From the NCBI RefSeq assembly GCF_945881795.1, contig NZ_CAMCVG010000004.1, positions 1-55,210 on the forward strand: a stretch of DNA of 55,210 nucleotides, given 5' to 3'. The notes below the pieces were generated by a model. That model saw only the letters and a program-made list of their open reading frames with translations, was not told the DNA's origin and ran no database searches. The position numbers and the translations under genes were made by a program. Shown piece after piece: positions 1-55,210 of the stretch (position 1 is the first letter of the stretch; every line of letters starts with the position of its first letter). Origin of the DNA: Rhodoferax sp. OV413. GTDB lineage: Bacteria > Pseudomonadota > Gammaproteobacteria > Burkholderiales > Burkholderiaceae_C.

Positions 1-1043
1 TGGACCCCTCGCGGGTGGATGTGAACGTCCACCCCACCAAAATCGAGGTGCGTTTTCGCGATAGCCGGGAGGTACACCAGGCCGTGCGCCACGCGGTCGA
101 AGACACGCTGGCCGCCCCCCGGGCCGCGTCTGCCGACAGTGCAGCTCAAGGGCAAGCGCAGGCGCCTTCATTGCTTGCCCAGCCCGGTGTTTATGTGCCA
201 AATATGCCGGTAGCGCCCATGTACAGTGCGCAACCAGCTATCAAATTTGCAGCAGAAGAGGGCCTGATAGGCCACCGCGTGAACGACATCAGCACACTCT
301 GGCAACGCACCGAAAGCCATAAAGGCTGGGCGGCTGTGGACTCTGCGCAGGTGAAGGGGGAGCCCGCACAGCGGGCGGAGGACACGGAGCAGAGTCCGCA
401 GCCGACCAGCATTCACCGCCCAGAAGACAACGCCCAAGCATGGCCCCTCGGCAGAGCAGTAGCCCAGCTACAAGGCATCTACATCCTGGCCGAAAACGCC
501 CACGGCCTGGTGATCGTGGACATGCACGCCGCCCACGAGCGCATCGTCTACGAGCGGCTCAAGCGCCAGCTCACCCTCACCGCGCCCGACGGCTCGGCGC
601 ACCCCCTGGCCAGCCAGCCGCTGCTCATCCCCGCCACCTTCGCCGCCACCCCCGACGAAGTCGCCACCGCCGAGGCCCACACCGCCACCCTGAACACCCT
701 GGGCCTTGAAATTACCCCCTTCTCGCCCAAAACGCTGGCGGTGCGCGCGGTGCCCACCACGCTCGCACAGGGCGACGCGGTCGAGCTGGCCCGAAGCGTG
801 CTGGCAGAGTTGGCCCAGCACGACGCCAGCACCGTCATACAGCGCGCACACAACGAGATTTTGGGCACCATGGCCTGCCACGGCGCGGTGCGCGCCAACC
901 GCAGACTGACCGTGGAAGAGATGAACGCCCTGCTGCGTGACATGGAAGACACCGAGCGCAGTGACCAATGCAACCACGGCCGCCCGACCTGGCGCCAACT
1001 CAGCATCAAAGAGCTGGACGCGCTGTTCCTGCGCGGTCGATGA
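1..1043 (+). CDS. mutL: DNA mismatch repair protein MutL, 3' part
   Basis: MutL is the ATP-dependent linker of mismatch repair, passing the MutS signal to downstream nuclease and helicase. The frame is open from the window edge, so the N-terminal GHKL ATPase is mostly missing. What remains begins with the conserved [13 protein letters not shown] segment that ends the ATPase region, then a long low-conservation linker, then the C-terminal dimerisation domain ([39 protein letters not shown]). The linker carries a palindromic repeat copy near 206-253. The stop overlaps the miaA start (ATGA), so the two are translationally coupled, a common proteobacterial arrangement. A mutS remnant lies at the far end of the window. 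Confidence 0.96.
206..253 (+). repeat. Palindromic two-hairpin element inside mutL linker
   Basis: Positions 210-253 align without gaps to the intergenic copy at 30008-30051: the same GTAGCGCCC start, an unrelated 8-base loop, then TGCGC-NN-CAGCTA-Y-CAAAT and a closing AGC. By eye about 29 of 44 positions agree. It is read in frame as part of the variable MutL linker (residues around [14 protein letters not shown]). The copy is degenerate at its last arm (GCAGC instead of ATAGC). Confidence 0.6.
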
Positions 1044-2020
1044 GCCAAATGCCGCCTGCGCCCGCCGCCCTGTGCCTGGCCGGCCCCACCGCTGCGGGCA
1101 AGACTGCCGCCGCCATGGCCATTGCAGCCGAGCACGGCGCCGAGATCATCAGCGTGGACTCGGCGCTGGTCTACCGCGGCATGGACATTGGCACCGCCAA
1201 GCCCGAGCCGCACGAGCTGGCCGCTGTGCGGCACCATCTCATCAACATCCGCGACCCGCTGGACACCTACAGCGCCGCCGAGTTCGCCAAAGACGCCTGC
1301 ACGCTGATGGCCGACATCCGCAGCCGCGGCAAACTGCCCCTGCTGGTGGGCGGCACCATGCTGTATTTCAAGGCGCTGTTTGACGGGCTCGACGACATGC
1401 CCGCCGCCAGCCCCGCGGTGCGCGCCGCGCTGGAGGCCGAGGCGGCAGCGCTTGGCTGGCCCGCTATGCATGCGCAGCTGGCCGTGGTGGATCCGGTGAC
1501 TGCGGCGCGCCTGGCGCCTGCCGACAGCCAGCGGATTCAGCGGGCTTTAGAGGTGTACCGCGTCTCGGGCCTCCCGCTGTCGCACTTTCATGCGCAGCAA
1601 AGTGCTACGAAAAACGTAGCTTCCGGCGCAGACGCAGCGGGCCAATACCTGCTTTTCTCCCTCGAGCCTGAGGACCGCGCCTGGCTGCACGAGCGCATTG
1701 CCCGCCGGTTCGATCTGATGCTGCAAGGCGGCTTTCTGGATGAGGTCCGCACCCTCATGGCCCGTGGCGACCTGCACCCCGATGTGCCCAGCATGCGCTG
1801 CGTGGGCTACCGGCAGGCCTGGGAGGCATTGAGCGGCATCTCGCCCATGGCGGAGATGCGCGACAAAGGCATTTTTGCCACCCGCCAGCTCGCCAAGCGC
1901 CAGATCACCTGGCTGCGATCCATGCCGCAGCGCCAGGTGGTGGCCTGCGACGCGCCCGGCGCGCTTGACACCCTGCTGCGCGCGGTGCGCAGCGCCCTCG
2001 CCACCAAGGCAACACCATGA
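1040..2020 (+). CDS. miaA: tRNA dimethylallyltransferase MiaA
   Basis: MiaA transfers the dimethylallyl group to N6 of A37 in tRNAs that read UNN codons. The ATG at 1040 overlaps the mutL stop; the reading frame is open further upstream, but only this start puts the P-loop GPTAAGKT at residues 15-22. [16 protein letters not shown] follows, matching the family's D-S-x-x-V/I-Y-x-x-x-D-I-G-T-A-K-P signature, then [11 protein letters not shown] and the late [12 protein letters not shown] segment. Length 326 aa is normal. Around residues 185-205 a short insertion rich in Ala/Ser is encoded by a palindromic repeat copy. The gene overlaps the following ABC ATPase by 4 bases. Confidence 0.96.
1603..1646 (-). 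repeat. Palindromic element copy inside miaA
   Basis: GCTAC-GAAAAAC-GTAGC forms a clean hairpin at 1603-1620, followed by TTCCGGCGC and a GGCC. This is the family in the inverted orientation relative to the mutL copy. It falls in a variable part of MiaA between the [10 protein letters not shown] and [16 protein letters not shown] segments. Confidence 0.5.
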
Positions 2021-2712
2021 CCCGCCCCGGTCCGACCTCGCCAAACGCTGCCTTGCCTGCCACCCTGCGCATCGAATCTTTGTGCAAGCATTACGGCGCA
2101 ACGCCGGTGTTCGCCGGGGTCACGCTGGATGTGGCGCCGGGCGAATTTGTGGCCATCGTGGGCGAATCGGGCGTAGGCAAATCGACCCTGCTCAACTGCA
2201 TGGCCGGCCTGGACCAGTGGGACAGCGGCCGGGTCTGGCTGGCAGGACACGAGGTAGGCGCCCTGAGCGACGACCAGCGAGCGCTGCTGCGGCGCGAGAA
2301 GGTGGGCTTTGTGTTTCAGGCGTTTCATGTGCTGCCGCACCTGGATGTGGCGCAAAACGTAGGCCTGCCCCTGCTGCTTCTGGGCCGCAACGAGCCCGAA
2401 CGGGTGCAGCAACTGCTGGTGGCGGTGGGACTGGGCGGACTGGGCGGGCGGCTGCCGCACCAGCTCAGCGGCGGGCAGCTCCAGCGGGTGGCGATTGCCC
2501 GCGCGCTGGTGCACCAGCCTGCCCTGCTGCTGGCCGACGAGCCCACCGGCAACCTCGACCCCCAAACCGCCGCCAAAGTGATGCAGGCGCTGGTGGACCA
2601 AACCCGCGAGCACGGTAGCGCGCTGGTGCTGGTGACCCACTCGCTGGCCGCCACCGAGCGCGCCGACCGCGTGCTGCACCTGCGCAGCGACGGGATGTTT
2701 GCGGCGGCTTAA
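2017..2712 (+). CDS. ABC transporter ATP-binding protein, LolD/YbbA type
   Basis: Nucleotide-binding subunit of a MacB/LolD-family (type VII) transporter, which acts on lipoproteins or other envelope substrates rather than importing solutes. It shows Walker [10 protein letters not shown] (residues 49-57), Q-loop [12 protein letters not shown], signature [15 protein letters not shown], Walker [13 protein letters not shown] and a switch His (VTHSL). The GNLD ending of Walker B is typical of the LolD/YbbA group. The ATG overlaps the miaA stop. Its most plausible partner is the FtsX-type permease at 6222-8963, which lies beyond the divergent thi operon; LolCE-like permeases are not seen next to it. 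Function as a pair is inferred. Confidence 0.9.
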
Positions 2713-2740
2713 GGAGGCCGCTGCCTCTGTCTGCGGCCCG

Positions 2741-3400
2741 CTACCACAGCTGCCGCAGCACCCCCTCCACCAGCCGGAAGCCGCGCAGGGCCACGGCGCG
2801 GGCTTCAGTTTCGTCGTGGGTGACCCAGAGGGTGGCCATTCGGTGTTCGGCGATGTGGGCTTTGAATTCGTCGCGCAGCTGCAGGCGCAGATCGGCGTCC
2901 AGCGCAGAGAAGGGCTCATCCAGCAGCAGCGCCCGCGGCCGCGTGATCAGGGCGCGGGCCAGGGCGACGCGCTGCTGCTCGCCGCCTGAGAGCTGCCAGA
3001 CCCTGGAGCGGGCATAGGCCGCAAGACCAAACCGGGCCAGCATGTCGGCGGCCCGGGCGCGGGCGGCGGCGCGCGGCAGGCGCTGCTCGACCAGCCCGAA
3101 GGCCACGTTGTCTTGCACGTCCAGGTGCGGAAACAAGGCAAAGTCTTGGAACATGAGCGCAAAGCCGCGCCGCTCGGGCGGCAGGGCCGAGATGTCCTGG
3201 CCGTCCATGCGCACCGTGCCGGCGTCCGCCGGCTCCAGACCCGCGGCAATGCGCAGCAAAGTGCTCTTGCCGCTGCCGCTGGGCCCGAGCAGGGCCACGG
3301 TTTCCCCCGCGTCCACCGCCACCGACACGTCTCGCAGCAGCGGCTGGGGGGCTCCGGCAGGCGGCGTCCAGTGTTTGGAGATGTGGATGAATTCAAGCAT
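2741..3400 (-). CDS. thiQ: Thiamine ABC transporter ATP-binding protein ThiQ
   Basis: ATPase of the thiamine/thiamine pyrophosphate importer. Walker A GPSGSGKST (residues 39-47), Q-loop FQDFALFPHL, signature LSGGEQQRVALARAL, Walker B ALLLDEPFSALD and VTHDE. I chose ATG 3400 (MLEFIHISKHW), which gives 219 aa and overlaps the thiP end by 8 bases; the frame is open further upstream, but that part would lie deeper in thiP. Family alone would allow other substrates (spermidine, iron, sulfate); the TPP riboswitch ahead of the operon fixes thiamine as the likely one. Confidence 0.9.
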   Translation of the reverse strand: MLEFIHISKHWTPPAGAPQPLLRDVSVAVDAGETVALLGPSGSGKSTLLRIAAGLEPADAGTVRMDGQDISALPPERRGFALMFQDFALFPHLDVQDNVAFGLVEQRLPRAAARARAADMLARFGLAAYARSRVWQLSGGEQQRVALARALITRPRALLLDEPFSALDADLRLQLRDEFKAHIAEHRMATLWVTHDETEARAVALRGFRLVEGVLRQLW

Positions 3401-4940
3401 GGGGCGCGTCCTCGTCGGTGGGCCATTCAATCAGCACAAAGGCCAGCAGAGCCAGCGCCATCAGCACGCAGGCCAGCAGCTGCGCAGCGGCCAGGTTAGC
3501 CGCACCGGGCTTGCCCAGGTACTGGTAGATCAGGGTGCTGAGGGTCAGCCATTCGGGGCGCGAAAGGAACAGGCTGACCGCAAATTCGCCCACCGCAGTG
3601 GCCGCCGCGAAGGCCATGCCGCGCCGCAGCGCGGGCGCCAGCAGCGGCAGCGTGACCCGGAAAAAGCAGCGCCACGGGCCGGCGCCCAGGCTGCGCGCGG
3701 CCTCGGTGTAGTGGGCGGGCAGGCCATCGAGGCGCGCCGCCAGCGACTTGGCCACGAACGGGTAGGCCAACAGCGCGTAAGCTGCCACCAGCAACTCCAT
3801 GCTGGCGCTGGCCTGCGGGTACAGGAGCAGCAGCCCGAAAGCCACCATGACCGGCGAGACGATGAACGGCAAAAACACCAGCGTGCGCAGCCACATCAGA
3901 TGCCGCGCCGCCAGCGCGTGCGCCAGGCCCAGGGCGCTCGCCAGCAGCAGGGCCAGAAAGGTGAAGCGGGCGGTATTGTAGAGGGCGAGCAAAGTATCCT
4001 CATCGGTCAACACGTTCAGCGCATCCGCTCCTGAATCTATAGCGCCTAGCGCAATAGCCACCAGCGGTGCGGCACAAATAAGCATCCAAACTAGCACCAT
4101 CGCCAACACCGCCGCCCACTGCAGCGCACCCTGCGGGCGGCGGCGCGGCAGCCGGTCGGCGCGGGCGGGGCCGGCCAGGCGGCGCTCGGCAGCGGCATAG
4201 CCCCAGGCCACCAGCGCGGTGAGGGCCAGCATCCAGACCGACAGCACGCCGGCCTGCCCCAGCTGCAGCTCGTGCGCGACCAGGGTGTAGACCTCGACTT
4301 CAGCGGTGGCGTAGTCCTGTCCGCCCAGCACCAGGGCCAGACCGAAGCCTGAGAAGCAATACAAAAACACCAGACACAGGGCAGACGCCATCCACGGCGC
4401 CAGCGCCGGCCACTCCACCCGCCAGAAGGCGCGCCACGGCGTGGCACCGAGGCTGCGGGCCGCGGCCACCCGGGCTGCGCTGACGCTGCCAAGGCCGTCT
4501 ACCCCCGCGCGCACCACCACGCACAAGTTAAAGAAGAGATTGCCGTACAGCAGCAGCCAGGGCGTGCCCTGCAGCGCATTCCCCCAGAGCGTGAGCACGC
4601 CCAGCGCAGCTACCAGCGTGGGCACCACAAAGGGCAGCATCAGCCCGCGCAGCAAGAGCCTTCGCCCTGCAAACTCCCACCGCGCCAGCACCCAGGCCAT
4701 CGGCAAGCCCAGCAGCAGCGTGACACCGCAGGTCACCGCAGCCTGCCCCAGCGACCACAGCAAGCGCCCCCGCAGGTAAGCGTCATGCCACGGGGCCCAG
4801 AAGCCGGCTGCGCCCCCGCCCTCCCAGGCTTGCGCGCCGCCTTCCACGATCAGGCGCAGCGCTGGCGCCAGCAGCATGAGCACCAGAAACCCCAGCGGCA
4901 GGGCCGCCAGCGTCCAGCGTTCTGTGCGGGTCTGGCGCAC
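3393..4940 (-). CDS. thiP: Thiamine ABC transporter permease ThiP
   Basis: Fused double-permease (515 aa) of the ThiP/FbpB type: two halves, each with about six membrane segments and one EAA loop. The loops read AARSLGATPWRAFWRVEWP in the first half and AARSLGAGPWRCFFRVTLP in the second, where ThiQ docks. Periplasmic thiamine delivered by ThiB passes through this channel. The gene begins 6 bases after thiB ends and overlaps thiQ by 8 bases. The protein starts MRQTRTERW and the first membrane segment begins near residue 12. Confidence 0.93.
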   Translation of the reverse strand: MRQTRTERWTLAALPLGFLVLMLLAPALRLIVEGGAQAWEGGGAAGFWAPWHDAYLRGRLLWSLGQAAVTCGVTLLLGLPMAWVLARWEFAGRRLLLRGLMLPFVVPTLVAALGVLTLWGNALQGTPWLLLYGNLFFNLCVVVRAGVDGLGSVSAARVAAARSLGATPWRAFWRVEWPALAPWMASALCLVFLYCFSGFGLALVLGGQDYATAEVEVYTLVAHELQLGQAGVLSVWMLALTALVAWGYAAAERRLAGPARADRLPRRRPQGALQWAAVLAMVLVWMLICAAPLVAIALGAIDSGADALNVLTDEDTLLALYNTARFTFLALLLASALGLAHALAARHLMWLRTLVFLPFIVSPVMVAFGLLLLYPQASASMELLVAAYALLAYPFVAKSLAARLDGLPAHYTEAARSLGAGPWRCFFRVTLPLLAPALRRGMAFAAATAVGEFAVSLFLSRPEWLTLSTLIYQYLGKPGAANLAAAQLLACVLMALALLAFVLIEWPTDEDAPHA

Positions 4941-4946
4941 GGGTGC

Positions 4947-5996
4947 TTACTTCAGCACCACCTTGGTCCAGCGGGCCAGCCAGTCTGCCCCTTTGGCGGC
5001 GATGTCGGCGTCTGCGGGGGCGCTAAAGGCGGCAGGCTCGGGGGCGAACCGGAACGCATCAGACTTGGCCACGCCCGCCTCGGCGGGGAACATCCACATC
5101 TCGGTTTGCAGGCCGGCCTGAACGGGACCCGAGCGCATGAAATCCACAAACTTATCGGCCGCAGCGCGCTGCTTGCCGCCCTTCACCACAGCCACGCCTT
5201 CGACCTGGCGGAACACCGCACCCGCCAGGCTCAAGGACGCGGTGGGCGGCTCGGACAGCTTGGTCTTGCTGTAGAACAGCTCAGCGGCGGGGCTGCTGGC
5301 GTAGCTCACCACGATGGGGTATTTGCCGCCGTTGCGGCTGAAGTCGGTGTAGTAGGCCTCGGTCCAGCCTTTGGAAACCTTCACCCCATTGGCGCGCAGC
5401 TTGCCCCAGAACTCAAACGCCTTGTCCTCGCCCAGGGTGGCGATGGTGGAGAGCAGGAAGGCGTAGCCCGGGCTGCTGGTGGCGGGGTTTTGCACGACCA
5501 GCAGCTTGGCGTAGGCGCTCTGGGTCAGGTCCTCCAGCGAAGCCGGCGGGGCGAGGCCTTTCTTGGCGAACCAGGCCTTGTCCACATTCAGGGTCACGTA
5601 GCCGTAGTCCACCGGCACCAGCGGCGCGGGCAAATCGGCCAGGGGCTCGCGGCCGGCGGCGGCAGCGCCGGTGCTGTCGAGCACGTCAGCGGCCAGCGCC
5701 TTGGGGGCAAGAGCGTTGTCGATGCCAAACACCACATCGGCAATCGGGTTGGCCTTGGTCAGGATGAGCTTGTTGAGCATTTCACCGGCGTCGCCGGCCT
5801 TGACGATGCGCAGCTTCACGCCGTTCTCTTTTTCAAACTGCTTGAGCAGCGGCTTGGGCACGACGAAGGCGCTGTGGGTCAGCACCCGGAGTTCGGGCGT
5901 GGCCGGCTGCGCCGCGATGGGGGCGGTGGCAACACCGGCGCCCAGCAGGGTGGCGACGGCAGCAGTCTTGAGTTTGGAAAAAATCCCGTGTGGCAT
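4947..5996 (-). CDS. thiB: Thiamine-binding periplasmic protein ThiB
   Basis: Substrate-binding protein, 349 aa, with an N-terminal signal peptide (KLKTAAVATLLGAGVATA, cleavage near AAQ-PATPELRV). The mature part starts with ELRVLTHSAF and contains DVVFGIDNALAPKAL and VDYGYVTLNVDKAWF, matching the ThiB/TbpA group. First gene of thiBPQ; a strong Shine-Dalgarno (GAAGGAG on the minus strand, about 6003-6009) precedes the ATG at 5996. Expression is expected to fall when intracellular thiamine pyrophosphate is high, through the riboswitch upstream. Confidence 0.93.
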   Translation of the reverse strand: MPHGIFSKLKTAAVATLLGAGVATAPIAAQPATPELRVLTHSAFVVPKPLLKQFEKENGVKLRIVKAGDAGEMLNKLILTKANPIADVVFGIDNALAPKALAADVLDSTGAAAAGREPLADLPAPLVPVDYGYVTLNVDKAWFAKKGLAPPASLEDLTQSAYAKLLVVQNPATSSPGYAFLLSTIATLGEDKAFEFWGKLRANGVKVSKGWTEAYYTDFSRNGGKYPIVVSYASSPAAELFYSKTKLSEPPTASLSLAGAVFRQVEGVAVVKGGKQRAAADKFVDFMRSGPVQAGLQTEMWMFPAEAGVAKSDAFRFAPEPAAFSAPADADIAAKGADWLARWTKVVLK

Positions 5997-6067
5997 GGTG
6001 CGCTCCTTCTTTCAATGCGCCAGCGGCGGCAGCATCAAAAGCCGGCACCCCGGGGGGATAACAGGCT

Positions 6068-6142
6068 TCTCACACTCCCTACGCTGGCATGACCCAGATC
6101 AGGTGAATGGGGTATTTCTCAGTCCTGTCACGGACACCCCCG
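6068..6142 (-). promoter_or_regulatory. TPP riboswitch (THI element) ahead of thiBPQ
   Basis: Read on the minus strand the leader has the conserved THI blocks in order: GGGGGTGTCC, CTGAGAAATACCCC, CACCTGATCTGGGTCATGCC and AGCGTAGGGA. These are the P2/P3 and pyrophosphate-sensor P4/P5 elements of the thiamine pyrophosphate aptamer. The 70-base stretch between aptamer and thiB start holds a C-rich/G-rich block (CCCCCCGGGG near 6049-6058) that could form an alternative stem and switch access to the Shine-Dalgarno; that expression platform is inferred. Aptamer edges are approximate. Confidence 0.95.
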
Positions 6143-6221
6143 GTGGAGCGCGGATTGTAGAGCACACCCGACCGGCGGTTCCCAGCCCGGCCCTGCCCGC
6201 CGAAGACCGCACAATCGCGCC

Positions 6222-8963
6222 ATGTCTGACGACACCTCCTCTGCCCCCCGCCGCGAATACTCCAGCAGCGAACACGCCAACAGCGAAGGCGCCCGCCGCT
6301 TTGGTGCATCACCGCTGTGGGCGCTGCTTCGCAGCTTTTCGTGGCAAGAGCTGCGCCAGCACCCGTGGCGCAATGCGGCGGCGGTGGTGTCGGTGATGTT
6401 GGGAGTGGCGCTGGCGTTTTCGGTGCACCTGATTAACGCCTCGGCGCTGGACGAGTTCTCGCAGGCGGTGCGGTCGGTGGGCGGTCAGCCGGACCTGGAA
6501 CTGCGCATGGCCAACAGCAATGACGCCGTGCCGCTGGCGCTGTGGGGCCGCCTGCAGCGCGATGCGGAGGTTGCGCTGGCCGCGCCGGTGCTCGAGCTGA
6601 ACACCTACGCACGGCCGGACGCCCCCCCCGGCGAAAAGCGCGTCCTCCTGCGGGTGCTGGGCATAGACCCGCTGCAGGTGGCGCTGCTGGCGCCCGACCT
6701 GATGCCTATACAGGCCGCGCCGCCCGACGACACGCGCCAGCGCGAGCGGCTGGCCATGTTTGCGCCGGATGCGGTCTTCCTGAACCCGCTGGCCCGCCAG
6801 GCCCTGGGCGGGGGCCAGAGCGGAGAGCGCCTGCTACTGCAAAACGGGCTGTCGCTGCTCCGCGTGCGGGTGGCGGGGTCGATATCTGCCGGCGGAGCCG
6901 CGCTGGCGGTGATGGACATTGCGGCCGCGCAGGACCTGTTTGGCTTGGGCGAGCGCATCACCCGAGTCGACCTGCGGCTGCGCCCGGGCGTGGACCGCCA
7001 GGCATTGCAGCAGCGACTGCAAACTGCGGCCGACTGGCCCGCCGGTGCGACGCTGCGCGAGCCGGGTGACGCGGTGGCGCGCATCAGCAACCTGTCGAGG
7101 GCCTACCGGGTCAACCTCACGGTGCTGGCGTTGGTGGCTTTGTTTACCGGCGGGTTTTTGGTGTTTTCGGTGCTGGCGCTGAGCGTGTCAAGGCGCGCGC
7201 AGCAGTTTGCTTTGCTGGCGGTGCTCGGCCTGACCGGGCGCCAGCGCATGCAGCTGGTGCTGTGTGAGGCCGCAGGGCTGGGAGTATTCGGCAGTGTGCT
7301 GGGCCTGCTGTTGGGAACCGGCCTGGCCGCGCTGGCGCTGCGGCTGTTGGGCGGCGATTTAGGCGGCGGTTACTTCAGCGGCGCAGCGCCGGCCCTGCAG
7401 TGGAGCGCCTGGGCCGCGCTGGTTTTCGGGGCGCTGGGCACGGCGGCGGCGCTTTTGGGGGCATGGGGGCCTGCCCGCCTCGCAGAAAAACTGCCGCCGG
7501 CGCAAACGCTCAAGGGCCTGGGGCAGGCCGGGAGCGGCAGTGTTCAGCTGAGCATGGGGGCTTGCCTGCTGCTGGGCGGGCTGCTGCTGGCCCTGATGCC
7601 GCCGGTATGGGACATGCCGCTGGCGGCTTATTTCAGCGTGGCGGCCTTGTTGCTGGGCGGCATCATGAGCCTACCGGCGCTGGTGGGCGCGGTGCTGGAC
7701 CGGGTGGCGCCCTGGCTGGGGCGCAGCCTGCTGCCGCTGCTGGCGGTGGAGCGGGCCCGCCGCGTGCGCCAGAGCGCGGCCGTGGCGGTGAGCGGCGTGG
7801 TGGCGGCGCTGAGCCTGGCGGTCGCGCTGACGGTGATGGTGGCTAGTTTTCGCGGCTCGGTCATGGAGTGGCTGGACCAGGTGCTGCCGGCGGATCTGTA
7901 TCTGCGCACCGGGGCCGGCAGCGCCCAAGACAGCGCCTACCTCGACCCCGCCTTTGTGCTGGAAGCCGCGAAGCTCCCCGGTGTGGCGCGCGCAAGCACG
8001 CAGCGGGTTGTCAGCCTCTCGCTCGACGCGGCCAAGCCTGCGGTGGCTTTGATTGCCCGCCCGCTGCGCGACCCCGACGGGCGGCTCACGGTGCCGCTGG
8101 TGGGCGACGCGGTACCGGCGCCCGCGGGCAGCGTGGCGGTGTATGTGAGCGAGGCGGTAGTGGACTTGTATGGCGCGCGGGTGGGCCAGCCGTTTGAGGC
8201 GCTGGGCCGTGTTTTGGTGCCAAATAAGCCTCTAAGCCCCGCCGATATTGCGCAGAACGCTTCATTTTTTGTAGCAGGCGTATGGCGCGACTATGGCCGC
8301 CAAGGCGGCGCCATCACCATCGACCAGTCGGACTTTGAGCGCCTGCGCGAAGACTCGCGGGTCAACGACATGGCCTTCTGGCTGGCCGAACGGGGGACCG
8401 GGGAGGCCGAAGGAAGCAACGTAGCCACTCTGCAAGACCAGATGCGCGCGTTGGCGGACCGCCTGGCCGGCACGCCCGGCGGCGAGGCGGGGCGGCTGCT
8501 GGAGTTTGGCTCGGCGCGCGAGATTCGAGCCGTCAGCCTCAAGATTTTTGACCGCAGCTTTGCCGTGACTTACTGGCTGCAGGCGGTGGCCATTGCCATC
8601 GGGCTGTTCGGGGTGGCGGCCAGCTTTAGCGCGCAGGTGCTGGCGCGGCGCAAGGAATTCGGCCTGCTGGTGCACCTGGGGCTCACCCGGCGGCAGATTT
8701 TGCGGGTGGTCGCGCTGGAAGGCGCAGCCTGGACCACGCTGGGCGCACTCGCCGGCATCGCGCTGGGGCTGGCGGTGTCAGTGGTGCTGGTGCATGTGGT
8801 GAACCCGCAGAGCTTTCACTGGACGATGGAGCTCGCCCTGCCCTGGGGCCGCTTGGCCGCATTGGGCGCCGCCGTCATTGCCGCAGGCACGCTCACCGCC
8901 TGGATCGCCGGCCGCGCTGCCGCCGGGCGGGATGCGGTGATGGCGGTGAAGGAGGATTGGTGA
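6222..8963 (+). CDS. FtsX-family ABC transporter permease (YbbP-like)
   Basis: Large permease of 913 aa with two MacB/FtsX units. A first membrane segment near residue 50 (AAAVVSVMLGVALAFSVHL) is followed by a periplasmic domain. Membrane segments then cluster around residues 300-480 and again after 510, with a second periplasmic domain and the C-terminal FtsX block (FGVAASFSAQVLARRKEFGLL and following segments). This duplicated layout resembles E. coli YbbP, which pairs with the ATPase YbbA. The candidate ATPase is at 2017-2712. The stop overlaps the start of the AttH-like gene. Substrate unknown; lipid, lipoprotein or secreted factor transport are possible. The ATG at 6222 is divergent from the thi operon promoter region. 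Confidence 0.88.
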   Translation: MSDDTSSAPRREYSSSEHANSEGARRFGASPLWALLRSFSWQELRQHPWRNAAAVVSVMLGVALAFSVHLINASALDEFSQAVRSVGGQPDLELRMANSNDAVPLALWGRLQRDAEVALAAPVLELNTYARPDAPPGEKRVLLRVLGIDPLQVALLAPDLMPIQAAPPDDTRQRERLAMFAPDAVFLNPLARQALGGGQSGERLLLQNGLSLLRVRVAGSISAGGAALAVMDIAAAQDLFGLGERITRVDLRLRPGVDRQALQQRLQTAADWPAGATLREPGDAVARISNLSRAYRVNLTVLALVALFTGGFLVFSVLALSVSRRAQQFALLAVLGLTGRQRMQLVLCEAAGLGVFGSVLGLLLGTGLAALALRLLGGDLGGGYFSGAAPALQWSAWAALVFGALGTAAALLGAWGPARLAEKLPPAQTLKGLGQAGSGSVQLSMGACLLLGGLLLALMPPVWDMPLAAYFSVAALLLGGIMSLPALVGAVLDRVAPWLGRSLLPLLAVERARRVRQSAAVAVSGVVAALSLAVALTVMVASFRGSVMEWLDQVLPADLYLRTGAGSAQDSAYLDPAFVLEAAKLPGVARASTQRVVSLSLDAAKPAVALIARPLRDPDGRLTVPLVGDAVPAPAGSVAVYVSEAVVDLYGARVGQPFEALGRVLVPNKPLSPADIAQNASFFVAGVWRDYGRQGGAITIDQSDFERLREDSRVNDMAFWLAERGTGEAEGSNVATLQDQMRALADRLAGTPGGEAGRLLEFGSAREIRAVSLKIFDRSFAVTYWLQAVAIAIGLFGVAASFSAQVLARRKEFGLLVHLGLTRRQILRVVALEGAAWTTLGALAGIALGLAVSVVLVHVVNPQSFHWTMELALPWGRLAALGAAVIAAGTLTAWIAGRAAAGRDAVMAVKEDW
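8228..8276 (+). repeat. Possible degenerate palindromic element in the FtsX permease gene
   Basis: The stretch AAGCCTCTAAGC...GCGCAGAACGCTTC...TTTTTTGTAGC keeps the order of blocks seen in the other copies (GCCTC, GCGC, closing GTAGC) but the CAGCTA arm is lost. It encodes part of the second periplasmic domain (KPLSPADIAQNASFF). Weak candidate. Confidence 0.3.
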
Positions 8964-10108
8964 TTCGGGCCCTGAATCGCCGCCAGCTGCTGCTCGCGCC
9001 CGCCCTGGCTGCGGCCTTTCCGCCGGCGCATGGGCTTGCGCGCACCACCCTTCAATTTCCGCGCGACGCGGGTAGCCACAACGACTTCCAGACCGAGTGG
9101 TGGTATGTCACGGGCTGTGCCCTTGTGCCCGGAGCGACCGGTGCCGGTGGGGCCGCGCAGATGCTGGGGTTTCAGGTGACGTTTTTTCGCAGCCGGATTG
9201 CGTCTACCCAGGGCATGCAGTCGCGCCTGGCAGCGCGGCAGTTGCTTTTTGCCCATGCAGCGGCCACGGATGTGGACGGCAAAAAACTCTGGCACGACCA
9301 GCGAATTTCCCGCTGGTCCGGCGAAGCGCCGGGCCGCAACCCGGCCGACCTCGCATCCGCGAGCAGCACCGATACCGCCATCACCCTGCGCGACTGGCGC
9401 CTCCTGCGCGAAGGGCCCGACTTGCGCGCGCAGATTACCGGCGCAGGCTTCACGCTGGACTTGCGGCTGCAGGCCAGCCAACCCGTTTTGCTCCAAGGAG
9501 CGGACGGCCTCTCGCGCAAGGGACCGGAAGAAAAGCAGGCCAGCTATTACTACAGCCTGCCGCAACTGCGGGTGATCGGCAGCATTGCGCTGCAAGGCAA
9601 AACGCTCGCCCTACAGAGCGGCAGCACCGCCTGGCTGGACCATGAATGGAGCCAGGAAATGCTGCATCCGCAGGCGGTGGGCTGGGACTGGATCGGCATC
9701 AACCTGTTCGATGGCAGCGCGCTCACCGCATTTCAACTACGCGACAAAACCGGCGCTGCTCTCTGGGATGGCGGCTCTTTCCGCAGCGGTGGCGCGGGCG
9801 CGGGCGACGGTGCCGTTGCCGGGAAAAATCGCCCCTACATCTTCAGCCGCGGCGAAGTGGTCTTCAAGCCCCTGCGCCGCTGGACCAGCCCGCTCAGCAG
9901 AGCCAGCTATCCGGTCGAATGGATGGTGCGCACCCCGGCCGACTTCTACACCGTGAAAGCCATGCTCGACAACCAGGAACTCGATAGCCGCAACTCCACC
10001 GGCGCCATCTACTGGGAAGGCCTGTGCGAAGTCTGGGACAGCAACAACCGCCTGGTGGGCCGCGGGTATCTGGAGATGACGGGGTATGCGGGGGCGTTGC
10101 AGATGTGA
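8960..10108 (+). CDS. AttH/CrtC-like lipocalin-fold exported protein
   Basis: Start chosen at GTG 8960, five bases after AAGGAGG (8949-8955); a TTG three bases earlier is too close. The start overlaps the stop of the permease gene. The 382-aa protein opens with a basic stretch and hydrophobic segment (RRQLLLAPALAAAFPPAHG) that looks like a signal peptide. FQTEWWYVTG near the mature N-terminus and the later SGSTAWLDHEWS and WDWIGINLFDGSALTAFQLRD are hallmarks of the AttH/carotenoid 1,2-hydratase (CrtC-like) superfamily. No other carotenoid gene is present, so hydratase activity is unlikely; the coupling to an FtsX permease suggests an envelope lipid or hydrophobic ligand partner. Function inferred only. 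Confidence 0.85.
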   Translation: MIRALNRRQLLLAPALAAAFPPAHGLARTTLQFPRDAGSHNDFQTEWWYVTGCALVPGATGAGGAAQMLGFQVTFFRSRIASTQGMQSRLAARQLLFAHAAATDVDGKKLWHDQRISRWSGEAPGRNPADLASASSTDTAITLRDWRLLREGPDLRAQITGAGFTLDLRLQASQPVLLQGADGLSRKGPEEKQASYYYSLPQLRVIGSIALQGKTLALQSGSTAWLDHEWSQEMLHPQAVGWDWIGINLFDGSALTAFQLRDKTGAALWDGGSFRSGGAGAGDGAVAGKNRPYIFSRGEVVFKPLRRWTSPLSRASYPVEWMVRTPADFYTVKAMLDNQELDSRNSTGAIYWEGLCEVWDSNNRLVGRGYLEMTGYAGALQM

Positions 10109-10184
10109 GGCAGAGGTTGCGAGTCGTGCTAGGGGGCGCGTAGTCCATACTTACAGGCCCTCACGCCATCCACACCGCCCCCAC

Positions 10185-11963
<1,779 letters not shown>

Positions 11964-11968
11964 CTTTG

Positions 11969-11988
11969 CGTCGGCAAACGTCGGCAAA
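11969..11988. repeat. Tandem 10-base direct repeat
   Basis: CGTCGGCAAA occurs twice back to back just after the stop of the ABC exporter gene, ahead of the terminator. Purpose unknown; it could be a binding site for the promoter of the small gene at 12072, or simple slippage. Confidence 0.6.
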
Positions 11989-12013
11989 ACTTTAGGGCAA
12001 ACCTACGATAAGC

Positions 12014-12034
12014 GGGGTAAAAACCCCTCTTTTG
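12014..12034 (+). terminator. Terminator after the ABC exporter gene
   Basis: GGGGT-aaaa-ACCCC stem-loop followed by TCTTTTG. The stem is short and GC-rich with a modest T tract, so a moderate intrinsic terminator. Confidence 0.6.
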
Positions 12035-12042
12035 CAACCTAA

Positions 12043-12059
12043 AATCTGTTCAACAGATT
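12043..12059. promoter_or_regulatory. Perfect inverted repeat before the small gene at 12072
   Basis: AATCTGTT-C-AACAGATT is an 8-base perfect palindrome with a one-base centre. It touches the Shine-Dalgarno AGGAGG (12061-12066). It could be an operator for a dimeric repressor or an RNA hairpin gating translation. Confidence 0.45.
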
Positions 12060-12071
12060 CAGGAGGCACCG

Positions 12072-12269
12072 ATGGAAGTTTCCCGCAGCCAGAAACCGCT
12101 CACCCAAGAGCTCCAAGCACCGCAGCGCAACAAGCCGGCGAACAAAGAGTCCAAGATGGACGAGGCTTTCAAGGAAAAGAAGGCCGAAACGGGCAAGGCA
12201 TCGGAACCTAAACCGGTGGTGAATGGCCAGAACCAGGTCATCGGCTCACGCCTGAACGTGAGCGCCTGA
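12072..12269 (+). CDS. Small hydrophilic protein of unknown function
   Basis: Encodes 65 residues, rich in Lys, Glu, Gln and Ala and lacking any hydrophobic segment; likely disordered and cytosolic. An excellent Shine-Dalgarno (AGGAGG, five-base spacing) and a palindrome directly before it support real expression. No family recognised. It is followed after 60 bases by another small gene on the same strand, and the two may share a transcript. Confidence 0.65.
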   Translation: MEVSRSQKPLTQELQAPQRNKPANKESKMDEAFKEKKAETGKASEPKPVVNGQNQVIGSRLNVSA

Positions 12270-12329
12270 ACGTCCGCGCACGGATTTTCTTCCCACGCCT
12301 TTCGCGCCCGAACCGCTTCACATCCCGCC

Positions 12330-12734
12330 ATGGTCACCATCACGGCTACCAACACCGCCACAACAACGCTCCAATCGGCGTTTAACAGCGCGCGTCTGGA
12401 TCGGACCCGCCGCCAGGCTGACGACGCGCGCGGCGAGATGGCGAGCGCCCAGGAAGAAACCGACCATGCGGAACAATACTTGCAGGACAAGCGTGACAGG
12501 CTGCGCAGCAGCGCGACCTACAGTGCGCTGATTGACACCACCTACATCAGCCAGCTGCGCGCCCATCGCTCGGCGGTGGCGCCGGCCACGCAGGAATTTT
12601 TGTTGCGCATGTACGCAGCAACATCCGCCAAGTTTGCAGCCACCGGTAATGCGCTGAAGTCGAGCCTGAACGCCCGCCCGTTCATCAACACGCTGGGTCA
12701 AGCCACCGGCCGCATCGTCGACCTCACTGCTTGA
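12330..12734 (+). CDS. Hypothetical 134-aa protein with a central helical segment
   Basis: Soluble protein without signal peptide. Residues about 20-60 (RLDRTRRQADDARGEMASAQEETDHAEQYL in pieces) are charged and heptad-like, suggesting a helical hairpin or coiled coil. The N-terminus is Thr/Ala-rich and the C-terminus ends GQATGRIVDLTA, which recalls short flagellin-like or filament-protein ends, but I do not recognise the family. A weak ribosome site precedes the ATG. It ends 38 bases before the convergent DUF1178 gene, with no clear terminator between. Confidence 0.7.
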   Translation: MVTITATNTATTTLQSAFNSARLDRTRRQADDARGEMASAQEETDHAEQYLQDKRDRLRSSATYSALIDTTYISQLRAHRSAVAPATQEFLLRMYAATSAKFAATGNALKSSLNARPFINTLGQATGRIVDLTA

Positions 12735-12772
12735 GGCGCGCAGTCCGGACCACAGCTGACACTCTCCGCAGA

Positions 12773-13270
12773 CTACTGCAGCGGACCTTTGAGATGCTCT
12801 GGGAGTGCCAGGGGCATAAGGTCTATGCCCTCTTCGACAAGATCCCGTGCTTCTGTGAGCGTGGTGCGCCCGCGGATGCCGCGGTTTTCTGCTTCGCCGT
12901 AATGGATGCGGCGGGCTTCTTCGGCAAAACGGTCGCCCACGTCCACGGTATTAGCCAGCACCGTTTTGGCAATCCGCTCCCAGGCCTGCTGTAGAGCGAG
13001 CTGCAGCTCGGTACTTGCCGCCGGCAGTTGGGCAGCCTCCACTGCGGGGCTCCCGGACGCAGAAGTTGCAGGTGCCGTGTCCGGCAGGCGGGGTGGCAAA
13101 GCGCCAGACAGATTCAGACGCGGGGCGCTCAGCTTTTTATGGACATGGGCATCGCCGCAGACGGGGCATTGCACCAAAGCCCGCTCGCACTGGGATACAA
13201 AGTCGTCCTCCGAGGCGAACCAGCCTTCAAATGTGTGGCCAGCTTCACAGCGCAGATCCAGGACCTTCAT
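12773..13270 (-). CDS. DUF1178 family zinc-ribbon-like protein
   Basis: Starts MKVLDLRCEAGHTFEGWFAS and has CPVCGD about 30 residues later; Cys8 and the CxxC pair suggest a small metal site. The family is widespread in Proteobacteria and has no established function. Start chosen at ATG 13270, which overlaps the NUDIX stop by 4 bases; the longer frame upstream is inside the NUDIX gene. Length is 165 aa. Last gene of the long nuo transcription unit. Confidence 0.88.
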   Translation of the reverse strand: MKVLDLRCEAGHTFEGWFASEDDFVSQCERALVQCPVCGDAHVHKKLSAPRLNLSGALPPRLPDTAPATSASGSPAVEAAQLPAASTELQLALQQAWERIAKTVLANTVDVGDRFAEEARRIHYGEAENRGIRGRTTLTEARDLVEEGIDLMPLALPEHLKGPLQ

Positions 13271-13893
13271 TCTGACGCAGGTTCCACGAATAGCTCGACC
13301 GCAGGGCCCCATGCGGGCGTCCAGTTACCAGCCATGTAGCTCTGCAGCCAGAGCGCTGCCGCCACCGTCTTGGCGTCGGTGATACGTCCCTGCAAACACC
13401 AGGCCACCACCTCTTCGGCCGTGGCGGTGAAGACTTCGAGGAACTCTCCCCGATCGAGTTGTTGAGGGCCGGCAGTCAGGCCGCGCGCGAACCAGACGTC
13501 AATAAACTCGGTGGAATAGGCAATGACGGGATGAATGACGCCAGCCCGGACCCACCCACTGGCTTGGTAGCCGGTTTCTTCCCGCAGCTCGCGCTGGGCG
13601 CAGAATTGCGTGCCTTCACCGGAGTCGAGTTTCCCCGCAGGAAACTCGACCATCACTTGCGCTACCGGATACCTGAACTGCCGCTCCAGCACCACCCTGA
13701 GCGGCTCACCAGGCTCCTCGATAAGGGGCACCACCATGACTGCGCCGGGGTGCACCACGTACTCGCGGGTCGCCGTGCCGCCGTCAGGCAAAGCCACTGT
13801 GTCGCAGAGAACTTTAAGGAAACTTCCTCTTGCTAACTCTTCGCTGGAAACACAGGTTTCGCGCAAATGGGCATCGGCGCCCGGGTCAGTCAT
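13267..13893 (-). CDS. NUDIX hydrolase, ADP-ribose pyrophosphatase-like
   Basis: Contains the NUDIX box: G-KLDSG-E-GTQFCAQ-REL-REE-TG (residues about 92-113), the Mg-binding helix that cleaves nucleoside diphosphates linked to another group. RYPVAQVMVEFPAGKLD just before the box is typical of ADP-ribose pyrophosphatases, so ADP-ribose or a related sugar nucleotide is the likely substrate. Length 208 aa. It overlaps DUF2818 by 8 bases and DUF1178 by 4, so all three are translated from one message. Placement behind nuoN is conserved in Betaproteobacteria. Confidence 0.9.
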   Translation of the reverse strand: MTDPGADAHLRETCVSSEELARGSFLKVLCDTVALPDGGTATREYVVHPGAVMVVPLIEEPGEPLRVVLERQFRYPVAQVMVEFPAGKLDSGEGTQFCAQRELREETGYQASGWVRAGVIHPVIAYSTEFIDVWFARGLTAGPQQLDRGEFLEVFTATAEEVVAWCLQGRITDAKTVAAALWLQSYMAGNWTPAWGPAVELFVEPASE

Positions 13894-14188
13894 GGTGCTT
13901 TAAGAGGTAGCGGTAGACAAAGCCCGGGAAAGCAAAGGTCAAGAACAGGGTCGCGGTAACAGCGTAGAACTCCCAGCCCTGGGGAGCAATCTGACCTGCA
14001 TTTTTCTCAAGCAACAGGCCGCATCCACCCACCAGCAGGTACAGCACCAACAGCTCCAGAAGGCGCAATCCCAGCGACTTACCCCGCTGCCCAAACAGGC
14101 CGAAGAGTCGCTGCGTTACAAAAGGGAAGTTGGCCGCCGCCAACGCCGCCAGCAACAGAACAAGCACGGATAAAGTAGGCCCGGTCAT
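13886..14188 (-). CDS. DUF2818 small membrane protein
   Basis: Compact 100-aa protein with three predicted membrane segments (near 6-22, 42-60 and 70-92). It follows nuoN by 46 bases, a placement I know from other Burkholderiales, where it is annotated as DUF2818. A role with complex I assembly or membrane anchoring is often supposed from location but is unproven. Confidence 0.85.
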   Translation of the reverse strand: MTGPTLSVLVLLLAALAAANFPFVTQRLFGLFGQRGKSLGLRLLELLVLYLLVGGCGLLLEKNAGQIAPQGWEFYAVTATLFLTFAFPGFVYRYLLKHHD

Positions 14189-14234
14189 GTTTTCTACGAG
14201 ATCAGGTGAGATGGTGTGGCGCGTCGGGCCACCA

Positions 14235-15728
14235 TCAAGTGCCCAGCATCTGGCGCACCGAAGACGCGCACAGCGCCATCAAGCTGCCGGGAGCCAGACC
14301 CAGAATCAGCACCAGGGCGCCGTTGATCGACAGCACTACGCGCACGTCTGCGGGGGCGCTGACGGTCGTGGCGGTGATGGGCTCATCAAAGTACATCACC
14401 TTGACCAGGCGCAAATAGTAAAACGCACCAATCAAGGACATCAGCACGGCAAACAGCGCCATGCCCAGGTAGACGGGCTGACCCGAGACCACCAAGGCCT
14501 GCAGCACCGACAGCTTCGCATAGAAGCCTACCATCGGCGGAATGCCGGCCAACGAGAAGGCGCAGACTGCCATCACCGCGGCATAGAGCGGGCTGCGCTG
14601 ATTCAGGCCTGCAAAGTCGGAAATTTCTTCGCTCTCAAAGCCTTCGCGCGACAGCAGCAAAATCACACCGAACGTTGCCAGCGTCGTCAACACATAGGTG
14701 ATGACGTAGAACATGGCTGAGCTGTAGGCATTAGCGGCAAAGGTCACCGCGTCGCCATTGACCACGCCGGACATCAGTCCCAACAGCACAAAGCCCATTT
14801 GTGAAATGGTGGAGAAAGCCAGCATGCGCTTGATGTTGGTTTGCGCAATCGCGGCGAGGTTGCCAATCAGCAGCGAACCGATCGAGAGCACCATCAACAT
14901 CTGTTGCCAGTCGACTGCGAGGGGGCGCATGCCTTCCACCAGCAGCCGGATGCATATGGCGAATGCGGCAAGCTTCGGTGCGCCGCCGATCATCAGCGTC
15001 ACGGCAGTGGGCGCACCCTGGTAGACATCTGGTACCCACATATGGAAAGGCACCACGCCCAATTTGAAAGCCAGGCCTGCAACGATGAAGACCAGACCGA
15101 ACACCAACACATCCAGCCGGATTTGCCCGCTGGAGATGGCGTTAAACAGCTGGGTAATGTCGAGCGTGCCGGTGGCGCCGTACATCATGGACATGCCGTA
15201 GAGCAGGAAACCGGAGGCCATAGCGCCCAACACAAAATACTTCATCGCAGCTTCGGTGGCAGCCACATGGTCGCGACGCAGAGCAACCAGGGCATAAGCA
15301 GCCAGCGTCAACAACTCAAGCCCCATGTAGGTGAGCAAGAGGTTGTTCGACGAAATCATGATGAACATACCTAGGAGCGAGAACATGTTCAGGGTGAACA
15401 ACTCTCCGCCCCGCATCATGTCGCGGTGACCGGCATAGGGCCGCGCGTACACCAAGGACACCATGACCGCAACGGTTGCAAAGCACTTGAGCCAATTGCC
15501 CATGGCGTCGCTGACGACCATATTGCCGAAACCATAGTAAGTGGCCCCCGCCATGGCCCAATTCGCTTGCAGGGCGGCCACCACGGCGAGCGTGAGCATG
15601 GTCAAAACGTAGGTGAGGTTGCGCAAGGGCGACTTCACTCCCAGATCGATCAACAGAATGGCGCAGGCCATCACCATCAATACGATCTCAGGGAAGACCG
15701 TGATCCAACTGATTGTGTCAATCATCAT
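14235..15728 (-). CDS. nuoN: NADH-quinone oxidoreductase subunit N
   Basis: Antiporter-like membrane subunit of complex I (497 aa, about 14 helices), one of three that carry proton half-channels. Characteristic stretches are YMGLELLTLAAYALVALRRD, with the functional Glu in TM5, and PTAVTLMIGGAPKLAAFA. The C-terminal part PPMVGFYAKLSVLQALV is diagnostic. It lies 21 bases after nuoM and is the last structural nuo gene. Confidence 0.97.
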   Translation of the reverse strand: MMIDTISWITVFPEIVLMVMACAILLIDLGVKSPLRNLTYVLTMLTLAVVAALQANWAMAGATYYGFGNMVVSDAMGNWLKCFATVAVMVSLVYARPYAGHRDMMRGGELFTLNMFSLLGMFIMISSNNLLLTYMGLELLTLAAYALVALRRDHVAATEAAMKYFVLGAMASGFLLYGMSMMYGATGTLDITQLFNAISSGQIRLDVLVFGLVFIVAGLAFKLGVVPFHMWVPDVYQGAPTAVTLMIGGAPKLAAFAICIRLLVEGMRPLAVDWQQMLMVLSIGSLLIGNLAAIAQTNIKRMLAFSTISQMGFVLLGLMSGVVNGDAVTFAANAYSSAMFYVITYVLTTLATFGVILLLSREGFESEEISDFAGLNQRSPLYAAVMAVCAFSLAGIPPMVGFYAKLSVLQALVVSGQPVYLGMALFAVLMSLIGAFYYLRLVKVMYFDEPITATTVSAPADVRVVLSINGALVLILGLAPGSLMALCASSVRQMLGT

Positions 15729-15749
15729 TCGTCTCTCAATTCAGTGTGA

Positions 15750-17225
15750 TCAGTTCAATTTGGAAATGGCCACGTGCTTGAGGAGCTGAGCCACAGACAC
15801 ATCCATCACGTCGGTAAACGGCTTGGGATACAGGCCCATAGCCAACACGGCGGCGGCCAGCAGCCCGAGCATCAGGAATTCACGGGCATTGATATCGGTC
15901 AGTTCTTTCACCTGTTGGTTTGTAACCGGGCCGAGGTAGACGCGCTTGAACATCCACAGGGTGTAGGCTGCGCCAAAAATCAAGGCGCTGGCCGCAGCAA
16001 AGCCGATCCAGAAGTTGAATTTCACTGCGCCCAGGATCACCATCCACTCACCCACAAAGCCGGCAGTTCCGGGCAAGCCGCAGTTCGCCATTGCAAACAA
16101 CAAAGCGAAGGCCGCGAACTTAGGCATGGTGTTGACAACGCCGCCATAGCTTGAGATTTCGCGCGAGTGGACACGGTCATACAAAACGCCGATGGACAGG
16201 AACATCCCCGCGGAAACAAATCCGTGAGCAATCATCTGCACCAGGCCGCCCGAGACACCCAGATCATTGAAGATAAAGAAGCCGAGTGTCACGAAGCCCA
16301 TGTGGGCGACCGAGGAGTAGGCCACCAGTTTTTTCATGTCCTGCTGCACCATAGCCACCAGGCCCACGTACACGACCGCCACCAAAGAAAGGGCCACCAT
16401 AAAACCACCCCAGGCCTGGGCGGCATCAGGAGCGATGGGCAGCGAGAAGCGCAGGAAACCGTAAGCCCCCAACTTCAGCATGATGGCAGCCAGCACGGCA
16501 GAACCGCCGGTTGGCGCTTCCACGTGTACGTCGGGCAACCAGGTGTGCACTGGCCACATGGGCACCTTGACCGCAAAGGCTGCAAAGAAGGCGAAAAACA
16601 ACAATGTCTGCGCTGTCTGCCCCAGGGGCATGGCATGCCATAGGGCCAGATCGAAGCTGCCACCGGACTGGGTGTACAGGTAAATAAGTGCGATGAGCAT
16701 GAGCAGCGAGCCCAGCAGCGTGTAGAGGAAAAATTTGAACGCAGCGTAAATTTTGTTAGGGCCGCCCCAGATACCGATGATGAGGTACATCGGGATCAAC
16801 GTAGCCTCGAAAAACACATAAAACAGCATGCCATCGAGTGCAGAAAACACACCGATCATCAGGCCGCTCAGGATAAGGAAAGCTCCCATGTACTGATTTA
16901 CGCGATGGGTAATGACTTCCCATCCGGCAATGATCACGATGACCGTCATGAAGGCAGTCAGCAACACAAACCAGAACGAAATGCCATCCACACCGAGGTG
17001 ATAACTGACGTTGAAGCGCTCAATCCAAGGCATGTTTTCCACAAACTGCATCGCCGCTGTGGTGTTGTCGAACTGGCCATAGAGCGGCAGCGTCACCAAC
17101 AAGCTAACGATGGCACCAATGAGCGCCACCCAGCGCACGGCGGTCGCCTGCTCATCGCGCCCCAAAGCGAGCAGCACAGCACCGAAGGCGATGGGGACCC
17201 AGATAGCAAGGCTCAATAAACCCAT
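15750..17225 (-). CDS. nuoM: NADH-quinone oxidoreductase subunit M
   Basis: Second antiporter-like proton-pumping subunit, 491 aa. Visible marks: NVSYHLGVDGISFWFVLL near the N-terminus, FYVFFEATLIPMYLIIGIWGG with the conserved Glu of TM5, KVPMWPVHTWLPDVHVEAPT, and QQDMKKLVAYSSVAHMGFV in the broken helix. Acts in the inner membrane. Ten bases separate it from the nuoL stop. Confidence 0.98.
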   Translation of the reverse strand: MGLLSLAIWVPIAFGAVLLALGRDEQATAVRWVALIGAIVSLLVTLPLYGQFDNTTAAMQFVENMPWIERFNVSYHLGVDGISFWFVLLTAFMTVIVIIAGWEVITHRVNQYMGAFLILSGLMIGVFSALDGMLFYVFFEATLIPMYLIIGIWGGPNKIYAAFKFFLYTLLGSLLMLIALIYLYTQSGGSFDLALWHAMPLGQTAQTLLFFAFFAAFAVKVPMWPVHTWLPDVHVEAPTGGSAVLAAIMLKLGAYGFLRFSLPIAPDAAQAWGGFMVALSLVAVVYVGLVAMVQQDMKKLVAYSSVAHMGFVTLGFFIFNDLGVSGGLVQMIAHGFVSAGMFLSIGVLYDRVHSREISSYGGVVNTMPKFAAFALLFAMANCGLPGTAGFVGEWMVILGAVKFNFWIGFAAASALIFGAAYTLWMFKRVYLGPVTNQQVKELTDINAREFLMLGLLAAAVLAMGLYPKPFTDVMDVSVAQLLKHVAISKLN

Positions 17226-17234
17226 TTTTTACTC

Positions 17235-19250
17235 CTACTTGAGCCAGACGAAATAAGTCATCAACACAAAGACGCCCAGAATCATGACCAACGCATAGTG
17301 GTACAGATAACCAGACTGGGCTTTGCGCACCAAGCGAGAGACCATGCCCACCAGGCGCCAGGAACCATTCACCACCGCACCGTCAATCAGTGTCTGGTCG
17401 CCGAACTTCCAAAGACCGAGACCCAGCATGCGTGCCCCGCGAGCCAGAACGTTTTCATTGATCCAGTCAAGGTAATACTTGTTTTCCAGCAAGGTGTGGA
17501 TGGGCTGCAAAACACGCTGAATGGCTGCAGGAATGGCGGGATACAGAATGTAAAAAACATAAGATGTAAGCACACCGCCAATGGCCAGCCAAAGCGGCAG
17601 CGTGGACAGGGAATGCATCGCCATGGCGGCCGCGCCGTGGAACTCGGCGGACAGCTCTTTCATCGCGGGGTGCAGGGTGTGATTCACAAAGATGGCATCT
17701 TTGAAAAAGTCGCCGTGCAGCATCGGCCCGATGGTGAAGTAACCAATCAGCACCGATGGAATGGCCAATAGCACCAGTGGCACCCACACCACCCAAGGCG
17801 ATTCATGGGGATGGTCGTCGTGGTGGCTGTCATGGCCATGGTCGTCGTGGTGCGCGTCGGGGTTCTGATCAAACCGCTCTTTGCCGTGGAAGACCAGGAA
17901 ATACATGCGGAAGGAGTAGAACGCGGTCACGAACACCCCGGCCAAGACAGCGAAATTCGCAAAGCCGGCAGCCGGAAGCGTGCTCGCATGCACCGCTTCA
18001 ATAATGCTGTCCTTGGAATAAAAGCCTGAGAAGAATGGCGTGCCGATCAAGGCCAGAGAGCCGAGCAGCGATGTGATCCAGGTGATGGGCATGTACTTGC
18101 GCAGTCCGCCCATCCAGCGGATGTCCTGGTTGTGGTGAACACCCATGATCACCGAACCGGCACCGAGGAACAGCAAGGCCTTGAAAAAGGCATGCGTCAT
18201 CAAATGAAACACCGCCACAGAGTAAGCCGATACGCCCAGCGCCACTGTCATGTAGCCCAACTGCGACAGCGTGGAATAGGCGACCACGCGCTTGATGTCG
18301 TTCTGAATAATGCCCAGAAAGCCCATGAACAGCGCAGTGATGGAGCCGATCACCAGAATAAAGTTCAACGCTGTATCGCTCAGCTCGAACAAGGGAGACA
18401 TGCGGGTCACCATGAAGATGCCTGCCGTCACCATCGTTGCTGCGTGGATCAGCGCGGAGATGGGTGTGGGGCCCTCCATCGAATCCGGCAACCACACATG
18501 CAATGGAAACTGAGCCGACTTGCCCATGGCCCCGATGAAAAGGCAGATGCAGATCACCGTGACCAGCATCCAGTCAGTGCCGGGGAATAGCAAGGCAGAC
18601 AGGTCAGACGACTTTGCGAAGATTTCGGTGTAGTTGAGGCTGCCGGTGTAGGCCGCAATCAAGCCGATTCCAAGGATGAAACCAAAGTCACCCACGCGGT
18701 TGACCAGAAAGGCCTTCATGTTGGCGAAGATAGCTGTCGGCTTGTTGAACCAGAAGCCAATCAATAAGTACGACACCAGACCCACCGCCTCCCAGCCGAA
18801 GAACAACTGCAGCAGGTTGTTGCTCATCACCAGCATCAACATAGAGAAGGTGAACAGAGAGATGTAGGAGAAGAACCGGTTGTAGCCCTCGTCCTCTTCC
18901 ATGTAGCCCACGGTATAGAGGTGCACCATCAAGGACACAAAGGTCACAACGCACATCATCATGGCGGTGAGCGAGTCAATAAGGAAGCCCACCTCCATCT
19001 TGAGGCCACCCACGACCATCCAGGTGTAGATGGTTTCATTGAAGCGGGCGCCGTCGTTGACGACCGCGTCAAGCGTGATCACCGACAGAACAAAGGCGAT
19101 GAACACGCCCAGGATAGTGGCGCTGTGGCTGACTCTGCGACCGATCCAGTTGCCGCCGAACTTTGTACCGAAAACACCGGCGAGAACTGCGCCGGCCAGA
19201 GGCGCAAGTGGCACGGCTAGCAGCATCGAAGCAGAAAGGGTCTGACTCAT
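17235..19250 (-). CDS. nuoL: NADH-quinone oxidoreductase subunit L
   Basis: Distal proton-pumping subunit with the long lateral helix, 671 aa. Motifs: FFGWEAVGLVSYLLIGFWF, AQFPLHVWLPDSMEGPTP, ALIHAATMVTAGIFMV and QNDIKRVVAYSTLSQLGYM. A histidine- and aspartate-rich loop (around residues 460-480; HHDDHGHDSHHDDHPHE) sits between membrane helices near the C-terminal third. It spaces 4 bases from nuoK. The lateral helix and final anchor (LVMILGVFVLMTYFVW) are present, so the protein is complete. Confidence 0.98.
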   Translation of the reverse strand: MSQTLSASMLLAVPLAPLAGAVLAGVFGTKFGGNWIGRRVSHSATILGVFIAFVLSVITLDAVVNDGARFNETIYTWMVVGGLKMEVGFLIDSLTAMMMCVVTFVSLMVHLYTVGYMEEDEGYNRFFSYISLFTFSMLMLVMSNNLLQLFFGWEAVGLVSYLLIGFWFNKPTAIFANMKAFLVNRVGDFGFILGIGLIAAYTGSLNYTEIFAKSSDLSALLFPGTDWMLVTVICICLFIGAMGKSAQFPLHVWLPDSMEGPTPISALIHAATMVTAGIFMVTRMSPLFELSDTALNFILVIGSITALFMGFLGIIQNDIKRVVAYSTLSQLGYMTVALGVSAYSVAVFHLMTHAFFKALLFLGAGSVIMGVHHNQDIRWMGGLRKYMPITWITSLLGSLALIGTPFFSGFYSKDSIIEAVHASTLPAAGFANFAVLAGVFVTAFYSFRMYFLVFHGKERFDQNPDAHHDDHGHDSHHDDHPHESPWVVWVPLVLLAIPSVLIGYFTIGPMLHGDFFKDAIFVNHTLHPAMKELSAEFHGAAAMAMHSLSTLPLWLAIGGVLTSYVFYILYPAIPAAIQRVLQPIHTLLENKYYLDWINENVLARGARMLGLGLWKFGDQTLIDGAVVNGSWRLVGMVSRLVRKAQSGYLYHYALVMILGVFVLMTYFVWLK

Positions 19251-19254
19251 TCGA

Positions 19255-19563
19255 TTAACCCTTCAATGTGTTGAGCTCATCCACGCTGATACTAGTTTTG
19301 TTGCGGAACAATAAAACCAGAATCGCAAGGCCAATGGCCGATTCCGCAGCCGCCACGGTCAAGATGAAAAAGACAAAAATTTGCCCATGCATGTCTTGAA
19401 GGTAGTGCGAAAAAGCAACGAAGTTAGTGTTCACCGCTAGCAGCATCAGCTCGATCGCCATCAACAAAACAATCAAATTGCGGCGATTAAGAAAGATACC
19501 GACCACTGATAGTGCGAAAAGCATCGCGCCGAGTGAAAGAAAATGCCCGAGGGTCAATGTCAT
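19255..19563 (-). CDS. nuoK: NADH-quinone oxidoreductase subunit K
   Basis: Small membrane subunit (102 aa, three helices) at the junction between the quinone site and the pumping arm. The conserved buried glutamates are in [10 protein letters not shown] and [11 protein letters not shown], which form part of the central charged axis. The ATG overlaps the nuoJ stop (ATGA). Confidence 0.98.
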
Positions 19564-20198
19564 GGTTTTGGCTCCGAACTCTCCACAGCAGGCGCAACGG
19601 CTGCCTGGGTCACATCCATCTTGACGACGGTCATACGATCAGCGGACCGCACACGCACTTGGTCAGCGGGCGACACATATTTGCTGTCTTTGCGCGCCCG
19701 CAGGGTGAGTGCAATCGCGGCAATCATGGCCACCAGCAGAATCGCAGCAGCCACCTCCAGCTGGACCAGGTACTTGGTGAACAAGAGCTTGCCTAGCTCT
19801 TTCGTGTTGTTAGATTCAGCAGCATTGGCTAGCGCCTGCGGGTCCTCCGCCACACGGAAACCACCCATCAGTACCGCGGCCATTTCAAGGGCAATGACCA
19901 CGCCGACGACGGCCGCCAAGGGAAAATGCTTCCAGAAACCGGCACGCAAGTTCTCGACGTTGACGTCCATCATCATCACCACAAAGAGGAACAGCACCAT
20001 CACCGCCCCCACATAAACCAACACCAGGATGATGGAGAGGAACTCTGCCTTGAGCAGCATCCAGATCATCGCGCCCTGAAAGAAGGTGAGAACAAGATAC
20101 AGGGCGGCATGGACAGGGTTACGGGCCGTGATGACGCGAAACGCTGCGAACAGCAGTACCGCCGAAATGACGTAAAACAGGCCGGTCGTTACATTCAT
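19560..20198 (-). CDS. nuoJ: NADH-quinone oxidoreductase subunit J
   Basis: Membrane subunit of 212 aa with five helices. [23 protein letters not shown] and the glycine-rich [20 protein letters not shown] correspond to TM2 and to TM3, which carries the pi-bulge. The extended C-terminal tail (about 50 residues after the last helix, ending VESSEPKP) is hydrophilic and variable. Overlaps nuoK by 4 bases and starts 25 bases after nuoI. Confidence 0.97.
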
Positions 20199-20223
20199 GA
20201 TTCAAGGGCTTTCTTGCGGCAAG

Positions 20224-20745
20224 TCATCGGTATTTGGCGTCGGCCTGCTTGTTCGCCGCAATCTCGGACTCGTAGCGGTCCCCGACGGCCAGCAGCATTT
20301 CCTTGGTGAAATACAAATCACCGCGCTTTTCGCCGTGGTACTCAAGGATGTGCGTTTCCACAATCGAGTCCACCGGGCAGCTCTCTTCGCAAAAACCGCA
20401 AAAGATGCACTTGGTCAAGTCGATGTCGTACCGGGTCGTGCGGCGCGAACCGTCGTCCCGAACATCGGACTCGATCGTGATAGCCATGGCGGGGCAGACG
20501 GCTTCACACAACTTGCAGGCGATACAACGTTCTTCGCCGTTGTCATAACGACGCAGCGCATGCAAGCCACGGAAACGTGGAGACAGCGGAGTTTTTTCTT
20601 CGGGGAACTGCACAGTTACCTTGCGGCGGAACAAATAGCGGCCGGTCAAAGCAAGCCCCTTGAACAACTCCACAAGCAGGAAGCTGTACAAAAAATCCTT
20701 GATGGAAAAGGCAGAAGTCGGGCGCGCTGTAGATGATGTAGACAT
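20224..20745 (-). CDS. nuoI: NADH-quinone oxidoreductase subunit I
   Basis: Iron-sulfur subunit holding clusters N6a and N6b. Two 4Fe-4S motifs are visible: [12 protein letters not shown] and [12 protein letters not shown]. Start chosen at ATG 20745 ([18 protein letters not shown]), giving 173 aa; the open frame upstream runs back into nuoH and lacks homology. Electrons pass through these clusters from the NuoG chain to N2 in NuoB. Confidence 0.97.
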
Positions 20746-20756
20746 TTCGGTGACTC

Positions 20757-21839
20757 TCACTTCCAGATGTTCAGAGGCGTTTGCATCCACAAACCGACCA
20801 CCAATAGCCAAAACAAAGTCACGGGGATAAACACCTTCCAGCCCAAACGCATGATCTGGTCGTAACGGAAGCGTGGGAAGGTAGCGCGAACCCAAATGAA
20901 GAGACTCACAATCAAGAAGGTCTTCAGCCCCAGCCAAATCCAGCCGGGAATCCAGTTGACCAAGGCGTGGTCAAAGGGCGAGAGCCAGCCGCCCAGGAAC
21001 ATAATCGCGGCCAGAATGGCGATGAGCCACATGTTGGCGTATTCAGCCAGATAGAACATGGCGTACGACATACCGGAGTACTCGACCATGTGTCCGGCAA
21101 CGATTTCGGCCTCGCCTTCCACCACGTCAAAGGGGTGTCGATTGGTTTCAGCCAAGCCGGAGATGATGTAAACCACAAACACTGGAAGCAACGGCAACCA
21201 GTTCCAGGACAGGAAATTCAAGCCCATGTCGGCAAACTGTCCGACCGCCTGGACAGCCACGATGTCAGTGAGATTCATGCTCGAGGACACCATGAGCACA
21301 ATCACCAAACAGAAGCCCATGGCGATTTCGTAACTCACCATTTGGGCGGAGGCGCGCAAGGCACCCAAAAAGGCATATTTGGAGTTGGAAGCCCAGCCCG
21401 CAATCACCACACCGTAGACCTCCATGGAGGTGATTGCCATCACGAACAACAGGCCGGCATTGATGTTGGCCAAGGCCACGTCGGGGCCGAAAGGCACAAC
21501 CGCCCAGGCGGCCAAGGCCGGCATGATGGTCAAAATCGGACCAACAAAAAACAAACCTTTGTTCGCCGCAGTGGGGACCAAAATTTCCTTGGTCAGCAGC
21601 TTCAAGGCATCTGCAATCGGCTGCAACATGCCCCATGGACCCACACGATTCGGACCCAGGCGCACCTGCATCCAGCCGAGCAATTTACGTTCCCAGAGGG
21701 TCAAATAAGCCACAGCCGCCATCAGGGGCAAAACCACTGCCATGATCTTCAGGAGTGTCCAGATCACCGGCCAGAAAAGGGACGCCCAAACTGGCGCTGA
21801 AAACAGACCGAGGCCATTGTTGTAGATAGCGTCGATCAT
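20757..21839 (-). CDS. nuoH: NADH-quinone oxidoreductase subunit H
   Basis: Eight-helix membrane subunit (360 aa) that forms the quinone-binding cavity with NuoB and Nuo[23 protein letters not shown] is the conserved cytoplasmic loop, and [20 protein letters not shown] the acidic quinone-cavity segment. The ATG overlaps the nuoG stop. Confidence 0.98.
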
Positions 21840-23959
21840 GCGGCCACCTCATGAGCGGCTCTGGCATCCGCCGTTAACTGCAAGGACGTCGACCGGCGCA
21901 CCAAACTATCAAGTTGGTAAATGCTGGCCACCGCCGGACGCACTGTCGCGGGCGACAAGTCAATCAGTGCGCCGGTGTTGCTTCCCAGCCGGTCAGAGGC
22001 AACTTCCGTTGAACTGATGCCCAAGCTATACAGACTCGCCAGCACTTCCTGGCTCGAATCAAAAGCCATGCTCGGAATGCCGAGCAAATTAGCTAACACC
22101 CGCAACACCTTCCACGCCGGGCGGGTCTCGCCCAGAGGCCTCACGACCGCATGGAAACTCTGCACACGCCCTTCTGCGTTGGCAAATGAGCCGGATGTTT
22201 CGGTGAAGGGCGCAATTGGCAACAGAACATCACTGAAGGCCATATTGGCTTTGAACGGGCTGAGGGTGACCACCATTTCGGCCGCCATCAAGCCTTGCTT
22301 GGCGTGAGCGCCAACCGCCGAATCAAATTCCGGCTCGACGTTCAGCAGCACAGCGGCCTTCAAGGAACCGGACAACATTTGGCCGGCGTGAAACCCGCCA
22401 TCCGTTGGCAATGCGCCAACCGCGTGGGCGCCCACCGTGTTGGCAGCCTCGGTCAGGTATCCGACGGATGCGCCGGTTTGTCCCGCAATCCAAGCCGCCA
22501 AGGTGGCGATGCTGGAAGCTTTGGCGTGGTGGGCTGCGGCACTCCCCAGCAACACGGCCTTTCGCTCTGCGGTCATGAGCGACTGCGCTACCACCTTGGC
22601 TGCATCGGTCGCCGTCCCGGCGGCGGGTGCTTGTACTCCAGTCAACTCTGAAACGGCGGCAGCGATATCGGCCATCGCTTGCACCCACACTGCAGATTCC
22701 ACCAACTGAATGCTGGCCACTGGCAAGGCCCAGTCCTGGACGACATCCACCAGAGCATGAACTTTCGCGCCCGCCTTGGTGGCCTGCCGGATGCGTTGCG
22801 CAAACAGTGGGTGATCTTTACGAAGGTTGGAACCGACAACCAACACACGTTGCAAGGAACTCAGCGATGCAATAGTGGTACCGAGGTAGGGAACATTGAC
22901 GGAAGAAGCGAACTCCGCATGGCGCAGACGGAAATCGATGCTTCCTGAACCCAATCCATCCATCAGGCCCTTGGCAAGATGCAGTTCTTCAAGTGTGCTG
23001 TGGGGGCTGACCAACGCACCGATGGAATTGGCACCGTGGTTGGCTTTGATTTGTTTCAGGCCGTTGGCAACGTACTCTAGCGCGGTTTGCCAATCGACTG
23101 TTTTCCATTCGCCGCCTTGTTTGAGCATAGGCGAGGTCAAGCGCTCGTTGCTGTTCAGGGACTCGTAGGAGAAACGGTCGCGGTCTGCGATCCAGCACTC
23201 GTTGACGTCTTCGTTTTCAAGAGGGACGACCCGCTGAACTTGGTTGTTCTTGACCTGGACAATCAGATTCGTTCCAGTGGAATCATGGGGACTGACCGAC
23301 TTGCGACGCGATAGTTCCCAAGTGCGGGCACTGTACCGGAATGGCTTGCTGGTCAACGCGCCGACGGGACAGATGTCGATCATGTTGCCGGACAGTTCCG
23401 AGTCCACGCTCTGACCGATGAAGGTCTCGATTTCCGCATGCTCACCGCGATGCGACATACCGAGTTCCATCACGCCTGCAACCTCTTGACCGAAGCGCAC
23501 GCAACGGGTGCAGTGGATGCAACGGCTCATTTCTTCCATGGAAATGAGGGGGCCCACATCTTTGTGGAAAACGACCCGCTTCTCTTCGTCATAGCGGGAT
23601 GCAGATCCGCCATAGCCAACCGCCAGGTCCTGCAACTGGCACTCGCCGCCCTGGTCGCAGATCGGGCAATCCAAGGGGTGATTGATCAACAGGAACTCCA
23701 TCACCGACTTTTGAGCCTTGATCGCCTTGTCGCTCTTGGTGCGAACGATCATTCCGTTGGTCACGGGGGTCGCGCAAGCCGGCATGGGCTTGGGCATTTT
23801 CTCAACATCCACCAAGCACATACGGCAGTTGGCGGCGATGCTCAGCTTCTTGTGGTAGCAGAAATGAGGAATGTAGGTGCCGGCCTTGTCTGCCGCGTGC
23901 ATCACCATGCTGCCTTCGGCGATCTCTACTTTTTTGCCGTCGAGTTCGATTTCAATCAT
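21836..23959 (-). CDS. nuoG: NADH-quinone oxidoreductase subunit G
   Basis: Largest peripheral-arm subunit (707 aa), carrying N1b, N4 and N5. The N-terminal 2Fe-2S ferredoxin domain has [20 protein letters not shown] followed by CATPV. The His-ligated cluster N5 segment reads [19 protein letters not shown], and N4 is in [10 protein letters not shown] plus [12 protein letters not shown]. The remainder is a molybdopterin-oxidoreductase-like domain without the metal site. Length fits the betaproteobacterial/mitochondrial form, shorter than the E. coli protein; the extra N7-binding cysteines of the E. coli type are not apparent. Confidence 0.97.
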
Positions 23960-23972
23960 CTTGTGGACTCGC

Positions 23973-25325
23973 TCAAACGTAAGCTGGGACCGTGCAGGTC
24001 TTGTGCGTTACGTGGTGTTCAAATTCGTGACGGAAATGCTTGATCATGGCCCGCACCGGCATGGCAGCAGCATCGCCCAGCGCGCAAATGGTGCGGCCTT
24101 GGATGTTCTCGGCGACGTTGTCCAATAAGTCCATATCGCTAGGGCGACCTTGTCCGCCCTCAACGCGATCGACCATGCGGGACAACCAACCTGTGCCTTC
24201 GCGGCACGGCGTGCACTGACCGCAAGACTCGTGCATGTAGAAATAACTCAGACGTTGAAGTGCCTTCACCATGCAGCGAGTCTCGTCCAACACAATGACA
24301 GCTCCCGAACCCAGCATAGAACCGGCTTTAGCGATGGAGTCATAGTCCATAGTGCAGTCCATGATGATGGACGTAGGCAATACGGGCGACGACGAACCGC
24401 CGGGGATGACCGCCTTCAATGCGCGGCCACCGCGCACTCCGCCAGCCAACTCCAGCAGCTTGGCAAAGGGCGTTCCCATAGGAATTTCATAGTTGCCGGG
24501 GCGCTCTACGTCACCACTGACCGAAAAAATCTTGGTTCCGCCATTGTTCGGCTTGCCACACTCCAGATACGCTTGTCCGCCGTTGCGGATGATCCAAGGA
24601 ACCGCAGCAAATGTCTCGGTGTTGTTGATAGTGGTCGGCTTGCCGTAGAGGCCGAAACTCGCAGGGAAAGGCGGCTTAAAACGGGGCTGACCTTTTTTGC
24701 CCTCAAGCGATTCCAGCAAAGCCGTTTCCTCGCCGCAGATGTAGGCGCCGAATCCATGTGCTGCGTGCAGCTGGAAACTGAAGTTGCTGCCCAGAATATT
24801 GTTGCCCAACAAACCTCCCGCCCGGGCCTCTTCCAAAGCCGCCTCAAATCGCTCGTATGCCGAGAAGATTTCACCGTGGATGTAGTTGTAGCCTACGGTG
24901 ATACCCATGGCATAAGCCGCTATGGCCATGCCTTCAATCACGATGTGAGGATTGAATTCCAGAATGTCGCGATCTTTGCAGGTTCCGGGTTCACCTTCGT
25001 CAGAGTTGCAAACGAGATACTTTTGTCCAGGAAACTGGCGGGGCATGAAGCTCCACTTCAGACCCGTGGGGAAACCCGCGCCACCACGACCACGCAAGCC
25101 GGATTCCTTCACGGTCGCAATCACTTGGTCCTGGGTGAGACCTTCGCCTCCATCTTTGCCCAGGATCTTGCGAAGGGCTTCGTAACCACCGCGAGCCACG
25201 TAATCTTGCAGGCCCCAGTTAGCACCAGTCAAACCCGCGTAAATCTGAGGAGTGATATGGCGGTCGTGAAAGCAGGATTCAGTACCGCTGGCAAGAAACT
25301 TCGACAGAACATTCTCCGCACTCAT
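23973..25325 (-). CDS. nuoF: NADH-quinone oxidoreductase subunit F
   Basis: NADH- and FMN-binding subunit, 450 aa. [18 protein letters not shown] is the nucleotide/FMN loop, [17 protein letters not shown] the FMN-contacting strand, and [14 protein letters not shown] with a later Cys holds cluster N3. The protein takes hydride from NADH and feeds single electrons to the cluster chain. Its ATG overlaps the nuoE stop by 4 bases. Confidence 0.98.
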
Positions 25326-25813
25326 GCTTGGCCTCCCGATGCGCGCAACTCATCCACCAATTGGTCGAGTCGGTCGTTCGACATAAAACTACACATGGAG
25401 CGGTCATTCACCAACATGACTGGCGCATCAGCGCATGCGCCTAAGCATTCGCTCTGCTGCAGGGTGAACATTCCGTCCGCGGTAGTCTCCCCCATGTTCA
25501 CGCCCAACTTGCGCTCTAAGTGGTGCAGTGCCTTTTGACCGTCGCGCAGCTGGCAGGGCAGATTGGTACACACGTTCAACTTGAACTTTCCAACAGGACG
25601 CTGGTTGTACATGTTGTAAAAAGTGGTTACCTCGCGAACCGCCATCGGCGCCATACCGAGGTGATCCGCAATGACTTTTTCGCTCTCGGAACTCACGAAG
25701 CCCAACTCTTGCTGGACGATGGCCAAACAGGCCATCACGGCGGATTGCTTCTGATCAGAGGGGTACTTGGCGACTTCGCGGTCGAAACGCAATTTGGTTG
25801 CAGCGGAGATCAT
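25322..25813 (-). CDS. nuoE: NADH-quinone oxidoreductase subunit E
   Basis: Thioredoxin-fold 24 kDa subunit (163 aa) with the 2Fe-2S cluster N1a. The ligands are in CTNLPC and, 35 residues later, ECLGAC, the normal four-cysteine pattern. The helical N-terminal part ([21 protein letters not shown]) is typical. Overlaps both nuoD and nuoF by 4 bases. Confidence 0.97.
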
Positions 25814-27063
25814 CGATCAATCTCTCCAAAAACGATGTCCATGGTTCCAATGATGGAAACGGCGTCGGCAATCATGTGGCCCTTGGCCATTTCATTTAGG
25901 CTGGCGAGGTGAACAAATCCCGGAGGACGAATCTTCAAACGGTATGGCTTGTTCGCCCCGTCACTCACGATATAAATGCCGAACTCGCCTTTGGGATGCT
26001 CCACCGCAGCGTAGGTTTGTCCCTCGGGTACGCGGAAGCCTTCGGTGAAGAGCTTGAAGTGGTGAATCAACTCCTCCATGCTGGTCTTCATCGACTCGCG
26101 CGACGGGGGTGCCACCTTGTGGTTGTCGGTAATGACGGGACCGGGGTTGGCCTTGAGCCAGGCAACGCATTGCTGAATGATGCGGTTGGACTGCTTCATT
26201 TCTTCCATGCGGACGAGGTAGCGGTCGTACACATCCCCGGTCTTGCCCACAGGAATATCAAATTCGACCTTGTCGTAGGCGTCGTAGGGCTGCTTCTTGC
26301 GCAAGTCCCAGGCGATTCCGGAGCCCCGCAACATGGGGCCGGTGAATCCCATATTGAGTGCACGTTCGGGAGAGACGATACCGATATTGACCGTACGTTG
26401 CTTCCAAATGCGGTTTTCGGTCAGGAGGGTGTGGTACTCCTCCAAGCAATTGGGGAATCGCTGGGTGAAATCCTCGATGAAATCGAGCAAAGAACCCTTG
26501 CGGTTGCGATTCAACTCTTCCACGCCCTTCGCGTTGCGAACCTTACTGGCCTTGAACTGCGGCATCGCGTCCGGCAAGTCGCGGTATACGCCGCCCGGGC
26601 GGAAATAGGCCGCATGCATACGCGCGCCACTGGCGGCTTCATACATATCGAACAGATCTTCACGCTCGCGGAATGTGTAAATCAGGATTGTGGAGCTGCC
26701 ACAGTCGTTACCGTGGGACCCCAACCACATCAGATGGTTCAGGAGACGCGTAATTTCTGCGTACATCACACGGATGTATTGGGCACGGATGGGCACCTCA
26801 ATACCCATGAGCTTTTCAATGGCCAGACAATATGCGTGTTCGTTACACATCATGGACACATAGTCCAAGCGATCCATATACGGCAAAGACTGGATGTAGG
26901 TCTTGCTTTCAGCCAGCTTTTCGGTCGCGCGATGCAGCAGGCCGATGTGCGGATCGGCACGCTGGATGACCTCTCCATCGAGCTCCAGCACCAAGCGCAA
27001 AACACCGTGGGCCGCAGGATGCTGCGGGCCGAAGTTCAATGTGTAGTTCTTAATTTCAGCCAT
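25810..27063 (-). CDS. nuoD: NADH-quinone oxidoreductase subunit D
   Basis: 49 kDa subunit, evolved from a NiFe hydrogenase large subunit, lining the quinone pocket; 417 aa. The start at ATG 27063 gives [20 protein letters not shown], whose HPAAHG loop contacts the quinone headgroup; the frame open upstream of it lies inside nuoC. Kept as a gene separate from nuoC, unlike the fused nuoCD of E. coli. Confidence 0.98.
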
Positions 27064-27073
27064 GCGTTCACTG

Positions 27074-27682
27074 CTATTGCAGCCCCCCGTATTTGTCTTC
27101 ACGGATGATGCGGGGAGTAATTTCACGCGCTTCAATCGTGACGGGCTGGTACACCACGCGCGCCTGCTCGGCGTCGTAGCGCATCTCCACGTGTCCGCTG
27201 AGTGGGAAGTCTTTACGGAACGGGTGACCAATAAAACCGTAATCCGTAAGGATGCGGCGCAGGTCATCGTGTCCCTCAAAAATCACTCCAAACAAATCGA
27301 ACGCTTCACGCTCAAACCAGTTCGCGGAACTCCAAACATCGTTGACCGATGCTATGACCGGCATATCGTCGCTGGTCGCAAAAGCCTTCAAGCGCAGACG
27401 CTGATTCAAGCTCACTGAAAGCAGATGGCAGACCACTGCATAGCGGGGGCCGTCGTACGCGCCGTCTGCGTATTCCGAATAATCGACACCGCAGAGGTCA
27501 ATGAGTTGCTCGAACTGGCAACCCGCCGCGTCACGCAGAATTTGTGCTGCGTCATGGTAATCGTGGGCAGCCACCTGAACGGTGACCTCACCCAGCGCAA
27601 CCAATACGTGCTTAGCCTTGCTGCCTAAAGCAGCCTCGACAGCGGCCTTCGTGACTTCGGGGTGTACTGCAAATGTAGTCAT
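27074..27682 (-). CDS. nuoC: NADH-quinone oxidoreductase subunit C
   Basis: 30 kDa peripheral-arm subunit (202 aa). [31 protein letters not shown], in pieces, is the family signature with conserved acidic and aromatic residues, followed by HPFRKDFPL. Start at ATG 27682 ([10 protein letters not shown]); the longer open frame overlaps nuoB and is not family-like. It packs NuoD against the rest of the arm. Confidence 0.97.
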
Positions 27683-27690
27683 AAATGCTC

Positions 27691-28170
27691 TCAGGCCCGG
27701 GCAATGGTCTGGGTGCGGCGAATCTTCTGCTGCAGCTGCAAAATGCCGTACACCAAAGCCTCCGCAGTTGGAGGGCAACCCGGGACATACACATCGACCG
27801 GGACAATGCGATCGCAGCCGCGCACAACCGAATAGCTGTAGTGGTAATAACCACCGCCGTTGGCGCAGGACCCCATGCTGATCACCCAACGAGGCTCTGA
27901 CATCTGGTCGTAGACCTTACGCAGAGCGGGCGCCATCTTGTTACACAGCGTGCCCGCAACAATCATCAGGTCCGACTGACGTGGGCTAGCGCGAAAGACT
28001 TCGGAGCCGAAGCGGCTAATGTCATACCGTGCAGCCGCAGCGTGCATCATTTCTACAGCGCAACAGGCCAGACCGAAAGTCATAGGCCAAATCGAACCGG
28101 TTTTGGCCCAGTTCACCACCGAGTCGTAACTCGTAGTGACAAAGCCCTCTTTCAAAACGCCTTCAATCAT
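27691..28170 (-). CDS. nuoB: NADH-quinone oxidoreductase subunit B
   Basis: PSST subunit (159 aa) that carries the terminal cluster N2 and donates electrons to quinone. The tandem cysteines appear in [12 protein letters not shown]; the other two ligands are in [15 protein letters not shown] and [11 protein letters not shown]. Spacing is 8 bases to nuoC and 4 bases to nuoA. Confidence 0.98.
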
Positions 28171-28174
28171 TGCG

Positions 28175-28534
28175 TTACTCCCAGTCCAGAGCGCCTTTTT
28201 TCCACATATAAATGAAGCCGATGGTCAAAACAACCACGAACTCGACTCCAACCAAAAAACCGAACAGCCCCATCTCCTTCAGAGCCACAGCCCAGGGAAA
28301 AAGGAATGCGGTTTCGAGGTCAAACAAAATGAACAGGATGGCGACGAGGTAGTACCGCACATCAAATTTCATGCGGGCGTCTTCAAAGGCTTCAAAGCCA
28401 CACTCGTAAGGGGAATTTTTGGCGGCGTCAGGCTTGTTAGGTCCGAGGATGTAGCCCAGTACCTGGGGAACCACACCGACGGCAACACCGACCAAGATGA
28501 ACAAGAGGACGGGGAGATATTGATCGAGGTTCAT
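28175..28534 (-). CDS. nuoA: NADH-quinone oxidoreductase subunit A
   Basis: Three-helix membrane subunit (119 aa), first of the 14 nuo genes. The loop [28 protein letters not shown], in pieces, contains the conserved Cys and acidic residues that sit by the quinone channel. It lies 64 bases after the tRNA-Leu gene on the same strand, separated by a strong hairpin. Confidence 0.97.
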
Positions 28535-28560
28535 CTTTAGATTCTGATCACCGTGAATGA

Positions 28561-28588
28561 CAGACGCAGGACTCGACTCCTGCGTCTG
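28561..28588. other. Perfect 11-base-pair hairpin between tRNA-Leu and nuoA
   Basis: CAGACGCAGGA-CTCGAC-TCCTGCGTCTG is a perfect 11-base stem. On the plus strand it is followed by TTAATTTTT, so it looks like a plus-strand terminator; on the minus strand, where the surrounding genes are read, the hairpin follows the AAAAATTAA tract and no T-run follows. It may be a processing or stability structure for the nuoA leader, or a partial terminator/antiterminator after the tRNA. Confidence 0.65.
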
Positions 28589-28598
28589 TTAATTTTTC

Positions 28599-28683
28599 TG
28601 GTGCCGTCGGCGAGACTCGAACTCGCACAGCTTTCGCCACTACCCCCTCAAGATAGCGTGTCTACCAATTTCACCACGACGGC
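28599..28683 (-). tRNA. tRNA-Leu, anticodon GAG
   Basis: Read on the minus strand it begins GCCGUCG and ends CGACGGC-A-CCA, a seven-pair acceptor stem with encoded CCA. The anticodon arm is CUAUC-UUGAGGG-GGUAG, loop UUGAGGG with GAG in the middle, reading CUC and CUU. A long variable arm (GUGGCGAAAGCUGU region) and the TGGTAGAC D-loop identify a class II leucine tRNA; the T arm has GUUCGAGUC. It lies between secG and nuoA, as in many Burkholderiales. Confidence 0.96.
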
Positions 28684-28801
28684 GGCGCTCTGACGATGCG
28701 TTTGCTTGAGGCGCCTTACGGCAGTTGCTCCCGCATCAGACTAAGAGTTTACCCTGAATTTCCCCTGCTCTCGGCGGGGGAAAGGGTTTTAAAAAAGCGG
28801 T

Positions 28802-29158
28802 TTATTTGGCAGGAATTTGTGCCGCGCCAGAAGCTGGCGCCGCAGGTGGCGCATCCACTGCCGGAGCCACTGGCGCTACCACGGATGCACCCTCCAATAC
28901 CGATCCGGAGCTGGAGGGGCGAAGGTTGCCAAAGTAGGCTAATGCAAGAGTGCAGACAAAGAATACTGTTGCCAAAACTGCTGTGGTGCGCGACAGAAAA
29001 TTCGCACTGCCGCTGGCGCCAAAAAGACTGCCAGAGCCACTACTACCAAAGGCTGCGCCCATGTCGGCGCCTTTGCCGTGCTGCACCAGAATCAAGCCGA
29101 TCATGGCGAGCGCCGCCAGCATCTGCACTGTCAAAATGATTGTGATAACGATACTCAT
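28802..29158 (-). CDS. secG: Protein-export membrane protein SecG
   Basis: Small subunit of the SecYEG translocon. The start at ATG 29158 (MSIVITIILTVQMLAALAMI) follows GAGGAGAAATTG; the open frame upstream adds no homology. Two membrane helices (residues about 3-22 and 52-72) flank the conserved cytosolic stretch VQHGKGADMGAAFGSG-type (here GADMGAAFGSSGSGSLFG). The C-terminal 40 residues are Ala/Pro-rich and variable. Length 118 aa. The tpiA stop is 23 bases upstream. Confidence 0.96.
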   Translation of the reverse strand: MSIVITIILTVQMLAALAMIGLILVQHGKGADMGAAFGSSGSGSLFGASGSANFLSRTTAVLATVFFVCTLALAYFGNLRPSSSGSVLEGASVVAPVAPAVDAPPAAPASGAAQIPAK

Positions 29159-29181
29159 CAATTTCTCCTCTTCAATATCAA

Positions 29182-29931
29182 TCAAGCAGCAGATGCTGCA
29201 GCAATGATGGCCAGAAAATCGACTGCCTTCAAAGAGGCGCCTCCAATCAGTCCACCGTCAATATCCTTCTCCGCCAGCAATTGCGCCGCATTGGCCGCAT
29301 TCATGCTCCCGCCGTACAGGATGTGAATGCGCTCCGCTTGGGGCGTTGCAGACTGCAGCTGCGCACGCAGCACAGCATGAACTTCTTGCGCTTGCTCGGG
29401 GCTTGCCGTTTTCCCCGTGCCGATCGCCCAAACAGGCTCGTAGGCCACCACGATTTCGCTTATGCAATGCCCGTTAAGGTGTATCACCGCAGCCAGCTGG
29501 CGCCTGACCACCTCTTCGGTGCGGCCGGCTTCCCGCTCAGCCAAGGTTTCACCCACACACACCACGGGCGTCACACCAGCCGCCAAGGCCTTTTGGGCCT
29601 TGATCGCCACCAATGCATCGGTTTCACCGTGGTACTGGCGGCGCTCCGAATGACCGACGATGGCGTAACGCGCACCGAGATCGCGCAGCATGGAAGCAGA
29701 AACTTCACCCGTGTAGGCGCCGGCGTCATGCGCCGACACATCTTGCGCACCGACGGCAATCGCTGTTCCCTGCGTGAGGCCTGCCACTTGCTGCACATAG
29801 ATCGCGGGGGCGCAGACTGCAACGATGCAAGGATCAGCCGGCAAACCGGCGAGCACTTGCTCGAGCAGGCTCGCGTTCGCTGCCAGGCTGCCGTTCATCT
29901 TCCAGTTTCCGGCAATCAACTTCTTCTTCAT
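29182..29931 (-). CDS. tpiA: Triosephosphate isomerase
   Basis: Interconverts glyceraldehyde 3-phosphate and dihydroxyacetone phosphate in glycolysis and gluconeogenesis. Family marks: AGNWKMNGS at the N-terminus (Asn, Lys of the active site), [11 protein letters not shown] with the electrophilic His, [18 protein letters not shown] with catalytic Glu and the mobile loop 6, and [10 protein letters not shown] for phosphate binding. Start ATG 29931 ([10 protein letters not shown]), 249 aa. Followed by secG in the conserved tpiA-secG pair. Confidence 0.98.
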
Positions 29932-30007
29932 GATCAATCCCACAACTCAATGGCGTCGACCGATGCGCGGGCGATAGTTCTATTCAATTTTGGCATTGAA
30001 TTGACCG

Positions 30008-30051
30008 GTAGCGCCCGCCACATATGCGCGAGCAGCTACCAAATCAATAGC
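30008..30051. repeat. Palindromic two-hairpin element between pnp and tpiA
   Basis: GTAGCGCCC, an 8-base loop, TGCGC, then GAG-CAGCTAC-CAAATCA-ATAGC. Two small hairpin arms are visible: GCGC..GCGC and GCTAC/T..ATAGC. It lies 5 bases beyond the pnp stop, so it could act in the pnp transcript end. Just to the left, ATTCAA-TTTTGGCA-TTGAAT (near 29981-30002) adds another inverted repeat. It is the clearest copy of the element found in frame in several genes here. Confidence 0.65.
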
Positions 30052-30056
30052 AAACC

Positions 30057-32168
30057 TTACGCTTGATCTTGCGCAGGACGGTCGATCAGGGCCTTCATGG
30101 ACAGCTTGATACGGCCCTTTTCATCGGTTTCCATAACCTTGACCTTGACGATCTGGCCTTCGGACAGGTAGTCGGTGACCTTTTCCACGCGCTCATGGGC
30201 GATCTGGCTGATGTGCAGCAGGCCGTCCTTGCCGGGCAGCAGGTTCACCAAAGCACCGAAATCCAGAATCTTGGTGATCGGGCCTTCGTAGACCTTGCCG
30301 ATTTCCACTTCGGCGGTGATTTGCTCGATGCGGCGCTTGGCTTCTTCGGCCTTGGCCGGATCGCTGGAGGCGATGGTGATGGTGCCGTCTTCCTCGATGT
30401 TGATCTGGGTGCCGGTTTCTTCGGTCAGCGCGCGGATGACAGCGCCGCCCTTACCGATCACGTCGCGAATCTTGTCAGGGTTGATCTTCATGGTGAACAG
30501 GCGGGGCGCGAAGTTGGACACTTCGGTGCGCGCTTCGGCCATGGACTTTTGCATTTCACCCAGAATGTGCACGCGGGCTTCCTTAGCTTGGGCCAGAGCC
30601 ACTTGCATGATTTCCTTGGTAATGCCTTGGATTTTGATGTCCATTTGCAGCGCGGTAATACCGTTGGTCGTGCCGGCCACCTTGAAGTCCATATCGCCCA
30701 GGTGATCTTCGTCACCCAGAATGTCGGTCAGCACCGCGAAGCGGTTTTCTTCCTTAATCAGGCCCATGGCGATACCCGCCACGTGCGCTTTCAGGGGCAC
30801 GCCGGCGTCCATCAGAGACAAGCAGCCGCCGCACACAGACGCCATGGAAGACGAGCCGTTGGACTCGGTAATTTCCGAGACCACACGGATGGAGTACGGA
30901 AACTCTTCTTTGGTAGGCAACACGGCAACCAGCGCGCGCTTGGCCAGACGACCGTGGCCGATTTCGCGGCGCTTGGGCGTGCCCACGCGGCCGGTTTCGC
31001 CGGTGGCAAAGGGAGGCATGTTGTAGTGCAGCATGAAGCGGTCTTCGTACTCACCGCTCAAAGCGTCAATGCGTTGGGCATCGCGCTCGGTGCCTAGGGT
31101 GGCAATAACCAGGGCCTGGGTTTCACCACGGGTGAACAACGAGGAGCCGTGGGTGCGGGGCAGCACACTGTTGCGGATTTCGATGGCGCGCACGGTGCGT
31201 GTGTCGCGGCCGTCGATGCGGGGCTCACCGGCCAGAATCTGGCTGCGCACGATCTTGGCTTCGATTTCGAACAACAGGCCTTCGACCTTGACGCTATCAA
31301 ACTCCACGCCGTCTGCTTTCAGGCCGGAGAACACGTCAGCGTAAGCGGCGCGGCAGGCTTGAGTGCGGGCCTGCTTGTTGCGGATTTGGTAAGCCGCTAC
31401 CAGCTTGTCCTTGCCGTGCGCGTCCACCTTGGCAATCAGTGCTTCATCGCGGGCGGGGGCTTTCCAGTCCCACACCGGCTTGCCGGCGTCACGCACCAGT
31501 TCGTGGATCGCGTTAATTGCGGCCTTGCTTTGGTCATGGCCAAACACAACCGCGCCGAGCATGACTTCCTCAGACAGTTGCTGGGCTTCGGACTCCACCA
31601 TCAACACGGCGGATTCGGTGCCTGCAACCACCAGGTCCATGATGGAATCTTTGCGTGCGGTCTGGCCGGGGTTCAACACGTATTCGCCGTTGACGTAACC
31701 CACGCGGGCCGCGCCGATAGGGCCGTTGAACGGAATGCCGGAGATGGACAAGGCGGCGCTCACTGCAATCATGGCGGCGATGTCAGCATCCACTTCGGGG
31801 TTCAGGGACACGGTGTGCACCACGACGTGCACTTCGTTGAAGAAGCCTTCAGGAAACAGAGGGCGGATCGGGCGGTCGATCAGGCGGCTGGTCAGGGTCT
31901 CAAACTCGCTGGGGCGGCCTTCGCGCTTGAAAAAGCTGCCGGGGATCTTGCCGGCGGCATAGGACTTTTCAAGGTAGTCCACGGTCAGGGGAAAGAAATC
32001 CTGGCCGGGCTTGCCTTCGGTCTTGCCGACGACTGTGGCCAACACAACGGTGCCGTCCATATCCAACAGCACAGCGCCGGTGGACTGGCGGGCCATTTCG
32101 CCGGTTTCCATGGTGACGGTATGTTGTCCCCATTGAAAGGTTTTGGTAACTTTATTGAAAATACTCAT
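30057..32168 (-). CDS. pnp: Polyribonucleotide nucleotidyltransferase (PNPase)
   Basis: 3'-5' phosphorolytic exoribonuclease of the RNA degradosome. The start at ATG 32168 is [15 protein letters not shown]; the longer frame would run into the rpsO-pnp spacer. Two RNase PH domains (the second has [19 protein letters not shown]) surround an all-helical linker, then a KH domain ([15 protein letters not shown]) and an S1 domain ([18 protein letters not shown]). Length 703 aa. Follows rpsO as in E. coli; E. coli PNPase autoregulates by cutting its own leader. Confidence 0.98.
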
Positions 32169-32330
32169 GGTGAATCTCCGGTGAGGGTCAAGTTTTTTGG
32201 GGGATGCAGGCCATCCCGCCGTAGCCCGGATTCCACAACACAGTCCACGATGCCATTCCAGAAACACTGCCCACGAGGGCAACGGCTTTGGAATGACACA
32301 GCTTCGTTCTGTTTTTGCAGTCTCCGAAGT

Positions 32331-32366
32331 AAAAAACGCCTGAGCTAGTGACCTAACTCAGGCGTT
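32331..32366 (-). terminator. Terminator between rpsO and pnp
   Basis: On the minus strand AACGCCTGAG-loop-CTCAGGCGTT is a 10-base-pair perfect stem followed by TTTT, 18 bases after the rpsO stop. In E. coli an attenuating terminator and RNase III hairpin lie in this same place; whether pnp is partly read through is inferred. Confidence 0.85.
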
Positions 32367-32384
32367 CATCATTCTGTCAGGCGC

Positions 32385-32651
32385 TTACTTGCGCAGGCCC
32401 AGCTTGGCAATCAAGGCCACATAGCGATCGTGGTCCTTGGAATTCAGATAGTCCAAGAGCTTGCGGCGGCGGCTCACCATGCGCAGCAAACCACGGCGAC
32501 CGTGGTGGTCTTTGGCGTGGGTCTTGAAGTGGGGGGTCAGCTCGTTGATACGGGCTGTCAGAAGTGCAACTTGCACTTCTGGGCTACCGGTGTCGGTAGC
32601 GGAACGGGCGTTGTCTTTGACAACAGCAGCTTTAATGCTGGAAGCGATCAT
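32385..32651 (-). CDS. rpsO: 30S ribosomal protein S15
   Basis: 88-aa protein binding the central domain of 16S r[25 protein letters not shown], in pieces, then [21 protein letters not shown] is diagnostic. Start ATG 32651 ([10 protein letters not shown]). It heads the rpsO-pnp pair; a strong terminator follows it. Confidence 0.98.
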
Positions 32652-32779
32652 GGTGATTTCCTATTGGTGTTTTAACTTGCGCCAGGTGCTGGAAGGGCTC
32701 TTGGCGTGCGCCTTGCCGAATGTAAAGCCTTGAGATTATAGCCCGAGGCAGGCTGCGACCCCGGGGCCGCTCAGGGGGA

Positions 32780-33835
32780 CTAAAGCGCGTGCAAGGGCCA
32801 GCGCGGCTTCACATCGAAGGCGTAGTCCCGCGTGGCTTCTTGCAGGCCACTTTGCAGTCGCATGGCAGCGGCCATGGCAATCATGGCGCCGTTGTCGGTG
32901 CACAGGTGCAGCTCGGGGTAGTGCACCCGCACGCCGCGCCGCTCGCATTCGGCATTGAGCTGCAGGCGCAGCTGCTGGTTCGCCCCCACGCCGCCCGCCA
33001 CCACAAGTCGCATCAGGCCGGTTTGCTTGAGCGCAGCCACTGATTTCTTGAGCAGCACCTCCACAATCGCCGCCTGCGTAGAGGCCGCCAGGTCCGCCTG
33101 CTGCGGCAGGGGCAGGTCCTGGAACCGCCCCACGCCGGCCGCAGCCACCATGCGCTGGCTCTGCACCAGCACCGCGGTTTTAAGCCCGGCAAACGAAAAA
33201 TCGAGATTGCCGCTGTGCATCAAGGGGCGCGGCAATGCGTAGGCTTTCGGGTCACCCGCCTGCGCCAGCCGGGCCAGCAAGGGGCCGCCCGGGTAGGCCA
33301 GCCCCATCAGCTTGGCGGACTTATCAAAAGCCTCGCCCGCCGCATCGTCAATGGTTTCGCCCAGCAGTTCGTAGCGCCCCACACCGTCCACCCGCATGAG
33401 CTGGGTATGACCGCCCGACACCAGCAAGGCCACGAACGGAAATTCCGGAGGATCGGCGCTCAAGAAGGGGGACAGCAAATGCCCCTCCAGGTGGTGCACG
33501 CCCAGGACTGGCCGGCCCAAGGCCGCACCCAGTGCACAAGCCACCCCCGCCCCCACCAGCAAGGCGCCGGCCAGCCCGGGCCCGCGCGTGAAGGCCACCA
33601 CATCCACATCTTGCAAACTGCGGCCGCCGGATGCCAAAACCTCGCGCGCCAAAGGCAGCACGCGGCGGATGTGGTCGCGGCTGGCCAGCTCGGGCACCAC
33701 GCCGCCAAAGGCCTGATGCATGTCAATTTGGCTATGCAGGGCGTGGGAAAGTAGTGCGGGGAGCATCTCGTCATGCGACTGCACCAGGGCCACTCCTGTT
33801 TCATCGCACGACGACTCGATCCCCAACACCAACAT
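32780..33835 (-). CDS. tsaD: tRNA threonylcarbamoyladenosine transferase TsaD
   Basis: Transfers the threonylcarbamoyl group onto A37 of ANN-decoding tRNAs, with TsaB and TsaE. ASKHA-fold protein of 351 aa: [14 protein letters not shown] at the start, [12 protein letters not shown] containing the metal-binding histidines, and [10 protein letters not shown] and [11 protein letters not shown] nucleotide loops. Located 128 bases from rpsO on the same strand; the C-terminal FDVKPRWPL is typical. Confidence 0.97.
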
Positions 33836-33950
33836 GCTTTACCCCTTGAGAGGCGTGGAGTGTAGAGGATGCCCCCAACCGGAAAACGCCTCAAGGGCGC
33901 GCGCATAAGGGCATAGCCGAAACTTATGTAGCTTCATCGACAATCTGCCC

Positions 33951-34862
33951 ATGAGCATTGGCCACTACATCAAGGAAATCGGGCGCGGCAAAGAAGGCGC
34001 GCGAGCCCTGAGCCGCGAGCAAGCGGCTGATCTGCTGGGCCAGGTGCTGGACGGCAGCGTGACCGATCTGGAGGTAGGCGCCTTCTGCCTGGCCATGCGT
34101 ATCAAGGGCGAAACTGCCCAGGAGATGGCGGGTTTTCTGGATGCGGTGCGCAGCCGTGCGGCGCTGGTTCCGGCGGGCGCAATGCCGACGGTCGTCATCC
34201 CCAGCTACAACGGCGCACGCAAGCTCCCCCTGCTCACCCCGCTGTTGGCGCTGCTGCTGGCGCGCGAGGGCCTGCCGGTGCTGATTCACGGCACGGCCAC
34301 CGAAGACAAGCGTGTTTTTGTGTCAGAAGTGCTTGCTGCGCTTGATATACATGCGCAGGCAGCTACCAAAAGCGTAGCAAACGGCAGCGTTGCGTTTGTC
34401 CCAACCGGCACCCTGCTGCCCGGCCTGCAGCGCCTGCTCGATGTGCGGCGGGTGGTGAACCTGCGCAATCCGGCGCACAGCCTGGTGAAGCTGATGAACC
34501 CGGTCAAGGGCGCAGCCCTGCTGGTGAGCAGCTACACCCACCCTGAATACGCGGTCTCCATGGCCGACACCTTTGCGCTGCTGCAGGCCGATGCCTTGCT
34601 GATTCGCGGCACCGAGGGCGAGGCGGTGGCAGACGCCCGGCGCACGCCGCACATGCAGGGCTTCTTGGCAGGCCGGGCGATTGACCTGCTCACCCACCAA
34701 TCCGGCCCGCTCACCAGCCTGCCCGATGTGCCCACAGCTATCGACGCCGCAAGCACCGCCGCTTACACCCGCTCGGTGTTGCAAGGTGATCGCCCTATTC
34801 CGGCGCCGGTAGCAGCACAAGTGACCCAGATCTTGCACTTGCATGCGCAGATTGCCGGGTAA
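33951..34862 (+). CDS. ybiB: DNA-binding protein YbiB (TrpD2 family)
   Basis: Related to anthranilate phosphoribosyltransferase (TrpD) but lacking tryptophan biosynthetic context; E. coli YbiB binds nucleic acid and is LexA-regulated. N-terminal helical domain shows LSREQAADLLGQVLDGSVTDLEVGAFCLAMRIKGET, in pieces; later GTATEDKRVFVSEVLA and NLRNPAHSLVKLMNPV replace the TrpD phosphoribosyl loops. ATG 33951, 303 aa. An insertion near residues 130-143 is encoded by a palindromic element. The gene is divergent from tsaD. Confidence 0.9.
   Translation: MSIGHYIKEIGRGKEGARALSREQAADLLGQVLDGSVTDLEVGAFCLAMRIKGETAQEMAGFLDAVRSRAALVPAGAMPTVVIPSYNGARKLPLLTPLLALLLAREGLPVLIHGTATEDKRVFVSEVLAALDIHAQAATKSVANGSVAFVPTGTLLPGLQRLLDVRRVVNLRNPAHSLVKLMNPVKGAALLVSSYTHPEYAVSMADTFALLQADALLIRGTEGEAVADARRTPHMQGFLAGRAIDLLTHQSGPLTSLPDVPTAIDAASTAAYTRSVLQGDRPIPAPVAAQVTQILHLHAQIAG
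34338..34378 (+). repeat. Palindromic element copy inside ybiB
   Basis: GCGCTT-gatatacat-GCGC, then AG-GCAGCTACC-AAAAGC-GTAGC: the same two-hairpin order as the pnp/tpiA copy. It is translated as part of a variable segment (LDIHAQAATKSVANG). The left flank (34315-34337) resembles the TTTTTG...left end of the yhiN copy less clearly. Confidence 0.6.
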
Positions 34863-34894
34863 CTTTGTCCTGATTTTTCGTCTATCCGCGCACC

Positions 34895-35686
34895 ATGAAC
34901 CACGATTCCCCCCCCCGGCCCGCCTCCGGCCACGTCACACTGGTGGGTGCCGGCCCGGGCGACCCGGAGTTGCTCACGCTCAAAGCCTTAAAAGCCATTC
35001 AGCAGGCCACTGTGCTGCTGGTCGACGACCTGGTGAACGGCGCCATCGTGGCCCACGCGAGCCCCACGGCGCGCGTCGTACACGTGGGTAAGCGCGGCGG
35101 CTGCAAGTCCACGCCGCAGTCATTCATCGATCGTTTGATGATTACCGCCGCATTGGAGGGCGAATCCGTAGTGCGCTTAAAAGGCGGCGACCCCCTCATC
35201 TTCGGCCGCGGCGGCGAGGAGGTGGAGCACCTGCAGGCCGCCGGCGTGCAGGTGTCGGTCATCAATGGCGTGACCGCAGGTCTGGCGGCTGTGAGCAGCC
35301 TGAACGTGCCCCTCACCCACCGGGACCACGCTCACGGCGTGGTGTTTGTAACCGGCCACGCCAAGCCCGGCGACGGCGGCACCGACTGGCCCGCCCTGGC
35401 AGCTGCCGCCCAACAAACCAAGCTCACCTTGGTTATTTATATGGGCATCAGCGGAGCCGAAGACATTCAGGCGGGCCTGCTGCAGGGCCTGCGACCCGAA
35501 ACGCCGGTGGCCATCATCCAAAACGCCAGCCTGCCGGAGCAGCGCCACGTGGTGTGTACCCTGGGCGCATTGCAACAGACCATCGCCGCCGAGCGGCTGG
35601 CCAGCCCCAGCGTGATTGTGGTGGGCGACGTGTTCAGCGGCATGCTGGCAGCTGCCAGCGCCTCCGACCGGCAGCGCACCGCCTGA
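34895..35686 (+). CDS. cobA: Uroporphyrinogen-III C-methyltransferase
   Basis: SUMT: adds two methyl groups from SAM to uroporphyrinogen III, giving precorrin-2 for siroheme or cobalamin. Motifs VTLVGAGPGDPELLTLKAL (SAM-binding loop), VVRLKGGDPLIFGRGGEE, NGVTAGLAAVS and LPLTHRD-type (here NVPLTHRDHA) are visible. 263 aa, ATG 34895, 32 bases after ybiB. No CysG dehydrogenase/chelatase domain is attached, so those steps are encoded elsewhere. Confidence 0.95.
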   Translation: MNHDSPPRPASGHVTLVGAGPGDPELLTLKALKAIQQATVLLVDDLVNGAIVAHASPTARVVHVGKRGGCKSTPQSFIDRLMITAALEGESVVRLKGGDPLIFGRGGEEVEHLQAAGVQVSVINGVTAGLAAVSSLNVPLTHRDHAHGVVFVTGHAKPGDGGTDWPALAAAAQQTKLTLVIYMGISGAEDIQAGLLQGLRPETPVAIIQNASLPEQRHVVCTLGALQQTIAAERLASPSVIVVGDVFSGMLAAASASDRQRTA

Positions 35687-35696
35687 ACCCGCCGCT

Positions 35697-36935
35697 ATGC
35701 ATAGTTTTGATGTGGTGGTGATCGGCGCGGGCGCTGCCGGCCTGTTTTGTGCGGGTGTGGCGGGGCAGCTGGGGCTCAAGGTTTTAGTCCTGGACCACAG
35801 CGAAAAAGTGGCCGAAAAAATCCGCATATCCGGCGGCGGGCGCAGCAACTTCACCAACATGGATGTCTCGGCTGCCAACTTCCTGGGCGAAAACCCGCGA
35901 TTTGCCAAATCAGCCCTCTCTCGCTACACCCCCAACGACTTCATCGCCCTCATCAAAAAGCACGGCATCGCATTCCACGAAAAACACAAGGGACAGCTGT
36001 TTTGCGACCGCTCCGCGGAAGACCTGATCGCCATGTTGCTGGCCGAGTGTGCCGCCGGCGGCGTGGAGCGCTGGCAACCCTGCGGCGTCAGATTTATACG
36101 CTTTTTGGCCTCCAGCCCTCATGGGAAAAGCGCCAGCAGCTATGAAATCGATAGCGACCGCGGCACCATTCACTGCGCAACCGTGGTGATCGCGACCGGG
36201 GGCTTGAGCATTCCCAAAATCGGCGCAACCGATTTCGGTTACCGCATTGCCAAACAGTTTGCGCTACCGCTCATCCCGCCCCGCCCAGCGCTGGTGCCAC
36301 TCACCTTTGACGAAGCCGCCTGGGCGCCGTTTGCCGATCTTTCCGGCCTGTCGCTCCCCGTGGACATTGCGACCGGCAGCAAAAAAACCTCCATGGCCTT
36401 CCGCGAAGACCTTCTCTTCACGCACCGCGGCCTCTCCGGCCCCGGGGTCCTGCAAATATCGAGCTATTGGGCTGAGGGAACGCCGATACGACTGAACCTG
36501 GCCCCCGGCACCCCTGTGGCTCAGCACCTGGCCGACGCCAAGACACAGTCCAGAAAACGTATTGCCAACGAACTCGCCGGCATCGTGCCAGCGCGGCTGG
36601 CGGACACCTGGGTGGCGCAGGGGTCCGTCTGGGGGCACGACTGGCAGCGCCCTGTGAATGAGGCCAGCGACAAGGCATTGACGGCGCTGGCCGATCGCCT
36701 GTCGCGTTGGGAAATCACGCCCACCGGCACCGAGGGCTACCGCAAAGCAGAGGTCACTTCCGGCGGAGTGGACACCAAAGCACTCTCCAGCCAGACCATG
36801 GAAAGCCGCCAGCCCGGGCTGTATTTCGTTGGCGAGGTGGTTGACGTAACCGGCTGGTTGGGCGGCTATAACTTTCAGTGGGCCTGGTCCAGTGGTTTTG
36901 CCTGTGCCCATGGCATTGCGGGCCGCCTGATGTAA
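35697..36935 (+). CDS. YhiN/HI0933-type FAD-dependent oxidoreductase
   Basis: Flavoprotein of the HI0933 family, about 412 aa, function not firmly known; E. coli YhiN is the name usually given. N-terminal Rossmann loop VVVIGAGAAGLFCAG, then DHSEKVAEKIRISGGGRSNFTN and, near the C-terminus, GLYFVGEVVDVTGWLGGYNFQWAWSSG, in pieces, the second FAD-binding block. Start chosen at ATG 35697 because the upstream open frame lies in cobA. A palindromic element at 36101-36155 adds about 18 residues. It follows cobA by 10 bases. Confidence 0.92.
   Translation: MHSFDVVVIGAGAAGLFCAGVAGQLGLKVLVLDHSEKVAEKIRISGGGRSNFTNMDVSAANFLGENPRFAKSALSRYTPNDFIALIKKHGIAFHEKHKGQLFCDRSAEDLIAMLLAECAAGGVERWQPCGVRFIRFLASSPHGKSASSYEIDSDRGTIHCATVVIATGGLSIPKIGATDFGYRIAKQFALPLIPPRPALVPLTFDEAAWAPFADLSGLSLPVDIATGSKKTSMAFREDLLFTHRGLSGPGVLQISSYWAEGTPIRLNLAPGTPVAQHLADAKTQSRKRIANELAGIVPARLADTWVAQGSVWGHDWQRPVNEASDKALTALADRLSRWEITPTGTEGYRKAEVTSGGVDTKALSSQTMESRQPGLYFVGEVVDVTGWLGGYNFQWAWSSGFACAHGIAGRLM
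36101..36155 (+). repeat. Palindromic element copy inside the yhiN-type gene, most complete copy
   Basis: Order of blocks: CTTTTTGGCCTC, CAGCCCTCATGGG, AAAAGCGC, CAGCAGCTAT, GAAATCG, ATAGC. The right half (GCGC-NN-CAGCTAY-N-AAATC-R-ATAGC) matches the pnp/tpiA copy at about 22 of 27 positions by eye. It is read through in frame, adding roughly FLASSPHGKSASSYEIDS to the protein. Confidence 0.7.
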
Positions 36936-37054
36936 CGGATGCGACAAGTTCTGAAAGCCCGGGATAGGCAATCGGTAAAAACCCTGCTGCCTTTTGGTGA
37001 AAGTTAACGCAATATCCCAGACGGTATTTCCCCAAAACTCGACTGGAGACATTG

Positions 37055-38170
37055 ATGACCAAGAACGTTACCAACCGCCGCGGCATGATCAAAGGCGCTG
37101 CCGTAGCAGCAGGCGCATTGAGCGCCCCAATGATTGCCACCGCGCAAACCACGACCACCCTGCGCTTCCAAAGCACTTGGCCTGCCAAGGACATTTTTCA
37201 CGAATACGCCAACGACTTCGCCACCAAAGTCAACGCAATGGCCAGCGGCAAGCTCAAGATTGAAGTGCTGCCAGCGGGTTCCGTGGTTCCAGCATTCCAA
37301 CTGCTGGACGCCGTCAACAAAGGCACGCTGGATGGCGGCCACGGCGTTCTCGCTTACCACTACGGCAAGAACACGGCGCTGGCCCTCTGGGGTTCCGGTC
37401 CCGCTTTCGGCATGGACCCCAACATGGTGCTCGCATGGCACAACTACGGCGGCGGCAAGGCGCTGCTCGAAGAAATCTACAAGTCGCTCAATATTGACGT
37501 GACCTCTTATGTTTACGGCCCCATGCCCACACAGCCACTGGGCTGGTTCAAGAAGCCAATCTCCAAGGTGGAAGACCTGAAGGGTCTGAAGTTCCGCACA
37601 GTGGGTCTGGCCATTGATGTGTTCAAGGAACTGGGCACTGCCGTGAACCCGCTGCCTGGTGGCGAAATCGTTCCTGCGCTGGACCGTGGCCTGATCGACG
37701 CCGCAGAGTTCAACAACGCATCCAGCGACCGTATCTTGGGCTTCCCCGACGTGGTGAAGAACTGCATGCTGCAGAGCTTCCACCAAAGCGGCGAACAGTT
37801 CGAAATTCTGTTCAACAAAGAAAAGCTCAATTCCCTGCCCGCCGAACTGCGCTCCATCATTGACTACGCTGTGCAAGCCGCAAGCGCCGACATGAGCTGG
37901 AAAGCCATCCAGCGCAACAGCCAGGACTACATGGAGCTCAAAGCCCAGAAGATCAACTTCTACAAGACGCCCGATGCCATCCTGCGCGCGCAACTCGCCG
38001 CATGGGATAAAGTCACCGCAGCAAAAGCAGCTGAGAACCCACTGTTCGCCAAGGTCATGGAATCGCAACGCGCGTTTGCGCAGCGCGCCGGCGCATGGCA
38101 AAACGACTACATGGTGGACTTCAAGATGGCTTGGAACCACTACTTCCGCGCCCCCGCCAAAAAGGCCTGA
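37055..38170 (+). CDS. TRAP transporter substrate-binding protein DctP (TakP/FcbT1 type)
   Basis: Periplasmic receptor of a tripartite Na+-driven transporter for organic acids. Twin-arginine-like leader NRRGMIKGAAVAAGALSA then cleavage near ATAQ. FQSTWPAKDIFHEYANDFATKV, in pieces, and ALDRGLIDAAEFNNASSD place it in the group that includes TakP of Rhodobacter (2-oxo acids) and FcbT1 (4-chlorobenzoate); the Arg in LKFRTVGL is the carboxylate-binding residue of DctP proteins. 371 aa from ATG 37055; a TTG three bases earlier is less likely. A strong terminator-like hairpin follows it. Confidence 0.9.
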   Translation: MTKNVTNRRGMIKGAAVAAGALSAPMIATAQTTTTLRFQSTWPAKDIFHEYANDFATKVNAMASGKLKIEVLPAGSVVPAFQLLDAVNKGTLDGGHGVLAYHYGKNTALALWGSGPAFGMDPNMVLAWHNYGGGKALLEEIYKSLNIDVTSYVYGPMPTQPLGWFKKPISKVEDLKGLKFRTVGLAIDVFKELGTAVNPLPGGEIVPALDRGLIDAAEFNNASSDRILGFPDVVKNCMLQSFHQSGEQFEILFNKEKLNSLPAELRSIIDYAVQAASADMSWKAIQRNSQDYMELKAQKINFYKTPDAILRAQLAAWDKVTAAKAAENPLFAKVMESQRAFAQRAGAWQNDYMVDFKMAWNHYFRAPAKKA

Positions 38171-38190
38171 TACTCAGGCATGAGACTCAA

Positions 38191-38224
38191 GGCGCCGTGG
38201 GGAATCCACGGCGCCTTTGTGTTT
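38191..38224 (+). terminator. Terminator-like hairpin between dctP and dctQ
   Basis: GGCGCCGTGG-ggaat-CCACGGCGCC, a perfect 10-pair stem at 38191-38215, followed by TTTGTGTTT. Placed between receptor and permease genes it probably lets more receptor than permease be made, by partial termination or protecting the upstream message. Confidence 0.8.
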
Positions 38225-38255
38225 CTATTTAACCTTATGTAGATTAGGGAATTTC

Positions 38256-38876
38256 ATGCAAAGTGTGCTCCTCGCGGTGGATCGTATATCCACCTTTATC
38301 GGCAAGACGTTCGCCTGGTGTGCGGCGCTGCTGACGGTCCTCATATGCTGGGAAGTGTTTTCCCGCTATGTTCTCAATAACCCCCACGCCTGGGTGCTTG
38401 ATGTACAGATCATGCTCTACGGCACCTTGTTCATGACTGCCGGTGCTTACACCCTCAGCAAGAACGGGCATGTCCGCGGCGACGTGTTGTACGGCTTTTT
38501 TCAGCCCCGCACCCAAGCCACGCTCGATCTCATTTTGTATTTTGTTTTCTTCCTTCCGGGCGTCACCGCGATGACGTACGCCGGCTGGGATTTCTTCACC
38601 ACATCATTGGCCATCCGCGAACAGACCTTCTCCGCTGATGCGCTGCCGCTGTATCCCTTCAAGTTCATCATCCCCTTGGCCGGCGGCATCCTTTTGTTGC
38701 AGGGCATCGTTGAGATCATCCGCTGCGTCATCTGCATGCGCGACGGAGTTTGGCCTGCGCGCGACGAAGACGTGGAAGAAGTCGACGTTGAGAAACTCAA
38801 GGCGATGGTTAATGTCAAAGACGAAGACATTGCCGCGCTTGACCGCTATGTTGTGAAAGATGGGAGCCGGGCATGA
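38256..38876 (+). CDS. TRAP transporter small permease DctQ
   Basis: Four-helix small membrane subunit, 206 aa, starting at ATG 38256 (MQSVLLAVDRISTFIG). FAWCAALLTVLICWEVFSRYVLN is the typical first half, and LFMTAGAYTLSKNGHVRGDVLY has the conserved GxHVRVD-like sequence. A long acidic C-terminal tail (DEDVEEVDVEKLKAMV) extends beyond the last helix. Its stop overlaps the dctM start by 4 bases. Confidence 0.93.
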   Translation: MQSVLLAVDRISTFIGKTFAWCAALLTVLICWEVFSRYVLNNPHAWVLDVQIMLYGTLFMTAGAYTLSKNGHVRGDVLYGFFQPRTQATLDLILYFVFFLPGVTAMTYAGWDFFTTSLAIREQTFSADALPLYPFKFIIPLAGGILLLQGIVEIIRCVICMRDGVWPARDEDVEEVDVEKLKAMVNVKDEDIAALDRYVVKDGSRA

Positions 38877-40870
38877 AAATTCGTAAAGAACTCTGGTTCG
38901 GCTTTATCCTGATGGCCATCATCATGGCCGGCGCGCTGACCATGCTGGGCCTCGCCAACCCGATTACCAACGGGCACATCGGGCTCCTGATGCTCTCGCT
39001 GGTGGTGGTTGCGATCATGTTGGGATTCCCCACTGCCTTCACCCTGATGGGAATGGGCATGATCTTCACATGGATTTCCTACGACCAGAACATTACCAAA
39101 ACACTCGACCTAATGGTGCAAGCCGCCTTCAAGGTGATGGGCAACGATGTGCTTATCAGCATCCCGCTCTTCGTGTTCATGGGCTACCTGGTAGAACGGG
39201 CCAACCTCATTGAGAAGCTGTTCCGTAGCTTGCATCTGGCACTGGTGCGCCTGCCAGGGGCCCTAGCCGTCGCAACCCTGGTGACCTGCGCGGTTTTTGC
39301 CACCGCCACCGGCATCGTGGGCGCGGTAGTGACCTTGATGGGCCTCTTGGCTCTGCCGGCCATGCTCAAGGGTGGCTATAGCGTGCCACTCTCCGCAGGT
39401 GCGATTACCGCAGGCGGCTGCCTGGGGATTCTCATTCCGCCCTCGGTCATGCTGATCGTTTACGGCGCCACTGCCGGGGTCTCCGTTGTGCAGCTGTACG
39501 CCGGCGCATTCTTTCCCGGCCTGATGCTTGCGGGCCTCTACATCATCTACGTCATCGTTGTGGCGAAGATTTGGCCGAGCATGGCCCCCCCGCTGTCTGC
39601 ACAAGACCGTTTTGTCCCATTGCACCCGTTGACGGAAAAACTGGGCGTGGCCCACGCAGCTCGGGCGTTTCCAGCCTTGCTGAAGGCACTCAAGGGAAAG
39701 CGCAACAGCGAAGTACCCACCGGGCACCTTTTGCGTCAGCTGGGAATCGTGGTGTTGCCTGCCTTGCTTTTCGTGTTTGTGTCCCTCTGGAGCTACAACA
39801 GTGTCACCACGGTCGTAGCCGAAGAAGTCCAGACCATGGCGAAAATCGGCGACGAAGAGCAACCCGCTGCTGACAGCAGCTCGCTGGCTGAACCGCCCTC
39901 CTCTGGGCTGGCAACGCCGCCTGGTGCGGGCGAATTGCCAGAACCCGCAGGTGCAGGTCTGCAAGCGCCTCCAAGCGGCCTTGCCCCACCACCCGGCAGC
40001 GGCGAAACGACTGCTGCGACCTCTGCGGCAGGACCAGCATCCAGCGGCGGCGTCTCGGAGCCACCGGGCGCTACATCGTCGCCTGCTGCGGGGGCCAGCC
40101 CTGCTGCAACCACCCGCCCAGCGCCTACCGGCTACTGGATCGGAGTGGCAGTCGGTGGTGCTGCGATGCTGCTCTTCTACGGCTTGCTCAGCTTTACGCG
40201 GCTTGAAGTCTTCAAAATGCTGCTGTCGAGCTTCTTCCCGCTGCTTGTACTCATCCTGTCGGTGCTGGGAAGCATCGTGATGGGCCTGGCCACCCCCACC
40301 GAGGCGGCCGCAGCCGGCGCCATGGGCGGCTTCCTGCTCGCTGCGGCCTACCGGCAGCTGACCTTTAGCGTGGTCAAAGAGAGCGTATTCCTGACCGCCA
40401 AGACCAGCGCCATGGTGTGCTGGCTGTTCGTCGGGTCCGCCATTTTCTCTGCCGCGTTCGCGCTGCTCGGCGGGCAGGAGCTGGTGGAGCAGTGGGTGTT
40501 GTCGATGAACCTCACCAAGACCGAGTTCCTCGTACTCAGTCAGGTCATCATTTTTATTCTGGGCTGGCCGTTGGAATGGACTGAGATTATTGTGATCTTC
40601 ATGCCGATCTTCATCCCGCTGCTGGACAACTTCGGGGTTGACCCATTGTTCTTCGGCCTGTTGGTCGCATTGAATCTGCAAACCGCCTTCCTGAGCCCAC
40701 CTGTGGCGATGGCAGCGTTTTATCTCAAGGGCGTGAGCCCGCCGCATGTCACGCTGAATCAGATCTTTGCCGGCATGATGCCGTTCATGGTGATTCAGGT
40801 CTTTGCTATCGTGATCCTGTACCAGTTCCCGGCCATCGGTATGTGGTTGCCGGAAGTTCTGTACCGGTAA
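38873..40870 (+). CDS. TRAP transporter large permease DctM with an inserted Pro/Ala-rich linker
   Basis: Large channel subunit. Normal DctM proteins are about 430 aa; this one is 665 because of extra membrane and linker sequence typical of the FcbT3-like group plus an unusual low-complexity stretch. The first half has AITAGGCLGILIPPSVMLIVYGATAG, in pieces; the second has GLATPTEAAAAGAMGGFL and MAAFYLKGVSPP. Between them, residues about 323-418 are Pro, Gly, Ala and Ser repeats such as PPSSGLATPPGAG and PPSGLAPPPGSG, followed by a further membrane helix. It overlaps dctQ. Confidence 0.92.
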   Translation: MKIRKELWFGFILMAIIMAGALTMLGLANPITNGHIGLLMLSLVVVAIMLGFPTAFTLMGMGMIFTWISYDQNITKTLDLMVQAAFKVMGNDVLISIPLFVFMGYLVERANLIEKLFRSLHLALVRLPGALAVATLVTCAVFATATGIVGAVVTLMGLLALPAMLKGGYSVPLSAGAITAGGCLGILIPPSVMLIVYGATAGVSVVQLYAGAFFPGLMLAGLYIIYVIVVAKIWPSMAPPLSAQDRFVPLHPLTEKLGVAHAARAFPALLKALKGKRNSEVPTGHLLRQLGIVVLPALLFVFVSLWSYNSVTTVVAEEVQTMAKIGDEEQPAADSSSLAEPPSSGLATPPGAGELPEPAGAGLQAPPSGLAPPPGSGETTAATSAAGPASSGGVSEPPGATSSPAAGASPAATTRPAPTGYWIGVAVGGAAMLLFYGLLSFTRLEVFKMLLSSFFPLLVLILSVLGSIVMGLATPTEAAAAGAMGGFLLAAAYRQLTFSVVKESVFLTAKTSAMVCWLFVGSAIFSAAFALLGGQELVEQWVLSMNLTKTEFLVLSQVIIFILGWPLEWTEIIVIFMPIFIPLLDNFGVDPLFFGLLVALNLQTAFLSPPVAMAAFYLKGVSPPHVTLNQIFAGMMPFMVIQVFAIVILYQFPAIGMWLPEVLYR

Positions 40871-40893
40871 CCAACGGGCGAGCGCCACGAAAT

Positions 40894-40902
40894 TGCTATA
40901 AT
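40894..40902 (+). promoter_or_regulatory. Extended -10 promoter ahead of rpsU
   Basis: TGCTATAAT at 40894-40902 is a perfect -10 with the TGn extension; no good -35 is seen 17 bases upstream. It gives a leader of about 130 bases before the rpsU ATG. Confidence 0.6.
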
Positions 40903-41042
40903 CTAAAGCTTTTCTGGCGCTCCCCCCGTCGGCCAATACTAGTTACGCATCAACAGTCGGGGGACTAATCGCAGCACATGGTGTTTGGGGCCCCGATCTT
41001 CCCTGAAACCCTCTGGCAGCAAATTTTGGAATTCATGACGTA

Positions 41043-41255
41043 ATGACAACGATCCGTGTAAAAGAAAACGAACCCTTTGACGTCGCCCTGCGCCGTTTCA
41101 AGCGCACTATCGAAAAACTGGGCCTGCTGACCGACCTGCGCGCCCGTGAGTTTTACGAAAAGCCCACTGCAGAGCGCAAGCGCAAAAAGGCAGCCGCCGT
41201 GAAGCGCAACTACAAGCGCATTCGCAGCATGCAACTCCCCAAGAAGTTGTACTAA
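41043..41255 (+). CDS. rpsU: 30S ribosomal protein S21
   Basis: Lysine/arginine-rich 70-aa ribosomal protein needed for 30S initiation near the 16S 3' end. [21 protein letters not shown] at the start and the basic [15 protein letters not shown] tail are characteristic. Starts at ATG 41043, ends before a strong terminator. Confidence 0.98.
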
Positions 41256-41299
41256 GCAGCGCGGCACGAGCGCTCTGAGGAGCTGCCCGAACCACCAAA

Positions 41300-41332
41300 G
41301 CCCGCCCGGGGACGCTCAGGCGGGCTTTTTTT
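41300..41332 (+). terminator. Terminator after rpsU
   Basis: GCCCGCC-loop-GGCGGGC stem (41300-41306 with 41319-41325) followed by seven T residues. Confidence 0.9.
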
Positions 41333-41374
41333 ATTGCGCTAAGCACCCACCCGTCCTTAATAGAAAGCCCTGTT

Positions 41375-41836
41375 ATGTCCCTCAAAGACCAGATCACCGA
41401 AGACATGAAAACCGCCATGCGCACCAAAGACAGCGAACGTCTGGGTACCATCCGGCTGCTGTTATCTGCGTGCAAGCAAAAAGAGGTGGATGAACGCGTG
41501 GTACTCGATGACACGGCCGTGGTTGCCATCGTGGACAAGCTCATCAAGCAGCGCAAGGACAGCATCGAAGCCTTCCAACAAGCCCAGCGTACCGACTTGG
41601 CCGACAAAGAAGAGGCCGAGCTTAAGGTGCTGCAAGCCTATCTGCCCCAGCGCATGGCTGCTGAAGAAGTGTTGGCAGAAGTGAAGTCCATCGTGGCCGA
41701 ACTGGCTGCAGAGCTCGGACGCGGCGTTGGCCCGGGCGACATGGGCAAGGTCATGGGCGTGGTGAAGACGCGCTTGTCCGGCAAGGCAGAAATGAGCACC
41801 GTGTCTGCCGCGGTGAAAGCAGCACTGGCCGGCTAA
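41375..41836 (+). CDS. yqeY: GatB/YqeY domain protein
   Basis: 153-aa protein with the GatB/YqeY helical domain that in GatB contacts tRNA. MSLKDQITEDMKTAMRTKDSERLGTIRLLLSA, in pieces, KQRKDSIEAFQQAQRTDL and LGRGVGPGDMGKVMGVVKTRLSGKAEM are typical. YqeY usually sits beside rpsU and primase; here rpsU precedes it but dnaG does not follow. Exact role unknown. Confidence 0.93.
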   Translation: MSLKDQITEDMKTAMRTKDSERLGTIRLLLSACKQKEVDERVVLDDTAVVAIVDKLIKQRKDSIEAFQQAQRTDLADKEEAELKVLQAYLPQRMAAEEVLAEVKSIVAELAAELGRGVGPGDMGKVMGVVKTRLSGKAEMSTVSAAVKAALAG

Positions 41837-41863
41837 ACAGCTTGGCTAACTTGGCGGGCCGGC

Positions 41864-43276
41864 CTAGCTGCCCGCAACTTTCATCCGGCTCACCAGGATC
41901 GAGCCCACGGTCTTGGCGCCGTAGTTGTAGGTGTCGGCGCCCACCGCGTCGATTCCCTTGAGCATGTCCTTCATGTTCCCGGCAATCGTGATTTCGTGCA
42001 CGGGAAAGGCAATACGGCCGTTTTCCACCCAGAAGCCACTCGCACCCCGCGAGTAGTCGCCAGTCACGTAGTTCACGCCCTGCCCCATCAGCTCAGTAAC
42101 CAGTAAGCCGGTGCCCAGCTTTTGCAGCATCGCGTCCAAGGTGTCGTCGGCGCGCGTCAGGCGGGAAGTAAACGTCAGGTTGTGGGAGCCACCCGAGTTG
42201 CCGGTGGTGCGCATGCCCAGCTTGCGGGCCGAATAGCTGCTCAAAAAATAGCCCTGCACGCGCCCCGCATCGACCACCTTGCGCGGCAGAACCCGCACGC
42301 CCTCGTCGTCAAAAGGCGAGCTGCCCTTGCCCCGCAGCACAAACGGGTCTTCCATCAGGTCAATGTGCTTGGGCAGCACTTGCTTACCCAGTGTGTCGAG
42401 CAAAAACGTGCTCTTGCGGTAGAGGGCGCCGCCGCTCACCGCCTGCACAAAAGCGCCCACCAACCCCGCCGCCAGGGGGGACTCAAACAACACAGGGCAC
42501 TCTGTGGTGGCAATCTTGCGGGCCTTGAGCCGGCTGAGCGCACGCTCGGCGGCGTAGCGGCCCACGGCCTGCGGCGAGGCCAGATCGTCGGCCGAACGCA
42601 TGGAGCTGTACCAGGCGTCGCGTTGCATGTCTTTGCCCTTGCCGGCAATCGGCGATACCGAAATCGCATGGCGCGACGATGCATAACCGCCGCGAAAACC
42701 CCGCGTGTGGGCACTGAAAAAATGAGACTGCTGGGCCGATACGGCGGCGCCTTCGCTGTTGGTGATTCGCTTGCTCACGCCCAGCGCTGCCGCCTCGCAC
42801 TCCAAGGCCAGCCGGGCTGCTTCTTCGCTGCTCACCGCCCATGGAAAGAACAATTCCAGCGAACGCTCGCGCTCCCCGGCGGGCGCAATGTCGTCGGCAT
42901 CGGGAAGGCTGGCAAAGGGGTCTTCGGCGGTGAAGCGGGCGATGTCGTAGGCGGCGCGCACGGTTTGGGCGATGGCGGCGTCGGAAAAATCGGAGGTGCT
43001 GGCGTTGCCCCGGCGGTTGCCGAGGTAGATCGTCACGCCCAGCGACTTGTCGCGGTTGCGCTCAACGTTTTCCAGCTCGCCATTGCGCACCGACACGCTC
43101 AGACCGCAACCTTCCGAGACTTCGGCACCGGCATCTGTCGCGCCCAGCTTTTTGGCATGCGCCAGAGCGGCATCCACACGGGTTTCGAAAAACGCGCGGG
43201 AATAGGCAAAACCGCTGTCTGCGACAGGAGTTGCGGGGGCGGATGGACGCGTTTGGGCGGGTGAGTGTTTCTTCAT
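41864..43276 (-). CDS. pmbA: Metalloprotease PmbA/TldE
   Basis: Partner of TldD in a zinc-dependent protease that trims peptides such as microcin B17 and degrades the antitoxin CcdA in E. coli. 470 aa; N-terminal variable 30 residues are Pro/Thr-rich. Family marks: EVSEGCGLSVSVRNGELENVERNRDKSLGVTIYLG, in pieces, LPKHIDLMEDPFV, GNSGGSHNLTF and YVTGDYSRGASGFWVENG. TldE lacks the HExxxH of its partner, which is normal. Divergent from yjgA over a 23-base gap. Confidence 0.95.
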   Translation of the reverse strand: MKKHSPAQTRPSAPATPVADSGFAYSRAFFETRVDAALAHAKKLGATDAGAEVSEGCGLSVSVRNGELENVERNRDKSLGVTIYLGNRRGNASTSDFSDAAIAQTVRAAYDIARFTAEDPFASLPDADDIAPAGERERSLELFFPWAVSSEEAARLALECEAAALGVSKRITNSEGAAVSAQQSHFFSAHTRGFRGGYASSRHAISVSPIAGKGKDMQRDAWYSSMRSADDLASPQAVGRYAAERALSRLKARKIATTECPVLFESPLAAGLVGAFVQAVSGGALYRKSTFLLDTLGKQVLPKHIDLMEDPFVLRGKGSSPFDDEGVRVLPRKVVDAGRVQGYFLSSYSARKLGMRTTGNSGGSHNLTFTSRLTRADDTLDAMLQKLGTGLLVTELMGQGVNYVTGDYSRGASGFWVENGRIAFPVHEITIAGNMKDMLKGIDAVGADTYNYGAKTVGSILVSRMKVAGS

Positions 43277-43299
43277 GGCGACAGCTATGATACTTGGCT

Positions 43300-44004
43300 A
43301 TGTCACGCAAACTTAAAAAAGGCTATTACGTCCGCGGCCTCTTCGTTGCCGAGGGAAGCGCCCTGGATCTGGAGTACAAGCGCGAGCTCAAAGGCACCGA
43401 TGAGCCCACCCGCACCGACCTCAAAAAGGAAAGTGATGCGCTACAAAAACTCGGCGAGGACCTGCTCACACTGCGTGCCGAACTTCTGAGCAAACTCGAG
43501 CTGCCGGACCGGCTGATTGAAGGTGTTGCCGAGGCCAAGCGCATCACAAACTTCGAGGGCAAGCGCCGCCAGATGCAGTTCATCGGCAAGCTTATGCGCA
43601 AGCTCGACCCCGCCAAATGGGACGATATCCGTGCTGCACTCGAGGAGCAGCACATGCCTTCGGTGCAAGAGACGATGGTGCTGCACCAGTCAGAGCAATG
43701 GCGCGACCGCCTGATTGCCGACGATGACGCAGTGGGCCATTGGCTGACACTGAGCCCCGATACCGACAGCCAGCAGCTGCGCGCTCTGGTGCGCCAAGCC
43801 CGCAAAGATGCCAAGCCCGAAAAACCCGGCGAGGCCCAGCGCCACGGTCGGGCCTACCGAGATATTTTTCAGCTGGTGCGCGAGGCCTTGCTGGCCCAGC
43901 AAGAAGACGCCCGAGGCGCCAGCCCTGCGACCGCTCAGGGTGCCGGAAGCGACGACGGCAGTGAAGAAGACGATGAAGACTACTACGACGGAGACAAAGC
44001 TTGA
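43300..44004 (+). CDS. yjgA: Ribosome-associated protein YjgA/DarP
   Basis: DUF615 protein that binds immature 50S particles and helps fold the peptidyl transferase centre. KLKKGYYVRGLFVAEGSALDLEYKREL is a non-conserved N-terminal part; KRITNFEGKRRQMQFIGKLMRKLD is the signature. The ATG at 43300 is preferred over the TTG at 43294. The C-terminal 40 residues are acidic and low-complexity (DDGSEEDDEDYYDGD). The stop overlaps mogA. 234 aa. Confidence 0.93.
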   Translation: MSRKLKKGYYVRGLFVAEGSALDLEYKRELKGTDEPTRTDLKKESDALQKLGEDLLTLRAELLSKLELPDRLIEGVAEAKRITNFEGKRRQMQFIGKLMRKLDPAKWDDIRAALEEQHMPSVQETMVLHQSEQWRDRLIADDDAVGHWLTLSPDTDSQQLRALVRQARKDAKPEKPGEAQRHGRAYRDIFQLVREALLAQQEDARGASPATAQGAGSDDGSEEDDEDYYDGDKA

Positions 44005-44600
44005 GCAACAGCCCCCTGGACGAAGTCCGCATTGGTTTGGTGTCCATCAGCGACCGCGCATCGGCAGGCATTTACGAAGACAAAGGCATTCCTGCCCTCA
44101 AGGAGTGGCTGGGTCGCGCGCTGCAAAACCCTGTGGTCCTGGAAACCCGCCTGATTGCCGATGACCAGTCGACCATTGAAGAAACCTTGATTGCCCTGAC
44201 CGACGCCCGCTGTGCGCTGGTGCTCACCACCGGCGGCACCGGCCCCGCACTGCGGGATGTAACGCCAGAGGCCACCCTGGCCGTGGCCCACAAAGAAATG
44301 CCGGGATTTGGTGAGCAGATGCGCGCCATCAGCCAGAACTTCGTGCCCACCGCGATTCTGTCCCGGCAGGTTGCGGTCATTCGCGACCAGTCGCTCATCA
44401 TCAATCTGCCGGGGCAGCCCAAGGCCATCGCCGAAACGCTCGAAGGAGTGAAAGACGCCGAAGGCAAACAGGTGGTGCCGGGGATTTTTGCCGCCGTGCC
44501 GTATTGCGTGGACTTGATTGGCGGCCCCTACATCGAGACCGTAGAAACTGTCTGCAAGGCCTTCCGGCCCAAGAGCGCTATTTCCCGATCAGCGCGTTGA
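44001..44600 (+). CDS. mogA: Molybdopterin adenylyltransferase
   Basis: MogA activates molybdopterin by adenylation before molybdate insertion. It starts at TTG 44001, overlapping the yjgA stop (TTGA). Motifs: IGLVSISDRASAGIYEDKGIPAL, VLTTGGTGPALRDVTPEAT (substrate loop) and INLPGQPKAIAETL. 199 aa. The 3' end overlaps the end of cysE by 23 bases, tail to tail. Confidence 0.94.
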   Translation: MSNSPLDEVRIGLVSISDRASAGIYEDKGIPALKEWLGRALQNPVVLETRLIADDQSTIEETLIALTDARCALVLTTGGTGPALRDVTPEATLAVAHKEMPGFGEQMRAISQNFVPTAILSRQVAVIRDQSLIINLPGQPKAIAETLEGVKDAEGKQVVPGIFAAVPYCVDLIGGPYIETVETVCKAFRPKSAISRSAR

Positions 44601-45351
44601 TTTTCGCAGCCTCAAACGACTCGCTGCGAGCCGCATCCTGAGGCACGCAATCGCTGCCCGCCAGGCGCGCTGACAACTGCTCTACCGCCTGCCACAGCAT
44701 GGCGATCTGGTGGTCCTGGCTGGAGGCGCTGTCCACCAAACCACGCAGTGCCTCGCTCACCGGATCGTCGTCCTGCGTGATGCCATAGGCGCTGAACTTA
44801 CGGTCCTGGGTGGTGACATCGGCGCTCACGCCTTCTTTGCTGGCGATGATGCGCGCCGGAATACCTACCGCTGTAGCCCCCGCAGGCACCGGCTTGATGA
44901 CCACCGCATTGCTGCCGATCTTGGCGCCGTCGCCCACCTCAAAGCCGCCCAGCACTTTGGCGCCGGCGCTGACCACCACGTCTTTGCCCAGCGTGGGGTG
45001 GCGCTTGGCGCCCTTGTAGAGGCTGGTGCCGCCCAGCGTTACGCCTTGGTAGATGGTGCATCCGTCCCCGATCACGGCGGTCTCTCCCACCACCGTGCCC
45101 ATGGCGTGGTCAAAAAACACCCGCTCGCCGATGCGGGCGCCGGGGTGGATTTCGATGCCGGTCAGGAAGCGGGCGATGTGCGAGGTGAACCGGCCCAGCC
45201 AGTGCAAACCATGCGTCCAGAACCAGTGCGCCGGACGGTGCAAGACCACGGCGTGCAGGCCGGGGTAGCAAGTGAGCACCTCCCACTTGCTGCGCGCAGC
45301 GGGGTCACGGTCAAGGATGCACTGAATGTCGGAGAGGATGCGGGAAAACAT
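44578..45351 (-). CDS. cysE: Serine O-acetyltransferase
   Basis: Makes O-acetylserine for cysteine synthesis. N-terminal helical part (IQCILDRDPAARSKWEVLTCYPGLHAVVLHR, in pieces) precedes left-handed beta-helix hexapeptide repeats: HPGARIGERVFFDHAMGTVVGETAVIGD and KRHPTLGKDVVVSAGAKVLG. Active-site His/Asp are in FFDHAMG. Start ATG 45351; GTG 45357 is a weaker alternative. The 257-aa C-terminus extends past the usual tail, up to the mogA 3' end. Confidence 0.94.
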   Translation of the reverse strand: MFSRILSDIQCILDRDPAARSKWEVLTCYPGLHAVVLHRPAHWFWTHGLHWLGRFTSHIARFLTGIEIHPGARIGERVFFDHAMGTVVGETAVIGDGCTIYQGVTLGGTSLYKGAKRHPTLGKDVVVSAGAKVLGGFEVGDGAKIGSNAVVIKPVPAGATAVGIPARIIASKEGVSADVTTQDRKFSAYGITQDDDPVSEALRGLVDSASSQDHQIAMLWQAVEQLSARLAGSDCVPQDAARSESFEAAKINALIGK

Positions 45352-45368
45352 GGTCACAGTCTATCGCC

Positions 45369-46187
45369 CTAGCGGGCTGCCTGCTGCAGGATGGCCTTGG
45401 CAATGCCGCGCAGGATGTGGATTTCTTCCTGCGTAAGCTGCGCGCGGTTAAACAGCGCATTGAGCCGGGGCATCAGCTTCTTGGGCGCGGCCGGATCCAG
45501 AAAGCCCAGCGCCACCAGCGACTGCTCTAAGTGCCCCAACATGCCCGCCACCTGCGCGGCATCGGCTACAGCAGCGTGGTGAGTGGCATGGGTGTTGTCG
45601 CTGCCAGCCAAGTCAGGGGGAGGCGCTGCAAAGCCACCCAAGGCGAGCCGCCATTCGTAAGCAATGACCTGCAGGGCGGCGCCAATGTTGAGGGAGCCGA
45701 AGCTCGGGTTGCTGGGAATCGACAGGCAGACATGGCATCGGTAAACATCTTCATTGCGCATGCCAAACCGCTCCGAGCCGAACAAGAAGCCCACCCCGGA
45801 TTGCACGCCCCCCGAAGTCACGCCTTCTGAATGCAAAAACCCCGATTCCGCCCGCCCCGATTGCGCAAGCTGCTCCTGTTTTGATAGTGCCTCAAAGTGC
45901 TGCCGCGGCGTGGTGGTGGGCGGGCCGAAGTCGCGCGGCGTCATGGCGGTGGCGCACAGGTGGCTGATTCCGTCCAACGCCTCGTCCAAGGTGTCCACGA
46001 TGCGGCATTTGTCCAGCACGTCCAGGGCGCCGCTTGCGCGCTGAATGGTTTCTTCGCGGCGCAGCACATTGGGCCAGCGCGGCGCAACCAGCACCAGGTC
46101 GTCAAAGCCCATGGTCTTCATGGCGCGCGCTGCGGCGCCTACGTTTCCGGCATGGCTGGTGTGAATCAGGATGAATCGGGTGTGCAT
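45369..46187 (-). CDS. trmJ: tRNA (cytidine/uridine-2'-O-)-methyltransferase TrmJ
   Basis: SPOUT-family methylase that modifies ribose at position 32 of tRNAs, using SAM through the trefoil knot. RFILIHTSHAGNVGAAARAMKTMGFDDLVLVAPRWP, in pieces, GFLFGSERFGM and IPSNPSFGSLNIGAALQVIAYEW are family marks. Residues about 97-118 (SKQEQLAQSGRAESGFLHSE) look inserted relative to typical TrmJ and come partly from a palindromic element. C-terminal AAPKKLMPRLNALFNRAQLT is the usual tail. 272 aa. Confidence 0.93.
   Translation of the reverse strand: MHTRFILIHTSHAGNVGAAARAMKTMGFDDLVLVAPRWPNVLRREETIQRASGALDVLDKCRIVDTLDEALDGISHLCATAMTPRDFGPPTTTPRQHFEALSKQEQLAQSGRAESGFLHSEGVTSGGVQSGVGFLFGSERFGMRNEDVYRCHVCLSIPSNPSFGSLNIGAALQVIAYEWRLALGGFAAPPPDLAGSDNTHATHHAAVADAAQVAGMLGHLEQSLVALGFLDPAAPKKLMPRLNALFNRAQLTQEEIHILRGIAKAILQQAAR
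45863..45889. repeat. Partial palindromic element inside trmJ
   Basis: GCGCAAGC, TGCTCCTG, TTTTGATAGTG: keeps the GCGC-AGC-loop-GATAG core of the other copies, but the left GCGC arm is missing. It lies in the stretch of TrmJ that appears inserted. Confidence 0.45.
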
Positions 46188-46273
46188 CTATCGCTTCATG
46201 ACATCAACGTTAAAATGCCGCATTGTCGCGCCTGCATCGCCAGAGCGCCCCTTCGGTTCTTTCCCCACAATCT

Positions 46274-47203
46274 ATGACGCTCAACCTGCACCCCATGGCC
46301 AACGTGGCCATCAAGGCCGCTCGCGCTGCCGGCTCCATCATCAACCGCGCTGCGCTCGACATCGAGGCGGTCCGCGTGTCCCAGAAGAAGGCCAACGATT
46401 TCGTCACCGAGGTCGACCACGCAGCAGAGCAAGCGATCATAGAAACCCTGCTCACCGCCTACCCCGGCCACGGCATCTGGGCCGAGGAATCGGGCAACAC
46501 CCACGGCGCGCGCGACTCGGAATACGTCTGGATCATCGATCCGCTGGACGGCACCACCAATTTCATCCACGGCCTTCCGGTGTATTGCGTGAGCATTGCT
46601 CTCGCCGTTCGCGGCAAGGTGGAGCAAGCCGTGGTGTACGACCCCACCCGCAACGACCTCTTTACCGCCACCAAGGGGCGCGGCGCGTACCTCAACGACC
46701 GCCGCCTGCGCGTCTCCAAGCGCACCCATCTCAAGGACTGCCTCGTCTCCACCGGCTTTCCATTCCGCGAAGGCGACGATTTCCGCCACTACCTGACCCT
46801 GATGGGCGACGTGATGCAGCGCACCGCCGGCCTGCGCCGCCCGGGCGCGGCGGCACTCGACCTGGCCTATGTGGCAGCGGGTTACACCGATGGATTTTTT
46901 GAGCTGGGCCTGCAGGCCTGGGACGTGGCCGCGGGCTCTCTGCTGGTCACCGAGGCAGGCGGGCTGGTGGGTAACTTCACCGGTGACGCCGACTTCTTGG
47001 ACCAGCAGGAATGCATGGCTGCCAGCCCACGCGTCTACGGGCAAATGGTCAACGTGCTGGGCAAGTACAGCAAGTTTGCATCGGCCGGTGAAAAAGCGGC
47101 CCTGCGCCAGGCGCCGCCTGAGTCCCATGCCGAGGCTGCGGCAGAACCCGGAGCAGCAGCCGAAGCAGAATCCGCGCCCGAGGAACCCAGCGCGCCTTTC
47201 TAA
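46274..47203 (+). CDS. suhB: Inositol monophosphatase family protein SuhB
   Basis: Mg-dependent phosphatase. In E. coli SuhB also acts with NusA/NusB in rRNA antitermination. Start ATG 46274 ([20 protein letters not shown]). Metal sites: [26 protein letters not shown] (DPLDGT) and [16 protein letters not shown] (WDxAAG). The C-terminal 35 residues are Ala/Glu/Pro-rich and probably disordered. 309 aa. Divergent from trmJ. Confidence 0.95.
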
Positions 47204-47231
47204 GCGGGGCAGGTGCCGGCGCGGGCGCCCA

Positions 47232-47299
47232 TGGGCCGGCGCGTGTTCACGTGCCGGCGCGCATGTTCACGTGCCGGCGCGCATGTTCACGTGCCGGCG
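47232..47299. repeat. 20-base tandem repeat between suhB and the DUF1501 gene
   Basis: GTGCCGGCGCGCATGTTCAC stands twice head to tail at 47251-47270 and 47271-47290, with a third partial copy at 47291-47299 and a degenerate one upstream (47233-47250). Its parts are themselves palindromic (GCCGGC, GCGCGC, CACGTG at junctions). The DUF1501 stop codon falls inside the second unit. Confidence 0.85.
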
Positions 47300-48528
47300 A
47301 ACACTCCCAGCGACTCAAAGCGTCCGTTCAAGAGCGCGGTGCTGTCGGCCCCCATCCAGTCCTGCATCAGCGTGGCATACACACGGCGGAAGTCCACCGT
47401 GTGCCGCATGTTGCCTTCGGCGTTAAGCCGGGTCCAGTCCGGCGCCTGCCCGTAGTGCCCGCCTTTGACAGGCTGCCCGATCAGGTAGACATGGTTCGCG
47501 GTGCCGTGGTCGGTGCCCAGGCTGGTGTTTTCAGCGGGGCGCCGGCCGAACTCGGAATACACCATCACCGTCACATCCTTCTCGCGTCCGATGCGCTTCA
47601 TGTCCTGGAGGAATCCCGACACGCTGTCTGACACGTACGACAGCAAGCGCTGATGCACCTCTGCCTGGTGTACGTGGGTGTCAAACGCGTTGTGGCGGTA
47701 GGAAGTCTGGTAAATCCGCGCGGGCAGGCGGGCCTCAATCATGGCCGCCACCTTGGGCAGGTCCAGAGAAATAATGCCGTAATCCACCGGCGACTTGTAG
47801 TTGCTCCAGGCCTCGCGCACCTGCACCGAGGCCTGCCGCGCGCTCTGGGCCACATCTTCCAGGTACTTCTGGGCTGCGTTGGCGGCCAACACCCGTTCGC
47901 CGCTGCCCTGGTCCAGTAACTCACGGCTCTGAAACAGACCCTTGCGGCCGAATCGCTCGGGGTCATCAAACACCACCGGCACATGGCGCGCAGAGCGCAC
48001 CGCCAAAGACTGGCGCTCGTCGATGTTGATCAGGAAGTTGGGCGTGAGTGAGGGATCAATGGCGTCTGCCAAACGGCCCAGCCATCCGTAAGGCTCGCCC
48101 GTGTTGGGCGCGCCGGTGTGCCAGTAGGCAGCCGAGGTGAAGTGGGAATACGAAGGGTTGTCGTACCCACAGCCGTGCACCACTGCCATTTGCCCGTTTT
48201 TATAGAGCCGCTCAAAACCCGACATGCCGGGGTTAAAGCCGTGCATGCTGTCGATCTTTCGCAGCCTGGCCGCGGGGATGCCGAGATTGGGGCGCAGCCG
48301 GTAATAGTTGTCGTCGCCGTAAGGCACGAGGGTATTGAATCCATCGTTGGCGCCGGTCAGCTCCACCACGACCAATATGCGCTCGCTCGCAGCGCCTTGC
48401 TCCGCGTGCTTCGCTGCGTGAAGTGGCAGAGCCGCATGCAGCGGCAGGGCTGCGCTGAGGCTCATGCCGCCCAGCGCCTGCAAGAGCTGGCGGCGGGAGA
48501 CAGCGTGGGGGTGGGAGAAATGACGCAT
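47287..48528 (-). CDS. DUF1501 family exported protein
   Basis: Sulfatase-like fold family always found beside DUF1800. It has a twin-arginine leader (SRRQLLQALGGMSLSAALP) followed by a duplicated short ALPLHAALPLHAAKH stretch, so the protein is exported folded. MVYSEFGRRPAENTSLGTDHGTANHVYL, in pieces, is the family's most conserved block. Function unknown; cell-surface or developmental roles have been suggested in other bacteria. 413 aa; three bases after the DUF1800 stop. Confidence 0.9.
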   Translation of the reverse strand: MRHFSHPHAVSRRQLLQALGGMSLSAALPLHAALPLHAAKHAEQGAASERILVVVELTGANDGFNTLVPYGDDNYYRLRPNLGIPAARLRKIDSMHGFNPGMSGFERLYKNGQMAVVHGCGYDNPSYSHFTSAAYWHTGAPNTGEPYGWLGRLADAIDPSLTPNFLINIDERQSLAVRSARHVPVVFDDPERFGRKGLFQSRELLDQGSGERVLAANAAQKYLEDVAQSARQASVQVREAWSNYKSPVDYGIISLDLPKVAAMIEARLPARIYQTSYRHNAFDTHVHQAEVHQRLLSYVSDSVSGFLQDMKRIGREKDVTVMVYSEFGRRPAENTSLGTDHGTANHVYLIGQPVKGGHYGQAPDWTRLNAEGNMRHTVDFRRVYATLMQDWMGADSTALLNGRFESLGVFAGT

Positions 48529-48531
48529 GGC

Positions 48532-50397
48532 TTAACCCAGTTGGTAGGCGGGCAGGGAAAGAATGACGTGCAGAAGATTGCGCAGGGCGTCTTCCATGTA
48601 GCTGTCAGCCCGCGCCAAATCGCCGGTGCCCAGGTCTTCGGTCAGCAGGAGCGCGAGCTTTTGGCGCACGCCCTCGGGCACCGGCGCCGACATAAACCGC
48701 AGCAGCAAGTGGTCCACGGCTTCTGCCGCGGTCTTGCACTGCGCCTGCCGCATCATCTGCGTGAGGCTGATCTGCGCGGTATCCCGCGGTATAGGCTTGA
48801 CCTTTTCAATGGCCTTGCGCCAGGCGTGGTAGCTGGCCAGACGGGTGTTGAAATCTTCTTCGCGGTCCACCTGCAAGGGCACAACCTTTTCCCCCATGGT
48901 CTTGCCCTCGGGCATGGTCGCGGTGCTGATGTCCATGCCACGCGCGAGTTTGTCGGCCACCGGAACAATCTGGTACAGCCCCCGGGGCACGCGATCGTTC
49001 GCCACAAAATCAATCGGCGGAAAAACCATGTCGTACATCACGTTGCCCCGCGCCAACAACAGGCCCGGCGTAATCCAGCTGCGGCCGTGGGCCCAGCCGG
49101 CCACGTTGGGCGGGTAAAACAGTTTCTGGCCCAGCAGTTCGGTCTGGTCATTGAAATCCGGCAGGCCCGGCACCGCGGTGATCCCGGCCTTTTTGTAGGT
49201 CGAAATCAGCAGCTCCACCGGCGGCTTGATACGCGTGGCGCGGGAGGCTGCGCTGTAAAAGTCGCGGGAGAGCAGCAGCGTCTCCATGAAGACGGCAATG
49301 TCGTAATTCGCATCGCGCAGCACCCGGCCCCACTGCTGCGCAAGCGCCGGAGACAGGTCTTCGCACACAAAAAACCGGTACAGCTTGCCCGCCAGAAAGT
49401 CAGCGGTCGCCGGCTGGGCCAGCAGGATGTCGACCACCTGCTCGCCATCAAAATTACCCGTGCGGCCCAGCACCGTCTTGGCACTGTCGTCATGCTGGTC
49501 GGGGTTCACCACAAAGCGCAGGTCCTTGTAGTTCCAGCCTGTGAATGCGCGGGCTGTTTCCTGGATGTCGCGCTCGGTGTAATGGCCCACGCCCATGGTG
49601 AATAACTCCATCACCTCCCGGGCAAAGTTCTCGTTGGCCGCGCCCTTGACGTTCACCCCCGCATCCAGATAGGAGAGCATGGCCGGATCGCGCGCCACCG
49701 CCAGCATCAGGCTGCGGAAGTCGCTGTTGGCATGGGCGCGCAGGGTCTCGTTTTGCAACTGCATCTTGCGGAAATCCCGCACCTTTTCTTCGCTGGTGGC
49801 GAAGTGACCGTGCCAAAACAGGGTGAGCTTTTCCTGCAGGGGGCGCGGCGTGGTGAGCATGCGATTGGCCCACCAATAGCCCAGGCGCTGTGTCTCCAGG
49901 CGCGAAGCGCGCAGCCAATACAAATAACGGTCTGCCACCTGTTGCGCGCGGCGGTTTCCCGCCGGCTTGACCTTCACCCCCAGCGCCTCGCCCGTGGCCT
50001 TGGCCAGGTCGGTGGCGGCGGGCCGCGAGCTGGCAAAGGGCTCCAGACCGTCGTCGTGCGCCTGGGATGCCTCGAAGGGCACAAACACATCGGGCACACG
50101 CTGGTAGCGCACCAGGCTGCGCACCGCCTGCTCAGGCGTCAGCCGTGCCAACTGCGCGACCTCCTGCGGCGTGCCGCCAAAGCCGGCGCGCTCCAGCAGG
50201 TGGCGCGCCATGGTGGCATTCCACTGCGCGGCCGGCAATGGCTTTAGCGCATCAGGATCGTCAGCCTGCGGGCCCTGTGCCCAAGCGGAACCGAACAGGC
50301 ATATCGCCAGCCACAAAGGCCCAAAGCGCCGCAGCGCTTTCATCAACGACCCAGCCAACGCCCCGATCATCCCCAACACTTCCGGACAGGACTTCAT
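48532..50397 (-). CDS. DUF1800 family exported protein
   Basis: 621-aa secreted protein; hydrophobic N-terminus (FGPLWLAICLFGSAWAQG) is a Sec signal. Marks: LLERAGFGGTPQEVAQLARLTPEQAVRSLV, in pieces, KLTLFWHGHFATSEEKVRD, NENFAREVMELFTMGVGHYTERDIQETARAFTGW, in pieces. The start at ATG 50397 overlaps the GntR stop (ATGA); an internal ATG at 50343 (MKALRRFG) could equally be the true start and would give a shorter signal. Pairs with DUF1501. Confidence 0.9.
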   Translation of the reverse strand: MKSCPEVLGMIGALAGSLMKALRRFGPLWLAICLFGSAWAQGPQADDPDALKPLPAAQWNATMARHLLERAGFGGTPQEVAQLARLTPEQAVRSLVRYQRVPDVFVPFEASQAHDDGLEPFASSRPAATDLAKATGEALGVKVKPAGNRRAQQVADRYLYWLRASRLETQRLGYWWANRMLTTPRPLQEKLTLFWHGHFATSEEKVRDFRKMQLQNETLRAHANSDFRSLMLAVARDPAMLSYLDAGVNVKGAANENFAREVMELFTMGVGHYTERDIQETARAFTGWNYKDLRFVVNPDQHDDSAKTVLGRTGNFDGEQVVDILLAQPATADFLAGKLYRFFVCEDLSPALAQQWGRVLRDANYDIAVFMETLLLSRDFYSAASRATRIKPPVELLISTYKKAGITAVPGLPDFNDQTELLGQKLFYPPNVAGWAHGRSWITPGLLLARGNVMYDMVFPPIDFVANDRVPRGLYQIVPVADKLARGMDISTATMPEGKTMGEKVVPLQVDREEDFNTRLASYHAWRKAIEKVKPIPRDTAQISLTQMMRQAQCKTAAEAVDHLLLRFMSAPVPEGVRQKLALLLTEDLGTGDLARADSYMEDALRNLLHVILSLPAYQLG

Positions 50398-51086
50398 GAT
50401 TTCCCTCGTGTAATTGGGGGCAGATCAGGCGTTTTGCCGCCGAGGCGCGCCACCATGAATCCCGCCGCGTGCATCAAATGGTTTCGTACCAGCGACTCGG
50501 CCAGATCGCCGTCGCCGGCCGCAATGGCTTTGAGCATGGCTTCGTGCTCGTCCCAGATGTCGCGCGGCTTTTCATCCTGGTTCAGCACCGCACCCATCAC
50601 ACGCTGGGTGTGGGTCAGGTGCGTCTCGAGGGCGGGCGCGATCAGCGGGTTGCCCGAGAGCGCATAGATAAACGCGTGCAGGCGCATGTCGGCGTCAATC
50701 ATCTTGGCAACCGCGCCGGCCTCCACCGCCTTGCGCCCCGCGGCAATCAGGGGCGGCCCTTCCTTGGCGGCGCGCGCGGCACCCAGCTCAGCTGCACGGC
50801 GGGCAGCCAGCCCCTCAATCACAGCGCGAATGTCATACATCTGGCGCACAAAGTCTGGGTCCAGGGGCGCCACCAGCAGCCCGCGGCCCGGGGCGTCTTG
50901 CAGCACGCCCTGATTGCGCAACAGCGCCAGCGCCTGCTGCACCGGCTGGCGGGATACGCCCAGCGACTGGGCAATTTGCTCTTGAATGATCCGCTCACCA
51001 GCCGGCATGGCCCCCGAGGCGATTTCTTCCAGAATGGCGTCGCGCACCTGCTCAACCAGGTTGGGTTGGATAACCAGTGTCTTCAT
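50394..51086 (-). CDS. GntR-family transcriptional regulator (FCD domain)
   Basis: Winged-helix DNA-binding N-terminus (EQVRDAILEEIASGAMPAGERI-IQEQIAQSLGVSRQPVQQAL) followed by an FCD effector domain with three possible metal-binding histidines. 230 aa. It is first in the DUF1800-DUF1501 transcription unit, overlapping by 4 bases, so it probably senses a small carboxylate-like ligand and controls this operon. Divergent from the mutS remnant. Confidence 0.92.
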   Translation of the reverse strand: MKTLVIQPNLVEQVRDAILEEIASGAMPAGERIIQEQIAQSLGVSRQPVQQALALLRNQGVLQDAPGRGLLVAPLDPDFVRQMYDIRAVIEGLAARRAAELGAARAAKEGPPLIAAGRKAVEAGAVAKMIDADMRLHAFIYALSGNPLIAPALETHLTHTQRVMGAVLNQDEKPRDIWDEHEAMLKAIAAGDGDLAESLVRNHLMHAAGFMVARLGGKTPDLPPITRGKS

Positions 51087-51093
51087 GAATTCA

Positions 51094-51106
51094 GAATATC
51101 AAATTC
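51094..51106. promoter_or_regulatory. Candidate GntR operator
   Basis: GAAT-atcaa-ATTC, a small inverted repeat 7 bases upstream of the GntR start. It lies where the start-proximal promoter should be. Only the position and symmetry support it. Confidence 0.35.
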
Positions 51107-51217
51107 AAACAGTGTAGCCCCGCGCGATCGCCTCCCTGCCCTGACCCATCTCTGGCTGGGAGACAATGTGCCTCCCCTCCCTCCCTGCCCGTCTTGTTAT
51201 CGAATGTAGGTACGTCC

Positions 51218-51313
51218 TTGAGTTCCAGCGAGAAAATCACCGCCCCGGGCCCTCAGGCCGCCGCCGCGCAGCACACGCCGATGATGGCCCAATACCTCGG
51301 GGGTATTTTGTAA
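51218..51313 (+). pseudogene. mutS: 5' remnant of mutS, interrupted by the island
   Basis: From TTG 51218 the frame reads LSSSEKITAPGPQAAAA then QHTPMMAQYL, then GGIL and stop TAA at 51311. HTPMMAQYL is the strongly conserved start of MutS, normally followed at once by LKAQHP...FYRMGDFYELF; none of that follows. A weak Shine-Dalgarno (TAGG near 51207-51210) precedes it. The rest of mutS is therefore either past the island, beyond the window, or lost. The reading frame is open further upstream, so the true start is uncertain. Confidence 0.75.
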
Positions 51314-51463
51314 GGCCCTATTTATGCGGGTTTAGGGGATTTGAAAATTTTCAGTCACCCCTTAGTGCGCTTCAGGAAGCAGATACTTTAGGACACTTTG
51401 GGAAGCACTCGGCGTTGCGTTCTAAGCTTACCAGACCCACTTCAAAGGCGGAGAATACAGCCC
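51299..51463. other. Left junction and non-coding end of the island
   Basis: Starts where MutS homology stops (about 51299) and is visibly AT-richer than the chromosome to the left. Contains AATACC-TCGGG-GGTATT (51291-51307), an inverted repeat across the junction that could be the recombination core, and short direct repeats such as ACTTT. No gene of its own is seen. The attachment site should recur at the right end of the island, beyond the window. Confidence 0.45.
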
Positions 51464-51904
51464 ATGGATGACAAAGTAACCCGCCTAAAAACGCCCGAAG
51501 AATGTGCCATCTTCATCGAGAACGTGGGGGCCAAATTTCCTGATCTGGCAGCACAAGCAAGGCGTCGATCCGTCGAGCTTAAAGCCTCATCCAAAGGAGC
51601 AACTAATGACGCCGAACGCGAAGCCTTGGAGGCTATCTATGCCGTTGAAGAAGTGATGACCCAACGCAACGGTAAAAAGACGCATGCATCACGCACGTGG
51701 CAAAGCATTCAAAGGCACGGCATCTTGCAAACCGTGGAAAGGGTTGTGGCAAGAAACAAGCCCACTGATGCCTATGAGGCTTTGGTCGAAATGGGCATGG
51801 ATGACTTCACCTTTGAAGCGGTGGTGACCCAACACCCCGAACACTTTGCACCTGAAACTCTTGCCATTGCCAAGAAGCGTCTTGCTGAGCTTCAAGCCGG
51901 ATGA
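51464..51904 (+). CDS. 146-aa unknown protein of a mobile-island type
   Basis: Starts ATG 51464 (MDDKVTRLKTPEECAIFIENVG). Entirely helical-looking, without membrane or signal segments. Conserved-looking parts include ARRRSVELKA, EALEAIYAVEEV, KKTHASRTWQSIQRHGIL and DDFTFEAVVTQHPEHF. I recall close relatives carried on genomic and defence islands, but no function. It is the first gene of the island after the mutS junction and is followed by 247 bases of non-coding DNA, so it is probably monocistronic. Confidence 0.8.
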   Translation: MDDKVTRLKTPEECAIFIENVGAKFPDLAAQARRRSVELKASSKGATNDAEREALEAIYAVEEVMTQRNGKKTHASRTWQSIQRHGILQTVERVVARNKPTDAYEALVEMGMDDFTFEAVVTQHPEHFAPETLAIAKKRLAELQAG

Positions 51905-52151
51905 TGACAGGTTGGGCTCACTTCAGCCCAGTCTCTAAGTTCGTCGTCGTCTTCTTCTCGGTTAAGGGGCTCTCAACTATCGAAGCATCTGTTAGACACA
52001 ACCAATCATTCCCGCATTGAACGTCACAAAAACCTCCTGTGTGGAGGGCCTCACGAACTGCATATGCCCACTTATAAGTTGATATGGGTCTTGGCAGGCA
52101 TTTTGTATCTAAAAAATGGCGATAAGATGAGGTCAGCGGAGGAAAAAAGCC
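51905..52151. other. Intergenic region with candidate promoter
   Basis: A weak TGGGCT-cacttc-AGCCCA hairpin near 51912-51929 may end the preceding transcript. TTGATA at 52079-52084 and a downstream T/A-rich block (TTGTAT 52103-52108) could be a poor promoter. Otherwise nothing is recognised. Confidence 0.3.
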
Positions 52152-52301
52152 ATGTCATGGCACCATAAAAAACACGCTAAACGAGTGGAACGCCTCAGAA
52201 ACAGCACCGTGCAGACACTGTTGGCATTGACATGGGACGACTTGTATCTTGATTCCGGCAGAGCAACCGAGTGTTGCCCAATTCTCAACACTGGGGCTTG
52301 A
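52152..52301 (+). CDS. Possible 49-aa ORF overlapping the helicase start
   Basis: ATG 52152 follows GGAGG at 52138-52142 with 9-base spacing, the best ribosome site near the helicase. It reads MSWHHKKHAKRVERLRNSTV and ends TGA 52301, 53 bases into the helicase frame. N-terminal third is His/Lys/Arg-rich, with no recognised family. It may be a leader that brings ribosomes to the TTG start of the helicase, or, if a frameshift occurs, an N-terminal extension of it. Confidence 0.4.
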   Translation: MSWHHKKHAKRVERLRNSTVQTLLALTWDDLYLDSGRATECCPILNTGA

Positions 52302-54354
52302 TGCCCACTACCGCACAGGCGAACGCGACCCTGTGGGCGGCTTTTACCAGCCGTGTTTGAGTGCTGCGATTCGGTATTCCAGAGCTGTTGGCTACTTTAG
52401 AAGCAGCATTTTTAGCATTGTTGGGCGTCCCTTTTTGGAGTTTGCTCGGCGTGGCGGCACAGCCCGGTTGGTTTGCTCCCCGTCGATCACCGAGGATGAT
52501 GCTCAAGCCATTGCCTCTGGATACCTAAGCCGGGATGATGCCATTGCTCAAGCACTCGATCGTGACCTTCAAGAGCTTTTGTCTGAACCTGCACTGGAAT
52601 CACGCACCAAACTGCTGGCCACATTGATTGAATGCGGCTCTCTCGACATCCGCTTAGCCGTCAGAAGCAACGGCACTGGCATCTATCACGAGAAGATTGG
52701 CATCTTCACTGACGGAGTCGGAGAACGGGTGAGCTTTATTGGCTCCTCCAATGAAACCTGGAGTGCCTGGCACACCCAAGGCAACCACGAATCCATTGAA
52801 GTGTTTCGAGAGTGGGTTAGCTCCGCAGAATCAGAGCGAGTGCAAACCCATGCAGCCCACTTTGAGCGGCTGTGGGATGGACTTGTCATCGGTGTGGACA
52901 CCGTTGCATTCCCTGAGGCACAACGCAAAAAGCTTTTAACCACTGCCACAAACTCCTTGGACGATGTGGATGTGGACTTTCCTGATGAGCCGATTGCCCC
53001 TGCCTCTAGGCGACGCTCACCCATGGAGCACCAACTTGCTGCCATTGCCGCTTGGGAGGCGGCGGGCCGTCATGGAGTGTTTGAACATGCCACTGGAAGT
53101 GGCAAGACCTTTACGGCCATTACAGCCATAAAGAAGCATCTGGCCTCTGATCAACCTGCCATCGTATTGGTGCCAAGCCAGCTTTTGCTTGAACAGTGGC
53201 GTCGAGAGATCGAGGAAGAAATCCCTGACTCCACGATCCTGATGTGCGGTGGCGGTCACACGAAATGGAAAACAAACGGAAAGCTTAGGGCTCACACCAG
53301 TCCTGACCTTGGCATGAATCGAATTGTGCTTTCGACCATGCAAACAGCAGCGACTGACACCTTTATCAATGGTGTCTATGGTGGCGACCACCTTCTTATC
53401 GTGGCTGATGAGATTCATCAAATTGGTAGCCCATTCAACGCAAGAGCCATGGCCATTCAGACAGGTGCAGCCCTTGGGTTGTCCGCTACGCCTATTCGAT
53501 ATGGAGACCCAGAGGGAACAGCCAACATCTTCAAACGATTTGGTCCAGTGCTTCCGCCCCCAATTACTCTTCAAAACGCCATCGACTCAGGCAGGTTGGT
53601 CAATTACGAATACCACCCTCACCCGGTGCACTTGAGTGAGGATGAGGCAGAGCGATGGAAGAAGCTCACAAAGCAAATCAGCTTTGAGCTTGCCAAGAGC
53701 AAAAAGGCCGTCAATGGCAACGGAGGCTTGACCGACAAAGCCAAAATGCTTTTGATCCAACGCTCAAGAATTGCCAAGAAAGCTCAAGTGAAGCCGGGTT
53801 TGGCCGCAGGAATCATTTGCAAAGAGTATGAACCCGGTCAGCGTTGGCTTGTCTATTGCGAAGACTCGGATCAACTTAGTGAAACCATGGGACTGCTCAC
53901 GGACGGCGGCCTTCACCCGATTGAGTATCACTCAGGGATGGAAGGAGACCGCCCCGCAGCACTGGAGTGGTTCACTCGCTTTGGTGGTGTCTTAGTGTCC
54001 ATCAATTGTTTGGATGAAGGCATTGACATCCCGGCAGTGAGCCACGCATTCATCTTGGCTTCCTCACAAAACCCCAGACAATTCATTCAGCGGCGTGGGC
54101 GAGTCTTACGCAAGTCTGGACAAAAACTGCTGGCTGTCATTCATGACGCCATCGTTGTGCCTGTTGACGCTGAGAATGAACCTGAACAAATTGCACTGCT
54201 GAAAGCCGAGATGATTCGAGCACTTCAGTTTGCTGACGCTGCACTCAATAAAGGTGCAGGCTCCCGCCTACGCTCACTGGCTCTGTCCATGGGCATCACG
54301 ATTGATGAGGCCCCTAACGCGGGCATCGAAGATGAAGGAGATGAAAAAGAATGA
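52249..54354 (+). CDS. PLD-like nuclease / DEAD-box helicase fusion
   Basis: 701 aa. N-terminal phospholipase-D domain with a single HKD-like motif: HEK at residues 147-149, then GSSNE at 165-169 (the paired Asp is one residue displaced from canonical spacing). After residue 260 a superfamily 2 helicase: ATGSGKT near 281 (Walker A), VADEIHQIG near 387 (DEIH box), GLSATP, and QFIQRRGRVLR near 614 (motif VI). Proteins of this domain pair are common in DNA-defence loci. Only TTG 52249 fits as start because a stop lies in frame just upstream. The stop overlaps the next gene by 4 bases. Confidence 0.9.
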   Translation: MIPAEQPSVAQFSTLGLDAHYRTGERDPVGGFYQPCLSAAIRYSRAVGYFRSSIFSIVGRPFLEFARRGGTARLVCSPSITEDDAQAIASGYLSRDDAIAQALDRDLQELLSEPALESRTKLLATLIECGSLDIRLAVRSNGTGIYHEKIGIFTDGVGERVSFIGSSNETWSAWHTQGNHESIEVFREWVSSAESERVQTHAAHFERLWDGLVIGVDTVAFPEAQRKKLLTTATNSLDDVDVDFPDEPIAPASRRRSPMEHQLAAIAAWEAAGRHGVFEHATGSGKTFTAITAIKKHLASDQPAIVLVPSQLLLEQWRREIEEEIPDSTILMCGGGHTKWKTNGKLRAHTSPDLGMNRIVLSTMQTAATDTFINGVYGGDHLLIVADEIHQIGSPFNARAMAIQTGAALGLSATPIRYGDPEGTANIFKRFGPVLPPPITLQNAIDSGRLVNYEYHPHPVHLSEDEAERWKKLTKQISFELAKSKKAVNGNGGLTDKAKMLLIQRSRIAKKAQVKPGLAAGIICKEYEPGQRWLVYCEDSDQLSETMGLLTDGGLHPIEYHSGMEGDRPAALEWFTRFGGVLVSINCLDEGIDIPAVSHAFILASSQNPRQFIQRRGRVLRKSGQKLLAVIHDAIVVPVDAENEPEQIALLKAEMIRALQFADAALNKGAGSRLRSLALSMGITIDEAPNAGIEDEGDEKE

Positions 54355-54554
54355 CCACCGATAACGATCAAGACATGGCTTTAGCCGCCCTGCGGTCCGC
54401 TTCTGCTGACGTAGAGGCCACTTTGCCGGAGAGCTTTGTTGCGGCCACCTATGCCATTCAACGCCGCCATCAATTCAATCAGGATCAAACAGCCTCGCTG
54501 CACGACCTGGAGAAGCTTGTGGAAGATCACCTAGGGCAAGGAGAAGCAAAATGA
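54351..54554 (+). CDS. 67-aa acidic protein within the helicase-ATPase operon
   Basis: Starts MTTDNDQDMALAALRSASAD; acidic, helical, without membrane segments. ATGA overlaps on both sides show it is translated with its neighbours and in similar amounts, so it may be a subunit or adapter. I do not recognise a family. Confidence 0.75.
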   Translation: MTTDNDQDMALAALRSASADVEATLPESFVAATYAIQRRHQFNQDQTASLHDLEKLVEDHLGQGEAK

Positions 54555-55210
54555 AGCTTCTAAAACTCACCGCCTCCAACTTCATGCCCTACAAGGGCAC
54601 GATGAGTCTGTCCTTTCCAACCAGCCCAGAACAAAACGTCATGCTTGTCTATGGCGACAACATGCGGGGCAAAACCAGCTTGTTAAACGCATTACGCTGG
54701 GCCTTCTACGGAAAAGCACTAGGCCGACATTCTCGTGAGCTGCCGCTTCAAGACTTGATCAACAAAGAAGCCACTCTTGAAGGTGACTGGAGCATGGAGA
54801 CATGCATCACTTTTGAAGACAGTGGCCACACCTATGAGTATCGTCGTCGGGCTACAAAGCACGTATTAGTGTCAAAACCAAGCCGTCCTGAGGATTTCGA
54901 AGTCTCACGTGGACTGCTACGTGACGGCATTGCCATCAATGGCTACATGATTGACGCTGAAATCAGTCGTTTTGCCCCAGAGCAAACGTCACGATTTTTT
55001 CTCTTCGATGGCGAACTCTTGCAAGAGTATGAATCACTACTCATTGATGGCAGTGAGCAAGGCCGGAGGATTAAAGAGTCCATTGAGCAAGCCCTTGGTG
55101 TGCCCACACTTATTAAAGGCCGTGAAGACGCTCAAACTCTGTTGAAGAGTGCGCAAAAACAGCAGACCCGTGATCTAGACAAGATTTCGGGAATGGAGCG
55201 GCACGTGGAT
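54551..55210 (+). CDS. DndD/SMC-like ATPase, 5' part
   Basis: Open to the window end; 220 codons visible. MKLLKLTASNFMPYKG is the typical RecF/SMC/DndD start, with Walker A GDNMRGKT at residues 35-42 (an Arg replaces the usual small residue) and FFLFDGELL near 149-157, a stretch characteristic of DndD. Coiled-coil arms begin after about residue 195. Classic DndD belongs to the phosphorothioation (Dnd) system, but dndA/B/C/E are not seen here, so the partner set differs. Confidence 0.85.
   Translation, partial: MKLLKLTASNFMPYKGTMSLSFPTSPEQNVMLVYGDNMRGKTSLLNALRWAFYGKALGRHSRELPLQDLINKEATLEGDWSMETCITFEDSGHTYEYRRRATKHVLVSKPSRPEDFEVSRGLLRDGIAINGYMIDAEISRFAPEQTSRFFLFDGELLQEYESLLIDGSEQGRRIKESIEQALGVPTLIKGREDAQTLLKSAQKQQTRDLDKISGMERHVD

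Follow-up and report, generated by a model that had tools for sequence, protein, structure and literature searches.

We analysed a window of 55,210 nucleotides, which is the entire contig C4 of a Burkholderiales draft genome (G000; 2.35 Mb, 148 contigs, 97.7% complete), and found close to its right-hand end a short frame that begins as MutS does and is then broken (Table 1). The frame is opened by a TTG at 51218, and its first residues, LSSSEKITAPGPQAAAAQHTPMMAQYL, are the start of MutS; the stub reads ...AQHTPMMAQYLGGIL and the whole frame from the TTG ...HTPMMAQYLGGIL, with its end at 51313. Its MutS-like stretch is broken where a 22-bp core ends, the stop codon ends 13 nt beyond that core, and the GC content falls from 0.63-0.67 at 48-51 kb to 0.51-0.53 at 51-55 kb. 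The leader of the stub is presumably the native leader of the host gene. An earlier note on this DNA had described a frame with the hallmark start of MutS that breaks off and is followed by AT-richer DNA, and this description holds, given the stop at 51313, the drop in GC and the Pbe-type genes that come after it.

Table 1. Features of the window, of contig C76 of the same genome, and of whole islands in three other genomes (window positions unless a genome or contig is named).
Feature	Location	Strand	Evidence or remark
suhB-like gene, marker of native mutS position	46286..47200	+	synteny
GntR/FCD regulator, host side, upstream of and divergent from the stub	50394..51086	-	Pfam FCD, GntR
Orphaned host mutS 5' end	51218..51313	+	TTG start, LSSSEKITAPGPQAAAAQ-HTPMMAQYL, then island-read GGIL*
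22-bp core, stub-end attachment site within HTPMMAQYL codons	51279..51300	+	common to G000:C76:8873-8894 (minus)
Island DNA, stub-side end, cut by contig end	51301..55210	.	GC 0.51-0.53 vs 0.63-0.67 on left
146-aa ORF adjoining the attachment site	51464..51904	+	no Pfam, PADLOC or PHROGs family
PbeA-like protein (PLD-like + helicase)	52249..54354	+	PADLOC PDLC02707, E 2.4e-206
67-aa ORF between PbeA-like and PbeC-like genes	54351..54554	+	no family match
PbeC-like/DndD-like ATPase, first 220 aa, cut by contig end	54551..55210	+	PADLOC PDLC02725, E 4.2e-109
Island, integrase-side end	G000:C76, about 8895-10370
Whole island	G026, same genus		9.8 kb; mutS itself runs off the contig
Whole island	G062, Polaromonas MAG		42.4 kb
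Whole island	G067, Curvibacter delicatus NBRC 14919 (C8, about 51.6-96.4 kb)		44.7 kb

The genes at the window end are predicted to form a Pbe-type anti-phage operon. The PbeA-like protein also matched Pfam ResIII and Helicase_C, with PLDc_2 slightly below its cut-off, and the position of the 67-aa ORF suggests that it is PbeB. The match of the PbeC-like ATPase covers positions 1-218 of the 646 in the profile, and the remainder of PbeC was not found in the assembly of this genome, in which only the first third is present. Pbe genes belong to a phosphorothioation-based defence that the consulted part of PMC6459918 describes in archaea. No match to dndC (TIGR03183) was found in the genome, and the modification half of the system may lie in the island interior, which is missing from the assembly.

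The core pattern has exactly two matches in the 2.35-Mb genome, C4:51272-51297 (+) and C76:8876-8901 (-), and the reversed control pattern gave none in the same 2.35 Mb. The exact run that the stub and C76 have in common is CGATGATGGCCCAATACCTCGG, flanked by sequences that are identical at 20 of 45 positions on the left and 10 of 33 on the right. C76 carries the only MutS_I domain match of the genome, in a mutS of 883 codons counted from its ATG with all five Pfam MutS domains, whose product starts MEKTTTFDPAAPGLN-HTAMMAQYL and whose first 15 codons are unlike those of the stub. Divergent from this gene, and starting 235 nt before its ATG, lies a tyrosine integrase gene (PHROGs phrog_1, E 8.5e-14; Arm-DNA-bind_3, 38.6 bits), of which 396 codons precede the contig end and the C-terminal catalytic part lies beyond the contig.

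These results agree with the proposal in the earlier note of an island inserted in the 5' end of mutS: stub and core lie in the window, integrase and full mutS on C76. The rest of mutS, which had been expected beyond the island, is the 883-codon gene beside the integrase, and the second copy of the junction is the 22-bp core on C76, one of only two sites in the genome. A full mutS elsewhere had been named as the finding that would make the fragment a duplicate, and on its face the C76 gene is such a copy; it is nevertheless the other half of the interrupted gene, since its 5' end sits at the integrase and differs from that of the stub. From the sequences of the two ends we infer that C4 and C76, between which the assembly has no join, would be the two ends of one island.

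The position of the stub was judged by gene order. The gene at 46286-47200, which we take to be suhB, ends 4.0 kb ahead of the stub, and in all 16 genomes of the genus that have both genes on one contig, suhB lies 2.7-15 kb upstream of mutS and on the same strand (in three of the 16 a contig end cuts the mutS match, and one match per genome was typed where there were two). The largest of these distances, 15 kb, is that of G026, itself with the 9.8-kb island at this place. The two genes are not neighbours everywhere, since the other 30 of the 46 genus genomes with both, ours included, have them on separate contigs, and mutS sometimes lies deep inside a long contig away from suhB (e.g. G034:C4:122394). 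The order of suhB was taken as the marker because the uninterrupted GntR-mutS arrangement that the earlier note had thought of looking for in relatives was found in none of them: homologues of the GntR regulator at E<=1e-20 occur in 6 of 61 genus genomes, ours included, with none in the flanks (<=1.5 kb) of 30 genus mutS loci, and a DNA query of 1 kb found matches in 30 of 103 genus genomes, again with our own, whose match is the only one among those listed that covers the GntR gene plus the start of mutS. Contig C4 itself starts inside a 346-codon frame (3-1043, +) that by eye resembles the C terminus of MutL, which places a mutL-like end and a mutS start about 50 kb apart in the window. A block of lower GC (0.53-0.62) at 12001-33000 is perhaps another island.

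The same arrangement, with a stub, an integrase and a restored mutS, was found whole on single contigs in three other genomes (Table 1). This bears on the reading in which the fragment is a chance or duplicated scrap of mutS, or an assembly chimera, and the mutS of C76 is unrelated to it. The unjoined contigs and the full mutS elsewhere in the genome would fit such a reading, but a stub at the syntenic mutS position, an exact 22-bp core, an integrase at the other copy and the single-contig islands speak against it, and we give it almost no credence. Stubs on separate contigs were found in Extensimonas (G066) and in G072. With a looser core pattern a second copy was present in the genomes of 3 of 12 integrase relatives, G066, G070 and G072; the copy in G070 was rejected as a stub, being a mutS cut by the contig edge. 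For the remaining integrase relatives no far end was found. In G340 the frame reads HTPVM, and the HTPMM pattern has no match there.

The twelve relatives, with 50-61% identity to the integrase, came from 84,980 species genomes, searched by a scan with a reach limited to close relatives, and all 12 are divergent to the 5' end of mutS. In a profile search of 399 genomes of the family, in which at most four candidates were scored per genome, the integrase was found at E<=1e-40 in six genomes (including our own and two of the 12 scan relatives), down to 33% identity and in all six at mutS; G011 has a partial relative with 36% identity. Altogether, 17 of 17 distinct integrases, our own and 16 relatives, are divergent from mutS. 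In nine of the 12 relatives the mutS beside the integrase reaches a normal stop, 853-933 codons from the core, and in three it runs open into the contig end. Our genome belongs to the same family as the genome with the element of Curvibacter delicatus, which NCBI places in the Comamonadaceae, Burkholderiales. There was no sign here of the integrase being that of a phage, since matches on phages and plasmids were only distant and none was confirmed in viral contigs: 6 of 50,697 phage records (22.7-22.9% identity) and 4 of 72,556 plasmid records (22.7-41.3%) had matches, and in viral contigs five stretches fitted the integrase pattern without any being confirmed.

We consider it very probable that an integrative element with its own tyrosine integrase sits in the HTPMM codons of mutS, replaces the start of the gene and carries the Pbe operon. 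By sequence, the host mutS start is stranded at the far end, which is the one in the window, with a stop directly past the core, and at the integrase end the element gives a start codon and an in-frame leader, so that the full 883-codon MutS is encoded. Its effect would thus be to exchange the MutS control region along with the initial 15-18 residues, with no switch-off. All 13 elements have a leader that is open, in frame and provided with one start codon or more, and in all 13 a start-region signature resembling TTGATTTCAAAGGAAAA lies 54-77 nt before the core (up to 5 mismatches in 17 being tolerated against a consensus derived from these same sequences); it is weakest in L012 and L013, in which 5% and 2% of shuffles were equally good. 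As regards evolution of the leader as coding sequence, two close pairs only were compared, with 5 (0, 2, 3) and 6 (2, 1, 3) substitutions by codon position. A promoter within the approximately 280 nt between integrase and core would drive mutS; because a scan of 311 nt around the integrase-mutS gap found no sigma-70-like site on either strand, with 0.2 expected, expression of mutS from the island is something that we infer.

The word AGTCCCC/GGGGACT occurs in 12 of the 13 integrase-mutS gaps (L001, L007-L018), while the best word in 100 crude shuffles of 2-mer blocks reached at most 7 of 13; several gaps hold two copies, 53-63 nt apart. Its core, GGGGAC/GTCCCC, is present in just two of six stub-side ends and absent from that of the window, for which reason we do not take the word for an arm site of the integrase.

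The earlier note had left two outcomes side by side, that mutS regains a start from the far end of the island or that it stays off. The former is supported by C76, with its full frame and island-side start, and the latter is not supported, the gene being full length here and in 9 of the 12 relatives, with the contig end intervening in the other three. An off switch would liken the element to SpyCI (Scott et al. 2012, PMC3430984), likewise an island at the 5' end of a gene for mismatch repair, which in the consulted part of that paper shuts off mutL transcription in strain SF370 while integrated; a promoter inside one decayed SpyCI rescues mutL. The target here is mutS and not mutL. Silencing of mutS by the integrated island, relieved by excision, would match that site and the lack of a consensus promoter in the integrase-mutS gap. 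We nevertheless think it very unlikely, since the frame is full length with an island-side start, and all 13 elements have a conserved start region and a leader that stays open and in frame, for none of which a silenced gene would have any need. The mutS whose start the island gives is, as far as its sequence tells, probably still functional.

Return to the host start would be the work of the integrase, which may excise the element through the core, and clean excision would then bring the stranded start back in frame with mutS. The HTPMM codons are read in the same frame from both sides in 6 of 6 stub/mutS pairs, with 18-24 of 27 core positions agreeing and longest exact runs of 22, 21, 20, 15, 11 and 6 bp (G000, G067, G062, G066, G072 and G026, respectively), so clean excision should also yield a full-length MutS. 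The mutator switch of SpyCI type suggested in the earlier note finds no support here; both the integrated and the cleanly excised states should encode a full MutS. The stub of C. delicatus (L105, near 15639) has no in-frame start except a TTG that precedes the core by three codons; the native start has perhaps decayed, and loss of the island could then harm mutS.

Excision could alternatively leave a frameshift that makes the host a hypermutator, mutS working only while the element is integrated, as in Vibrio splendidus 12B01. The site and anatomy are those of the elements described in PMC5296598, and longest exact runs of only 6 bp (G026) and 11 bp (G072) leave room for imprecise exchange. 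We hold this improbable for the present element, given that an exchange inside the common stretch keeps the frame in all six pairs and that Chu et al. saw no scar in three other species (PMC5296598). A 2-bp offset between the two ends, as in Vibrio 12B01, is not seen here.

The element belongs to a class known since Chu et al. 2017 (PMC5296598), who described hundreds of Beta- and Gammaproteobacteria with mobile elements in the HTPMMQQ codons of mutS that supply promoter and start for the gene. Excision left no scar in E. coli 536, P. putida F1 and B. multivorans CF2, and in Vibrio splendidus 12B01 it left a 2-bp scar that causes hypermutation. Features that our genome has in common with these elements are insertion inside the same codons, a host-type mutS start orphaned at the far end (the stub at the suhB-syntenic site), an in-frame translation start for mutS supplied by the element, and an integrase adjoining mutS. 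E. coli 536 has the same anatomy: its stub, MSTIENFDAHTPMMH*, and its mutS are about 14.8 kb apart, and an Arm-DNA-bind_3 protein is encoded divergently from the latter. This short protein (249 aa) has no BLASTP similarity to the C76 integrase (E 0.27), though both carry Arm-DNA-bind_3. A 2008 Burkholderia paper, in the part consulted (PMC2612704), reports site-specific insertion at mutS by GI8c of B. pseudomallei MSHR305 and Bt-GI4 of B. thailandensis, the 15-bp repeat of which (ACGCCGATGATGCAG) falls in these codons too; GI8c is described there as a putative prophage, unlike the element here, and that part says nothing of a restored mutS start. Other target genes than mutS are used by the dusA-targeting islands and IMEVchUSA3, for which weaker dusA expression was measured after insertion, and by SXT in prfC, according to the consulted parts of PMC8409611 and, for dusA, PMC4482086.

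The elements of Chu et al. 2017 have varied cargo and span 4 to >150 kb, and cargo varies between the islands here too, where defence genes recur as judged from ORFs of >=110 aa called mechanically, with family names that are those of the libraries and functions that are predicted. The C. delicatus island has matches to BREX type 2 (PglW, PglX, PglZ, BrxHI), IetAS, MAD6 and AbiEi, and the G026 island encodes a cytosine methylase, a protein with a type I restriction R-subunit domain, a RelA/SpoT-domain protein and an NA37 nucleoid-associated protein. The Polaromonas island (G062, L100-L102) looks mobilizable, with a TrwC relaxase and a coupling protein, and further holds ArdC, Shedu SduA, two cytosine methylases, an ImpB/MucB/SamB-type polymerase, two S24 peptidases and a second integrase; UmuDC-like genes of error-prone repair lie here inside an island that sits in a mismatch-repair gene. 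Genes of G063, G064, G068 and G069 were kept out of the cargo, since no far end was found there and chromosome was possibly included. These members show that anti-phage defence genes are among the cargo of the class, Pbe here and BREX-2 in C. delicatus, whose whole island is available in a named culture-collection strain, NBRC 14919. The words BREX, defense, restriction and phosphorothio are absent from the main text of PMC5296598, and none of the titles and abstract starts listed in the literature searches concerns mutS elements with defence genes as cargo, which is weak evidence of absence. New are the member described here, the defence genes that it carries, and leaders of element type in three mutS genes without such an integrase nearby.

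Gene mutS is one of the chief controls of the mutation rate. By exchanging the control region and first residues of this gene as it enters and leaves, an element could tune that rate, or could alternatively render the host dependent on its presence.

The three leaders emerged among 29 mutS genes of the genus without an integrase of this family in the flank covered (the 30 best-scoring loci less L023, with 1.0-1.5 kb covered upstream and 0.1 kb in L042), of which L037, L041 and L045 carry the element-type signature exactly at -54. The signature is also exactly at -54 in the window stub (51218-51234, 5 mismatches) and the G072 stub (4 mismatches), and is absent in the other 26 genes and four stubs. 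On a tree of MutS bodies (43 rows, long branches), L037, L041 and L045 stand beside different relatives, neither the element-bearing nor the leader-only mutS genes form one group, and the label test was uninformative, 500 of 500 shuffles being as low. Two of the three loci have common upstream DNA, 71% identical over 287 nt, which we take to be pirin-like, with MutS bodies that are far apart. Either these leaders were left by elements, or such hosts were once the source from which elements acquired theirs; the signatures at window 51218-51234, at L114 near 2411, and at L037, L041 and L045 are possibly relics of earlier elements. We tentatively suggest, as the less probable of outcomes, that in these bacteria the 5' end of mutS is a revolving door, repeatedly replaced, with leaders that outlast their integrases and with the window and G072 stubs maybe among the leftovers; mismatch repair would then have come repeatedly under start and control regions given by mobile, defence-carrying DNA.
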